Assembly: GCA_013697635.1 (NCBI GenBank)
Contig: JACCWM010000210.1
Coordinates: forward strand, 1 to 50,009
Direction: 5' to 3'
Length of the DNA stretch: 50,009 nt
Source of the DNA: Lujinxingiaceae bacterium
Lineage (GTDB): Bacteria; Myxococcota_A; Bradymonadia; Bradymonadales; Bradymonadaceae
Part shown: positions 1-50,009 of the stretch, one piece after another
Layout: every line of letters starts with the position of its first letter
Numbering within the stretch: the first letter of the stretch is position 1
Notes under the pieces: generated by a model
What the model saw: the letters and a program-made list of their open reading frames with translations, nothing else
Database searches by the model: none
Told to the model about the DNA's origin: nothing
Translations under genes and position numbers: made by a program

Positions 1-64
1 GCGCGAAGGTGGCGATCAGTGCGAGAATCAACCAGCTTGCGTGACGTGGTTTCGAGAATGCCAT
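1..64 (-). CDS. N-terminus of a secreted protein, cut by the window edge
   Basis: Only the first 21 codons are inside the window. Read leftward from the ATG at 64 they give a short basic start (MAFSKPRH) followed by a hydrophobic run (WLILALIATFA), which is a typical signal peptide or first membrane segment. The gene starts 2 bases after the stop codon of the upstream gene (67-870), so the two are probably co-transcribed and perhaps translationally coupled. The function cannot be told from this fragment. Confidence 0.6.
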   Translation of the reverse strand, partial: MAFSKPRHASWLILALIATFA

Positions 65-66
65 GA

Positions 67-870
67 TCACAGATAGGTGGTGTAGGGGAAGCGGAAATGA
101 AGCAGCAAAAAGCCCTGCCCGATGTGCCAGAGGCTGGGGCCGTCTTCGAGGCCGGTTTCCAGAATCGAGCCGCCGATCTTTTGCGGAATGTAGAACTGGC
201 TGGCCCAGCCAAAGCTGATGAGAAACTGGCGCGTGATCGGGATCTCGAGATCGAGCGAGAGCTCAGCGCCTGGGCGAAGAAAGTGGGTTGGCGAGGGGAT
301 GGTATCAGAGTGGATGAAGGCGTAGGTCGCGATCACGCCGCCGTGCAAGCTCAGGCGCACCGGCTCGCTGAGCAGGGCCAGGCCCAGGCCCAGCGGTGTC
401 CAGGTCGCCGCATAAACGCCGGTATTGCGAAATTTGGGCGAAATGATCAATGATGTCGGAATCAGCGCAGCAACGCCGGGTTTGATGCGAATCTCGCCCA
501 TGCTTTTGGCCTGGTCACGGTACTGGCGCGGGATCAGGCGCTGGTTGTTGCGCATGAACTCCTGATCGATGATCGCGGCCAGCGAGATACGGATGCCGTA
601 GTGAAAGGTCTGATCTTCGTAGATCGGGCCGCTCAAACCCAGGTTCTCGACATCGATGTTGCCGAGCATGTTGAAGGTTGGGCCAACGCCGATGTCGACC
701 GGAACCGTCACCGGCTGGGGGCCGCGTACGACAGGGCCGGGCGGGCGCTTCTTTTTTTGTTGGGTTGGGCGAGGCCTTTGCTGGGCGTCGGCCAGGGCTG
801 GCGGCAGCAGGAAAACGCCGATCAAGACGAGTACAAACAAGCTCAAATAGCGAGGTTTTACATACAACAT
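67..870 (-). CDS. Secreted, probably outer-membrane beta-barrel-like protein of unknown function
   Basis: The 267-residue product begins with a clear signal peptide (hydrophobic stretch LFVLVLIGVFLL, cleavage probably after ALADA). A basic, proline- and lysine-rich linker follows (PTQQKKKRPPGP). The remainder has alternating hydrophobic and polar residues and ends with an aromatic residue pair plus leucine (PYTTYL), which fits an outer-membrane barrel, although no named family is recognised. The start codon at 870 has no strong ribosome binding site. The next gene (1-64) follows after 2 bases and also starts with a signal peptide, which suggests a small operon of envelope proteins. The antisense frames here are rich in Ala, Arg and Gly and look like shadows. 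Confidence 0.75.
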   Translation of the reverse strand: MLYVKPRYLSLFVLVLIGVFLLPPALADAQQRPRPTQQKKKRPPGPVVRGPQPVTVPVDIGVGPTFNMLGNIDVENLGLSGPIYEDQTFHYGIRISLAAIIDQEFMRNNQRLIPRQYRDQAKSMGEIRIKPGVAALIPTSLIISPKFRNTGVYAATWTPLGLGLALLSEPVRLSLHGGVIATYAFIHSDTIPSPTHFLRPGAELSLDLEIPITRQFLISFGWASQFYIPQKIGGSILETGLEDGPSLWHIGQGFLLLHFRFPYTTYL

Positions 871-980
871 GATAAGACCGGGACTCGAGAGTATTGCCAG
901 CTTCGTTTGTTATTGACGCGAGCCAGCGGGCGATGATTTAAAAATTGATTGAATTATTTTGACCCCATCGTGAGGATGTC

Positions 981-2759
981 GTGGGCAAATATGGATTTGA
1001 GCGCTTTCTCAACACGCGGTCGGCCTCGTGTGGTTCGTTGCGCGCCGATGGTGAGCACCTGGCATTTTTAACCGACATCACCCAGACCGCGCAATTGTGG
1101 ATGCTGGATAAACCGATGTCCTGGCCCGAGCAGTTGACGTTTTACAACGATCGGCTGATGTTCGCGAGTTTTGGGCCAGGCGGACAAGTCGCCTTTGGCA
1201 AGGACGCGGGCGGCGACGAAGACCAGCTCATTTTTCTGATCGACGCCGAGGGCGGCCTGGCCGCACAGGCAAGCCTTGCTCAGGCCAAGCACCTGTGGGG
1301 CGGCTGGAGCCCGGATGGAAGGCGCATTGCGTGGAGTCACAACGGGCGAAACGGGCGCGATTTTGACATCTATATCTACGATTTGGAGACGCGAAGCGAG
1401 TCTCTGGTCTTTGAGGGCGAAGGCTACAACTATGTCGCGGCTTGGCTTGCCGATGGCAAACGTGTGATCGCGGGCAAGGCCGAATCCAACGCGAACAACG
1501 ACTTGTGGCTACTGGAACTGGCCAGTGGTGAGCGTGTGCATCTGACTGCGCGCCAGGGCGACGCCTACTATGGTTCGGTCGCACCGACGCCCGATGGGCT
1601 TGGTTGCTTTGTGATCAGCAATGTCGGCCGCGACTTTGCGAATCTCGCCGTGATTGATTTTGCCAGCGCACAGTGCACCTTTGTCGACGAGCATGACTGG
1701 GACCGCGAGGAGGTGGCGCTGAGCTGCGATGGCCGTTATCTGGCCATGTTGACCAACGAGGAGGGCTACTCGGTGATCGAGGTACGCGATCTCGTCACAG
1801 GCAGCGTGCAACAGATCGAGGGGATCGCGCGCGGCGTGGCCTCAGGGCTGGCGTTCGCCCATGAGAGCGAGCGCTTCGCGGTGACGCTGAGCGGGCCGTC
1901 GGACACGATGGACGTCTGGACCGTGGATGCCGCGAGCGGGCAGGCGCTCCGCTGGACGCGCTCGAGCATGGCGGGCATCGTGCGCGAGACGCTGATCGAG
2001 CCGGAGCTGGTGCGCTTTGAGAGCTTCGATGGTCTTCTCATCCCGGCATTTTTCTACAAGCCGACAACGCCCGGGCCCTACAAGGTGATCATCGATATCC
2101 ATGGCGGCCCGGAGGGACAGCGCCGGCCCCAGTTTGCGGCCGTGTTTCAATACCTTGTCGAGCAGGGCTTCGCGGTGCTCTCGCCCAACGTGCGCGGCTC
2201 GAGCGGCTACGGCAAGCATTTTATGGGGCTCGATGACGTCGAACTTCGTATGGACAGCGTCAAGGACATCGCGGCTGCGCGCAGCTGGCTTATCGAGTGG
2301 GCCGACGCCGACCCGAATAGAATTGGGTTGATGGGCGGTTCCTACGGAGGCTTCATGGTGTTGAGCGCCATGGTCACCTATCCCGAGCTTTGGGCTGCGG
2401 GAGTCGACGTTGTCGGCATCGCGAGTCTGGTGACTTTCTTGGAGAATACGGCGAGTTATCGTCGCGCGCTGCGAGAGCAAGAGTACGGCTCGCTCGAGCA
2501 CGATCGCGAATTTTTGCACAGCATCTCGCCTTTGACATGGATCGATAATATCTCGGCGCCGCTGATGGTGGTGCATGGGCGAAACGATCCGCGCGTGCCC
2601 GTGAGCGAGGCCGATCAAGTGGCGCGCGCCGTGCGTGCCAAGGGACACGAGGTCGACCTGGTGATCTACGAAGATGAGGGTCATGGCATCGCCAAGCGCT
2701 CGAATCGGCTCGACGCGTACCCCAAGATTGCGGCATTTTTTGCGCGCCATCTGGCTTGA
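981..2759 (+). CDS. S9 family serine peptidase (prolyl oligopeptidase / acylaminoacyl peptidase type)
   Basis: The 592-residue product has an N-terminal beta-propeller of WD40/TolB-like repeats (about residues 20-340; motifs such as WSPDGRRIAW and LSCDGRYLAM) and a C-terminal alpha/beta-hydrolase domain. The catalytic triad can be read directly: Ser454 in GGSYGGF, Asp536 in HGRNDPRVP and His568 in EDEGHG. Enzymes of this family cleave short peptides, the propeller limiting access to the active site. No signal peptide is visible, so it is probably cytoplasmic. It starts with GTG at 981, and TGAGGA at 971-976 serves as ribosome binding site. The dipeptidyl versus acylaminoacyl subtype cannot be decided from sequence alone. 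Confidence 0.93.
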   Translation: MGKYGFERFLNTRSASCGSLRADGEHLAFLTDITQTAQLWMLDKPMSWPEQLTFYNDRLMFASFGPGGQVAFGKDAGGDEDQLIFLIDAEGGLAAQASLAQAKHLWGGWSPDGRRIAWSHNGRNGRDFDIYIYDLETRSESLVFEGEGYNYVAAWLADGKRVIAGKAESNANNDLWLLELASGERVHLTARQGDAYYGSVAPTPDGLGCFVISNVGRDFANLAVIDFASAQCTFVDEHDWDREEVALSCDGRYLAMLTNEEGYSVIEVRDLVTGSVQQIEGIARGVASGLAFAHESERFAVTLSGPSDTMDVWTVDAASGQALRWTRSSMAGIVRETLIEPELVRFESFDGLLIPAFFYKPTTPGPYKVIIDIHGGPEGQRRPQFAAVFQYLVEQGFAVLSPNVRGSSGYGKHFMGLDDVELRMDSVKDIAAARSWLIEWADADPNRIGLMGGSYGGFMVLSAMVTYPELWAAGVDVVGIASLVTFLENTASYRRALREQEYGSLEHDREFLHSISPLTWIDNISAPLMVVHGRNDPRVPVSEADQVARAVRAKGHEVDLVIYEDEGHGIAKRSNRLDAYPKIAAFFARHLA

Positions 2760-2793
2760 ACCAAGCTGGCACTCGGGGTAGCTTGCCGCGCAT

Positions 2794-2825
2794 GCGCGAC
2801 CGATGGCGACAGCGATCGGTCGCGC
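2794..2825. other. Perfect 11-bp inverted repeat between the peptidase and the membrane phosphatase-fold gene
   Basis: GCGCGACCGAT (2794-2804) and its exact reverse complement (2815-2825) are separated by 10 bases. The arms lie 34 bases after the S9 peptidase stop and 27 bases before the next start codon. There is no T-run after the stem, so a classical intrinsic terminator is not supported. It could be a Rho-independent-like pause, a processing hairpin or an operator. Confidence 0.5.
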
Positions 2826-2851
2826 CGTGACCGATATGGGAGATGGTGTAG

Positions 2852-5077
2852 ATGAGCGTCCGCAACAAAGCCGTCAATGGCGGCCTGGCCGGTCTGGTCT
2901 TCGGGACCGCGATGTTTCTAGGCGAAGGCCTTTATCTGGCGCAAAGTGTGGGGGAAGTCTCATTTGCCAGCGTTCCGTTGAATGTCGGGGTCGGCGCGCC
3001 GCTCGTCCTTGTTCTCGCGCTCTTCATGGCGGTGGCTTGCGTGGCCTGGAGCCGCATGCTGGGCCCGGGGCCCGGCATGGAGCGCCAGGCATGGCGCTGG
3101 TTGTGGGCTGACTCAACCGAGAGGCTCGTGCAGCGCAGCGCATGGATCGTGGCGGCGGCGCTCTCGGGGGCGGTGTGGTTGGCGGCCAGTGTGGTGGCCG
3201 GCAATCAGATCCTCAGGGCCGTCGTTACGCCGAGCCTCGCGCTTCTCTTGTTGATCCTGGTGCAGTTCATCGTCGGTGCGCTTTTGCTTGCGGGCAGCGC
3301 CTTGATCGCGCTCATTGCGCGCGCTTTTTTCGGATTCATCGCGCGCCTGGGCCGTGTCGGCCAGTATGTGAGCCGACCGCTTTCGCTGCTGGTCGGCTGT
3401 GCTTTGACGGGCTTATCGGGCGTGTTGGTGCTGGCGATCTTGCGCCCTGACGTGCTCAAGGCGCTGCCGTGGAGCTTCGCGCTTGGACCGATGGCGGGGA
3501 TGTTGGCGGTCGTGTCGGCGGCGTTGTTCGTCAAGCGATTCAAGGTGGGCGCGCTTTCAATGGGCAGCGTCTTCATGGTGCTTGTGCTCGGGATTGGAGT
3601 CTTCACCTTCTTTTTGCCGCACGCATTGCGCGGGGGACGCAGCGTCTTCGTGGGACAGGAATCGGTGGCCAGCACCTGGTATGCGACGATTCATCCGGTG
3701 CTCGATTTCGACGGCGACGGCGCACTGAACTTCTACGGCGAGGGCGACTGCGCACCGTTTGATCCCGATATCGGTCCGCACCAGCGTGAGATCGTCGGCG
3801 ATGGAATCGACCAGAACTGCTCGGGAAGCGATTTAGTGATCGACGAGGATGCTTTTCGCGACGGCAAGAGGAGCCATCCGCTGCCCGCTGGGCTCGTCGA
3901 AGCCAAGCCCAACATCATCCTGGTGACCTCGGACGCTCTGTCTTTCGACCACACGAGCGTCGGTGGCTACAAGCGCGACGTGACGCCGAATTTGAATGAT
4001 TGGGCCAAGCGCGCGACGGTCTTCGAGTCGGCTTTTTCCACCTCGACGAGTACGCGTCTGGCGCTGCCCGGCTTGCTCACGAGCCAGTTCAACAGCATGA
4101 CGCCGATGAAGAATGCGCGCGTTCATCCCTACCACTATGCGAACAACGTGGTGACGATCGCCTCGCTGCTCAAGGAGGCGGGCTATCAGACGATCCACGT
4201 GCCAGGCAATCGCTACTTCGCGCGCTGGAATGGCTACACGCGCGGCTTTGACACGCTCGATTTCGAGGCGCACAAGCAACACAAGGAGCACACCTCGGTG
4301 GCGGTGACCGCCTCGGCTTTGAAGTTTCTCCAGGAGCACGATCCCAAAAAAGGCCCGATGTTTCTTTGGATTCACTACTACGATCACCATGAGCCCTATG
4401 TCATGCCTGCTGATGGCAAGATCTTCGGAGACGGCAAGGCCGAGGTCGATCGCTACGACAGTGAGATCCATCATGCCGACGGCAATTGGGCCAAAGTGCT
4501 CGATGCGGTGGAGCAGAAGTGGACGCCCGAAGAGTATGTGATGGTCTTCACCTCCGATCACGGCGAGGGATTCGATGTCAACCATACGCGCTTTCGCCAT
4601 GGCAATACGGTGCATACGGCCACCTTGCATGTGCCCTTCATCATTCAGACCTCCCAGCAGCGTGGAAAGCGCTTCGATGGGCTTACGGGCCACCTCGACC
4701 TGCTTCCAACGCTTGCCAACATCGTTGGCACCAAGCCCTTGGAATCCTGGCGCGGCGAGAGCCTGGTGCCGGTATTGTTTGAAGGTAAACCCATCGAAAA
4801 GACGATCACCTTCTCGCTCGAATACATCCCCGAGGGCGTCAAGCGCAAAGAAGACGGCTTTCGCCAGATCGGTGCGCGCACCAACGACTTCTACTTTATC
4901 GATAATCGGCGCGCCGGCGAGACGCGTTTTGTGAAGTGGCGCGAGGATGCCACCGACTCGGTCGATGTGCGCGCAAAGTATCCCGATGAGTTCGAGATCT
5001 ATCGCTACATCACGGCCGGTAAATTGGAATGGTTGCGCGAGCATGAGAAAGCGCTCTCGGCGTTTCGGCCCAAATAA
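2852..5077 (+). CDS. Membrane-anchored alkaline-phosphatase-superfamily enzyme (sulfatase / phosphoethanolamine-transferase-like) with a MopE-type motif
   Basis: The 741-residue protein has about seven hydrophobic segments in residues 10-265. A MopE-like metal-binding segment follows (about residues 285-330; DFDGDG ... GDGIDQNCSG), and the rest is a sulfatase-fold catalytic domain. Metal-binding elements seen are VTSDALSFD near the domain start and TSDHGEGF later. The sulfatase Cys/Ser-x-Pro-x-Arg formylglycine site is absent. Its position holds Thr397-Ser-Thr399-Ser-Thr401-Arg followed by LALPGLL, which spaces better with the Thr nucleophile region of EptA-like phosphoethanolamine transferases. 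A phosphotransferase or phosphohydrolase acting on the periplasmic side is therefore as likely as a sulfatase. The start is ATG 2852 with GGAGA upstream. The gene converges with the giant surface protein 22 bases downstream. Confidence 0.85.
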   Translation: MSVRNKAVNGGLAGLVFGTAMFLGEGLYLAQSVGEVSFASVPLNVGVGAPLVLVLALFMAVACVAWSRMLGPGPGMERQAWRWLWADSTERLVQRSAWIVAAALSGAVWLAASVVAGNQILRAVVTPSLALLLLILVQFIVGALLLAGSALIALIARAFFGFIARLGRVGQYVSRPLSLLVGCALTGLSGVLVLAILRPDVLKALPWSFALGPMAGMLAVVSAALFVKRFKVGALSMGSVFMVLVLGIGVFTFFLPHALRGGRSVFVGQESVASTWYATIHPVLDFDGDGALNFYGEGDCAPFDPDIGPHQREIVGDGIDQNCSGSDLVIDEDAFRDGKRSHPLPAGLVEAKPNIILVTSDALSFDHTSVGGYKRDVTPNLNDWAKRATVFESAFSTSTSTRLALPGLLTSQFNSMTPMKNARVHPYHYANNVVTIASLLKEAGYQTIHVPGNRYFARWNGYTRGFDTLDFEAHKQHKEHTSVAVTASALKFLQEHDPKKGPMFLWIHYYDHHEPYVMPADGKIFGDGKAEVDRYDSEIHHADGNWAKVLDAVEQKWTPEEYVMVFTSDHGEGFDVNHTRFRHGNTVHTATLHVPFIIQTSQQRGKRFDGLTGHLDLLPTLANIVGTKPLESWRGESLVPVLFEGKPIEKTITFSLEYIPEGVKRKEDGFRQIGARTNDFYFIDNRRAGETRFVKWREDATDSVDVRAKYPDEFEIYRYITAGKLEWLREHEKALSAFRPK

Positions 5078-5099
5078 ATGTTTGGTGGCCAAGAGATCG

Positions 5100-8000
5100 T
5101 CATTCGCTCAGGCCTGACTCGCAGAAACAATCGGCCGATCCGGATGGGCAGCTGCAGGCGTTTCTGAATCCGCACTCGGCTGGGCCGCAGACATCCCCTC
5201 CGGCCGGGCAGCCGCCGATGCCTGCAGCTAGGCCGTCGACGACGTCGTCGCAGTTGGTGTCCTTGCCGTCGCAGACTTCTGTGGCGCCGGGTTTGACAGC
5301 ATAGTCGTTGTCGTCGCAATCGGGGCCTGTTGGGCAGTCGATGGGGTGGTAGCCAAGATGGCCATCGAAATCGAGGTCCTGGCAGCCGCCGGCGGCACAA
5401 GCGGCGGCGCTGGGCGTCGGACAGGCGATGACGCCGCCGGCGTTGCAGACGTAGCGCGTGATGCGACAGCCATTGGCGTCACTCTCGGCCATACACATGG
5501 TCAGGGCGGCGGGCAGGTGCTCGACCTTGACCTCGAGCTTCTTGCTCGCATTGAGCGCGCGCAGGGCCAGATGCGGCGCATAGAGGCGCCAATTGCCTAT
5601 GGCCGTGGGCAGCGTAACACCGAGATCGAAGCGAAGTGGCTGAGCGTTGCCGCCGCGCGGCCAGGTGAGCTGCATGATCGCCGCGTCCGCCTCGCGTGAG
5701 GCGCTGGCACCTGCCGTCCAGCGACGAACCGTCCAGGCGAGCTCGTAGCGGTCCTGGTGCACCGCCTCGGGCACGTCGTCTCGCATGGCCGTATTGCTCG
5801 GTGCCACCCAGTCGTCGTAGCCTGCGACGAACATCAAATCGGAGCTGTCGTAGTAGGTGGCCAGGGCATTGGCGAAGTCGATGCGCGCCCCGACCGGTGA
5901 GGACGTGGTTGCGCTGAGCGCGGGGTCGGTCTCGAAGATGCCGTGCACCAGAGGCATCGAGAGCACGCCGTTTTGGGTGTTGCGGTGAAAGAACATCAGG
6001 CTACGATCGAGGGCTTGGAGCGCGGTGGCGTCGCCGACGCTCAAGACGTTGGCGCTGCCCTCTTGGATGGCGCCCGCGTGTGGCGTGTAATTGAGAAAGT
6101 GGCCGGCTGACTGGGCCTTGTCGACGGTCGGCCAGGCCGTCCAATTCGACTCGCCTTGCTCGCGCACGGAGACCATGGGAAAGCGCATCGTGGCCACATC
6201 GTCGATGATGTTGTTGCAGGTGTCGTCGCGCCCGTTGCAGACCTCGTAGTTCCAGGGGAGCACGGTTTGATCGCATTTGAGTCGGCCGATGGTGCAGCTC
6301 GTCACGGTTCCATGGCCGCAGATGCCGTGGACATTGGCGCCTGGTCGGCACGGCGAAACGCCGACCTCAACGGAGAGCTTGACGTTGGAGGGAATCGCCA
6401 CATGGCGTAGCGCCATCTCCTCATGGGCGTCGAGATCGAGCCAGCTCCCGGTCTCGGCCGAGTAAAACTGCCAGGCACTGAGATCACCGCTAAATGAGGC
6501 GCTGACATAGGCGCTCCAGGGGATGTCGGCGCCAAAGTAGCCCAGGATGACGCCGCCGTGCTGGCCGGGGGCGGTGTGAATTTGAATCTGATGGTGATTG
6601 AAGCCACCTTCGCTGGTCACGACCTGGGTAACGGTGCCTATGGCCTGCAGCAGGCTCGGTGCCGGCTGGCCGCTGGGATAGCGAATCGAATACGTCGCGC
6701 TGGCCTCACCCTGGGTGCTCGTGCTTCTGCCGTGCAGGAGGGCCAGCGCATAGCGCGCGGGTGTCGTGCTGCGGTCGAGAAACAAGACGGCGCGTGCACG
6801 GCCTTTTGAGGTCAAAGGTGGCGTCGCCGAGAGAGCGGCGGTGATCGCGGGCAGGCCCCCCGAAGCGAGCAGCACGGGCCTGGGGAAGTGCCAGGGTGAG
6901 GATCGCTGCACAACGCCCGGCCAGTGGCCGCCCGCCGCCCTAAAAACATGATCCGTGTCGTAGTCGAAGTACTTGGCCTCGCAGGTATCGAGGGCACAGC
7001 GCCCATCAAAGCAGAACATGGGCTCGATGCAGTCATCGTGGCTGGCGCAGCTGTCAAAGCAGGTGCCAATATGGCAGACCTGGGTGCCCGGACAGACGAT
7101 GCCAACACATGAATTGGAGGTGCACGTCCCTTGATAGCAGTGATGGGCAGGATCGCATTGATCGTCCGCGCTGCAGACAAGGACACAATTGCCCTCATGG
7201 CAGGTCTCGGAGCCGGGGCAGGTTACGCCCGCGCAGAGATCCCCGACGCAGATGCTGTTGCTGCAGATCAAGGGCGGCGTGCAATCGCCTGTATCGACAC
7301 AGTCGTCAAAGCAGGAGCCCTCATAGCAAGACTGCTTGCTCGAGCATTGCACGCCCTGGCAGACGTCGGTCGCGCAGCGCTCGTCGTAGCACGAGAAGCC
7401 CGCCACGGTGCACGGGCACTTGTCAAAGCAGGAGCCAGCGTAGCAGACCTCGGACGAGGCACAGTTGACGCCATGACAGGCATCGTTTGAGCAGCGTCCA
7501 TCAAAACAGAGCATCGGATCGAGGCAGTCGTCGTCCTCGGCACACACGTCAAAACAGGATCCAGCATAACAGCTCTCGTCGATGGGGCATTGTACACCGG
7601 AGCAGGCAGTGAGCGCGCAGTGGTTGGCAAAGCAGGCAAAGGGCGGTACGCAATCGCCGTCATCGGTGCAGCTATCAAAGCACGAGCCGCCGTAGCAAAC
7701 CTGGGCACCGCAATCGATGCCCTCGCAAGGCGCGTTGCCCTCGACACAGCGGTTGTAGGTCGAATCGCCCTCGAAGCCAAAGCACAGCTCCGGGCAGTCC
7801 GGGTGGGTCATGCACGAGGTAAAACAGCTCTCGACCCAGCAGATATCACCTGGTGTGCAGGCCGGCGAGCAGGTGTCGGGCGGCGTATGGCGAAAGCGCG
7901 TGACAAAACCGTTTATGGTTCCAAGCGACGCCGCCGTAAATGGTCCAGAAACGACTGGAAAACCCGTGCCCGATCCCACCCAACCGGTCACATAGACCTG

Positions 8001-9347
8001 GCCATCGGGCCCAAGATCAATGCCCTGGCCAAAGTCTTGGCCAATGCTACCCAGATAGCCCGAGAAGACCAGGTCTGTGCCGTTAGGGGTGGTTTTGGCC
8101 ACAAATGCCGAAGTCGCGCCCTGCAAGGTGAGCATCGGCCCATCGACCACAGGAAAAGTTGCGGCCGTGCTTTTGGTATAGCCCGTAAAGTAAGCTGACT
8201 TGCTGCTATCGGTCGTGACTTCGTAGGCTTTGTCTTCGTTGTCGCCGCCAACATAGCCCAAATAATGAAAAGCATCGCCGACCACGTTTAGTCGGCCAAC
8301 GAAGGCATCGAAGCCTCCGGAATGGACCAGGCGCGGTCCAACGACGACGGGAAAAGTCGGTGAGGCCGTGGCGCCAACGACATAGGCCGTGTTGTCCGTT
8401 CCGATGGCGAGGTCATGGCCTTCGTCACCTGCGCCGGCGCCTAAAAAACCGGCGTACTCCAGATCGCTGCCGTCGGGCACGACCTTGGCCATGAACCCGT
8501 CTCGATCGCCTCCGCTGATCAGTTGTGGGCCGGTGCGCACATAAAAACCCGGTTGAACCGATTGCGTGTAGCCGGTGACGTAGGCTGCGCCGGCATTATC
8601 GACGGCCACGCCGTAGGCCTCATCCACGGCGGGGCCACCGATGTAGCCAGCATAGAGCAGGCTCGCGCCCGAGGCAGCGATCTTGGCGACGAAGGCATCG
8701 CCCGCGCCCTTATAGACCAACGATGGGCCGACACTTGCCGGAAACAGGGGCGAACTGGATTCCGAGCGCCCGGCAAAGTAGGTCAGTCCGTCGGATGAAA
8801 CCGCCAAGCTGTGGGCTTCGGTGATGCCGTTGATGTAGTAGCCGGCATAGATCAGGCTGGCCCCGTTGGCAGCAACCTTGGCGACATAGGTGCTGTTGGC
8901 ATTGTTGTAGGGCGGGCCGATGAGCACCGGGTTGTTCGTCGACTGCGTGGCGCCCGTGATGACCACCTGGCCATCGTTGTCTATGTCCATTCCCTGGGCG
9001 GTATCGTTTTGGTTGCCGCCGATGTATCCGGCATAGATCAGACCATTACCGCTGGAGTTGACGCGTGCGACAAACGCGTCACGCACACCGTTGTGGGTGA
9101 GATCGGGACCCACCGTGACGGGGAAATTGATCTGATTCGAGGTCGTGTTTCCGGCGATATAGGCGGTATGGTCGCTGCCGGCCACCAGCGCATGGGGTCG
9201 ATCGTCGCCGTCGCCGCCAATGAACCCGGAGTAGCTGTAGTTGACCAATGCCGTGGCAGGCTGGGGCGCCCACAGTGTGAGCAGCAGAGTCGTTGCGACG
9301 AATCCAACCGGTTTTAAGACGCGCATCGAGTCACCAAGGGATACCAT
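5100..9347 (-). CDS. Giant secreted surface protein: SBBP beta-propeller repeats, Cys-rich repeats, MopE-type metal-binding motifs
   Basis: The roughly 1415-residue protein starts with a signal peptide (VGFVATTLLLTLW...ATA). I count seven SBBP repeats (YAGYIGG-type) in the first ~480 residues. Seven Cys-rich units follow (pattern C..xxxxCYxGSCFDxC and DDCxxPxxCF), then a beta-rich region. The C-terminal part carries two MopE-like motifs (CNGRDDTCNNIIDD and CDGKDTNCDDVVDG) and it ends in a Cys-rich tail. SBBP and MopE modules are common in extracellular proteins of myxobacteria-like organisms; MopE binds copper in methanotrophs. Role here: adhesion, metal binding or cell-surface display (inference). 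The frame is open back to a TTG at 9368, but ATG at 9347 or 9326 is more likely, with the signal peptide intact in both. No strong ribosome binding site decides between them. Confidence 0.88.
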   Translation of the reverse strand: MVSLGDSMRVLKPVGFVATTLLLTLWAPQPATALVNYSYSGFIGGDGDDRPHALVAGSDHTAYIAGNTTSNQINFPVTVGPDLTHNGVRDAFVARVNSSGNGLIYAGYIGGNQNDTAQGMDIDNDGQVVITGATQSTNNPVLIGPPYNNANSTYVAKVAANGASLIYAGYYINGITEAHSLAVSSDGLTYFAGRSESSSPLFPASVGPSLVYKGAGDAFVAKIAASGASLLYAGYIGGPAVDEAYGVAVDNAGAAYVTGYTQSVQPGFYVRTGPQLISGGDRDGFMAKVVPDGSDLEYAGFLGAGAGDEGHDLAIGTDNTAYVVGATASPTFPVVVGPRLVHSGGFDAFVGRLNVVGDAFHYLGYVGGDNEDKAYEVTTDSSKSAYFTGYTKSTAATFPVVDGPMLTLQGATSAFVAKTTPNGTDLVFSGYLGSIGQDFGQGIDLGPDGQVYVTGWVGSGTGFPVVSGPFTAASLGTINGFVTRFRHTPPDTCSPACTPGDICWVESCFTSCMTHPDCPELCFGFEGDSTYNRCVEGNAPCEGIDCGAQVCYGGSCFDSCTDDGDCVPPFACFANHCALTACSGVQCPIDESCYAGSCFDVCAEDDDCLDPMLCFDGRCSNDACHGVNCASSEVCYAGSCFDKCPCTVAGFSCYDERCATDVCQGVQCSSKQSCYEGSCFDDCVDTGDCTPPLICSNSICVGDLCAGVTCPGSETCHEGNCVLVCSADDQCDPAHHCYQGTCTSNSCVGIVCPGTQVCHIGTCFDSCASHDDCIEPMFCFDGRCALDTCEAKYFDYDTDHVFRAAGGHWPGVVQRSSPWHFPRPVLLASGGLPAITAALSATPPLTSKGRARAVLFLDRSTTPARYALALLHGRSTSTQGEASATYSIRYPSGQPAPSLLQAIGTVTQVVTSEGGFNHHQIQIHTAPGQHGGVILGYFGADIPWSAYVSASFSGDLSAWQFYSAETGSWLDLDAHEEMALRHVAIPSNVKLSVEVGVSPCRPGANVHGICGHGTVTSCTIGRLKCDQTVLPWNYEVCNGRDDTCNNIIDDVATMRFPMVSVREQGESNWTAWPTVDKAQSAGHFLNYTPHAGAIQEGSANVLSVGDATALQALDRSLMFFHRNTQNGVLSMPLVHGIFETDPALSATTSSPVGARIDFANALATYYDSSDLMFVAGYDDWVAPSNTAMRDDVPEAVHQDRYELAWTVRRWTAGASASREADAAIMQLTWPRGGNAQPLRFDLGVTLPTAIGNWRLYAPHLALRALNASKKLEVKVEHLPAALTMCMAESDANGCRITRYVCNAGGVIACPTPSAAACAAGGCQDLDFDGHLGYHPIDCPTGPDCDDNDYAVKPGATEVCDGKDTNCDDVVDGLAAGIGGCPAGGDVCGPAECGFRNACSCPSGSADCFCESGLSE

Positions 9348-9479
9348 CGTGGTCTCACATTCTCGCAAACATTGCAGGCAATTTCACAGAGAGCCCATCT
9401 TGGCCCAACGGGCAGTGCGAGTCAATTTCAGCGGGTGCGGCGCAGCTCGGGCGCGCCTGCTGGAACGCATCAAACAGCG

Positions 9480-10133
9480 CTATATTGGCGCGTCTTCGGC
9501 GGACACCCAGCTGCAGATCGGGCAGCTCTCGACCACATGTCCTCGTGCCGGGCAATGCTCTCGGCCAAAGTAGATGATCTGCAAGTGGCGGCGCGTCCAG
9601 GTGTCGCGGGCAAAGTAGGCCTTGAGGTCTTTTTCGGTCTGCACGACGTTCTTGCCGCTGCTCAGCCCCCAGCGCTCGGCCAGCCTGTGAATGTGTGTGT
9701 CGACGGGAAAGGCCGGCACGCCGAACCACTGGGCCATGACCACCGAGGCGGTCTTGTGGCCGACGCCAGGCAGGGCTTCGAGGGCCTCGAGCGTGTCGGG
9801 CACCTGGCCTTCGTGCTCGGCGACGAGGATCTGGGCGAGCCGTTGCACATTCTTGGCCTTGGTCGGCGCGAGCCCGCAGGTGCGAATCGCCCCCAAAATC
9901 TGCTCGACACTGAGCTCGGCCATGTCAAAGGCGTTGTCGGCAAGCGCGAAGAGCGCGGGGGTGACGAGGTTGACGCGTTTGTCGGTGGTCTGCGCCGAGA
10001 GCAGCACGGCGATCAGTAGGCTGAACGCGTCGCTGTGGTCGAGCGGGATGGGCGGCTCGGGGTAGAGCTCGTCGAGGATGGTGGCGATGCGCTCAGCGCG
10101 CGCGGTCAACTGGTCGGACGTCGATTCTTCCAA
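9480..10133 (-). CDS. nth: Endonuclease III (DNA glycosylase / AP lyase)
   Basis: This base-excision repair enzyme removes oxidised pyrimidines and nicks at abasic sites. The helix-hairpin-helix (LPGVGHKTA, with the catalytic Lys) and the catalytic Asp segment (VDTHIHR) are clear. The [4Fe-4S] loop is unusual: three cysteines remain as C-x9-C-x2-C (EHCPARG...ESCPIC) and the protein ends ten residues later without the fourth Cys of the usual C-x6-C-x2-C-x5-C pattern. I chose the TTG at 10133, which lies 9 bases after GGGAG and gives 217 residues, close to E. coli Nth (211). A GTG at 10139 is an alternative. The frame stays open upstream to 10253, but that part overlaps the preceding gene. It overlaps the end of the upstream membrane protein gene by 41 bases, so coupled expression is likely. 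Confidence 0.92.
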   Translation of the reverse strand: MEESTSDQLTARAERIATILDELYPEPPIPLDHSDAFSLLIAVLLSAQTTDKRVNLVTPALFALADNAFDMAELSVEQILGAIRTCGLAPTKAKNVQRLAQILVAEHEGQVPDTLEALEALPGVGHKTASVVMAQWFGVPAFPVDTHIHRLAERWGLSSGKNVVQTEKDLKAYFARDTWTRRHLQIIYFGREHCPARGHVVESCPICSWVSAEDAPI

Positions 10134-10488
10134 AAGCACGATCTCCCAAATGGCCAAGCGCCGAGCGGCCCGCGGGGCGTCCGGCGGCGGCGTGGTACAT
10201 CCCGATGATGGCCGGGATATAGCACAGCACTGCCAGTGGGAAAAAGACGGCACAGCTAACCAGCGACATTAATATCAGCGCATAGCACAGACAAAAGCAC
10301 GCTGCGGCCGCTCGTGCGTGGTTCAGGGCGAAGGCGTTGTCGCGTTTGGCAAAGGCTATCAGAAAGACAGGCACGCCGAACAAGACACTTGCATAGGAGA
10401 AGAGCGCCATGGCACGGCCGTGCTCGATGGTTTCGAGCGCGAAGCCGGGCTGCGCGTCGGTGGCGGGTCGTGTCGTCGGGCTGCTCAT
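10093..10488 (-). CDS. Small membrane protein, DUF4870/Tic20-like
   Basis: The 131-residue product has three hydrophobic segments (MALFSYASVLFGVPVFLIAF, the stretch around ACFCLCYALILMSLVSC, and AVFFPLAVLCYIPAIIGMY) joined by short polar loops, including HARAAAA. This resembles the DUF4870 family of short inner-membrane proteins of unknown function. The C-terminal ~30 residues are Arg/Gly/Ala-rich because they overlap the start of nth in another frame. The gene is divergent from fumC, with 143 bases between the starts. Confidence 0.7.
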   Translation of the reverse strand: MSSPTTRPATDAQPGFALETIEHGRAMALFSYASVLFGVPVFLIAFAKRDNAFALNHARAAAACFCLCYALILMSLVSCAVFFPLAVLCYIPAIIGMYHAAAGRPAGRSALGHLGDRAFGRIDVRPVDRAR

Positions 10489-10631
10489 CGCGCGGCTCTG
10501 GGCCAGGTCAAGGCGTCACCCTGACAAATAGAGCACGCCAAGTGTCGCTTGAAGTTTCCAACGCTTTGTAGTCATCTCGCCGCCGGCTAAAGGTGGATAA
10601 ACGAGACTGTTCAACTCTTAAGGAGGGCGTC

Positions 10632-12020
10632 GTGGCGACACGTACCGAGATCGACAGCATGGGGCCGGTGGAGGTTCCCGCGGATCGTTACTGGGGAGCG
10701 CAGACACAGCGCTCGCTGCATAACTTCAAGATCGGTGGGCACCGCATGCCGCGCCCGATGATCAAGGCATTGGGGCTTGTGAAGTCGGCGGCGGCCGAGG
10801 CGAACTTTGAGCTGGGCGAGCTCTCCGAGGCCAAGTTGAACGCCATCCAGGAGGCAGCAAAAGAGGTGATCGACGGGCTGCTTGACGAGCACTTTCCGCT
10901 GGTCGTCTGGCAAACCGGCAGCGGCACACAGACCAACATGAATACCAATGAGGTGATCGCCAACCGGGCGATTGAGATGCTCGGCGGAACGCTCGGCTCC
11001 AAGGAGCCGATCCATCCCAACGACGACGTCAACAAGAGCCAGTCGACCAACGACAGCTTCCCGACCGCAAGCGCGGTGGCGATCGTCGATCAGTTCTATG
11101 CGGAGTTGTTGCCGGCGCTGGCGCGACTGCAAGGCGCGCTCGAGCACAAGGCCGAGGCTTTCTGCGATATCGTCAAGGTGGGAAGAACTCACCTGATGGA
11201 TGCCACGCCCCTGACGCTTGGCCAGGAGTTCTCCGGCTACGCCGCCCAACTTGGCTACTGTGAGCGAGCAATTCGCAGCTCGCTCGAGCTGCTCTGCGAG
11301 CTGGCTATCGGCGGCACGGCCGTTGGAACGGGCATCAACTCCAAGCCTGGCTACGCCGAGAAAGTATGTGAGAGCCTGGCGCGCACCACCGGCTATCCGT
11401 TCATCTCGGCGCCGAACAAGTTCGCGCTTCTGGCCGGTAAAGAGGCGATCGTCGAGGGTCACGGCGCACTCAAGACCTTGTCAACCTCACTTAACAAGAT
11501 CGCCAACGACATCCGCTGGATGGCCAGCGGCCCGCGCTGTGGTCTGGGAGAGCTCTTCATTCCCAGCAATGAGCCGGGCTCGTCGATCATGCCCGGCAAG
11601 GTCAACCCGACGCAGAGCGAAGCGCTGACGATGGTCTGCGCCCACGTCATGGGCAACGACGCAGCCGTGGGCTTTGCCGCCTCACAGGGCGCCTTTGAGC
11701 TCAACGTCTACAAGCCCATGCTCGTACACAACGTGCTCGAATCGACGCGACTGCTCACCGATGCGATGAACTCGTTTACGGACAATTGTGTGGTGGGCAT
11801 TGAGCCCAACCACGAGCAGATCAAGGATTACCTGGAGCGCAACCTGATGCTTGTCACCGCCCTCAACCCCGTGATCGGCTATGATCGCGCCGCCGAGGTC
11901 GCCAAGAAGGCGCACAAGGAGAACAAGACCTTGCGCCAGACGATCATTGAGCTAGGCTATCTCAGTGGCGAGGATTTCGACCGCGCGGTCAGGCCGGAGG
12001 ACATGATCAGCCCGCGCTGA
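10632..12020 (+). CDS. fumC: Fumarate hydratase class II
   Basis: FumC interconverts fumarate and L-malate in the TCA cycle and needs no iron-sulfur cluster. The 462-residue length fits the family (E. coli FumC 467). Signatures seen are [10 protein letters not shown], the substrate-binding [18 protein letters not shown], and the fumarase/aspartase signature [11 protein letters not shown]. The chosen start is GTG 10632, five bases after a perfect AGGAGG at 10621-10626. An upstream in-frame ATG at 10593 lacks such a site. Confidence 0.97.
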
Positions 12021-12141
12021 GCGGTTGAGCGCTCAGCGAGGTTGCCGAACGCCTGGCGGCTCGCATATTAGAGGGCTGCTGGCGATCGCACGCTCGCGGT
12101 TCGAGCCTCACAGACAAACGCCGAGCTCCCGGTCAATCGCG

Positions 12142-12738
12142 ATGAAACGTCCTACCGCACAACTCGTCTTGTCCGCCTATGCTCAGGGCATCTTTCCCAT
12201 GGCGCATCCGGAGGAGGATTACCGCATCTACTGGTATGCGCCCGATCCGCGGGCGATCATCCCGCTCGATGGGCTGATCGTCTCGCGTCGATTGCGCCAG
12301 AGCGTGCGCCAGGCAATCTACGAGATCCGCGTCAACACGGCCTTCAACGAGGTCATCGCTCAGTGCGCCGCGCCGCGTGAGATCGAGGCCGAGACCTGGA
12401 TCTCCGAGGGGCTGACGGCGGTGTTCGGCGAGCTGCACCGGCTGGGATTTGCCCACTCGATCGAGGCCTGGAGAGATGATTGCCTCGTCGGCGGCCTCTA
12501 CGGCGTCGGAATTGGAGGTTTTTTCGCTGGCGAGTCGATGTTCTTTCGCGAAACAAACGCCTCGAAGCTCTGTCTGGTTCATCTCGTCGAGCGCATGCGC
12601 GCGCGCGGTTTTAGCTTGCTCGACGTGCAGTTCATGACCGCGCATTTGCGCAGCCTGGGCGCCGTGGAGATCCCGCGCTCTGACTATGAAAGCCAACTTG
12701 TCGAGGCGATCGGACGCCCCTGCGTCTTTGCCGAGTGA
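12142..12738 (+). CDS. aat: Leucyl/phenylalanyl-tRNA--protein transferase
   Basis: This enzyme transfers Leu or Phe from aminoacyl-tRNA to the N-terminus of proteins that start with Arg or Lys, marking them for ClpAP degradation through ClpS (N-end rule). Family motifs are present: AYAQGIFPMA, YWYAPDPRAIIPL, FAHSIEAW, GGFFAGESMFF, NASKLCL and LLDVQFMTAHLRSLGA. The 198-residue length is usual for the short form. The frame is open to 12025, but ATG 12142 is the start that fits the family N-terminus; its ribosome binding site is weak. Confidence 0.95.
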   Translation: MKRPTAQLVLSAYAQGIFPMAHPEEDYRIYWYAPDPRAIIPLDGLIVSRRLRQSVRQAIYEIRVNTAFNEVIAQCAAPREIEAETWISEGLTAVFGELHRLGFAHSIEAWRDDCLVGGLYGVGIGGFFAGESMFFRETNASKLCLVHLVERMRARGFSLLDVQFMTAHLRSLGAVEIPRSDYESQLVEAIGRPCVFAE

Positions 12739-12797
12739 CCAGCGTTTACAAAGCACGGAATACCGACGACCTCTCACGCCTTGTTCACTAACTTTCC

Positions 12798-12829
12798 TTG
12801 ACTCCGTAGGTATTTACGGAGTGTACAGT
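12798..12829 (+). promoter_or_regulatory. MerR-type promoter/operator with an overlong spacer
   Basis: TTGACT (-35, 12798-12803) and TACAGT (-10, 12824-12829) are separated by 20 bases, longer than the 17 preferred by sigma-70. The spacer carries a perfect dyad, CTCCGTA (12802-12808) and TACGGAG (12815-12821), six bases apart. This is the layout of promoters activated by MerR-family proteins through DNA untwisting, and its half-site is close to the mercury MerR operator. It lies 67 bases before merR and points toward it, so autoregulation is the direct reading. Confidence 0.85.
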
Positions 12830-12896
12830 GATTCTCTTGAACAACGCGCTCGGATCTCGGCGAGTCGCGCACGTCGATGTAGTAAAAGGAGAACGC

Positions 12897-13307
12897 ATGC
12901 CCGCGAGAACGATCAGCAAGCTAGCACAAGAGGCAGGCGTTCATGTGGAGACCGTGCGCTACTATGAGCGCATCGGACTGCTCGAGCAACCGGAGCGGCC
13001 CGATGAGGGATGGCGCGTCTACAGTGACGAGGCCGTGAAGCGAATTCGCTTTATCAAGCGGGCCCAGGAGCTCAGTCTCACCCTCGACGAGATTCATCAG
13101 CTGATCAAAATTGGCTTTGATTTAAACGAGGCAGGTTGCGCCGAGGTGCGCGAGCTTACCGACTCGAAGCGGCGCGAGGTCAGCGATAAGATCCGCAGCC
13201 TGCAGGCGGTTCACTCGCGGCTCAAGGAACTCGTCGAGCGCTGCGACAGCTCGGAATCGGAAGAGGGCTGTCCGATCATCAACGCGCTCGAGAATCCAGA
13301 GGCCTGA
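12897..13307 (+). CDS. MerR-family metal-responsive transcriptional regulator, mercury-MerR-like
   Basis: The 136-residue protein has the MerR winged helix-turn-helix (ISKLAQEAGVHVETVRYYERIGLL) and a dimerisation helix. Three cysteines match the Hg(II)-binding pattern of MerR: one in GCAEVRE, and two spaced C-x8-C with GCPII after the second, as in the family. Start is ATG 12897 with AAAGGAG upstream; an in-frame read-through to 12828 overlaps the promoter and is not used. No merA, merT or merP gene lies nearby, so the target may be merR itself, the downstream operon or a distant locus. A Pb, Cd or Zn sensor of the same family is possible, but the C-x8-C-P spacing favours thiophilic metal. 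Confidence 0.9.
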   Translation: MPARTISKLAQEAGVHVETVRYYERIGLLEQPERPDEGWRVYSDEAVKRIRFIKRAQELSLTLDEIHQLIKIGFDLNEAGCAEVRELTDSKRREVSDKIRSLQAVHSRLKELVERCDSSESEEGCPIINALENPEA

Positions 13308-13495
13308 AGACCTGCCTGGAAGGCGCACCTAAGAAAAGAACGCCCGTTACACAGAATACCTTGCCGAGCGCGCCGTATTATCCTAAGTACAAAGGCACCG
13401 ATTCTCGGTCAAGACGTCCGTCGCCGACAAGACCACCGCGTGGTCATGTTGTCGCGCAACCCAACACACACCTACTTTCACCTCGGAAATCTGGA

Positions 13496-14107
13496 ATGGA
13501 GAGAGATCCGCAGCAACGTCGTTTGATCGTCACCCAGGGTGACATCACACTGATCCCGCTCAAGGAAGGCGCCCTTGTCAATCCGTCAAACACGGGGCTG
13601 ATCCTCAACAGCGGTGTCGGGGCTCAAATTGCCCGGCGCGGAGGGCCGTTCATGCAGCAGACGTTGCATATGGCGCGCAGCCGCTTGCGCAACAACCGCC
13701 TCGACCCGGGCAAGGCGCTCGCCACCGAGCCGGGCCAACTTCACGCCAAGAAGCTCATCCATGTGGCGATCATCGGCGCCAAGAAGGTCAACAACCGCTT
13801 GATCTCCAACGCGATCTTGAATGCCTACGACATGGCAGACGATCTTGAGCTTCGCCAGGTGGCCTTTCCTGCCGTGGGCTGCGGCGTCAGTGGTTTCCCG
13901 ATGGACAAGTTCTTGGAGCTCTTCTGGCGCATCACGGCCGAAGAGCTGCCGCGTGCAAGCCACCTTCGCGAAGTGTATCTTTGCGTCTACGAGGGTGAGG
14001 AGTTCGAGGCTGCGCGCGCCTACGCCACCGAGCACGCCGACGAGCTACCGAAGTCGATCGTCGTCGAAGTCAACGAGACCGGTCTTGCGCCAGGCATGTT
14101 TCGCTGA
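13496..14107 (+). CDS. Macro-domain protein (ADP-ribose-binding type)
   Basis: The 203-residue product is a single macro domain: TQGDITLIPLKEGALVNPSN opens the fold, followed by GLILNSGVGAQIARRGG, the loop that cradles the distal ribose in family members, and AFPAVGCGVSGFP, the phosphate-binding loop. Macro domains bind or hydrolyse ADP-ribose derivatives; the usual NAAN is NPSN here. Start is ATG 13496. The frame is open further upstream, but that part is basic and low in complexity, unlike a domain. The stop codon overlaps the mevalonate kinase start (TGATG), so the two are translationally coupled. An association with NAD or ADP-ribose metabolism is inference. Confidence 0.87.
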   Translation: MERDPQQRRLIVTQGDITLIPLKEGALVNPSNTGLILNSGVGAQIARRGGPFMQQTLHMARSRLRNNRLDPGKALATEPGQLHAKKLIHVAIIGAKKVNNRLISNAILNAYDMADDLELRQVAFPAVGCGVSGFPMDKFLELFWRITAEELPRASHLREVYLCVYEGEEFEAARAYATEHADELPKSIVVEVNETGLAPGMFR

Positions 14108-15078
14108 TGAGCTCGCCGGCCACGGGTCAGGGTTTTGGTAAACTGATTTTGTTTGGGGAGCATGCCGTCGTCTATGGGCAAATGGCCGTTGTGGCCGGTC
14201 TTGATCGAGGCGCCCAGGCGCTGGTCCAGGCTGGGCCGAGCGGTCAGCCAAGCCGGCTGCGTCTCTTCGACTCCTGCGGTGTCGAGGCGCCACACCACTC
14301 TCAAAATCCCAACGATACAAGGCTTGGCAAGGCCTTTGAGGCGATGCTCGCGCTCTTCGAGCTCGACGCCGCCAGTCTCGAGGTGTGCCTCACGATCAAC
14401 CTCCCGGCTGGCGCCGGACTGGGCAGCTCGGCGGCACTCGCTGTGGCGTTGAGCCGGGCGCTGGCATGCTACAACGGACTGACCGAGGTGCAAGCTGCGC
14501 CGCGCGTCGAGGCCGCCGTCGAGCGCTGTGAGACGATTTTTCACGGCGCGGCCTCCGGCATTGACCAGGCTGCGGCGCTTCGCGGTGGTCTGTTCGGATT
14601 CGAACGGCTCGCCGGTGCTCCTGCTCGGCTAACGCCGCTCGTGGTGCCCGAAGTGCGTGTGGCGATCTGCCAGGCCGGGGCGTCGGCTTCGACGGCACAG
14701 ATGGTCGCCGCCGTTGCTGCTCTGCTCGCGCGCGAGCGCTCCCTGGTCGAGCGCGTCAACGCCGTCATAGGCGAGATCGCCCGTGAGGCACTCGGCGCGT
14801 TGGAGGCCGGTCACTGGGCTCGCCTTGGCGATCTGATGAACATCAATCACGGCGCGCTCGTTTCGCTGGGCGTCTCCACCATGGAGCTCGATCGGGCCTG
14901 CCACGTCGCTCGTGCGGCCGGTGCACCGGGCGCCAAGCTCACCGGCGGCGGCGGTGGTGGCTGTGTCTATGCGCTCGTGCCCGATGGCGCCGGCGATGTG
15001 CTTGAGGCCTGGCAGGCGATCGGTTTGCAAGGCTTCGAGGTGGTGCTCGGCAGCCAGGCTCCAGAGGTGACTCCATGA
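14107..15078 (+). CDS. mvk: Mevalonate kinase (GHMP kinase family)
   Basis: This enzyme phosphorylates mevalonate to 5-phosphomevalonate in the mevalonate route to isopentenyl diphosphate. Family motifs are clear: GKLILFGEHAVVYGQ near the N-terminus, the ATP-binding LPAGAGLGSSAALA, GAASGIDQAAA and the C-terminal KLTGGGGGGCVYAL loop. The length of 323 residues is usual. It shares one base with the macro-domain gene upstream and its stop overlaps the mvaD start by four bases (ATGA), giving a tight three-gene unit. No phosphomevalonate kinase or IPP isomerase gene lies in this window. Confidence 0.93.
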   Translation: MSSPATGQGFGKLILFGEHAVVYGQMAVVAGLDRGAQALVQAGPSGQPSRLRLFDSCGVEAPHHSQNPNDTRLGKAFEAMLALFELDAASLEVCLTINLPAGAGLGSSAALAVALSRALACYNGLTEVQAAPRVEAAVERCETIFHGAASGIDQAAALRGGLFGFERLAGAPARLTPLVVPEVRVAICQAGASASTAQMVAAVAALLARERSLVERVNAVIGEIAREALGALEAGHWARLGDLMNINHGALVSLGVSTMELDRACHVARAAGAPGAKLTGGGGGGCVYALVPDGAGDVLEAWQAIGLQGFEVVLGSQAPEVTP

Positions 15079-16067
15079 CCAAGGCGACCGCGCTCGCTCA
15101 TCCCAACATCGCGCTCGTCAAGTACTGGGGAAAGCGCGATCAGCGCCTGAATCTGCCGGCTTCGGCGAGCCTCTCGTTGACTTTGGCGGGCATGGAGACG
15201 CGCACCAGCGTGGAGTTCGACGAGGCGCTCGAGGGCGACCTCGTCGAGCTCAACGGCGTCTTGTTGACCCACGCCCACAACCTGCAGCGCGTCACGGCCT
15301 TTCTCGATCGCGTGCGCGAGATGTCGGGCAGGCGCCGCTTTGCCCGTGTGCAAACCCACAACAACTTCCCGACCAGCGCCGGCCTGGCCTCCTCGGCCTC
15401 GGCCTTTGCCGCCCTGGCGCTGGCCGCGAGCGCGGCGGCTGATCTCGAGCTCTCGGCCAGCGAGCTCTCCGTGCTCGCGCGCCTGGGTTCGGGCTCGGCG
15501 GCGCGCAGCATCTTTGGCGGCTTTGCCGAGATGAAGGTCGGCCATCGCCCCGACGGCCAAGACAGCTTCGCCGTGGGACTAGCTGACGAGGCGCACTGGG
15601 ATTTGCGCTGTCTGGTCGCGATAACGGCACACGGCGAGAAGGCCATCGGCTCGACCGACGGCATGCTCCAGACGATGAGCAGCTCACCCTACTACGATCC
15701 GTGGATCGCCCACGTGCCGGGCGACATTGAGGCTGCTCGCCAGGCCATCGCCGCGCGCGACTTCGAGGCGCTTGGCGTCGTCGCCGAGCGCAGCTGTTTG
15801 CGCATGCATGCCAGCGCGCTGGCCGCCGATCCGGGAATCCTCTATTGGAATCCGACCACGGTGCGCCTGATCCACGGCGTCCGCCTGGCGCGAGCGCAAG
15901 GCCTGCCCGTGTTCTTCACGATCGACGCCGGACCCCACGTCAAGGTGTTCTGCCCGGCCAATGAGCGCGCCGCGTGCGAGACGATTTTGCGCGATGTCGA
16001 GGGTGTGCTCGACGTGCTCTCAACGCGGCCCGGCCCGGGCGCGCACCTGCTTGACGAGCGCCTTTAG
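15075..16067 (+). CDS. mvaD: Diphosphomevalonate decarboxylase
   Basis: The enzyme makes isopentenyl diphosphate from 5-diphosphomevalonate using ATP. Motifs include ALAHPNIALVKYWGKRD, SASLSLTL, the ATP loop PTSAGLASSASAFAALA and TIDAGPHVK, which contains the catalytic Asp. The 330-residue length is normal. ATG at 15075 overlaps the stop codon of mvk. The gene ends with a 4-base overlap with the convergent purE. With mvk it shows the lineage uses the mevalonate route, which is known from myxobacteria but unusual among Proteobacteria-like groups. Confidence 0.96.
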   Translation: MTKATALAHPNIALVKYWGKRDQRLNLPASASLSLTLAGMETRTSVEFDEALEGDLVELNGVLLTHAHNLQRVTAFLDRVREMSGRRRFARVQTHNNFPTSAGLASSASAFAALALAASAAADLELSASELSVLARLGSGSAARSIFGGFAEMKVGHRPDGQDSFAVGLADEAHWDLRCLVAITAHGEKAIGSTDGMLQTMSSSPYYDPWIAHVPGDIEAARQAIAARDFEALGVVAERSCLRMHASALAADPGILYWNPTTVRLIHGVRLARAQGLPVFFTIDAGPHVKVFCPANERAACETILRDVEGVLDVLSTRPGPGAHLLDERL

Positions 16068-16600
16068 CGCTCCTTCCAGGGCGCCTTCTTCGACGCGTCC
16101 TCGGCCAGCTTGTTGCGATAATTCGCGTGGCGCTCGCGAAGCGCCGGGTCGGCAAGCGCCAGGATGCGGGCAGCGAGGATCGCGGCGTTGGGAGCGCCGC
16201 CGGAGCCGACCGAGACCGTGGCCACCGGGATGCCCGAGGGCATTTGCACCATCGAGAGCAGGGAGTCGAGGCCGTCGAGCGTCGAGGACTTGATCGGCAC
16301 GCCGATCACCGGAAGATTCGTGGTCGCGGCGACGACGCCGGCCAGATGGGCGGCGGCGCCGGCGGCGGCGATGATGATCTTGAGGCCGCGCTTCTCGGCC
16401 GCCTGGGCGTAGGCCAGCGCACGCTCCGGTGTGCGGTGGGCCGAGAGCACCAGGCGCTCAAAAGGAATCTGCAGCTCCTCGAGTATGTCGCAGGCCTTCT
16501 TCATCACCGGCCAATCGGAGTCACTTCCCATAATCACGCCGACGACGGCGCGCTCACCGGGTCCGACGACGTCAACTTCTGCGTCGAAATCATATTGCAT
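16064..16600 (-). CDS. purE: N5-carboxyaminoimidazole ribonucleotide mutase
   Basis: PurE rearranges N5-CAIR to CAIR in purine synthesis. The 178-residue protein shows VGVIMGSDSDWPVM, LSAHRTPERA, IIAAAGAAAHLAGVVAA and GIPVATVSVG. These are class I PurE hallmarks. The start was set at ATG 16600, with AGGAGA seven bases upstream; an in-frame ATG at 16615 overlaps that site. No purK is adjacent in this window. The 3' end overlaps the end of mvaD by four bases on the opposite strand. Confidence 0.97.
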   Translation of the reverse strand: MQYDFDAEVDVVGPGERAVVGVIMGSDSDWPVMKKACDILEELQIPFERLVLSAHRTPERALAYAQAAEKRGLKIIIAAAGAAAHLAGVVAATTNLPVIGVPIKSSTLDGLDSLLSMVQMPSGIPVATVSVGSGGAPNAAILAARILALADPALRERHANYRNKLAEDASKKAPWKER

Positions 16601-16689
16601 GGCGGCTCTCCTCATACGGGTTGAAGTTTTGGTGCTGTTGGTTCGCTGGACGCTTGCGCGCGCCCTTTATACAGGAAGTTCGTCAGGCT

Positions 16690-17697
16690 TCAAGACCGAG
16701 CGCGGTTCAAGCGATCCCAGATTGCGTGCCACTGCTCGGTGCGCGGCGGCGCCTCGATCACGATCAGCTCACAGCCCAAGGCATCGAGGCGGTGCAGCGC
16801 CTCATAGAAGTGCTCGGCGTAGGCTGCGGGCTCGGCCGGCAAGACGATTGCCAGCTCCGGGTCCGTGCTCGAAGCTAAGCGCGAGGGGTGCAGGCTCAAC
16901 CGACCCACGCGAGTCATACCATGGTCGTTATCAGCCTCGATGTGCTCGACGACCATGACGCGCGCGCGCGGTGCGTAGTGCTTTCGGGCAAGGCCAGGCG
17001 CAAGCTGGGGGCGCTGCTCGTCGCTTGCAGGCTCGCTTTTTGCGTAGTCGATCGTCGGTGCAACGCGGGCGAGCTCGGCGCGCCCGAGCATGCCGGGGCG
17101 AAGGATCTGCGGCGCGGCTCCCAGCAGCGAGACTACCGTCGATTCGATGCCAACCTGGGTGGGTCCGGCGTCGAGGATCAGATCGACGCCCGTGCCCAGG
17201 CCGTCGGCGACGTGGGCCGCCGTCGTTGGCGAGATATGGGTGTAGCGGTTGGCGCTGGGCGCGGCGATCGGCATGGCGGCCAACGTGATCAATGCCAGAG
17301 CCACCGGATGAGCGGGGATGCGAATGCCAACGCTGTCCAGCCCGGCGCTGACCAGCGACGGTATGAGCGCGCGCTTGGGAAGTACCAGCGTGAGCGGTCC
17401 GGGCCAAAAGGCCGCAGCCAGCGCCTCGGCCTCAGCCGGCCAGTGCGTAACGAGCGCTCGGGCTGCTTGGATGCTGGCCACGTGAACGATCAGCGGATTG
17501 CGCTCAGGGCGCCCCTTGGCGGCAAAGATTCGGGCGACGGCCGCCTCGTCGAGCGCGTTGGCGCCCAGGCCATAGACCGTCTCGGTAGGAAAGGCCACGA
17601 GCCCGCCCGCGCTCAAGATCCGTGCGGCCTGCTCCAACAACTCCGGCTCGGGATGCAAAGCATCGACCCTGAGGACTGCCGGGCGCTGCGAGCTCAC
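16690..17697 (-). CDS. Threonylcarbamoyl-AMP synthase, Sua5 type (two-domain)
   Basis: It makes threonylcarbamoyl-AMP from threonine, bicarbonate and ATP, the first step of the t6A37 modification of ANN-decoding tRNAs. The YrdC domain (about residues 15-200) has GGLVAFPTETVYGLG, KGRPERNPLIVH, PGPLTLVL and SAPSANRYTHISPT. The C-terminal third (AP GLARKHYAPRARV ... Rossmann-like) is the Sua5 domain, so this is the long Sua5 and not short TsaC. The GTG start at 17697 overlaps the stop of the HAD gene by four bases (GTGA), so the pair is coupled. Confidence 0.94.
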   Translation of the reverse strand: MSSQRPAVLRVDALHPEPELLEQAARILSAGGLVAFPTETVYGLGANALDEAAVARIFAAKGRPERNPLIVHVASIQAARALVTHWPAEAEALAAAFWPGPLTLVLPKRALIPSLVSAGLDSVGIRIPAHPVALALITLAAMPIAAPSANRYTHISPTTAAHVADGLGTGVDLILDAGPTQVGIESTVVSLLGAAPQILRPGMLGRAELARVAPTIDYAKSEPASDEQRPQLAPGLARKHYAPRARVMVVEHIEADNDHGMTRVGRLSLHPSRLASSTDPELAIVLPAEPAAYAEHFYEALHRLDALGCELIVIEAPPRTEQWHAIWDRLNRARS

Positions 17698-18671
17698 GAG
17701 AGCCCGCCGATGGCGGCGTCGAGCGGCGTAAGCTCGCTTTGCGGCTGCACGGCCCAGCCCAGGCGACGGGCCTCGTCTCGAAGCAGGGCGTTTCCCTGGT
17801 CGACCACGATCGCAAGCTCGCTTGCCGCGCAGAGCATTTCGTAGTCGGTGTCCGAATCACCCAGTGCGAGCACCGGGATGCGCCCGATATACTCGGCTAT
17901 CGCGTCGACCTTGCCCTGGCGAAAGAGCACGGGCGCGAGCGTCTCGCTGGAGAGCACCCCATCCTCGCCCACGCGCAGCCGGTTGCCGAGCACACGCTCG
18001 GGAGGGACGCCAAATAACGGTGCGAAGGTCTGCACCGTCCAGATGTTGGTGGCCGACACGATCCAGACCTCGAAGCCGCTCTTTGTGAGCACGTCGATCA
18101 ACGTGCGGATCTCGGCGAACATGCGAATGCCCCGGTCGATTGAGACCGTTGAGCCCGATGGGCTCTCTCGGCGCTCACGGTGCACCTCGCGGCCCAGCTC
18201 GCGCACGATCGCCTCTGTGGCGAGCTGCTCAATCCGGGCGATTGTCATGCCCACATGAAGACGCACAGCCCACTCGTAGCAGTCGGCCTTTCCGGCACGG
18301 ACCAGGCGGCGCCCGTAGAGCGCGCCCATCTCACGCAGATAGCGTTGGTAACAAGCGCTGGCCGTGCGCGCAGTCGGCGCCAGCGCATAAGCCTCGCGCG
18401 TCAGCTCGCACAGCGCGTCGCGGCCATCATCGGGATGAATCAGCTCCCAGAAAGCGTCGAGATCATAGCGATACAGCATCTCGTCGATCAAGAAATGCGA
18501 GAAAAGCTCGCCGATGTCGTTGAGAATGCACGTGTTGTCGAAATCGAAGACGGCCAGAGGAGGCGCCGCCTGGCTGCTGCGCGCGCCCTGGTCGGCGATC
18601 AACGTGAGCAGGCGCTCATGAACCTGGGGGCGCCAGCCCTGTTTTGGCAATAGTGGGGAGACATGCGTCAT
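17694..18671 (-). CDS. HAD-superfamily phosphatase, phosphoserine-phosphatase-like
   Basis: All HAD motifs are readable in this 325-residue protein: motif I VFDFDNTCI (two Asp nucleophile/acid), motif II IVSATN, motif III Lys in RQGKVDAI and motif IV LALGDSDTDYEML. The large helical insertion after motif I (about residues 50-190) is a C1-type cap typical of the IB subclass. The substrate is unknown. ATG 18671 was chosen, with GGA six bases before it; a TTG at 18677 is the alternative. The gene is the first of a coupled pair with the Sua5 gene. The upstream region is shared with the divergent L31 gene. Confidence 0.88.
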   Translation of the reverse strand: MTHVSPLLPKQGWRPQVHERLLTLIADQGARSSQAAPPLAVFDFDNTCILNDIGELFSHFLIDEMLYRYDLDAFWELIHPDDGRDALCELTREAYALAPTARTASACYQRYLREMGALYGRRLVRAGKADCYEWAVRLHVGMTIARIEQLATEAIVRELGREVHRERRESPSGSTVSIDRGIRMFAEIRTLIDVLTKSGFEVWIVSATNIWTVQTFAPLFGVPPERVLGNRLRVGEDGVLSSETLAPVLFRQGKVDAIAEYIGRIPVLALGDSDTDYEMLCAASELAIVVDQGNALLRDEARRLGWAVQPQSELTPLDAAIGGLS

Positions 18672-18775
18672 TTTCAATCCGGTTGGAAGCTGCGCATTTA
18701 CCGCTTGGCTCGAGGGCGACTCTATTTTGTGAATGCAACACTTGTGTTTGTAGCAAAATTTCGCTAATAGCCATG

Positions 18776-18804
18776 CCCTGATAAGGGTTTGCTTGCAATA
18801 TAAT
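18776..18804 (+). promoter_or_regulatory. Possible promoter upstream of the L31 gene
   Basis: A perfect TATAAT sits at 18799-18804 in an AT-richer 260-base divergent region. The -35 position at 17 bases spacing (18776-18781, CCCTGA) matches poorly, so activator help or another -35 is needed. A start here would leave a leader of about 125 bases before the L31 start codon. Confidence 0.25.
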
Positions 18805-18934
18805 GAACGAATGAACGACTAACAGAAACAAAAACGCCGAAAGGATTGTCCCTGGTAGGATGGCTTGGGCCATTCGAGCCGATTGATGGCCATACCACGG
18901 GCATCTTTATAGTTTTTGAGACAGGAGAATCACC

Positions 18935-19204
18935 ATGAAGTCCGAAATCCATCCGAAGTACAGCCCGGTCGTCTTCGTCGACGGCGAGCACGAGATCATC
19001 ACCAGCTCGACCATGTCTTCGCGTGAGACGCGCGTCGTCGACGGTGTGGAGCACTTTGTGGTCCCCGTCGAGGTCAGCGCCTACTCGCACCCGTTTTACA
19101 CGGGCAAGCAGAAGCTCGTCGACACCGAAGGCCGCGTCGATCGCTTCCACAAGCGCTACAACATTGCACGTGCGCCCGAGCCTGAAGAGCAAGACGGCGA
19201 GTGA
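18935..19204 (+). CDS. rpmE2: 50S ribosomal protein L31 type B
   Basis: The 89-residue protein has the L31 core (IHPKYSPVVFVDGEH, SHPFYTGKQKLVDTEGRVDRFHKRYN). It lacks the zinc-binding CxxC cysteines of type A L31 and contains no Cys at all. Type B (C-minus) forms often replace the zinc-dependent one when zinc is scarce. It carries an acidic C-terminal tail (PEPEEQDGE). AGGAG lies seven to eight bases before ATG 18935. A stem-loop directly follows the gene. No Zur site was recognised. Confidence 0.95.
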   Translation: MKSEIHPKYSPVVFVDGEHEIITSSTMSSRETRVVDGVEHFVVPVEVSAYSHPFYTGKQKLVDTEGRVDRFHKRYNIARAPEPEEQDGE

Positions 19205-19207
19205 TAT

Positions 19208-19242
19208 GCGCCACTTGGAGAGTTTTTTAACTCTCGTGGCGC
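19208..19242 (+). terminator. Stem-loop immediately after rpmE2
   Basis: GCGCCAC (19208-19214) pairs with GTGGCGC (19236-19242) and GAGAG (19218-19222) with CTCTC (19231-19235). A three-base bulge interrupts the left arm and the loop is TTTTTTAA. It begins three bases after the stop codon. The T-run is in the loop, not after the stem, so it is an imperfect intrinsic terminator or a 3'-end stabilising hairpin. Confidence 0.55.
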
Positions 19243-19826
19243 TTCGCTTTGAACGTCGCCAGCCGGTGCCCCATGAGGCGCTGGTCCGCGCACAAAGCGC
19301 AGGGCCGGGAAATTTTGTACGACCCAGGTGTATTTGATCTTTAGCAGTGCGCGTCAGCTTGTGTTTTGGCCGTCAGGTCTCTTTGAGCACGGAAGTTCTT
19401 TGAGCCCAGGCGTTCAGCAGGCGTCGCCACCAGGCATTCGCAACATCTTTTGATTCATCGCCACTTATTTTGGTCTAGAGGACTTCAAGTCTTTGGATTG
19501 GACCGGCGGTACGAGGGTGCACGGGCATTGTCGGGGTCGTCGTGAGCAGCCATCAGGCTCCCGGCGCTCTCGCCAGCCAACTTTACAGCCCCGAGACCGT
19601 GCCAAAACTGGCTAACACGAGCTTTACTAAGTGCCGAACCTTTCTAGCACGCCATCGACCTGCGACGTTCTCACCGGGCCATTGGGCCATAGGAGTGGGG
19701 AGGTTTCTCGTTGGTTTCCGTCGAGGTCGGGATCTGTCCGGCCTCTGGGGGAGCGCCCGCGGATGCGGGCCAAGGGCATGCGCGCACGCTTCGGACCAGT
19801 TTTTGTGGGAAAATCCCAGACGTGAA
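19243..19826. other. Gene-free stretch upstream of the HARE-HTH gene
   Basis: No convincing coding region, tRNA or named ncRNA was found in about 580 bases. Frames that remain open here look like shadows or 5' read-through of the HARE-HTH gene. Small stems are visible: GCCCGC (19755-19760) with GCGGGC (19765-19770), and TGGGA/TCCCA around 19806-19818. It probably holds the promoter and leader of the next gene, but no promoter can be named with confidence. Confidence 0.4.
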
Positions 19827-19845
19827 TTCCTCGCCTAGCGAGGAG
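19827..19845 (+). promoter_or_regulatory. Hairpin that buries the ribosome binding site of the HARE-HTH gene
   Basis: CCTCGC (19829-19834) and GCGAGG (19838-19843) form a perfect stem closed by a three-base loop. It is extended by T19828-A19844 and a T19827-G19845 wobble. The Shine-Dalgarno AGGAG at 19841-19845 is wholly inside the right arm, six bases before ATG 19852. Such a fold would limit ribosome access, as in RNA thermometers or translationally controlled leaders; function is inferred. Confidence 0.55.
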
Positions 19846-19851
19846 AATTTC

Positions 19852-21342
19852 ATGACATTTTACGAAGCAGCAATCGAGGTCTTGCTCAAGGCTGGACGGC
19901 CCCTGCACTACAAGAAGATTACCGAGGCCGCAATCCAGGAGAACCTGTTGTCCCACGTCGGCAAGACGCCGGAGGTGACCATGGGTGAGCGCCTCAATCA
20001 AGAGATCAAGAAGCAAGAGGATTCGCCCGTGGTGAGCGTGCGCCCAGGCGTCTTTATGCTGCGCGAGGAGTTTCTCCAGCGCCTGCAGGAAGAGGCCCAA
20101 CTGCGCCCACGCCGTGAGCTGCGCCCGATCGTGGAGAGCGCCCCGAGCACGAGCAGCTCGGCGCTGCTGCTCGACGCCGACGCTCAGGCTCCCCTGCCCG
20201 AGAGTGGCCAGGGTGGTGGTGGCGGTCGTCGCCGGCGCCGGCGCTCGTCGCGCAGTGGCCGCGGTGGCAATGGTCGCGGCGACAACGGGCGAGACGAGTC
20301 AGCCGGGGAACAGCCGGGAGCGCAAGCAGCAGCGCCGGCTGCAGTGGCCGCCGTCGAGACCGAGAGTGCGCCCAGCGAGAGCGCGCGTGAGCCGCGTGAA
20401 TCCGGGCGCCGTCGTGGCGGCGAGGGTCGTGGCGGCGAGGGTCGTGGCGGCGAGGGTCGCGCTCAAGGCCAACAGCAGCAGCAGCAGGGACGGGGCCGCG
20501 AGAGTGGCGCCGCAGCAACCTCGAGCGATGCTCCCGTCGAGCAGAAGCACCTCAGCCAGGGCCCGCTGCGCCTCGACGGCATCGCCGAGGCTGCCACCAC
20601 CGTGCTCAAGGACAGCAACCAGGCCGCGTTCAAGGTCAAGGAGCTCGCCGACGAGATCTTCAAGCGTAAGCTCGTTCGCTTTCACACCCATGACGCCGCC
20701 ACCACCGTGCAGGCTGCGCTGGCCAACGACAATCACATGCGCGAGCAAAGCGGCCATCGTCCGCTCTTTGTGCAATACGACCGCGAGCGCTGGGGCCTGA
20801 GCGAGTGGGGTCTCTCCTCGCAGGGCGTGCGCAAAGAGCAGCAAATGTTGAGCCTGGCCGAGGAGATCCGCCAGGACGCGCTCAGCCACCTGGGAAGCGC
20901 GCTCTTGAAGACCAAGCCCGAAGCCCTCGAGCATCTCGCGCTGACCCTGCTCGAGCGCCTCGGTTACAAGAACATCAAGGTCTCCAAGCGCTCGGCCGAA
21001 GGCGACGTCTTCTTCACCGGTGACTGGCGCCAGGGCCTCTCCGAGATCCGCGTCTGCATCGAGGTCGTCGGCGACGCCAAGGTCGAGCTCTCGGCCGAGA
21101 CCGTCACCGAGCTTCGCAGCACGCTGCACCACTACTCGGCCAGCGAGGGCGTAATCATCCACCTCGGATCGATCTCGCAGGCCGCGATCAAGGAGAGCCG
21201 CGAGGAGCGCCTGGCCCCGATCACGCTCATCGATCGCACGACCTTCGTCGATCTGCTCACGCGCCATGGTATCGGCGTCAAGAGTTATCAGGTCTCCATT
21301 GCCCTGGTGGACATGGCCTTCATCGACGATCTCAGCGAGTAA
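19852..21342 (+). CDS. HARE-HTH protein with a C-terminal Mrr-like (probably inactive) restriction-endonuclease fold
   Basis: The 496-residue product starts with a HARE-HTH winged-helix domain (about residues 1-75; FYEAAIEVLLKAGRPLHYKK, the fold also found in RNA polymerase delta subunit). A long low-complexity linker rich in Gly/Arg/Gln/Ser follows (about 90-235, with GGEGR repeats and a Gln run), then a second HARE-like domain (about 240-320). The C-terminal domain resembles Mrr_cat (AEGDVFF ... VCIEVV ... GVIIHLGSISQAAIKES ... LIDRTTFVDLL). Where Mrr has Q-x-K, this protein has E-V-V, so the catalytic Lys is missing and nuclease activity is doubtful. The basic linker suggests nucleic-acid binding. 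ATG 19852 has AGGAG upstream, but that site is folded into a hairpin. lipB starts three bases after its stop. Confidence 0.8.
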   Translation: MTFYEAAIEVLLKAGRPLHYKKITEAAIQENLLSHVGKTPEVTMGERLNQEIKKQEDSPVVSVRPGVFMLREEFLQRLQEEAQLRPRRELRPIVESAPSTSSSALLLDADAQAPLPESGQGGGGGRRRRRRSSRSGRGGNGRGDNGRDESAGEQPGAQAAAPAAVAAVETESAPSESAREPRESGRRRGGEGRGGEGRGGEGRAQGQQQQQQGRGRESGAAATSSDAPVEQKHLSQGPLRLDGIAEAATTVLKDSNQAAFKVKELADEIFKRKLVRFHTHDAATTVQAALANDNHMREQSGHRPLFVQYDRERWGLSEWGLSSQGVRKEQQMLSLAEEIRQDALSHLGSALLKTKPEALEHLALTLLERLGYKNIKVSKRSAEGDVFFTGDWRQGLSEIRVCIEVVGDAKVELSAETVTELRSTLHHYSASEGVIIHLGSISQAAIKESREERLAPITLIDRTTFVDLLTRHGIGVKSYQVSIALVDMAFIDDLSE

Positions 21343-21345
21343 GAT

Positions 21346-22086
21346 TTGAAGCTCATCCGCCTCCCCATCGTGCCCTACGGGCAGGCGCTCGCGCTGCAAT
21401 GGCAGCTACGCGAGCGCCTGCAAACCCGCAGTGGCCACGATCGGGAGTCGGTGGGCTATTTGCTCTGTCTGCAGCACAATCCGGTCATCACCCTTGGCAA
21501 GCGCGCCCGCGCAGCCGATCTCTTTTCACCAACCTGGCTTGCCGAGCAAGGCGTCGAGGTCTTCAAGACCGATCGCGGCGGCGAGGCGACCTACCACGGC
21601 CCCGGCCAGCTCGTGATCTATCCGATCATTCGCCTCGATGCGCTGCGCATGGGAGTGGTTGATCTGATCCACGGCCTGGCCACGGCTCTGGCCGCGAGCC
21701 TGCACGGCTACGGCGTTAGTGCGGTCTACGAGCCCGAGCTTCCTGGGCTTTGGACGACGCTCGACGAGCCGCGGCGCAAGATCGCCAGCGTCGGCATGCG
21801 CGTCGCCGGCGGTGTGACCACCCACGGCGCCGCGATCAACCTGGTCAACGACCTGAGTCCTTTCTCGATGTTCGTGCCCTGCGGCATGCCCGGTGCCCCG
21901 ATGGCGCGCCTTGGCGACTATACCGACGAGCCCGGCTTGTTCGAGAGCTTCACCGACGCCTTCATCGACCATTTTCAGACCTTCATCGACACCGAGCTCG
22001 AGCCATTGACGCTCGAGTTGCCCGCAAAAGACGCCTGGATAACCTCCGCCACGCTCGAAGAGTTGTTGGCCGGCGAGCAGACTTGA
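21346..22086 (+). CDS. lipB: Octanoyl-[acyl-carrier-protein]:protein N-octanoyltransferase
   Basis: LipB moves the octanoyl group from ACP to lipoyl domains, the first step of lipoate synthesis. Signatures seen are LCLQHNPVITLGKRA, TDRGGEATYHGPGQLVIYP, the Lys in RRKIASVGMRV, THGAAINL and the Cys in FVPCGMPG. The 246-residue length is typical. It appears to start with TTG at 21346, three bases after the HARE-HTH gene stop, with only a weak GCGAG upstream, so it may depend on translational coupling. lipA is not seen here. Confidence 0.94.
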   Translation: MKLIRLPIVPYGQALALQWQLRERLQTRSGHDRESVGYLLCLQHNPVITLGKRARAADLFSPTWLAEQGVEVFKTDRGGEATYHGPGQLVIYPIIRLDALRMGVVDLIHGLATALAASLHGYGVSAVYEPELPGLWTTLDEPRRKIASVGMRVAGGVTTHGAAINLVNDLSPFSMFVPCGMPGAPMARLGDYTDEPGLFESFTDAFIDHFQTFIDTELEPLTLELPAKDAWITSATLEELLAGEQT

Positions 22087-22117
22087 GTCAGCCCTTCAAC
22101 ACCGACAGGATTTTGCC

Positions 22118-23116
22118 ATGACCGACCAGTTCCTCGCCCACACCGGCGCCCGTGTTCCGCTGATCTGCGGCGCGATGTATCCCTGCTCCAACGCCGAGCT
22201 TGTCGGCGCGGTGGTCGCCGCCGGCGCGGTGGGAATCGTGCAGCCGCTGTCGATCGTGTTCGCCCACCGCCAGGATCTGCGCACCTCGCTTCGCACCATC
22301 TTGGCCCAGAACAACGGCGGAGCCGTAGGCTTTAACGCGATCGTCGAGAAATCCTCCAAGCTCTACGAGGACCGCATGCGTGCCTGGATCGACGTCGCGC
22401 TCGAGGAAGGCGTGCGCTTCTTTGTGACGGCGCTTGGCAATCCGCGCTGGGTGGTCGATCGCGTGCACGCCGTCGGCGGCGTGGTTTACCACGATGTCAC
22501 GGAGCGAAAGTGGGCCGAGCGCGCGCTCGAGGGCGGCGTGGACGGCCTGATCTGCGTCAATCGGCGCGCCGGCGGCCACACCGGCGTGCGCGGCATCGAG
22601 GAGCTCTACGAGGAGCTCGCGCCGCTTGGCGTGCCGCTGGTCGCCGCCGGCGGCATCGGCTCGCCGGAGGTCTTTCAGCGCACCCTGGAGATGGGCTATC
22701 AGGCCGTGCAGCTCGGTACGCGCTTTATCGCCACCGTCGAGTGCACCGCACATGCCGATTACAAGGCGGCGATCCTCGAGGCCGTCGAGGAGGACATCGT
22801 CTTGACCATGCGCATCTCGGGCGTGCCCGTCTCGGTGATCCGCACGGCCTATGTCGATCGCGTAGGCACGACGGCCGGGCCCGTGGTGCGCCGCCTGCTC
22901 CAGCATGCGCGCTTCAAGCACTGGGTGCGCGGCTGGTACGCGGCGCGCTCGGTCTGGCAGCTCGGCCGCGGCGCAACGCGCGGCGGCGGCTACAACGACT
23001 ACTGGCAGGCCGGAAAGAGCGTGGCGAGCATCAATGCGATCAAGGCCGCCGGGCAGGTCGTGGGCGAGTTCGAAGCGGCACTCTCAAAGACATCGAGCAC
23101 GCTCGAGCCGGCCTGA
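22118..23116 (+). CDS. Nitronate monooxygenase / 2-nitropropane dioxygenase-family flavoprotein
   Basis: The 332-residue protein has an FMN-binding TIM-barrel layout: ICGAMYPCSN at the start, VAAGAVGIVQ, CVNRRAGGHTG, PLVAAGGIGSPE and AVQLGTRFIAT. These match the NPD/nitronate monooxygenase family, whose members oxidise nitronates or act as enoyl reductases (FabK-like). The real substrate cannot be assigned. It follows lipB by 31 bases on the same strand. It converges with the giant GLUG lipoprotein, leaving 4 bases between stops. Confidence 0.88.
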   Translation: MTDQFLAHTGARVPLICGAMYPCSNAELVGAVVAAGAVGIVQPLSIVFAHRQDLRTSLRTILAQNNGGAVGFNAIVEKSSKLYEDRMRAWIDVALEEGVRFFVTALGNPRWVVDRVHAVGGVVYHDVTERKWAERALEGGVDGLICVNRRAGGHTGVRGIEELYEELAPLGVPLVAAGGIGSPEVFQRTLEMGYQAVQLGTRFIATVECTAHADYKAAILEAVEEDIVLTMRISGVPVSVIRTAYVDRVGTTAGPVVRRLLQHARFKHWVRGWYAARSVWQLGRGATRGGGYNDYWQAGKSVASINAIKAAGQVVGEFEAALSKTSSTLEPA

Positions 23117-23120
23117 GCGT

Positions 23121-26100
23121 TCAGTCGTCTTCCCAGCTCAGATAGGGCGGGCCGCCAGGGCGCATCGACCAGTTGTGGTTGGCCGAAGGCGCAAAGACCC
23201 AGGATCGAAAACTCGACGGCACCCCCATCTCCGTGGCGCTCAGGCTCTCGCCATCGGCGCTGTCCGAGAAGCCGCTGGTTGCGATGTTCCAATAGGCGTC
23301 GGTCACGGTGACCGTGTACTCGGTAAAACCGATCAGGCCACCGAAGTAGGGAATCAAGGGTATCGAGCTGCTGTACGACAGCGGGCCATCGGAGAAGCAC
23401 TGCGTGATCGAGCCCGTGAGCGTTCCGACCAGGCCGCCGACCATGTTGTGGCCCGTGACGGCGCCGCGCGCGTAACAGAAGGAGAGCGTGGTGTCATTGG
23501 AGCGCCCGATCAGCCCGCCGACATCGATGCCGTCGGTGTAAACCGAGCTAAAGGAGTAGGATTGGGCGACGCTGCCCTGCTCGCTGTAGCCGACCAAACC
23601 ACCGACTTGGTCCTTTATGGCCGTCACCGAGCCGCTGCTCATCGAGTACGAGATCTGGGCGTCAACGCTTTGGCCGACGAGGCCGCCGACTTTGGCTTCC
23701 AGGCTGGTCGCATCCACATCCGAGGTGACATCGCCATGGGCATGACAGGCGGAAATCGTGGTCGAGTTTTGCGCGGCGCCCACAAGTCCGCCGATGTGCA
23801 CCCCGCCGCGCACTGAACCCCAGGCGGCCGAACCGGAGATGTTCGCCTGAACCGCGCGCCCGATCAGGCCGCCGGTGTTGGTCGTTTCGGTATTGAAGTT
23901 TCCGATGCCGAATGGGCTGGGCTCGACGTTGCCCGTGGCGAACGAGCGTTGAACCGTGCTGCGATCGACGAAGCCGACCAACCCGCCGATGTCGATGTTC
24001 TTGCCGGTAACCGTGCCGCTGGCGATGCAGTCGGCGACGGTGCCCAGCGTGCTGTGGCCGATCAGCCCGCCTACCTGCTGGGAGCCGAGCACGTTGGCCG
24101 ACGAGCCGGATTGGGTGACCTGCGCATTGAACGTGAACGTGGCGTCGAAGCCGTTAGCCCCGACCAGCCCGCCGACCATCATGCTGCCGGTGATGCTGCC
24201 GCTGCTCGAGCAGCCGATGATCTGGCCGCGGTTGATCCCGGCCAGCGCGCCGACGCGGTCTCGCCCCGAAACCGTTGCGTTGGCCAGGCGCAAATTCGAT
24301 ACCTGGCCGCCAGCTCCGATCGCGGCGAAGAGGCCGACGTCGTCGTTGGTCAAGGTGGCGATGTTCAGGTTGTTGATGCTGAAGCCGTCGCCGTTGAACT
24401 TGGCATTAAAGGGCACGCTCTCGCTGGCGATGGGCGCAAAGTTCGTCGTGGGCAGGTCGATGTCGTCGAGCAGGCGATAGTGCTGGGTTGTCCACACGTT
24501 GAGGCGAACGCGGTTGAGCTGGGCCAGCGAGCAGATCAGGTGCGCATTGCTCGCCGAGCCCTGGTCGCCCTGGCCGTCGTAGACAAAATCCGGCTCATTG
24601 ATCCGATCGCAATGCACGGCTTGCTCCCAGCGAAGGCGCGGCGCGCCGTAGCCCACCATCTCCCAGACCGCGGTAAAGTCGTAGTCCGCAAATAGGCTTT
24701 GATTCTGGCCGCTCATCTGCGCTGCGCTCAACGCTTGGCCCACCCCGTTGCAGCTCGCCTGTGTCCGACACGCCTTATCCGAATCAAAGTAGGTGCTCGT
24801 CGGCGTGGCGACCGTCGAGCCGACGACGCGCCCGACGCTCGATTGGCCCGTGACCCGGGTGCGCGTATAGGCGCGCGTGGTCGTGGCGGCCGTGGCCGCG
24901 TTGAGGCCGACAAGCCCGCCGACGGCTTGGTTGCCCGTGACCTCGCCAGTCGAATAGCTGTCGCGAATGGGCAGGGTCTGGCGCCCGATCAGGCCGCCAA
25001 CGTTGTTGCGGCCCTCGATTCTGACTTGGGACAGGCTGCGCCGAAGCTCGGAGGCGCCCGACGGGTCGATCGAGTTGCCGATCACGCCGCCGACATTGTC
25101 GCGGCCCACGATCTGGGCCTTCACCGAGCACCGCTCGACCAAAGCGCCCGACGTGGAGCCGGTGTTCAAGCCCACGATACCGCCGACGTTGTCATCCTGG
25201 CCGCTGACTTCGCCCCTGAACTTGCACGTGGAGACGGTGCCGCCCGGCAGGTTGTGGCCCACGACGCCGCCCAAATTCGCGAGGCCTTGCGCTTTACCGT
25301 CGATCTTGACGTTGGAGATCAGCCCCGAGTTCTGGCCCGCCAGCAGTCCGACGCGGTTTGCACCGACGACCTCGGCGTTGCCAAGGGTGAGGTCGTACAC
25401 TTGGGCGTTTGGACCAAGCGCGCGAAACAGGCCGACATCGTCGCCGTCGCTGTCGAGCCGCAAGCCAAAGATCGCGCGGCCCGCCCCGTTGAAGGTGCCG
25501 ACAAAGGGGGCCGCCACCGTGGCGATCATCGGCGAGTTCGTCGCGATGAGATAGATGTCGTTGATCAGGCGAAAGTGCTTGGTCCGACAAACCCCGCCCA
25601 TGCGCGCGAGCTGCGCGGCGGTGCTGATCTCATGCGGATTGCCCACGGTGCCCTCGGCCGCGCTGGCAAACCAGGCCGGGTCGCAGGCGTCGACAAAGGT
25701 GATTGTCTGTCCGCTCATGCTGGTCGGGCTCGTGAGCAAAAGCGTCTTTGAGCCTGGGATCGTCGCGCTCATCTTGCAGGTCGAGACGCCGTCAAAATTG
25801 CTCGACGAGCAGGCCTTGTAGATGTTGCCCTCAGCGGGGCTGGCCGAAAACGTCGGCACGACGCCCTGGACGCCGTTGGCCCAGTTGTCCTTCAAGGTGA
25901 TCGTGATCTCAGCCTCATCGACGCCGTCGGCGCGCTTGCCGTTCTCCCCGCTGATGCTCGTGTTGTTGGCCCGAAACCCACGCACACTGGCCGACTCCAA
26001 GGAGTTGGCGCCCGCGGCGCTAGCGACCACGCGGTAGTAGCGACCATCGCCGTTGGCCGGTGCGCCGGTGTCCTGATGGGTCGTGCCCGTGGCGTTGCCA

Positions 26101-27389
26101 ATGTTGGAGTAGCTCGCGTCGCTGTCGGCGGCCGATCGCTGCCATTGCAGCACGAGGGCGCCGACAGCCCGGTTGCCGGTTTGCGTGGCGCTCTCTATGC
26201 CCGCGCCGACGTTGTTGAGGGCGCGCACGCGGTAGGTCACCGAGGCGCCGGGCAGGGCCGCGGCCCCGGTCACGCTCAGGGCGACGAAGCTGCTCGAGGT
26301 TCCTTGCGAGGCCTGCACGACGCCGGCGTTGACCGTGGGCGAGTCGGCGGCGTTGTCCACAATGGAGAGCTCAGACTGCGCCAGTTGCCAGGTGCCGTTT
26401 CGCTCGACCTGGTAGCCGGTGATGGGCGCCGAGGCGCGCCAGCCGCTCGCGCTTTGGCTCGGCGCGCTGCCGGCGTCGGGATAGGTTGCGCGGATGGTGT
26501 AGGCGTGCTGGGGGGCGGGGCTGACGGTGGCCGCGTCCCAGCTCAGCGTGATGTGCGAGCCGATCGTGCTCGTCGTCACCACGTTGAGCGGCGCCGACGG
26601 CACATGGCCGCCCATCGCGCCCGCATCGTCGTAGACGCTCTGGCCGGCTCCAACGTCCAGCGCCGTGGCGTCGCGCTCGATCACATAGCCCGTGGCGCCG
26701 GCAACCGGCGTCCAGCTCAAGCGCACATGATCCAGGTGGACGCCCTGGCTTGCTGTGAAGTCAGGCGGCGTCGGCGCCAGCGTGAGAAACTGCGCCTCGT
26801 CGGTCTGCTCCCCGCCCGCGATGCTCACATAGAGATAGGCCGTATAACGGGTGCCCGGCTCCAGGCCTGTGACCTGAAAACTCACCTGCCCGGCGTCTTG
26901 CAGCGCACCGAGTGGCTGGCATTTCGGCGTGGCGGGCTCGCGCGTGGCTGACCAGCAAAACCCGTGGTCGTCTATCGCATCGTCGCCCGTGCGATAAATC
27001 TGGCCGGCCAGCAAAGCCTCGCGCGCGCCGACAGTCGTGACCGCGAACATCTCAAGGGACCGCTCGCTGCCCGCATCGGCGTCAGGCAGGCCGCTCGCAT
27101 CCACGTCGGGCTCGCTGCTCGTGTCGGCATCAAGCTCGCTGCTCGCGTCGGCATCGGCATCGCTGCTCGCATCGGCATCGGGCTCGCTGCTCGCATCAGC
27201 ATCGGACTGGCCACCCACGTCGGCATCGGGCTCGCCACCCGCATCGTCGTCGACGTTGATGTCGAACTTCGGCTCCTCCTCGCCGCTTCCGTTAACGGCG
27301 TCGAGCAGCGCGCAGCCCGGCGCTGCGGTGAGGACCAAACTCAAGATGAGTAAAAAGCGTCGAAGATCGGCGGCCAGGAAAGTGTACAT
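23121..27389 (-). CDS. Giant lipoprotein with fibronectin-III-like, Ig-like and many GLUG repeats
   Basis: The roughly 1422-residue protein begins with a lipoprotein signal (LILSLVLTAAPGC, lipidation Cys after A-P-G). An Asp/Ala/Ser linker of DADASS-type repeats follows (about residues 40-105). Fibronectin-III-like domains come next (FTASQGVHLDHVRLSWTPV), then an Ig-like segment (ADGVDEAEITITLKDNW). The rest is many GLUG repeats (VGGLVGxN/GxIxxCxxxGxV), a module found in surface adhesins. The likely place is the outer surface and the role adhesion (inference). The frame is open to a GTG at 27428; ATG 27389 gives the cleaner signal peptide. The Cys content in the repeats is modest and may form disulfides. 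Confidence 0.87.
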   Translation of the reverse strand: MYTFLAADLRRFLLILSLVLTAAPGCALLDAVNGSGEEEPKFDINVDDDAGGEPDADVGGQSDADASSEPDADASSDADADASSELDADTSSEPDVDASGLPDADAGSERSLEMFAVTTVGAREALLAGQIYRTGDDAIDDHGFCWSATREPATPKCQPLGALQDAGQVSFQVTGLEPGTRYTAYLYVSIAGGEQTDEAQFLTLAPTPPDFTASQGVHLDHVRLSWTPVAGATGYVIERDATALDVGAGQSVYDDAGAMGGHVPSAPLNVVTTSTIGSHITLSWDAATVSPAPQHAYTIRATYPDAGSAPSQSASGWRASAPITGYQVERNGTWQLAQSELSIVDNAADSPTVNAGVVQASQGTSSSFVALSVTGAAALPGASVTYRVRALNNVGAGIESATQTGNRAVGALVLQWQRSAADSDASYSNIGNATGTTHQDTGAPANGDGRYYRVVASAAGANSLESASVRGFRANNTSISGENGKRADGVDEAEITITLKDNWANGVQGVVPTFSASPAEGNIYKACSSSNFDGVSTCKMSATIPGSKTLLLTSPTSMSGQTITFVDACDPAWFASAAEGTVGNPHEISTAAQLARMGGVCRTKHFRLINDIYLIATNSPMIATVAAPFVGTFNGAGRAIFGLRLDSDGDDVGLFRALGPNAQVYDLTLGNAEVVGANRVGLLAGQNSGLISNVKIDGKAQGLANLGGVVGHNLPGGTVSTCKFRGEVSGQDDNVGGIVGLNTGSTSGALVERCSVKAQIVGRDNVGGVIGNSIDPSGASELRRSLSQVRIEGRNNVGGLIGRQTLPIRDSYSTGEVTGNQAVGGLVGLNAATAATTTRAYTRTRVTGQSSVGRVVGSTVATPTSTYFDSDKACRTQASCNGVGQALSAAQMSGQNQSLFADYDFTAVWEMVGYGAPRLRWEQAVHCDRINEPDFVYDGQGDQGSASNAHLICSLAQLNRVRLNVWTTQHYRLLDDIDLPTTNFAPIASESVPFNAKFNGDGFSINNLNIATLTNDDVGLFAAIGAGGQVSNLRLANATVSGRDRVGALAGINRGQIIGCSSSGSITGSMMVGGLVGANGFDATFTFNAQVTQSGSSANVLGSQQVGGLIGHSTLGTVADCIASGTVTGKNIDIGGLVGFVDRSTVQRSFATGNVEPSPFGIGNFNTETTNTGGLIGRAVQANISGSAAWGSVRGGVHIGGLVGAAQNSTTISACHAHGDVTSDVDATSLEAKVGGLVGQSVDAQISYSMSSGSVTAIKDQVGGLVGYSEQGSVAQSYSFSSVYTDGIDVGGLIGRSNDTTLSFCYARGAVTGHNMVGGLVGTLTGSITQCFSDGPLSYSSSIPLIPYFGGLIGFTEYTVTVTDAYWNIATSGFSDSADGESLSATEMGVPSSFRSWVFAPSANHNWSMRPGGPPYLSWEDD

Positions 27390-27517
27390 AGCGGTCTTGC
27401 TCGGGGAAGTGAACCGTTGAAGTGACACGGGTCAGGAAGGCTTACGCAGGGTGCGCCGCCGATTCTAGTGAGAAGTAGGGCGTTTTCCCAGATCAGATAG
27501 CAGAGATCGCCCGGCGG

Positions 27518-29362
27518 CTAGCCTTGGCCGCCCTCGAGCGGCCAGACCACGGCTTCGCGCGCGCTCTTGGACCAGGGCGCGCCCCGGTTGCCCGGAATCT
27601 CGCGCCCGTCGGCGGCCGTCACGAAGTTGCCCACGTCATAGAAGGCGCGCTCGGCGTTGACGCGCCCGTGGGCGCTGCGCATGGCCTGCAGGCGGCCGTC
27701 TTGGCGCAGCATGACCACCTGGTGGGGGCCGGGGCGCAGGTCGACGAGGCTGCCCTTTTGGGCGGCGTTCATCAGCTGCTCCTCGTTGCCGATCGGATCG
27801 GCCACGGTCTTGGCCTTGAGCGTCCAGACCAAGAGCGAGGTCGGGTCGCGATCGCCAAACTGGCGAGCGAGCAGATCCTGGTCGCCGTAGAAGGACTTGC
27901 CGATGTCGTTCTGGTTGACCGGCCCGGCCATCAAACACAGGCCAGCGAGCAGGTCACAGTCGTCGGGAAGCTCGGTCACCCCCATGATCTCGGCGACCAG
28001 GCCGCTTCGCGCGGCCGCCGCGCCCACCGCGCGCACGCTGGCCTCCCAGTCGAGGCCCTCGGCCTCAATCTCTTTTCGACTCAGCCCGACGATATAGATG
28101 CGCTGGCCGGCCAGCCCGAAGGCCTTCTTGCCTCGCGACGCGTTGCGGCTAAACGCCTTGCCCACGGGCAAATCGGCCCACAGCGGGATGTTCTTCATCA
28201 CCCGGTCGGTCACCGCGTCGAGCATCTGGCGCACCTCGCGGATGCGCTCCTTGCCGCCCGGCGTGAGCACGTCGATGCGCTCGAGCAACAAGAGCTCCTT
28301 GGAGCGCTCACGCTCGCAGCCCGTCCAGTGCGCGAACGCATTGTAGGCCGCGCGCCCCGCCATCACGGTGAGATCGTCGGGCACGTCCATCTGCTGGCGC
28401 GCCTGGTAGGGCTCGGGGGCTTTCTCCTCGTGGTTGATCCCGGGCTGAATACGCTCGCTTCGAAAGGCCATCATGTTCGCCCCGAGCTTTCGACACAGCC
28501 CCTCGCTGAGCGCCACCCGCTCCTCCACGCGGGCCTGGCCGACCTGAGCGACGAGCGCCACGCGCCAACCGGCGCTGCGCTCGGCCACCGTCAGTCCGCA
28601 CATCTCCTCGAGCGCGCGCAGCATCGGGCGGTTGTCCTCGCGCCTTGGCGCGCTGCAAAACGGCGCCGAAAAAACCTGCGCGCGCCGCTGCCCGTTGGAT
28701 GCAACGACCGCCGCGCGCTCCATCGCGTCGGCCAAAATGCCGATGTGCAGCTGCTGCAGATAGCCGATCGTCGGAATGTCGTCGACGTGCTGAAAGCGCT
28801 TGCGAAACGCCCGAACCGGCACCGTCAAAAGGCTCGCCACCGGCGCATGACCGATCAACGTGAGCAACATCGTAAACGGCGTGCGATACGGCCGGCTGAG
28901 CACCACGTGCGTGTAGGCCGCCTGATCGAGCACCGGCGCGTCGAGGTGGCGAAGGCTTCGCAACACATGCTTGATCCGCTCGGAGTCCTCGGGCCCGAAG
29001 CTAACCTGGCGGTGGCCACGGTAGTTCGTCGACTGGCGCGCCGACACGATCCCCAACGCGCTCTCCTCAAAGAGCTCACCCTCACGCACCGGCAACGGCG
29101 CCAAAAACGCCGTCGGCCGCTCCAACGACAGCAGGCTCAACGCCTGGCGCGTCTCCTCGAGGCTCAGCGAGACCCGCGTGCGATAGCCCACCGGCGAGGC
29201 CGTCTCCAGCCCCGTCGGCAACGAGTAGCGCGTGCGCCGCTCGCCCGGCGCGGCAAACTCCGCGCCGCGCTTCGCACGTACATCCGGCACCGCGATCGGA
29301 ACCGGCTCGACGAGCTTTTGTTGGGACGTGACAAACGACAGCGATGGGGCTTTTGAATTCAT
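27518..29362 (-). CDS. Unrecognised 614-residue protein
   Basis: No family is recognised. The start is well supported: ATG 29362 with GAGGAG six bases upstream. The protein has no signal peptide or membrane segment and looks globular and cytoplasmic, with a balanced amino-acid composition. Visible segments include a Pro/Arg-rich N-terminus, [19 protein letters not shown]-like helical regions, a Tyr/Phe-rich stretch ([13 protein letters not shown]) and a C-terminal part with [13 protein letters not shown]. The opposite strand is open over nearly the whole gene, but its product is rich in Ala, His and Arg and lacks a ribosome binding site, so it is a shadow. Upstream lies the GATC-rich repeat block and then dinB. 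Confidence 0.75.
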
Positions 29363-29463
29363 GTGCGGCTCCTCAACCCTTTAGGATAGCTCGTCATTGC
29401 AGTGGATTTGGTCGATCTCCAATGGACGACAAACTACCCCGGGCGAGCGTTGTCCTGCAAGCC

Positions 29464-29712
29464 GATCACGTTCACGATTACGATCACGATCACGTTCACG
29501 GAGCCGATCACGATCACGTTCACGGAGCCGATCACGATCACGTGCACGGAGCCGATCACGATCACGTGCACGGAGCCGATCACGATCACGATCACGTTCA
29601 CGGATCGCGACCCTGATCGTGATCGCGACCGTGATCGTGACCGTGATCGCGACCGTGATCGAGACCGCGACCGTGATCGCGACCGTGATCGTGATCGCGA
29701 CCGTGATCGTCA
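29464..29712. repeat. GATC-dense inverted low-complexity block (24-bp units, then hexamer-type units)
   Basis: From 29501 to 29572 there are three 24-bp units beginning GAGCCGATCACGATCACG, followed at 29573 by a 30-bp variant with one extra GATCAC; a partial unit precedes at 29471. From 29603 to 29712 the units change to GACCGTGATCGCGACC-type, which read as reverse complement of the left half. I count 22 GATC sites. Both halves could anneal to a long imperfect hairpin or cruciform. Because the units are multiples of 3, all frames stay open (His/Asp-rich on plus, Arg/Asp-rich on both). No start with a ribosome binding site was found, so I do not call a gene. The block fills the 347-base gap between dinB and the 614-residue gene. 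Confidence 0.85.
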
Positions 29713-30774
29713 CCTTTTTAGCGGCAGCTCGAGCTGCTGCGGCCCCTCGTCGTCCTCGGATTCGAGACGAACGCCAACGCCCAGCAAGCGCACGGGTCGC
29801 TTTCCGCGGTCAAAGGCGCTCTCCAAAAGGCGGGCATAGTTGGTGATCGTGGGCTCTTTGATCTCACGTCGCTCGAGCGTGGTCTGTTGAAAGTCGTCGA
29901 ACTTGACCTTGACGAAGATGCCGCGAATCGCCGCCGCATGCTGGTTGCGGCGCAGCCGTCGCTCCAGCGACTCGAGCAGCGGGGGTAGCGCCTGGATGCA
30001 GGCGCCGAGATCGGGCAGATCGTGTGGGTATGTGTTCTCGACGCTGACGCTCTTGGCCTCGCGTTCGGTGCGCACGGGGCGCTCGTCGATGCCGCGGCAA
30101 AGCTCGTAGAGGCGCGGTGCCCAGTTGCCAAACTCGCGGGCAAGCTGCTCGAGCGAGCGCTTTTGGAGATCGCGGCAGGTGTGCAGGCCCAGGGCCTTCA
30201 TGCGCTGCTGGGTGACGGGTCCGACGCCGGGGATGCGGGCCACGGGCAGCGGCGCGATGAAGGCATCGATCTCGTGGGGGGCGACGACCTGGATGCCGTC
30301 GGGCTTGTTGACGTCGCTTGCGACCTTGGCCAAGAACTTGTTGGAGGCCACACCGGCCGACGCCGTCAGGCCGGTCTGCTCGAAGATCAGCCGGCGAATC
30401 TCGTTGGCGATAAGCGTCGCGCTGCCCTGGAAATCCTCGCTTCCGGTGACGTCGAGAAAGGCCTCGTCGAGCGAGAGCGGCTCGATGACTTGGGAGAAGC
30501 GCGCGAAGATCTCGCGGATCGTCTGGCTGGCCTCGCGGTATTTGGTGATGTTGGGCGGCAGAATCGTCAGCTGCGGGCAAAGGCGCATCGCACGCGCCGA
30601 GGCCATCGCCGAGCGCACGCCGAAGACGCGCGCGGGGTAGTTGGCCGTGGCGATCACGCCGCGCCGCTCGGGGTGGCCACCCACGGCCAGCGGGACATCG
30701 CGAAGCGCGGGGTTGTCGCGCATCTCGATCGCTGCATAAAAGCAGTCCATGTCGACGTGGATGATTTTGCGCAT
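29710..30774 (-). CDS. dinB: DNA polymerase IV (Y-family translesion polymerase)
   Basis: The 354-residue length equals the family (E. coli 351). Motifs include IIHVDMDCFYAAIE (metal-binding Asp, steric-gate region), YPARVFGVRSAM, the catalytic SLDEAFLDVTGS, GVASNKFLAKVASD and the helix-hairpin-helix RIPGVGPVT. The C-terminus QLELPLKR resembles a beta-clamp-binding motif (QLxLPL). ATG 30774 was chosen; the open frame upstream to 30990 reads through the repeat array. It is the only gene on the minus strand between the two repeat blocks. No LexA box was recognised. Confidence 0.96.
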   Translation of the reverse strand: MRKIIHVDMDCFYAAIEMRDNPALRDVPLAVGGHPERRGVIATANYPARVFGVRSAMASARAMRLCPQLTILPPNITKYREASQTIREIFARFSQVIEPLSLDEAFLDVTGSEDFQGSATLIANEIRRLIFEQTGLTASAGVASNKFLAKVASDVNKPDGIQVVAPHEIDAFIAPLPVARIPGVGPVTQQRMKALGLHTCRDLQKRSLEQLAREFGNWAPRLYELCRGIDERPVRTEREAKSVSVENTYPHDLPDLGACIQALPPLLESLERRLRRNQHAAAIRGIFVKVKFDDFQQTTLERREIKEPTITNYARLLESAFDRGKRPVRLLGVGVRLESEDDEGPQQLELPLKR

Positions 30775-30870
30775 GGGGTGAAGTGCTCGGTGGGGCCAAA
30801 ACGCCAGGTGCCGGCGGCGATAGTAAACCGACAGGGGCCTACAGACGAGTGCGAAGGGCGTTCGCAGAGC

Positions 30871-31113
30871 GTGCGCACGCCTCGAACCACAGTTTTTGGA
30901 GTTCGCACGAGGTGCGGGCGTCGATCGCGTTTGGTTTTGGCGTGCGCACGACGTGCGGGCGTCGCTCGCAAAAGTTTTTGACGCGCGCACAGCGTGTGGG
31001 CGCCGCTCAGGAAAGGTTTTGGCGTGCGCACAACGTGTGGGCGCCGCTCAGGAAAGGTTTTGGCGTGCGCACGTCGTGCGCACGTCAAAAACTGTGGTTC
31101 GAGGCGTGCGCAC
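30871..31113. repeat. 28-bp perfect inverted repeat bracketing the tandem array
   Basis: The left arm at 30871-30898 (begins GTGCGCACGCCTCGAACC) has an exact reverse complement at 31086-31113. The 187 bases between hold the 41-bp tandem array and a second inverted repeat (TTTTGGCGTGCGCAC at about 31058 and GTGCGCACGTCAAAA at about 31076). The palindrome GTGCGCAC recurs throughout. The element sits between the divergent dinB and the 259-residue gene. Confidence 0.9.
30892..31055. repeat. Tandem array, four copies of a 41-bp unit
   Basis: Units occupy 30892-30932, 30933-30973, 30974-31014 and 31015-31055, and a fifth, partial copy starts at 31056. Copies 3 and 4 are nearly identical (GGTTTTGGCGTGCGCAC ... 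GCGCCGCTCAGGAAA); copies 1 and 2 have diverged. A 41-base period is not a multiple of 3, and there are no spacers, so it is neither coding nor CRISPR. The rest of the 519-base gap between dinB and the next gene (31114-31293) shows no further feature. Confidence 0.9.
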
Positions 31114-31293
31114 GTCGTGCGCGCGCATTTCCCAAAATTTCGCCTGGGGCTTGCGCCGTGGGCAACCACGTCTTACAGTGTGCTCATTCCAACCGGTGTC
31201 CTGGGGGGATGTATAAATGCCCAGGACTTTTTTGAAACAGCGATGTTGTGCACAGCGTGCCCGATCTCGCCCTGCGCGAAAGGCAAGGACACC

Positions 31294-32073
31294 ATGTCAG
31301 AACTTACCAAATCCGTGGTCAACCGCATCAAGAACTCCGAGACGGTCGTCAGCTCGGGCAAGAACCACGGCCCCGAGGTGGGCGCCAGGGTCGCGGCCAA
31401 GTTCCAAGACGTCGGCTTCGGTGACGTCGACGCGGCCACAATCAACCGCGTCGTCGCGGGCTGCATGGCCGTGCTCACGCGCGCGACCGAAAACCTGCAC
31501 GCCCGCGAGCAGGACCACGCCTCCGAGCTTGGCAACGACGGGCCCAAACGCGACGAGCGTGACGAGGCGATCAACGAGCTTGCCTCGCGCCTGGTCAACG
31601 TGCGCCGCCTGCTGCGAAATTTCAGCACGCCAAGCATCGTCGCGAGCCTGGGCCTGGCCAAGCCCGTGCCGCGTACGCCCGATCGCCTGGTCAAGTACGC
31701 AGGCTTCGCCGTCAAACAGCTTCGTGAAAAGAACGTGACGATCCGCCAGGCCGGCGTGACCGTTCGCACCGTCGACATCGCCGTCGATCTCGAGATGCCC
31801 ATGGAGCGTTTGCGCGAAGCGCTCGAGGAGCTCACCGACGACGCGCGCCAAAATCAGCTCGCCAAGGAGGCGCGCGACGCCGCCCTGGAGGCCTGGAACC
31901 TCGATTACAGCGCATGCGCCTCGATTCTGGCCCACTTCTTTCGCCTGGCCGATCGCCCCGCGCTCGCCCGGCGCGTGCGCCCCACGCGCCGGCGCAGCAC
32001 CGGCGAGGTTACGATCGAGGAGGAGCTCGACGCCGGGGCCGCAAACGAGAACGACGAGGAGCTCGAGGCCTAA
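31294..32073 (+). CDS. Unrecognised 259-residue cytoplasmic protein
   Basis: No family is recognised. The protein is highly charged and helical: an N-terminal KSVVNRIKNSE segment, an acidic region around LHAREQDHASELG, then RDEAINELASRLVNVRRLLRN, which could be a coiled coil. A basic stretch (RRVRPTRRRSTGEV) and a strongly acidic C-terminus (EEELDAGAANENDEELEA) close it. No signal peptide is visible. ATG 31294 has AAGGA upstream; in-frame starts further up (for example 31242) read into the repeat region. It is divergent from dinB across the 41-bp array, so the array may lie in its promoter region. Confidence 0.75.
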   Translation: MSELTKSVVNRIKNSETVVSSGKNHGPEVGARVAAKFQDVGFGDVDAATINRVVAGCMAVLTRATENLHAREQDHASELGNDGPKRDERDEAINELASRLVNVRRLLRNFSTPSIVASLGLAKPVPRTPDRLVKYAGFAVKQLREKNVTIRQAGVTVRTVDIAVDLEMPMERLREALEELTDDARQNQLAKEARDAALEAWNLDYSACASILAHFFRLADRPALARRVRPTRRRSTGEVTIEEELDAGAANENDEELEA

Positions 32074-32094
32074 CGAGCCTATCCCACCACTTTC

Positions 32095-32697
32095 TTATTC
32101 GGGCGCCTGCCAGTGGCGCGTGGTCGCCGCGCACTGCGCAGGCAGCGAGCGGCCGGAGTCATCGGCTACGCTGAGCGCGGCGACCACCTCGGCGGCGCGC
32201 GCGCTCCAGGGCGTGGAGTCCTGGACCTGGGCGCGCTTCATCGCGTCGAGCGCGCGCACCACCAGCGGCGCGGCCTGGTCGCGCATCCCGGCGCGAAACT
32301 CTTCTTTCTGGTCCTCTTCGAGGGCCTCGAGCGGCTCAATCGCTTCGACCTCACAGGCGAAGTTGAGGTAGAGCTGGCCGATACGATAGGCGGCAAAGCC
32401 GGCCAGCGCGGGGCGCTCGTCGGTGAGCGCGCGGCCAAAGGCTGCGCGCACGGGCTCAAAGGCCGAGAACTTCTCCTGCATGACCTGTTGCAAGTTGTGG
32501 CTCTCGCCGCCGGTGGGCAGGCGGTGGGCGCGCAGATAGCTCTGGAAATCGCGCTCGGCCTCGGCCAAGGGCGCCGGGATCTGTTCGGCCGCGACGTCCA
32601 CCGTGGCCGCAGGCGTCGAGGCGCAGGCGCTGAGCAGTGCAAAGCCGAGCAGGGCGAGGGCGAGCGGGGCGGGCGCGAGCAACTTGGGGGGCATCAT
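32095..32697 (-). CDS. Lipoprotein of unknown function
   Basis: The 200-residue product has a lipoprotein signal (LALALLGFALLSACAS, lipobox L-S-A-C). The mature part is helical, with QSYLRAHRLP, LQQVMQEKFSAFEPV and an acidic LEALEEDQKEE region, and no recognised domain. AAGGAG lies five bases before ATG 32697. It begins 16 bases after the stop of msrA on the same strand, so they are probably co-transcribed. Confidence 0.8.
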   Translation of the reverse strand: MMPPKLLAPAPLALALLGFALLSACASTPAATVDVAAEQIPAPLAEAERDFQSYLRAHRLPTGGESHNLQQVMQEKFSAFEPVRAAFGRALTDERPALAGFAAYRIGQLYLNFACEVEAIEPLEALEEDQKEEFRAGMRDQAAPLVVRALDAMKRAQVQDSTPWSARAAEVVAALSVADDSGRSLPAQCAATTRHWQAPE

Positions 32698-32713
32698 GGC
32701 GACTCCTTGGGCG

Positions 32714-33403
32714 TCAGGGCGCATCGGCCCAGGTCTTTGTCAAAAACGCGGCGCGCCCCGAGCCCTGGCGGTAGCGCTCGTAGTGGGCGTAGTTCTTCTT
32801 GTAGTAGTCCTGATGGTAATCTTCGGCCACCCAAAAATCGCCTGCGTCTTCGATCGGCACGACGATCGGCTTTTCAAAGCGCGCGCTGTCAGCGAGGGCG
32901 CGCTTGGAGGCCTCGGCCATCTGGCGCTGCTCCTGGGTGTGCACGTAGATGCCGGGGCGGTACTGGCTGCCGCGATCGGCGAACTGGCCGCCGGCATCGG
33001 TGGGGTCGTGGGCGCGCCAGAAGGTCTCGAGCAGCTCCTCGTAGCCCACGCGCTTGGGGTCGAAGTAGACGAGCACGGCCTCGGTGTGGCCGGTCTTCCC
33101 GCCGGAGACCTGCTTGTAGGTGGGCGCGCGCTCGGGGCCGTCGGTGTAGCCCGAGAGGACGGCCGCCACACCCTCGAGCTTTTCAAAGGGCGGCTCCATG
33201 CACCAAAAACAGCCCCCGGCAAAGGTGGCGAGCTGCTCGCCTTGGCCGGGCTCGGGGGCAAGCCGGGTGCCGTTGAGCGCTTGGTCGGGCGCTTGGTCGG
33301 GCGCGCTGTTGGGGCTGATCGGGGTGTCGACGCCGCCGCTCGATGAGCAGGCGCCGAGCAGGGCGAAGAGCAATAATAGTGCGAGCGTGGTGAGGCGATG
33401 CAT
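32714..33403 (-). CDS. msrA: Peptide-methionine (S)-S-oxide reductase, lipoprotein form
   Basis: MsrA repairs methionine-S-sulfoxide in proteins. The catalytic motif GGCFWCMEPPFEKL is present, followed by SGYTDG, YKQVSGGKTGHTEAV and EDYHQDYY, all family hallmarks. The N-terminus has a lipoprotein signal (LALLLLFALLGACSSS), so the enzyme is exported and anchored to a membrane, which suits repair of envelope proteins. ATG 33403 has GGAG eight bases upstream. It heads a two-gene unit with the lipoprotein at 32095-32697 and is divergent from the first histidine kinase. Confidence 0.95.
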   Translation of the reverse strand: MHRLTTLALLLLFALLGACSSSGGVDTPISPNSAPDQAPDQALNGTRLAPEPGQGEQLATFAGGCFWCMEPPFEKLEGVAAVLSGYTDGPERAPTYKQVSGGKTGHTEAVLVYFDPKRVGYEELLETFWRAHDPTDAGGQFADRGSQYRPGIYVHTQEQRQMAEASKRALADSARFEKPIVVPIEDAGDFWVAEDYHQDYYKKNYAHYERYRQGSGRAAFLTKTWADAP

Positions 33404-33615
33404 GGTGGAAAGCTCCATGATGGGCGAGTGGCAGGCCATAGCGGCCCAAGAGCATAGCGCCGCCGGGCCCCAAAGGTCCAGCCGCGCCCGCTTGTGGCGC
33501 CCAGGGAATGAGTGCGTATCTTTGGCCTGATCGCAGCACCGAACACTTGCTCGACCACGCGGTCGAAGGAGAAGGAGGCGGTGCTCACCCGGTTCCCCTG
33601 CAAAGAACAAACGCC

Positions 33616-35949
33616 ATGGCCAAAAATTACCAGACATTGCGTGCGCTCGTCTTGGGCGAGCTCGACGGTGTCCAACGCTTCGTCGAGCGTGGGGGAAAGG
33701 TAGGCCAGCGCCGGCTTCGACCGATCTGGCTTGCCAGCCTCGAGCAGTTGGAGTCCTTCGATCTGGGCGAGTGCGAGGTGGTGATCACCGACAGCGCGGC
33801 GCTGGGCCTGGGGGTGGTCGACGCCGTCAACACGATCAAGGCGCGCGCCCCGCACCAGGCGGTCGTGCTCGTGGCCGGCGTCGACGAGGTCCAAACGATC
33901 GTCGAGGCCCAGCAGGCCGGCCTCGACGAGTACGTGCTGCGCATCGACGATCCGGGCTTTGACGAGCTCTTGGGCCAGACCCTACAGCGCGCCATCGATC
34001 GTCAGCGCCAGGATCTGCCGGCCCTGCTCGCGGCCGAGCTGAGCCAAAGCCAGTTCTGGGCGTTTTTCGAATCGGTGCCCATCCCGATGAAGGTGCTCGA
34101 CGCCGAGGGCTCGATCGTGCGCGTCAACGAGGCGGCCAGCACCTTTTTGGGCTACCGCGACGAGGGGCTCGTGGGGGCGAGGATCTTCGACATCATCCAC
34201 GTCGACGAGATCCCCGACGCCCGGCGTGCCTTCCAGTGCCTGCTCGAGCGCGGCAGCGGCGAGGATCACGACCAAAGCGAGTACCGCTACTCCATGATCA
34301 CCGATCGGCGCTACGTACGAAATGACGGCGGCCTGGTCTGGGCCAACATCTACCTGCTCGCGCTTTGGAACGCCGATGGCTCGCTTCGCCACGTGCTCGG
34401 GCTGATGGTCGACATCACCCACCGCAAGGTGGCGCTGCAAGTGGCCATGGCCAACGAGCGGGCCCTGCTCGATACGGCTGTCGACGGCATCTTGATGGTC
34501 GATGAGACGGGCAAGATCGAGATCTTCAACCGCGCGTGCGAGCGCATCTTTGGCTACGCCGCCCAGGAGGTGCTCGACTACGACCTCAACTTGTTGTTGC
34601 CCTCTAAGCCGCGCGAGCAGGTCGGCTGGTATCTCAGCCGCGGCCTGAGCGCCGAGAGCATCGCGCTCGAGGGTCAGCGAAAAGACGGCACGCGCTTTCC
34701 CGTCGAGGTGAGCATCGGCGCGATCCGCGAAGGTGAAGGTGAGGGCCGAAAGTTCACCTTCGTGTTGCGCGATGTCAGCGAGCGCCACCACTTGTTCGAG
34801 CGGCTGCGCCGCTCGGAGCGCATGGAGGCCGTCGGCCAGCTCGCCGGCGGGGTCAGCCACGATTTCAACAACGTGCTCACGATCATCAACACCTACACCT
34901 ACCTCCTCTCCGAGGCGGCGCGCGCCGATCACAAGGACACCGTCGAGTATGCCGAGAAGATCCTCGCTGCCTCCGAGCGCGGCGTGCGTCTGACCAGCCA
35001 GCTCATGGCGCTCAGCCCCAACCCGCTGGTCGAGCCCCATCCGCTGATTCTCAACGAGGTGGTCGTCGACCTGGGCCAGCTCTTTGACAGCGCGCTCGAG
35101 GAAGACATCGAGCTGGTCACCCAGCTGACGCCCGGGCTGGTTGCGGTGCGCGCCGATCTGGGCCAGATCGAGCAGATCTTGTTGAACCTGATCCTCAACG
35201 CCCGCGACGCCATGCCCCACGGCGGCAAGATCACGGTCAAGACGTGCAATGTCACCATCGATTCGGCGGCCTCGCGCCGCGAGCATCCCCCCGAGCTTGC
35301 GCCCGGTGACTACGCCGTGGTCCAGGTTCAAGACAGCGGGCAGGGCATCCCGGATCTGATCCGCGAGCACATCTTCGACCCCTATTTTTCGACCAAAGAA
35401 GGGGGCACCGGCCTGGGCCTTGCCACGGTCTACAGCATCGTCGAGCGCCACCACGGCGCGATCGGCGTCAAGACGGCCCAGGGCCAGGGCACGACCTTTA
35501 TCGTGTACCTGCCGGCGAACGATGCGCAGGTGCCTATGCCTATCAGGCACACCCACCAGCACATTGGCCCGGTGCGGGTGAACTCGCCCAAGACCATCTT
35601 GCTCGTCGAGGACGAGCAGGACATCCGCGAGTCGCTGATCGGGATCTTCGAGCAGGAGGGCTACGAGGTGCTCGACGCCGGCGATGGGCTCGAGGCGCTC
35701 GCGCTGGCCCGGGCCCATCAGGGGCCCATCGACATGCTGCTGACCGACATCGTCCTGCCCGGGCTCAACGGCGTCGAGCTCGCCGAACAGGTGCAAGAGA
35801 TCTATCCCGAGATCGCCACGGTGTTTGTCTCGGGCTACGCCGGCGAGGCGCTTCAGCGAAAGCGCATCAGCCCCAACCAGGTCCATGTCTCCAAGCCCTA
35901 CGACGTGCGAAAGCTCAAAGACGTCGTGCGCGCGGTGTTCCAGCGCTGA
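33616..35949 (+). CDS. Hybrid histidine kinase with two PAS domains and a C-terminal receiver (copy 1)
   Basis: Order in the 777 residues: a degenerate receiver-like domain (1-130), PAS (about 150-275; FWAFFESVPIPMKVLDAEG), PAS (280-395; LDTAVDGILMVDETG), HisKA with His415 in GGVSHDFNN, and HATPase_c (about 515-625; N-box NLILNARDAMP, then DSGQGIP and TGLGLATV). Last comes a receiver with Asp711 in LLTDIVLPG. It has no membrane segment, so it senses a cytosolic signal through the PAS domains. The chosen ATG 33616 matches the start of its paralogue. The second kinase follows 108 bases downstream and has the same domain order, pointing to tandem duplication. No output regulator lies nearby. Confidence 0.95.
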   Translation: MAKNYQTLRALVLGELDGVQRFVERGGKVGQRRLRPIWLASLEQLESFDLGECEVVITDSAALGLGVVDAVNTIKARAPHQAVVLVAGVDEVQTIVEAQQAGLDEYVLRIDDPGFDELLGQTLQRAIDRQRQDLPALLAAELSQSQFWAFFESVPIPMKVLDAEGSIVRVNEAASTFLGYRDEGLVGARIFDIIHVDEIPDARRAFQCLLERGSGEDHDQSEYRYSMITDRRYVRNDGGLVWANIYLLALWNADGSLRHVLGLMVDITHRKVALQVAMANERALLDTAVDGILMVDETGKIEIFNRACERIFGYAAQEVLDYDLNLLLPSKPREQVGWYLSRGLSAESIALEGQRKDGTRFPVEVSIGAIREGEGEGRKFTFVLRDVSERHHLFERLRRSERMEAVGQLAGGVSHDFNNVLTIINTYTYLLSEAARADHKDTVEYAEKILAASERGVRLTSQLMALSPNPLVEPHPLILNEVVVDLGQLFDSALEEDIELVTQLTPGLVAVRADLGQIEQILLNLILNARDAMPHGGKITVKTCNVTIDSAASRREHPPELAPGDYAVVQVQDSGQGIPDLIREHIFDPYFSTKEGGTGLGLATVYSIVERHHGAIGVKTAQGQGTTFIVYLPANDAQVPMPIRHTHQHIGPVRVNSPKTILLVEDEQDIRESLIGIFEQEGYEVLDAGDGLEALALARAHQGPIDMLLTDIVLPGLNGVELAEQVQEIYPEIATVFVSGYAGEALQRKRISPNQVHVSKPYDVRKLKDVVRAVFQR

Positions 35950-36012
35950 GGGCCTCGCTGTCAGCGCATGCTGAAGTGTCTAGGTTGTCAGTCTTCGCGT
36001 GCACCGGCCGTT

Positions 36013-36024
36013 CTCTAGCTAGAG
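36013..36024. other. 12-bp perfect palindrome before the second histidine kinase
   Basis: CTCTAGCTAGAG lies 33 bases upstream of the kinase 2 start codon in the 108-base gap between the two kinase genes. It is framed by imperfectly pairing ACCGGC and GCTGGT, so a stem-loop is also possible. It may be an operator or an RNA hairpin; nothing tells which. Confidence 0.3.
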
Positions 36025-36057
36025 CCGGCTGGTGTCGACTTTTCAGGCAATGGACCC

Positions 36058-38397
36058 ATGACCGAAGAAATCAAGAGCATACATCTGGTGATCCTCGGGG
36101 CCTTGCCCGATGCCCGCGCCTACTTTGAAAGACCAGACGAGCTGGGCGGCTGCGCCCTGCACGTGAGCCGAATCGAGACGCTCGAGGCGTTCGAAGCCTT
36201 TGAGCCCGGTGAGAACGATGTCTATTTGATCGACACCGACGCCGACGTCCTGGGCATGGGCGTGTTGCACGTGGTCAACGCCGTCAAACAGCGCAATCCC
36301 TTCCAGCCCGTGGTCATGATCGTGCGGGCCGAGGACGCAGGGCTTATCGTTCTGGCTCAACACGCCGGCCTCGACGAGTACGTCATCCGCGACGGCGAGC
36401 CGGGCTTTCACGAGTTGCTCAGCGAGGCGCTCATGCGCGCGCGGCGACGCAGCCGGCGCGACTTGCCCGCGCTGCTCGCCGTCGAGATGAGCCGCTTGCA
36501 GTTTTGGGCCTTCTTCGACTCGGTGCCGGTGCCGATGAAGGTGCTCGACGCCGACGGGCGCCTGCTCCAAGTCAACGAGGCCGCCACGCGGTTCTTTGGG
36601 TTTGACGAGAACGAGATGGTCGGCCAGTTGATCTACAAATTCATGCACCCCGACGAGGTCGAACACGCCGAGGAGATGTATGGCGCGCTGCTGGCAAGCG
36701 GCGGCCGGCGCGCGACCCACGAGGCCGAGTACGAGCACCACATTGGGAACGATCGGCGCTACATCTCCAAAACGGGCGAGTTCGTCTGGGGAGATCTCTT
36801 CCTGCTCGCGCTGTGGAACGCCGACGGCTCGTTTCGCCACGTGATCGGCATCATCGTCGACATCACCCAGCGAAAGCGCGCCATGCATGACTTGCAGGCG
36901 CGCGAGGCCAAGGAGCGCGCCATCCTCGACACCACGGTCGATGGCATCGTCACCCTCGACGCCGACGGCACGATCGAGAGCGCCAACCGCGCCTGTGAGC
37001 GCATGTTCGGCTACGCGCAAGGCGAGGTGATCGGCCAGAACATCGCGCAGTTGATCCCGTCGTTTACCCGGGCGGTCTTGGAGCCGGTTTTCGAGCAGGC
37101 CGGCCAGGACATCGAGCGCCACGAGATTCAGGGACGACGAAAGGGCGAGGCGAGCTTTCCCCTGGAGTTTGGCATCGCGCGCATGGAGATAGACGGTGAG
37201 CATAAGTTTACGGCCGCCTTGCGCGACATCTCCGAGCGCAAGATCTTCATCGAGCGGCTGCGCCGCTCGGAGCGCATGGAGGCCGTCGGCCAGCTCGCCG
37301 GCGGCCTCGCCCACGACTTCAACAACGTGCTCACGATCATCACCACCTTTGCTTACCTGCTCGAGTCGCAGGGCGGCCTCGATCGTGAGGCCGACCTGCA
37401 GCTCCAGAAGATCCTCGCGGCCACCGAGCGCGGTGCGCGCCTGACTGACCAGCTGCTCGCGCTCAGCCCCAACCCGGTCACCGAGTTTGGCCCCTTGTCG
37501 CTCAACGACGTGGTCAAAGACGTCGAGAGGCTCTTGCACAGCGTGCTCGAGGAGGACATCGCCTTTGGCACCGAGCTCGATCCCGAGTTGCACGTGGTCG
37601 ATGCCGATCTGGGCAATATCGAGCAGATCTTGTTTAACCTGATCATCAACGCGCGCGACGCCATGCCCGGCGGCGGCGAGCTGACCATTCGCACCTGCAA
37701 CGTCACGATTGGCGCCGAGCATGGCTGCGGCGAACATCCGAGCGAGCTTGCCCCGGGCGATTATGCCCTGCTCCAGGTCGAGGACTCCGGTCGCGGCATG
37801 GCGGCCGAGATCCGCGAGCGGATCTTCGACCCGTTCTTTACGACCAAAGAACACGGCACCGGGCTGGGCCTTGCCACCGTCGCCAATATCGTCGAGCACC
37901 ACGGGGGTTTGATCGAGGTGCGAAGCGCCGAGGGCCAAGGCAGCTCCTTTAACGTCTATCTGCCGGCGGCCGAGGGCGACGTGAGCAAGGGCCAGGAGCC
38001 CGTGCGCTCGCCCGAGCTGCCCAGCCGTGCGGGCAGCTACACGATTCTGCTCGTCGAGGACGAGGACGACATCCGCCTCTCGCTCACGGGCGTCTTCAAG
38101 AACGAGGGCTACACGGTGCTCTCGGCGGCCAACGCCGAAGAGGCGCTCGAGCTTGCGGAGCGCCACGACGGTCCGATCGATCTGATCTTGACCGACATCG
38201 TCATGCCCGGCATGAACGGCGTCGAGCTCGCCGAGAGGCTTCACGAGCTCTATCCCGAGATGCGCGCGGTCTTTGTCTCGGGCTACGCCGGCGAGGCGCT
38301 GCGCCGAAAGCGCATCAGCCCCAACCAGGTGCACATCGCCAAACCCTACGACGTGCGCGCGCTCAAAGAAGCCGTGCGCCAGATGCTCTCGCGCTGA
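36058..38397 (+). CDS. Hybrid histidine kinase with two PAS domains and a C-terminal receiver (copy 2)
   Basis: The 779-residue paralogue of the upstream kinase has the same order: receiver-like N-terminus (VYLIDTDADV), PAS (FWAFFDSVPVPMKVLD), PAS (LDTTVDGIVTLDADG), HisKA with His419 in GGLAHDFNN, HATPase_c (NLIINARDAMP, DSGRGMA, TGLGLATV) and a receiver with Asp713 in LILTDIVMPG. The two kinases agree best in the catalytic and receiver parts and diverge most in the N-terminal and second PAS domains, which suggests different signals with shared output. The full-length open frame on the other strand is a codon-bias artefact. The gene converges with the ABC-F gene, with 4 bases between stops. 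Confidence 0.95.
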   Translation: MTEEIKSIHLVILGALPDARAYFERPDELGGCALHVSRIETLEAFEAFEPGENDVYLIDTDADVLGMGVLHVVNAVKQRNPFQPVVMIVRAEDAGLIVLAQHAGLDEYVIRDGEPGFHELLSEALMRARRRSRRDLPALLAVEMSRLQFWAFFDSVPVPMKVLDADGRLLQVNEAATRFFGFDENEMVGQLIYKFMHPDEVEHAEEMYGALLASGGRRATHEAEYEHHIGNDRRYISKTGEFVWGDLFLLALWNADGSFRHVIGIIVDITQRKRAMHDLQAREAKERAILDTTVDGIVTLDADGTIESANRACERMFGYAQGEVIGQNIAQLIPSFTRAVLEPVFEQAGQDIERHEIQGRRKGEASFPLEFGIARMEIDGEHKFTAALRDISERKIFIERLRRSERMEAVGQLAGGLAHDFNNVLTIITTFAYLLESQGGLDREADLQLQKILAATERGARLTDQLLALSPNPVTEFGPLSLNDVVKDVERLLHSVLEEDIAFGTELDPELHVVDADLGNIEQILFNLIINARDAMPGGGELTIRTCNVTIGAEHGCGEHPSELAPGDYALLQVEDSGRGMAAEIRERIFDPFFTTKEHGTGLGLATVANIVEHHGGLIEVRSAEGQGSSFNVYLPAAEGDVSKGQEPVRSPELPSRAGSYTILLVEDEDDIRLSLTGVFKNEGYTVLSAANAEEALELAERHDGPIDLILTDIVMPGMNGVELAERLHELYPEMRAVFVSGYAGEALRRKRISPNQVHIAKPYDVRALKEAVRQMLSR

Positions 38398-38401
38398 GAA
38401 A

Positions 38402-40039
38402 TCAGAGGCTGATGTCGGCACCGTAGAGCTTTCGCCGGTCCTCGGCGACCTGCTCGCTTTGCAGGTACTCCTCGAAAGGAATGAAGCGGTCGATCATGCC
38501 CTTGGGCGAGACCTCGATGACCCGGTTGGCCACCGTGCGCACCAGCTCGCGGTCGTGCGAGGAGAACAAGATCACGTTGTCCTCGCGAAACTCGGACATG
38601 CCCTTGTTGAGCGCGGTGATGCTCTCGAGGTCGAGGTGGTTGGTGGGCTCGTCGAGAATGAGCACGTTGGCGTTGACCTGCATCATGCGCGAGAGCATGC
38701 AGCGCACGCGCTCGCCACCGGAGAGCACGCTGACGCTTTTTTGGGTGTCGTCGCCGCCAAAGAGCATGCGGCCCAAGAAGCCGCGAACGTCCTCCTCGTG
38801 GCCGCGATCGGTGTACTGGCGAAGCCAGTCGATCAGGTTGAGATCGACGCCGTGAAAGAAGGTCTCGTTCTCTTTGGGGAAGTAGCCGTGGCGAATCGTG
38901 CTGCCCCACTCGACGCTGCCCGAGTCGGCCTCGAGCTCGCCGGCCAAGATCTCAAAGAGCACGGTGCGCGAGCGCCCGTCGAGGCCGACAAAGGCGATGC
39001 GGTCGCCTTGATTGACCGTGAAGCTGACCTTGTTGAGAATTTGTTCGCCATCGACGCTCTTGCTCAGCCCCTCGACGCGCAGCACCATCTTGCCGCAGTC
39101 GCGCTCGGACTTGAAGGCGATGTGCGGGTACTTGCGCGTGGAGATGGGCAGATCCTCGAAGGTGAGCTTGTCGAGCAGCTTCTTTCGCGAGGTGGCCTGG
39201 CGCGCCTTGGAGGCGTTGGAGCTGAAGCGCTCGATGAAGGCCTTGAGGTCGGCGGCCTTCTCGGTGGATTTCTTGTTGGCGTCGCGGCGCTGCATCAGGG
39301 CGAGCTCGGAGGCCTGCAACCAGAAATCGTAGTTGCCGACATAGGTCGTGATGCGGCGAAAATCGATGTCGGCGATGTGGGTGCACACGTTGTTGAGGAA
39401 GTGGCGATCATGGCTGACCACGATCACCAGCGCGTCGAGCCGGCCCAGATAATCCTCGAGCCAGGCGATGGTGTGCACGTCGAGATGGTTGGTAGGCTCG
39501 TCGAGCAGCAGGATCTCGGGCTTGCCAAAGAGCGCCTGGGCGAGCAGCACGCGCACCTTGATGCCGCTCTCGAGATCCTTGAGGTGACGATCATGGAGCT
39601 CCGCGGCAACACCGAGGCCGGCCAGCAAGATCGCCGCCTCGGCCTCGGCCTCGTAGCCGTTGAGGTTTGCATAGTCGATCTCGAGCTCGGCTGCGCGCGC
39701 GCCGTCCTCCTCGGAGAAGTCGGCTTTGGCGTAGAGCACCTCGCGCTCGCGATGCAGCTCGAAGAGCTGTGGGTGGCCGCGCAGCACGGCGTCGACGACC
39801 TTGAACTCGTCGTAGCGAAACTGATCCTGCTCGAGGCGCGCCATGCGCATGCTCGGCGGGATCGACACCACACCGGCCGACGGTTCGATATCGCCCGCGA
39901 GCACCTTGAGGAAGGTGGACTTGCCGGCACCGTTGGCGCCGATCAATCCGTAGCAGTTGCCCGGCATGAACTTGACGTTCACGTCCTCGAACAGCGGCTT
40001 GCCGCTAAAATTGACCATGATGCCCGACGTCGAAATCAT
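38402..40039 (-). CDS. ABC-F ATPase, YbiT-like
   Basis: ABC-F proteins are soluble, ribosome-associated twin ATPases. Domain 1 has GLIGANGAGKSTFLK (Walker A), a YbiT-type weak signature (LESGIKVRVLLAQ) and LLLDEPTNHLD. Domain 2 has the LSGGERVRCML signature and LILDEPTNHLDL, but its Walker A reads GLDGRSRTVL where YbiT has GTNGVGKSTL, so the P-loop Gly and Lys are replaced by Ser and Arg. The interdomain linker (RFSSNASKARQATSRKK) is well conserved. The length of 545 residues is usual. ATG 40039 has AGGAG seven bases upstream. Confidence 0.94.
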   Translation of the reverse strand: MISTSGIMVNFSGKPLFEDVNVKFMPGNCYGLIGANGAGKSTFLKVLAGDIEPSAGVVSIPPSMRMARLEQDQFRYDEFKVVDAVLRGHPQLFELHREREVLYAKADFSEEDGARAAELEIDYANLNGYEAEAEAAILLAGLGVAAELHDRHLKDLESGIKVRVLLAQALFGKPEILLLDEPTNHLDVHTIAWLEDYLGRLDALVIVVSHDRHFLNNVCTHIADIDFRRITTYVGNYDFWLQASELALMQRRDANKKSTEKAADLKAFIERFSSNASKARQATSRKKLLDKLTFEDLPISTRKYPHIAFKSERDCGKMVLRVEGLSKSVDGEQILNKVSFTVNQGDRIAFVGLDGRSRTVLFEILAGELEADSGSVEWGSTIRHGYFPKENETFFHGVDLNLIDWLRQYTDRGHEEDVRGFLGRMLFGGDDTQKSVSVLSGGERVRCMLSRMMQVNANVLILDEPTNHLDLESITALNKGMSEFREDNVILFSSHDRELVRTVANRVIEVSPKGMIDRFIPFEEYLQSEQVAEDRRKLYGADISL

Positions 40040-40243
40040 CTCTTACTCCTGCGCACTGACTGGGTTGCAAAAATCCTGCGATCGCCGGCCCGACCTATCA
40101 CGACGCGCTACCACGGGTCAAACCCACAGCACCACGGACCACGCCACACGGCAAAATCACCGGTTGCAACGGCCGAGTGGCGCGCGCTCTTCCCCGCTCG
40201 TCATCGTTGATTTGATCCAAGGAAGTCGACTCTGCCGCCTGAT

Positions 40244-41251
40244 CTAGCGCGAGTAGACCTCGGTGAACTTGGGCTCGTCGCTGTTGCCACCAAATTCGCG
40301 CACGCTCAGCGCCTGGCCCTGTGCACAGTAATAGAAGGTGCGCCCGTCGTTGGTCGTTACCACGGCGTTGGCCGCCGTGTAGCTGCCCGCTGTCGTCTCT
40401 GTGGTGGTGAGCGTAAGGGCGCAGGTGCAGCCGGCGCCAATACCGGCGCTGACACAGCTCGCCGTGGAGCCTGGGACGTTGCTTTCGATGGTTTGAGCCA
40501 GAGCGGCGCAGCTACCACCAGCAAAGAAGACGCACAGGACGGGGAACGTGGCACTTCCGTTGGCAACGTTGGTGAGATTGCGCGTGTAGGTTGAGCCGGT
40601 GACGACCAGCTCGCCGCTTCCCGCAAATGTTACGCTGTGCACAACGGCACTGTCACATGCGCCCTTGACCAGCGCCTCGAAGTCGAAGTCGGTGCACACC
40701 TCATCGAGACTCCACGTGCCAACGGGGTTACCTCCGCAGGCGTCGGCAACACCGAAGGTGTCTTTGCACACCATGGGCGGCGGCGCGCCGCTGTCATCGC
40801 CGGTATCGCTGTCATCGCCGGTATCGCCGCCATCGGCCGGATCGACATCGTCAGATGTGGCGTCGTTGGCTGCGTCGTTGGTGGCGTCATCGCCTGTGTC
40901 GCCTGTGGCATCTTCAGATGCGTCGCCGCCCGTGGCATCCCCAGATGCGTCGTCAGCCGTGGCATCATCGGCGGCGTCGTCAGCCGCGTCGCCACCTGTG
41001 GTATCGCTTACCAACGTATCGTCTTCGATGACGGCGTCCTCGGCGCCGATGCCATCGCCACCGCCCGTGGTGTCTGGCTGTGCAAAAGCATCCTCACCGT
41101 CGTTGAACACATCATGTGTTTCCGTGTCGCTCAGGGCACCGTCGGTTTCCACGATCATTCGCGGTTTTGAGGCGTCGAAATCACAAGCCGTCGTAATCGA
41201 CAAAGCCGCTGCGATACATGTGATCAGGAGCAAGCGCTTATACTTCAACAT
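40244..41251 (-). CDS. Asp/Ala-rich lipoprotein with a Cys-containing C-terminal domain
   Basis: The 335-residue protein has a lipoprotein signal (LLLITCIAAALSITTAC) and a long Asp/Ala/Thr/Gly linker (about residues 35-160). A compact C-terminal domain begins CKDTFGVADACGGNPVGTW. The ACGGxPVGTW pattern is frequent in surface lipoproteins of myxobacteria-like bacteria and has no known function. ATG 41251 was chosen because GAGG lies six bases before it; a TTG at 41263 is also in frame. The linker probably spaces the domain away from the outer membrane and may bind cations. Confidence 0.82.
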   Translation of the reverse strand: MLKYKRLLLITCIAAALSITTACDFDASKPRMIVETDGALSDTETHDVFNDGEDAFAQPDTTGGGDGIGAEDAVIEDDTLVSDTTGGDAADDAADDATADDASGDATGGDASEDATGDTGDDATNDAANDATSDDVDPADGGDTGDDSDTGDDSGAPPPMVCKDTFGVADACGGNPVGTWSLDEVCTDFDFEALVKGACDSAVVHSVTFAGSGELVVTGSTYTRNLTNVANGSATFPVLCVFFAGGSCAALAQTIESNVPGSTASCVSAGIGAGCTCALTLTTTETTAGSYTAANAVVTTNDGRTFYYCAQGQALSVREFGGNSDEPKFTEVYSR

Positions 41252-41385
41252 GCCAGGCCTCAATTCGGATTTGGGAGCTCAAACGACTCAGTCTTCAAAA
41301 GCTAGCAAGTGAGGGAGCATGTTTCAACACCGGGTTGCAAGGCTGTGCCCGTGACATGGCGTCGTGGCCGTGATAGACATGCGCC

Positions 41386-41931
41386 ATGGCACTTACTTCG
41401 ACCATCTATCGCTTCCAGTTCACCGTATCCGATGTCGACCGCAGCGTCTACGAATCGCTCGATGTGCGTGTGGCCTGCCACCCGTCGGAATCGGTGTCCT
41501 ATCTGTTGACGCGCGTTTTGGCCTACGCCTTGGAGTTGCGCCAGGACTTGAGCTTTGGGCGCGGTCTTTCGACGCCCGATGAGCCGGCGATCTCGGCGCC
41601 CAACGCCATCGGAGGGCTCGCGCTGTGGGTCGAGATCGGGCAACCGTCGGCCGCCAAGATGCACAAGGTTTGCAAGCAGGCCGACGAGGTGCGTGTCTAC
41701 ACCCACAAGGATGTCGAGCTGGTCCTGGCCGGCCTGGTGGGCCAGAATGTTCACCGCGCCGAGGCCGTTGAGATCGTGGCGATCCCCGCGCCCTTGCTCG
41801 AGGCGCTCAGCGAGCGCCTCGATCGCAAGAATACCTGGGAGTTGCTGCGCACCGAGGAGACCCTCTACGTGACCGTCGAAGACGGCACCACCTATCAGGG
41901 ACGCCTCGACACGCGCCGCCTCGACGGCTGA
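41386..41931 (+). CDS. YaeQ family protein
   Basis: The 181-residue protein matches YaeQ over its whole length: MALTSTIYRFQFTVSDVDR, ARHPSE-like ACHPSESVSYLL, FGRGLSTPDEP, LWVEIGQPSAAKMHKVCKQ and LQATIQDG-like VTVEDGT. YaeQ has a PD-(D/E)xK nuclease fold; its role is unclear, with reported effects on transcription elongation factor phenotypes. It is preceded by 134 bases shared with the divergent lipoprotein gene. Confidence 0.93.
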   Translation: MALTSTIYRFQFTVSDVDRSVYESLDVRVACHPSESVSYLLTRVLAYALELRQDLSFGRGLSTPDEPAISAPNAIGGLALWVEIGQPSAAKMHKVCKQADEVRVYTHKDVELVLAGLVGQNVHRAEAVEIVAIPAPLLEALSERLDRKNTWELLRTEETLYVTVEDGTTYQGRLDTRRLDG

Positions 41932-41999
41932 CTGCTTGCCCGCTGCGTTGACCACCCTAGCATTTAAAGCAGGAGGGTTATCCGCAACGGAGCAAAGCC

Positions 42000-43202
42000 A
42001 TGGCCGAGCAGTGGACCAACTGGTCCGGCAGCCAGCAATTCACCCCTGAAAAAATCGTGCGTCCGACCAGCGAAGCTCAGATCCAGGAGCTCGTGCGCAA
42101 CCAGGCACGCCAGGGGCGCACGCTGCGCCCGGTCGGGCGAGGACATTCCTCGTCGGGTATCGTGTGCACGCTTGATACGCTGCTCTCGCTGGAGAACTTT
42201 ACCGGCGTCGAGTCGGTCGATGCCGAGGCCGGTGAGGCCTGGGTGCGCCCGGGCACGATGCTCAAGGATATGAGCGCCGTGCTGCTCGACGAGGGCCTGG
42301 CCGTCCACAACCTGGGCGATGTCGACGTTCAGCAGCTTGGCGGTGCGATTGGCACGGGCACCCACGGCACGGGCCGTCAACTGGGAAACCTGTCTACCAT
42401 GTTACTCGGCGCGCGCCTGGTCACAGCCGACGGCCAGCTGATCGAGCGAAACATCGAGGATGATCCCGAGTTCATCCGGGCGCTGCGCGTCTCGATGGGC
42501 GTTTTGGGCGTCTTCACCAGCCTTCGCATCAAGCTCGAGCCTCGCTACAAGCTGCACCGCCAAGAGTGGTGTACCAGCGTCGATGCCTGCATGGCGCATC
42601 TTGGCGAGCTGATCGAGCAAAATCGCAACTTCGATTTCTACTGGTACCCTCGAAGCGACGAGATCAAGCTTCGTACCCACAATTTGCCCGGCCAAAGCCC
42701 CGATTTGCCCTACGCGCGGCTGCTCTCCGAGAGCATCGACTGGGGCCCGCTAATCTTGTCCAAGTCGCGCGAGCTGCGTTTTGAGGAGATGGAATACGCG
42801 CTGCCTGCGGCTGCTGGCATCGCCGCCTTCTTGGAGGTGCGTCGGCGCACGCTAGCCACCCACCGGCGCACGGTCGCCTGGCGCACCCTGATTCGCACGA
42901 TCGCGGCCGACGACGCCATGCTCAGCCCGTATTACCAGCGCGATTCGGTGTCGGTCTCGATTCACCAGAACAACACCTTGCCCTACTGGGACTACTTTCA
43001 CGACATCGAGCCGGTGCTCTGCGCCCACGAGGGCCGCCCGCATTGGGGCAAGAAGCACACGCTTCGCGCCAATCAGCTGGCCAGGCTCTACCCGGAGTGG
43101 GCGAGCTTTGCGCGCATCCGCCAACAACTCGATCCTCGTGGAGTATTCATGACGCCGTATTTGAACGAGCTGCTTGGCGCCGAATCGGCCCAGAATCGAT
43201 GA
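42000..43202 (+). CDS. FAD-linked oxidase, aldonolactone oxidase (ALO) type
   Basis: The 400-residue protein belongs to the vanillyl-alcohol-oxidase superfamily. The N-terminal FAD domain has PTSEAQIQELV, RPVGRGHSSSG (the His position is a possible covalent FAD site) and QLGGAIGTGTHGTG. The C-terminal ALO domain has PYWDYFHDIEPV, the HWGKKHTL motif and the LDPRGVFMTPYLNELL end. Such enzymes oxidise sugar lactones or alditols, for example D-arabinono- or L-gulonolactone. The ATG 42000 has GGAGC eight bases before. The adjacent ASRT gene starts 13 bases after its stop. Confidence 0.92.
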   Translation: MAEQWTNWSGSQQFTPEKIVRPTSEAQIQELVRNQARQGRTLRPVGRGHSSSGIVCTLDTLLSLENFTGVESVDAEAGEAWVRPGTMLKDMSAVLLDEGLAVHNLGDVDVQQLGGAIGTGTHGTGRQLGNLSTMLLGARLVTADGQLIERNIEDDPEFIRALRVSMGVLGVFTSLRIKLEPRYKLHRQEWCTSVDACMAHLGELIEQNRNFDFYWYPRSDEIKLRTHNLPGQSPDLPYARLLSESIDWGPLILSKSRELRFEEMEYALPAAAGIAAFLEVRRRTLATHRRTVAWRTLIRTIAADDAMLSPYYQRDSVSVSIHQNNTLPYWDYFHDIEPVLCAHEGRPHWGKKHTLRANQLARLYPEWASFARIRQQLDPRGVFMTPYLNELLGAESAQNR

Positions 43203-43215
43203 ACAGGAGCACGCC

Positions 43216-43593
43216 TTGACAAAGATTATCGGTCGAACGAGCTGGGCCATCGTGGGCGGCAACATCGCGCTCGATCAGAGCGGGCCCGAGCCCGACTTCA
43301 CCAGCCGCGACAGCCTTTCGATGCTCAATTTGGGCGCCGAGGATGCCCAGGTCGAGATCACGATCTTTTATGTCGACCGCGAGCCGGTCGGCCCCTACAA
43401 GCTCGCGCTCGCAGCGCGCCGCGTGCGCGAGGTGCGCTTCAACGACCTGATCGATCCGGAGGCGATCCCGCTTTGCACGCACTATGCTGCACTGGTTGAG
43501 GCCAACGTGCCGATCGTCGTGCTCTTCTCGCGGGTGGACACGCGCCAGGCGGAGAATGCTCGCACCGCGTCGATGGCATTTCCCGGTGAGTAG
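43216..43593 (+). CDS. ASRT (Anabaena sensory rhodopsin transducer) family small-molecule-binding protein
   Basis: The 125-residue protein matches ASRT end to end: GRTSWAIVGGNIALD, PEPDFTSRDSLSMLN, VEITIFYVDREPVGPY, VREVRFNDLIDPEAIP and DTRQAENA. ASRT was found next to a cyanobacterial sensory rhodopsin, but the wider family is thought to bind small molecules such as sugars. It begins with TTG at 43216 with AGGAG six to seven bases upstream; the frame is open to 43174, overlapping the oxidase end. No rhodopsin lies in the window. Pairing with a sugar-lactone-type oxidase fits a carbohydrate role. Confidence 0.93.
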   Translation: MTKIIGRTSWAIVGGNIALDQSGPEPDFTSRDSLSMLNLGAEDAQVEITIFYVDREPVGPYKLALAARRVREVRFNDLIDPEAIPLCTHYAALVEANVPIVVLFSRVDTRQAENARTASMAFPGE

Positions 43594-43610
43594 ACCTACA
43601 AGTGGGCGTC

Positions 43611-44543
43611 TCAAAACAGCAAGACGACGCCCGTCAATGCGCCAAGCGACAGGATCGTGCTCATGAACACACAGGTTGCGGCCAGCGCCTGATCGCCGCC
43701 CAGTTGGCTGGCAAGAATGAACGAGGCTGACGCCGTAGGGCAGGCGGCAAAGACCATGGCGACAAAGGTTTGATCGGCGGGCAAAGCAAATGCCAGACAC
43801 AGCCCGTAGCTGATGGCCGGGATGGCGACGACTTTGAGCAGGCTGGCGGCAAATGCCAGGCCCAGGCGTCCGCGCAGTTCGAGCTGCACGAGCACGCCGC
43901 CCAGACTGATCAAGGCCAGCGCCAGCGCCGTCTGGCCGAGCAGCTGCAGCGGCCGGTCAATGAAAACGGGCAGCCGCCAGCCGAGCAAGCCGAGCAGGCC
44001 GCCAAGCGCCGCCGAGATGATCAGCGGATTTTTGACCAGGCGCATCGCCAACTGCGGCACCATGCGAAAGCTCAGGCAGTGGCGCGAGACGACGAGCACA
44101 ATCACCGAGAGCGTGTTGGCCAGGGGCACGAGCGCGGCCAGCGCGACCAGGGCCGCCGCGACCAGCCCGTCGGCGGCCTGGGCGCCGCTCAAAGAAAAAA
44201 TGATCAGCGGCAGGCCGACAAAGGCCAGGTTTCCGCGAAAGCCGGCCTGGACGAACACGCCAAAGTTCTCGCGCGAGAGCCCCAAGATGGCCGCAACGCA
44301 GGCAGCGAGAAAGCAGCCGGCGATCACAGTCAGCGCCAAAACCAAGACGAGTTGGCCGGCCGCCATGGCGCCAAAGTCCGTCGACGAGAGCTCATGCACG
44401 AACAGACTGGGCAGGGCGATCCAGTAGGTGAAACGATCCAGGCCGCTTCGCACGTCTTCGCTGATAAAGCGCGTCTTGAGCAGCGCGGCGCCAAGCAGCA
44501 CCAGAAAGACGATGGGCACAAGCGATTCGGCGGCTTGAAACAT
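43611..44543 (-). CDS. Auxin efflux carrier (AEC) family permease
   Basis: The 310-residue membrane protein has about ten hydrophobic segments, starting with SLVPIVFLVLLGAALL. Family features include NLAFVGLPLI and the C-terminal FAACPTASASFILA, which is the conserved AEC helix. Bacterial AEC members move organic acids such as malonate or malate. ATG 44543 was chosen, with AGG about seven bases upstream, 7 bases after the stop of the preceding lipoprotein gene. The long open frame upstream of it is a shadow of that gene. Confidence 0.9.
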   Translation of the reverse strand: MFQAAESLVPIVFLVLLGAALLKTRFISEDVRSGLDRFTYWIALPSLFVHELSSTDFGAMAAGQLVLVLALTVIAGCFLAACVAAILGLSRENFGVFVQAGFRGNLAFVGLPLIIFSLSGAQAADGLVAAALVALAALVPLANTLSVIVLVVSRHCLSFRMVPQLAMRLVKNPLIISAALGGLLGLLGWRLPVFIDRPLQLLGQTALALALISLGGVLVQLELRGRLGLAFAASLLKVVAIPAISYGLCLAFALPADQTFVAMVFAACPTASASFILASQLGGDQALAATCVFMSTILSLGALTGVVLLF

Positions 44544-44550
44544 CAATGGC

Positions 44551-45138
44551 CTAGGCGCAGAGGTTATCGGTGACGGCCCGTGCACAGTGAAAGCGCTGCT
44601 CAAGCTTGACGATAAACCAGTGGCCATCGCGGCGCTGCATCGTGGCGCGAAGATCCGAGCCGGCCACGGCGTCATCGCGCAAGCCCCAGGTGAGCACCAC
44701 GCCAATGGCCAGGTCATCGCCCTCGCGCAGCACGCGTAAGGTCTGCTCCCAGGCGTCTTGTCCCAGCCAGCCCGCTTGATCGATCGACTTGACCAGATCC
44801 ACGAGCAGCTCACCTGGCGAGCGCGCCTGGCTCGATTGGGGGCTCGTCAGTGCTGCAGGGATGTCGCGCCCAAAGGGCTGCCAGGCGGTGGTTGCTGGCT
44901 CAAATCCAAGCTCGAGCGGCAGTTGCTCGCGAAACTCCTGCATGCGCGGCTGCACGTCCAGGCCTTCGGGCGTCCAGAGCCGAGCCTTGGCCTCTGCGGG
45001 CTGTGGATCAGCGAGCGGGCTGCTTGCGCGTGCCGCTGCGGCCGGCGTCGCGCTCGATGGCGCGGCGTCGGAAGCCGCCGTTGGGCTCTCGCAGCCAAGC
45101 GCCAGCAGCGTAAGCGTCATCACGAAGTAAAGGCGCAT
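44551..45138 (-). CDS. Lipoprotein of unknown function
   Basis: The 195-residue product has a lipoprotein signal (MTLTLLALGCES, lipobox L-A-L-G-C) and an Ala/Ser/Pro linker. The mature domain (about 60-195) contains AWQPFGRDIPAAL, LVDLVKSIDQAGW and DGHWFIVKLEQRF. The last part resembles a nuclear-transport-factor-like or other small alpha/beta fold, but I cannot name a family. It is followed at 7 bases by the AEC permease gene, so they are likely co-transcribed. Confidence 0.78.
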   Translation of the reverse strand: MRLYFVMTLTLLALGCESPTAASDAAPSSATPAAAARASSPLADPQPAEAKARLWTPEGLDVQPRMQEFREQLPLELGFEPATTAWQPFGRDIPAALTSPQSSQARSPGELLVDLVKSIDQAGWLGQDAWEQTLRVLREGDDLAIGVVLTWGLRDDAVAGSDLRATMQRRDGHWFIVKLEQRFHCARAVTDNLCA

Positions 45139-45212
45139 GAGATCATCTCTGGCAAGTGGGACGTATCAGACGAACAGCATTGATCTTAAGCACCGGGTCG
45201 TTGCGGCGATCC

Positions 45213-45983
45213 TCAGTTCACCTTCATCGAGAGCTCGTACTCAAAGCCCGCGGACTCACGCCCTGCAAACACGCCGACAGCGAGGTTTCTGATCTCACGG
45301 CGGCCCGTGGGCCGATAAAGCAGCCGCACGACCGTCGAGTCGTCTTCGATCTGGCAGTCGATTTCAGGATCCTCGCAATCTTTCAGAGTGCCATTGATGC
45401 GAAGCTCGAGGCGTACAACCTCGACGGGGCACTCGCGGGCGGTGAGGCGCACTTCGGTGCGAAGCGTTTGATCCGTGCAGCTCAAGAGCACGAACTCATA
45501 CCAATCGGCTGGCTGCGTGTGGCACAACTTGCCTTCAACGGAGCCCTCCAAAGTAACGAGCGTTTCGTTGTGGACACATCCGGCGGAGCTAAACGGGCGG
45601 CTTGGACTGGAGCGTGTGTCATTTCGCCGATCGAGCTCGAAGGGATCTTCGCAGCGCTCGAAGGGATGAAATATGCAGGCCGCCAGGGGCTCGTCCTCTA
45701 TCGACGTGTCCGCCCCAGCGCCGTCGCGTTGAACATCGTGGCTCACGTTGTTCGAACTCGTGTCGCTGTTGCTCGCGTCACTGCTGCTCGCATCTTGCGG
45801 CCCAGAACCCAGCAGCCGGCAGGCGCCACTTGCGCACACTTCACCGGCAAAGCAATCGGAGCTCTGCTGGCATTGGGTGGAAGTGGAGCAGCCAGCAAGC
45901 GAGCTGAGCAAGCCTGCCAGTGCCAAGGCGCACAGACAAGCGCTTGCTGAGGGCCACGTTATGGTCGGGTGCCAGATCGACAT
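45213..45983 (-). CDS. Cys-rich lipoprotein of unknown function
   Basis: The 256-residue protein has a lipoprotein signal (LALAGLLSSLAGCST). Its first mature segment is Cys-rich (QCQQSSDCFAGEVCASGAC), the same kind of motif repeated in the giant surface protein. A Ser/Asp/Asn linker follows (DASSSDASNSDTSSN). The C-terminal domain, about 150 residues, is beta-rich with several Cys. Function is unknown; the linker style matches other surface lipoproteins in the window. Confidence 0.82.
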   Translation of the reverse strand: MSIWHPTITWPSASACLCALALAGLLSSLAGCSTSTQCQQSSDCFAGEVCASGACRLLGSGPQDASSSDASNSDTSSNNVSHDVQRDGAGADTSIEDEPLAACIFHPFERCEDPFELDRRNDTRSSPSRPFSSAGCVHNETLVTLEGSVEGKLCHTQPADWYEFVLLSCTDQTLRTEVRLTARECPVEVVRLELRINGTLKDCEDPEIDCQIEDDSTVVRLLYRPTGRREIRNLAVGVFAGRESAGFEYELSMKVN

Positions 45984-46016
45984 GAGAAAAAACCGCGTAT
46001 CAACAATTCGGGGGTG

Positions 46017-47405
46017 TTAGCCGCGGCGCAACTTCGCGCCAAGCTGCGGCGGGGGTTCCAGAGCGAGGGCTGCGGCCTCGGTGGGATCGTCGGTGAGTGT
46101 GAGCAAATCGAGATCTCCGGCGCTGATCGTCTGACGCGCTCCGTTGAGCATTTGCTCGCGGATCGTGTCGAGCAGCGGAGCCCAAAACGCGCTGCCCAAC
46201 AAGATAATTCGCCGGCTGCTGACCTTGCGCGTCTGCAACTGGCAAAGAACGGAGAACAGCTCATCGAGTGTACCCAGGCCGCCTGGCAGCGCCACAACGG
46301 CACGTGAGCCTTCGGTCAGCAGGACCTTGTGTGTCAGCCGATCGCTGACCAGGTGCACGCGGTCCGCGCCGTAGAGGTTTCGCGCATCGCGTCGGCGCAT
46401 GCCAAACGCCTGCTGTGCCAATATCTCGTCGCCGGCGTGGCCGCCGCGCGCGAGCGCCACCGAGAGATTGCCCGGGCCGGCCGCGCGCGTGGGCACACCC
46501 TGGCGAGCCAGTACGCGCGCAAGTTCGGTGGCGTGGGCGATCGCCTGGTCGTGCTCTTGGAGGCGCGAGCCGCCAAGGACGGTCACCGCCGGCGTTAGCC
46601 GTTCCAAAAAGTCCAGACCCTCGATCAGCTCGTGGGCGATTCGTTTGCCGAGCTTGGCCAGCGGCTCGATGATCGCGCGTTTGGCTTGAGGCGCGGTGAC
46701 GTGCGCGATCGCCTCCTCGGGATCGTCGGTCAAGAGCAGCATCTTGTAGAGATTCTCAGGCAGCGCCGTGCTGGGATTTGCCGCACCGCAGGCGCGCAGA
46801 GCCTGGCCAAGTGGCTCCCAGAAATCGCGGCCAAAGAGCACCAGAGGATAGTCGAGACTGCCGGCGGTCTTGAGTCGCCACACCTCGAGCAGCTCGTCGA
46901 GCGTGCCAAAGCCGCCGGGAAAGATCACCAATCCCAGCGAGTTCTGATAGAGCATCAGCTTGCGGGTGGGAAAGTGGCTCAACTCCATCGAGACGTCGAT
47001 CGAGGGATTGATCGCCTGCTCAAAGGGCAAGACGATGTTAAATCCCTGGGTCAAGGCCTGGGCGCCCTCGCCACGTGCCCGACTGGCCGGCAGGTCGGCA
47101 TCGTCGCGTGGGCCAAGGCGTTGACGAAACCCGTCCGGCACGGCGGCCATAATTCCCGGGCCAGCTCCCGTGCGCGGCGGCACGCCAATCTCGGCAAGCA
47201 GCTCTCCCATGGCCGTGGCCATCGCATAATAGGGGTCGTCGGGCTGAACGCGCGCGCCTCCAAAAAAGGTGACGGCCGGCGGCATCGCGTCGAGCATCAA
47301 GAGCCCCTCGTCGAGCTCGGTGACAAGCGCCTGGGCCAACTTATTGGTCGGCCCGGCCACTTCGGCGATCTCTCCCCACACTCCTTTGGTCGCAGCATCT
47401 TTCAT
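46017..47405 (-). CDS. Tandem LOG-family fusion (nucleotide N-glycosidase type, TIGR00730-like)
   Basis: The 462-residue protein holds two LOG Rossmann domains. Domain 1 (about 35-240) has VTFFGGARVQ, TGAGPGIMAAV, the RK of FPTRKLMLY and VIFPGGFGTLDELLE. Domain 2 (about 270-450) has VTVLGGSRLQ, AAGPGNLSVAL, THKVLLT and VALPGGLGTLDELF. LOG enzymes release free bases from nucleotide monophosphates, in some cases making cytokinin-like bases. In domain 2 the Gly-rich loop is reduced and the Arg of the R-K pair is His, so it may be inactive. ATG 47405 was preferred to GTG 47426. Confidence 0.88.
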   Translation of the reverse strand: MKDAATKGVWGEIAEVAGPTNKLAQALVTELDEGLLMLDAMPPAVTFFGGARVQPDDPYYAMATAMGELLAEIGVPPRTGAGPGIMAAVPDGFRQRLGPRDDADLPASRARGEGAQALTQGFNIVLPFEQAINPSIDVSMELSHFPTRKLMLYQNSLGLVIFPGGFGTLDELLEVWRLKTAGSLDYPLVLFGRDFWEPLGQALRACGAANPSTALPENLYKMLLLTDDPEEAIAHVTAPQAKRAIIEPLAKLGKRIAHELIEGLDFLERLTPAVTVLGGSRLQEHDQAIAHATELARVLARQGVPTRAAGPGNLSVALARGGHAGDEILAQQAFGMRRRDARNLYGADRVHLVSDRLTHKVLLTEGSRAVVALPGGLGTLDELFSVLCQLQTRKVSSRRIILLGSAFWAPLLDTIREQMLNGARQTISAGDLDLLTLTDDPTEAAALALEPPPQLGAKLRRG

Positions 47406-47495
47406 GGGTCGGCAGTGTAGTAGCACAGATGAGGGAACGCAATGCTTTCGGGCGGGTGCGCGTCAACTCCCGGATGAACCGAGAGGTTCGCACCG

Positions 47496-47530
47496 GCTCG
47501 GAGCGCGCGATGAAACTGCGCGCTCCGAGC
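47496..47530 (-). terminator. Strong 13-bp stem-loop after the small secreted protein gene
   Basis: GCTCGGAGCGCGC (47496-47508) has an exact reverse complement at 47518-47530, with a nine-base loop. It starts 6 bases past the stop codon of the minus-strand gene at 47536. On the minus strand no T-run follows the stem; on the plus strand a T6 run lies ten bases beyond. It is a likely terminator or 3'-end barrier. Confidence 0.6.
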
Positions 47531-47535
47531 AAGCC

Positions 47536-47892
47536 TCAGATTTTTTGCTTACCTGCGTGCGCGGGCTTGCCTGCGTGTGCCGGCTTGCCTGCGTGTGCCG
47601 GCTTGCCTGCGTCGACCTCGGTCTCCTCGACGTGAAGATCGGCTGCTTGGTCGACGTTGAGAGCAGGTTTTTGCGTCTTGTCGCGATTGACCAAGCCCTC
47701 GAGGCGCTCACGAGCTGTCTCACTGGCATTGCCATTCTTATCAAGAGCTTCAAGAGCGCGCTCAATGCCCTGTTGTCCCTTGCCTTGCTTGGCTTGCGCC
47801 TCGTTGACGCTCAACACTTGTCCGACACCGAAACTTACAACCAGCGCAATGACCAGGTTCATCAACTTAGGGGCTTTTATAAGGTTTTTCAT
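47536..47892 (-). CDS. Small secreted protein with C-terminal AGKPAH repeats
   Basis: The 118-residue product has a signal peptide (LMNLVIALVVSFGVGQVLS ... AQA). A charged helical middle follows (GIERALEALDKNGNAS ... LEGLVNRDK), and the tail is AGKPAH repeated three times, ending in AGKQKI. The repeats are coded by 18-bp units. The start ATG 47892 has GGAG six to seven bases upstream; an ATG at 47904 is the alternative. The DKNGN segment looks loosely like an EF-hand loop but is too short to call. Confidence 0.75.
   Translation of the reverse strand: MKNLIKAPKLMNLVIALVVSFGVGQVLSVNEAQAKQGKGQQGIERALEALDKNGNASETARERLEGLVNRDKTQKPALNVDQAADLHVEETEVDAGKPAHAGKPAHAGKPAHAGKQKI
47547..47611. repeat. 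18-bp tandem repeats coding AGKPAH
   Basis: Two identical units (47565-47582 and 47583-47600, GCTTGCCTGCGTGTGCCG) are flanked by one diverged and one partial unit. They lie in the 3' part of the secreted protein gene and are in frame, so copy number changes would lengthen or shorten the protein tail. Confidence 0.8.
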
Positions 47893-48128
47893 CGCATTCT
47901 CCATGGGTTGTGTAGCGTCCGTTACAATCTCTCAGACGGGCCGCGATTGGGTCCTTTTCAGTTGCGCTTCAATTGAGTCAATAATCGACCCGATTGGGAG
48001 GGGCCAGGGCGCCGGGATCCTGAACGATCGTCGGCAGCGTTGACATCGCAGGCGCCATGGGCAAAGTATGCCTGTACGCCGCGGCGTGGCTGTGAGCGAC
48101 AATGTGCTGATTTATGAAGGTATTCTCG

Positions 48129-48770
48129 ATGCGCGTGCCGTTGGATCGATCGATGGAGTTGCCCGTGATCGTCGGAATTGCCGGCGGCACTGGTTCGGGC
48201 AAGACAACGATTTCCCAGCGCGTCCAAGAAGGCCTGGGAGCGCGCAGTTGCATCATCCAACACGACTGGTACTACCACGATCGCAGCGGCTTGGCCGCCG
48301 ACGAGCTCGCCCAGGTCAACTTCGACCATCCGCATAGCCTGGACAACGAGCTGTTGGTCGCCCACCTGTTGGAGCTCAAGGCCGGCCGCGCCATCGAGGC
48401 GCCCCAGTACGACTTCTCGCGGCATGCTCGCCAGCAGAAGACGGTCACGATCGAGCCGTTGCCGGTGCTGATCGTCGAGGGTATTTTGTTGTTTGCTCTG
48501 CCCGAACTGCGCAAAGTCTTCGACATCAAGCTCTTCGTCGACACTGACGCCGACATTCGCGTCTTTCGTCGGATCCGGCGCGACATCCGCGAGCGCGGCC
48601 GCGACTTCGAATCAATTCGCCAGCAGTACTACGACACCGTGCGGCCCATGCACATCGAGTTCGTGGAGCCCTCAAAACGCTGGGCCGATTTGATCATCCC
48701 CGAGGGGGGCGACAATCAGATCGCCCTTGATGTCATCGTCGAGCGTTTGCGCCGATTCATCGACGCTTAA
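48129..48770 (+). CDS. udk: Uridine kinase
   Basis: Udk phosphorylates uridine and cytidine in pyrimidine salvage. The Walker A GIAGGTGSGKTTI, HDWYYHD, NFDHPHSLD and IVEGILLF are clear, as are the RRIRRDIRERGR lid and PMHIEFVEPSKRWADLIIP. Start sites at 48114, 48129 and 48153 are in frame. 48129 gives 213 residues, equal to the E. coli length, with AAGG eight bases upstream, so I prefer it with modest certainty. It converges with the outer-membrane-like gene, leaving 8 bases between stops. Confidence 0.94.
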   Translation: MRVPLDRSMELPVIVGIAGGTGSGKTTISQRVQEGLGARSCIIQHDWYYHDRSGLAADELAQVNFDHPHSLDNELLVAHLLELKAGRAIEAPQYDFSRHARQQKTVTIEPLPVLIVEGILLFALPELRKVFDIKLFVDTDADIRVFRRIRRDIRERGRDFESIRQQYYDTVRPMHIEFVEPSKRWADLIIPEGGDNQIALDVIVERLRRFIDA

Positions 48771-48778
48771 GTGGTTGC

Positions 48779-50009
48779 TCAGAAGTACATCGAAAAGTTC
48801 AGACCGAGCGACTCGGACTTCGACGCCAGGCTTGGCGAACTGCCGTTGCTCGTCAAGCCGTAGTGGTTGAACAGGTAGCGCGCGCTGACGGCATAATCAC
48901 CAAAGCGCAGATTGGCGCCAAGCCCCAGGCGCAGCGCGCCGACGAGCTCTGCCTCACCCATCGAGGCGCCATTGAGCCTGTAGCCGCCCACGCCGGCCAT
49001 CGCGTAGGGCTCGAACATGCCAAACGACGGCTGAAGCCTCAGGTCCGTGCTCAAACCCATGACCGAAACCTCCCGGTTGACCGAGGCCGAGTCCAGCGAA
49101 TAGCCGCCGCCGTTGAAGCCGAGCTCGACGCCCAGGAGCTTACCCTTGAGGCCCAGACCCAGGTTGAGCTCGGTGCCGCTGAGCGTCGAGGTGGCGACGT
49201 TGCGGTTCGCAAAACCACCCATGCCCATGCCCAGCGTCAAATACGCATCGAGTGGAGCGCTGGCCTGAGCGGTCGACTCGCCATGATGATGGTGAACGTT
49301 GTTGGTCGTATGACTCGATGATGTGCGCCCGGGCGTGACCGTGTTGGTATGCGTGTGTGTGTTGGTATGCGTATTGGTATTGGTCGTGGTACGCACGCGC
49401 CGCGTTCGCGTCGGCTCAGCGGCCTGTGTCGGCGGCGTTTGACGCGGCGTAGGAGCGTTGGCGCGAGTCGGAGTCGGGGCCGGCGCCTCTGTGGGTGTCG
49501 GTCGGGGCTCTGGGGTGGCAACGGGAGCAGGAGCGGGACGGCGCTCCGGTCGCGCGTTGGGATTGCGCTCTCGATCGGGTGTGGGGTTGATCGCCTGACC
49601 CCGAGTGTCGGCTTTCTCGGCCTTCTCGGGCTTGTTGGCGAGGCCGCGCTGGCGATTGTCGTTGTCGGCCTTCTCGGGTTTGTTGGAGCGCTCAGGATTA
49701 GCGTTGTTCGCCCGGCCCTGGTCTTGGTTGCGACCCTGATTGAGCCCAGCGTTGCCTCGATTGGGGTTGGCCTCTTTGTCGACGGCGCGACGATCCAGGT
49801 ACTGCGTCTGCTCACGATTGCGCAGCTCCTCCTGACGCTCGCGCGCCTTCTCGCTGCCCTTGTCCGTGTTGTCGGCCCTCTCCCGCGTCTTGCCCTGATT
49901 TTCTGGCTGAGTTCTCTCTTTGCCCTGATTCTCCTTGCCCTGATTCTCCTTGCCCTGATTCTCCTTGCCCTGATTCTCCTTGCCCTGATTCTCCTTGCCC
50001 TGATTCTCC
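48779..50009 (-). CDS. Outer-membrane-like protein with a long repetitive N-terminal region, cut by the right window edge
   Basis: The frame is open without a stop from the window edge to 48779, so the gene is longer than the apparent GTG start at 49396 suggests. Reading from the edge: ENQGK pentapeptide repeats, then a charged Arg/Glu/Asn/Gln-rich region, then a Pro/Thr/Arg-rich stretch, then a Thr/His/Asn tract (TNTHTNTHTHTNT) with HHHH. It ends in about 165 residues of a small beta-barrel (DAYLTLGMGMGGFANR ... SLGLNFSMYF) with a terminal Phe typical of outer-membrane proteins. The repeats are unlikely inside the barrel and probably lie in the periplasm or outside. The N-terminus and signal peptide are beyond the window. 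Function is unknown. Confidence 0.78.
   Translation of the reverse strand, partial: ENQGKENQGKENQGKENQGKENQGKENQGKERTQPENQGKTRERADNTDKGSEKARERQEELRNREQTQYLDRRAVDKEANPNRGNAGLNQGRNQDQGRANNANPERSNKPEKADNDNRQRGLANKPEKAEKADTRGQAINPTPDRERNPNARPERRPAPAPVATPEPRPTPTEAPAPTPTRANAPTPRQTPPTQAAEPTRTRRVRTTTNTNTHTNTHTHTNTVTPGRTSSSHTTNNVHHHHGESTAQASAPLDAYLTLGMGMGGFANRNVATSTLSGTELNLGLGLKGKLLGVELGFNGGGYSLDSASVNREVSVMGLSTDLRLQPSFGMFEPYAMAGVGGYRLNGASMGEAELVGALRLGLGANLRFGDYAVSARYLFNHYGLTSNGSSPSLASKSESLGLNFSMYF
49920..50009. repeat. Six perfect copies of a 15-bp tandem repeat at the window edge
   Basis: TTGCCCTGATTCTCC is repeated exactly from 49920 to 50009 and may continue past the edge. It codes ENQGK on the minus strand within the outer-membrane-like gene. 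Perfect identity of the copies suggests recent slippage and possible length variation. Confidence 0.95.

Follow-up and report, generated by a model that had tools for sequence, protein, structure and literature searches.

Helically phased repeat arrays beside a predicted coiled-coil gene in Myxococcota: a chromosomal locus that looks like part of an undescribed module

Plasmid replication iterons are direct repeats spaced at whole helical turns, with a pitch of about two turns, and are located beside the gene of their binding protein. In plasmid RA3, the alpha-helical coiled-coil rod KfrA is encoded beside the repeated sites of its operator OK, three repeats pointing in one direction and two in the other, with five 9-bp repeats overlapping the -35 and -10 elements (PMC7783346). 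This plasmid-borne protein features an N-terminal HTH head, regulates its own expression and plays an accessory role in DNA maintenance (PMC7783346). The sopC site of plasmid F, which is bound by the neighbouring gene's product SopB, comprises ten functional 43-bp repeats with a palindromic site (PMC7205306). TIGR-Tas loci combine one protein with an up- or downstream array of about 5-15 units, some of them palindromic, in stem-loop arrays that are processed into RNAs of about 36 nt (PMC12045711).

The repeat considered here lies in a window of 50,009 nucleotides (the whole stretch of DNA that was analysed) from a Lujinxingiaceae bacterium and is one of a widespread set of helically phased arrays beside an uncharacterised coiled-coil gene, which looks like an undescribed module of a protein and its DNA sites. 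In its working principle the locus comes closest to KfrA, as a predicted coiled-coil rod is encoded beside iterated sites in both orientations here as well. The locus differs from KfrA by its 41-bp phased dyads, its chromosomal location and an array found on either side of the gene; moreover, no KfrA_N or HTH was found by Pfam (E<=0.01), and two structural models show only long helices. Like sopC, the locus features an array of dyad sites near a 43-bp pitch, here 41-42 bp with about half of the arrays being palindromic, whereas a ParB family match and a linked ParA or ParB gene, as expected from sopABC/ParABS, are lacking and several modules of different sequence occur per chromosome. Compared to iterons, there is no Rep family match, the location is chromosomal and the pitch amounts to four turns. 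In TIGR-Tas as well as in the present loci, the array sequence is constant within and variable between loci. In contrast to TIGR-Tas, two repeats alternating with variable spacers of about 9 nt are not present here, neighbouring full units of many arrays being 95-100% identical, and an orientation switch as well as a constant helical pitch occur. The Nop domain gave no Pfam match, and no Nop protein was found among the fold matches listed, which does not exclude one. As to CRISPR, no cas genes occur as conserved neighbours and PADLOC gave no match (E<=0.05, four members). The many similar copies of a MITE or dispersed repeat were not found for the single-copy unit of the window. Owing to the differences from KfrA, sopC and TIGR-Tas, the module is filed under none of these systems. 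It is rated as categorically new, since its protein family and array rule match no described one found in the open-access literature, a description elsewhere being possible. If binding were proven, the module could also count as a variant of iterated-operator or centromere systems.

In the window, TRF and a box search revealed an array at 30858-31125 (no strand assigned) consisting of seven GC-rich boxes of 22 bp at an exact 41-bp pitch. These comprise the degenerate boxes 1 (30858-30879, GCGTTCGCAGAGCGTGCGCACG) and 2 (30899-30920, GAGTTCGCACGAGGTGCGGGCG), box 3 (30940-30961, GCGTGCGCACGACGTGCGGGCG), box 4 (30981-31002, ACGCGCGCACAGCGTGTGGGCG), box 5 (31022-31043, GCGTGCGCACAACGTGTGGGCG), box 6 with a near-perfect dyad (31063-31084, GCGTGCGCACGTCGTGCGCACG) and box 7 (31104-31125, GCGTGCGCACGTCGTGCGCGCG), all steps between box starts being 41 bp. 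TRF itself reported a 41-bp period at 30894-31080 with 4.6 copies, 82% matches, 0% indels and a score of 213. The 41-bp tandem array of the first-pass annotation is real, and it is also longer and more regular than stated there. The boxes alternate with linkers of 19 bp, of which linkers 1-5 carry GTTTTG or GTTTTTG at their 3' end and linker 6 starts with TCAAAAACTG; the box phase is unbroken through this switch of linker orientation. The flipping of the linker while the boxes keep their phase gives rise to an exact 29-bp inverted repeat. Its left arm (30870-30898, plus strand) is formed by the end of box 1 and linker 1 including GTTTTTG, and its right arm (31086-31114, minus strand), at which the linker orientation switches, by linker 6 (CAAAAACTG, opposite orientation) and the start of box 7. 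The exactness ascribed earlier to this repeat was confirmed, its length of 28 bp was one too short; likewise, an inner inverted repeat taken for an imperfect one of 15 bp is present and features an exact stretch of 17 bp (30941-30957 and 31068-31084). The recurrence of the 8-bp palindrome GTGCGCAC was borne out with six copies within the array versus three in the remainder of the window. The linkers of units 4 and 5 are identical. As RNA, the array region shows a folding z-score of -10.4 versus shuffles, and such strong folding is expected of any comparable inverted repeat. Rfam matches to microRNA precursor families lay far below the gathering scores, only reflected the hairpin shape and were dismissed. 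A DNA search revealed no other match of the 41-bp unit in its own 6.2-Mb genome or in 39 relatives.

The left neighbour of the array was correctly recognised as dinB (DNA polymerase IV, Y family; 29710-30774, minus strand; PF00817, E 6e-51). The array had been framed as filling a divergent promoter region of an error-prone polymerase gene, which is misleading, as none of 15 loci with dinB orthologues in the window's taxonomic family carries a 41- or 42-bp array upstream. Thus, dinB was rejected as the partner of the array and is a bystander outside the module. The partner is the other neighbour, a gene on the plus strand (31294-32073 including the stop codon, coding 31294-32070) for an all-helical protein of 259 aa with an acidic tail. 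Its putative promoter (TTGCGC - 17 bp - TACAGT, 31151-31179, plus strand) is located immediately past the last box, and a comparable promoter-like layout (TTGYGC, 17 bp, TAnnnT) can be read at several paralogues; a strict sigma-70 scan did not report the candidate.

No family fitting the 259-aa protein was found in Pfam, NCBIfam, PHROG or PADLOC, with no match in Pfam at E<=0.01 for this protein and none in PADLOC at E<=0.05 for four family members. Weak matches to HspR (E 0.0025) and PQLLE (E 0.011) were far under the cut-offs and were set aside. The window protein and a member with a downstream array share a succession of long helices in their AlphaFold models (pLDDT 92.8 and 87.9). Foldseek searches against the PDB and a viral library gave no significant match (best E 0.03), VIA fold matches with Z up to 8.9 were in the range common for helical bundles, and a DNA-binding motif was recognised neither by sequence nor by fold. 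The gene family is under purifying selection, with dN/dS values of 0.09-0.36 between close pairs.

The protein family was found in 29 of 282 genomes of the phylum Myxococcota, where it is multicopy and patchy. One of these genomes is that of Lujinxingia vulgaris, a bradymonabacterium, whose order has been re-classified into Myxococcota (PMC11509652). The window's genome features four full members and one fragment, and 11 members occur in one relative. The fragment, a C-terminal piece 66% identical to the window protein and without an array (L116; G000 C32:12206-12376), is a broken recent duplicate. Searches of plasmid, phage and viral-contig collections for the protein found no match. The modules sit at unrelated positions without shared neighbours, and the family genes have no conserved neighbours or operon partners except the array. 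Most module loci are syntenic in three genomes of the same genus and were thus inherited in place.

For 61 family loci, an array was called in 240-bp windows if the top repeat lag was 40-43 bp at z>=5. Such a lag was found in 25 of 61 upstream flanks versus 15 of 675 background segments (Fisher p 8e-20) and in 11 of 58 downstream flanks (p 9e-7), these p-values overstating independence due to the relatedness of the loci. By this strict criterion, an adjacent array occurs on either side at 36 of the 61 loci; when weaker arrays and 82-84-bp harmonics were included by inspection, the number rose to about 48, and about a dozen loci revealed no array by these tests. As the relatedness inflates the p-values, held-out loci, fetched later with the profile of the other clade, were checked. 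Ten of 13 testable ones carry an array of 41, 42, 43, 83 or 84 bp, which lies downstream of the gene in nine cases and upstream in one. No lag-41 array was found in 800 kb from two genomes, and the lag-42 arrays there lay mostly in coding sequence, apart from two weak non-coding ones; one non-coding 43-bp case occurred in 400 kb of a third genome. The array thus looks like a belonging of the family of the 259-aa gene, being neither a local accident nor a part of dinB.

B-DNA has a helical repeat of about 10.4 bp per turn. The pooled autocorrelation of identity and A/T over 46 arrays revealed peaks only at 41-42 and 82-84 bp, and several arrays favour a lag of 83 over 82 or 84, which puts the mean pitch at 41.5 bp or four B-DNA turns (4 x 10.4 bp). 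Inside the units, no clear phasing of A/T with a period of 10 or 21 bp was seen. The unit sequences are unrelated between modules, as illustrated by boxes from different modules (GCGTCGAATGCTTCGACGCG, CGTCCGGAGGCTTCCGGAGG, GATTTGCACTGTGCAACTCG), and in many arrays neighbouring full units share 95-100% identity. A significant palindromic element of 18-20 bp per unit is featured by 22 of the 46 arrays versus 2.3 expected. In arrays of the Lujinxingia group, the linkers switch orientation at a constant pitch, from TTGAAAC to GTTTCAA, and such a flip was found in the array of the window as well as in L098, L108, L201, L202 and L204. Moreover, at orthologous loci of three same-genus genomes, promoter and gene are kept and the array is turned over, with box and pitch being retained. 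What is conserved is the pitch; the sequence, the side of the gene and the orientation of the linkers vary.

In the window's family, most members have the array upstream and others have it directly past the stop codon, including the paralogues on C178 and C54 of the window's genome; it is found downstream of the gene at many loci of other families. In the protein tree, the array side is clustered but shows several switches, of which well-supported branches require at least three. As the array can precede or follow the gene, it does not simply represent a promoter. In Lujinxingia, at least four further 42-bp arrays contain the box of two modules, lack a family gene within about 3.5 kb and have a conserved end sequence in common with the module arrays. 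Four of these gene-less arrays share a common box (L201, L202, L204 and L205 on G018 C86, C102, C98 and C96); one gene-less array starts right after recF and another is located beside a glutathione-peroxidase-like gene. The array terminus GGCGTCGAAGCGCATGAGGGCTGGGGGATCGGGG is highly conserved in one genus (L249-L257, L202), and near-copies of it (<=2 mismatches) occur at few sites per genome, nearly all of them array ends. In the window's genome, a copy of the C178 array was observed on C202 (L210, about 1210-1580; G000 C202:33200-33600), which apparently is a decayed module with a mere trace of the gene's 3' end. Stand-alone arrays fit a trans-acting protein or the decay of modules, and judged from the sequences a trans-acting binder is plausible in Lujinxingia.

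Among the three readings offered by the first-pass annotation, a protein-binding array is best favoured by the comparative evidence, with the binding itself being inferred. The array and the gene at 31294-32073 probably constitute a two-part module in which a rod-shaped protein or some partner assembles on dyad sites located on one face of the DNA. Such a module would combine a helical, rod-like protein of about 260 residues with a cognate array of dyad boxes every 41-42 bp, and four B-DNA turns per unit would place all boxes on the same face of the helix. As a dimer or oligomer, the protein may bind the boxes and form a nucleoprotein rod along one face of the DNA. This would enable autoregulation if the array borders on the promoter of the gene, as in the window; an array lying downstream, or alone as in Lujinxingia, might serve as a bridging or anchoring site. 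With the switch in linker orientation, the complex would consist of two halves that mirror each other. Fixed whole turns are needed by a protein assembling on one face and not by an RNA, which argues for a module of a protein with its own dyad array. It is most likely the rod-like protein itself that does the binding; within this model, the chief alternative is an unlinked partner protein that would bind the boxes in its place. Against this model, the absence of a recognised DNA-binding motif is the weakest link, and orphan arrays exist without the gene alongside. For a more general reading the chances seem about even: Myxococcota would harbour an undescribed class of self-contained chromosomal protein-DNA modules, each pairing a helical-rod protein with its own four-turn dyad array of unconstrained sequence, whose phased rods regulate, bridge or anchor loci, with several orthogonal systems per genome (about 11 members at most).

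If the protein binds the array, these loci offer a large natural set of mutually distinct protein/array pairs, several per genome. A sequence that drifts while the helical pitch stays would then be a clean model for filaments reading the phase of DNA as well as for the divergence of binding specificity following duplication, and the loci would supply orthogonal arrays for locus tagging. In addition, a widespread and wholly unannotated protein family gains a testable function.

The main rival, though unlikely, is an enhancer-like region bound by a transcription factor or nucleoid-associated protein, with the helical protein being merely the regulated product. This would suit the arrays of the window's taxonomic family, which stop just short of the promoter-like TTGYGC-17-TAnnnT, as well as a helical protein without a recognisable DNA-binding domain and the Lujinxingia arrays lacking a family gene. 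However, an array located downstream in several lineages and at two paralogues of the same genome cannot be an ordinary promoter region, and the box sequence is module-specific, so that a single host factor would need to read all of them.

There is also only a slight chance that the protein binds a structured or guide RNA transcribed from the array, as in TIGR-Tas or another RNA-array system. The layout resembles TIGR loci in its one helical protein, 5-15 units on either side and palindromes, and in a sequence constant per locus and different between loci (PMC12045711); the strong RNA folding of the window array would agree as well. Nevertheless, Pfam revealed neither a Nop domain nor another RNA-binding family, the near-identity of neighbouring units leaves no variable spacers, and with linkers flipping inside the arrays a single transcript would hold sense and antisense units. 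Besides, a 41-42-bp pitch across unrelated sequences suits the phasing of a DNA helix and not a processed RNA.

Equally improbable is a mobile element, with transposition carrying the whole module or just the array. It would explain the multicopy, patchy family at positions without common neighbours, the conserved end sequence in the arrays of one genus and, in the window's genome, the decayed C202 array and C32 fragment. Still, the modules are not linked to a transposase or recombinase, most of their loci are syntenic among the three same-genus genomes, array copies inside one genome differ strongly in sequence and the plasmid, phage and viral-contig collections gave no match. The small non-autonomous element considered in the first-pass annotation is likewise unsupported, its unit being unique in the genome and no target-site duplication having been noticed.

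A functionless product of local slippage or template switching, or a hotspot of these, deserves hardly any credence, since despite a unit unique in its genome and absent from 39 relatives (DNA search), and despite signs of recent duplication and template-switch correction in the identical linkers of units 4 and 5 and the perfect 29-bp repeat, the pitch is found again in many genomes beside one gene family, in arrays of unrelated sequence, and is rare elsewhere. As a full explanation, slippage is refuted by this gene linkage; it may describe the multiplication of units, and a structure-prone hotspot, as proposed earlier, may account for the perfection of the 29-bp repeat, though not for the phylum-wide pitch. 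It had been suggested to regard the array as slippage if its unit was absent elsewhere and unconserved. Taken literally, the DNA search gave this result, yet the answer is wrong, as spacing and gene linkage are conserved and the sequence is not; a scan relying on similarity only would discard such an array as slippage.

Further repeats were observed at family loci and in the window. One family member (L134, G187 C1:3370053) is preceded by an array of 33 bp with 98% identity instead of 41 or 42 bp, representing either three turns in place of four or a coding repeat. Repeats of 61 bp (lag 61), about six helical turns, are located just downstream of the family genes at L141, L142 and L117. In the window, tandem repeats of 24 bp and 18/30 bp (CGATCACGTTCACGGAGC..., GATCGCGACCGTGATCGT) occur at 29463-29710 between dinB and the next gene, and a perfect 15-bp tandem repeat at 49915-50009 runs off the contig end.
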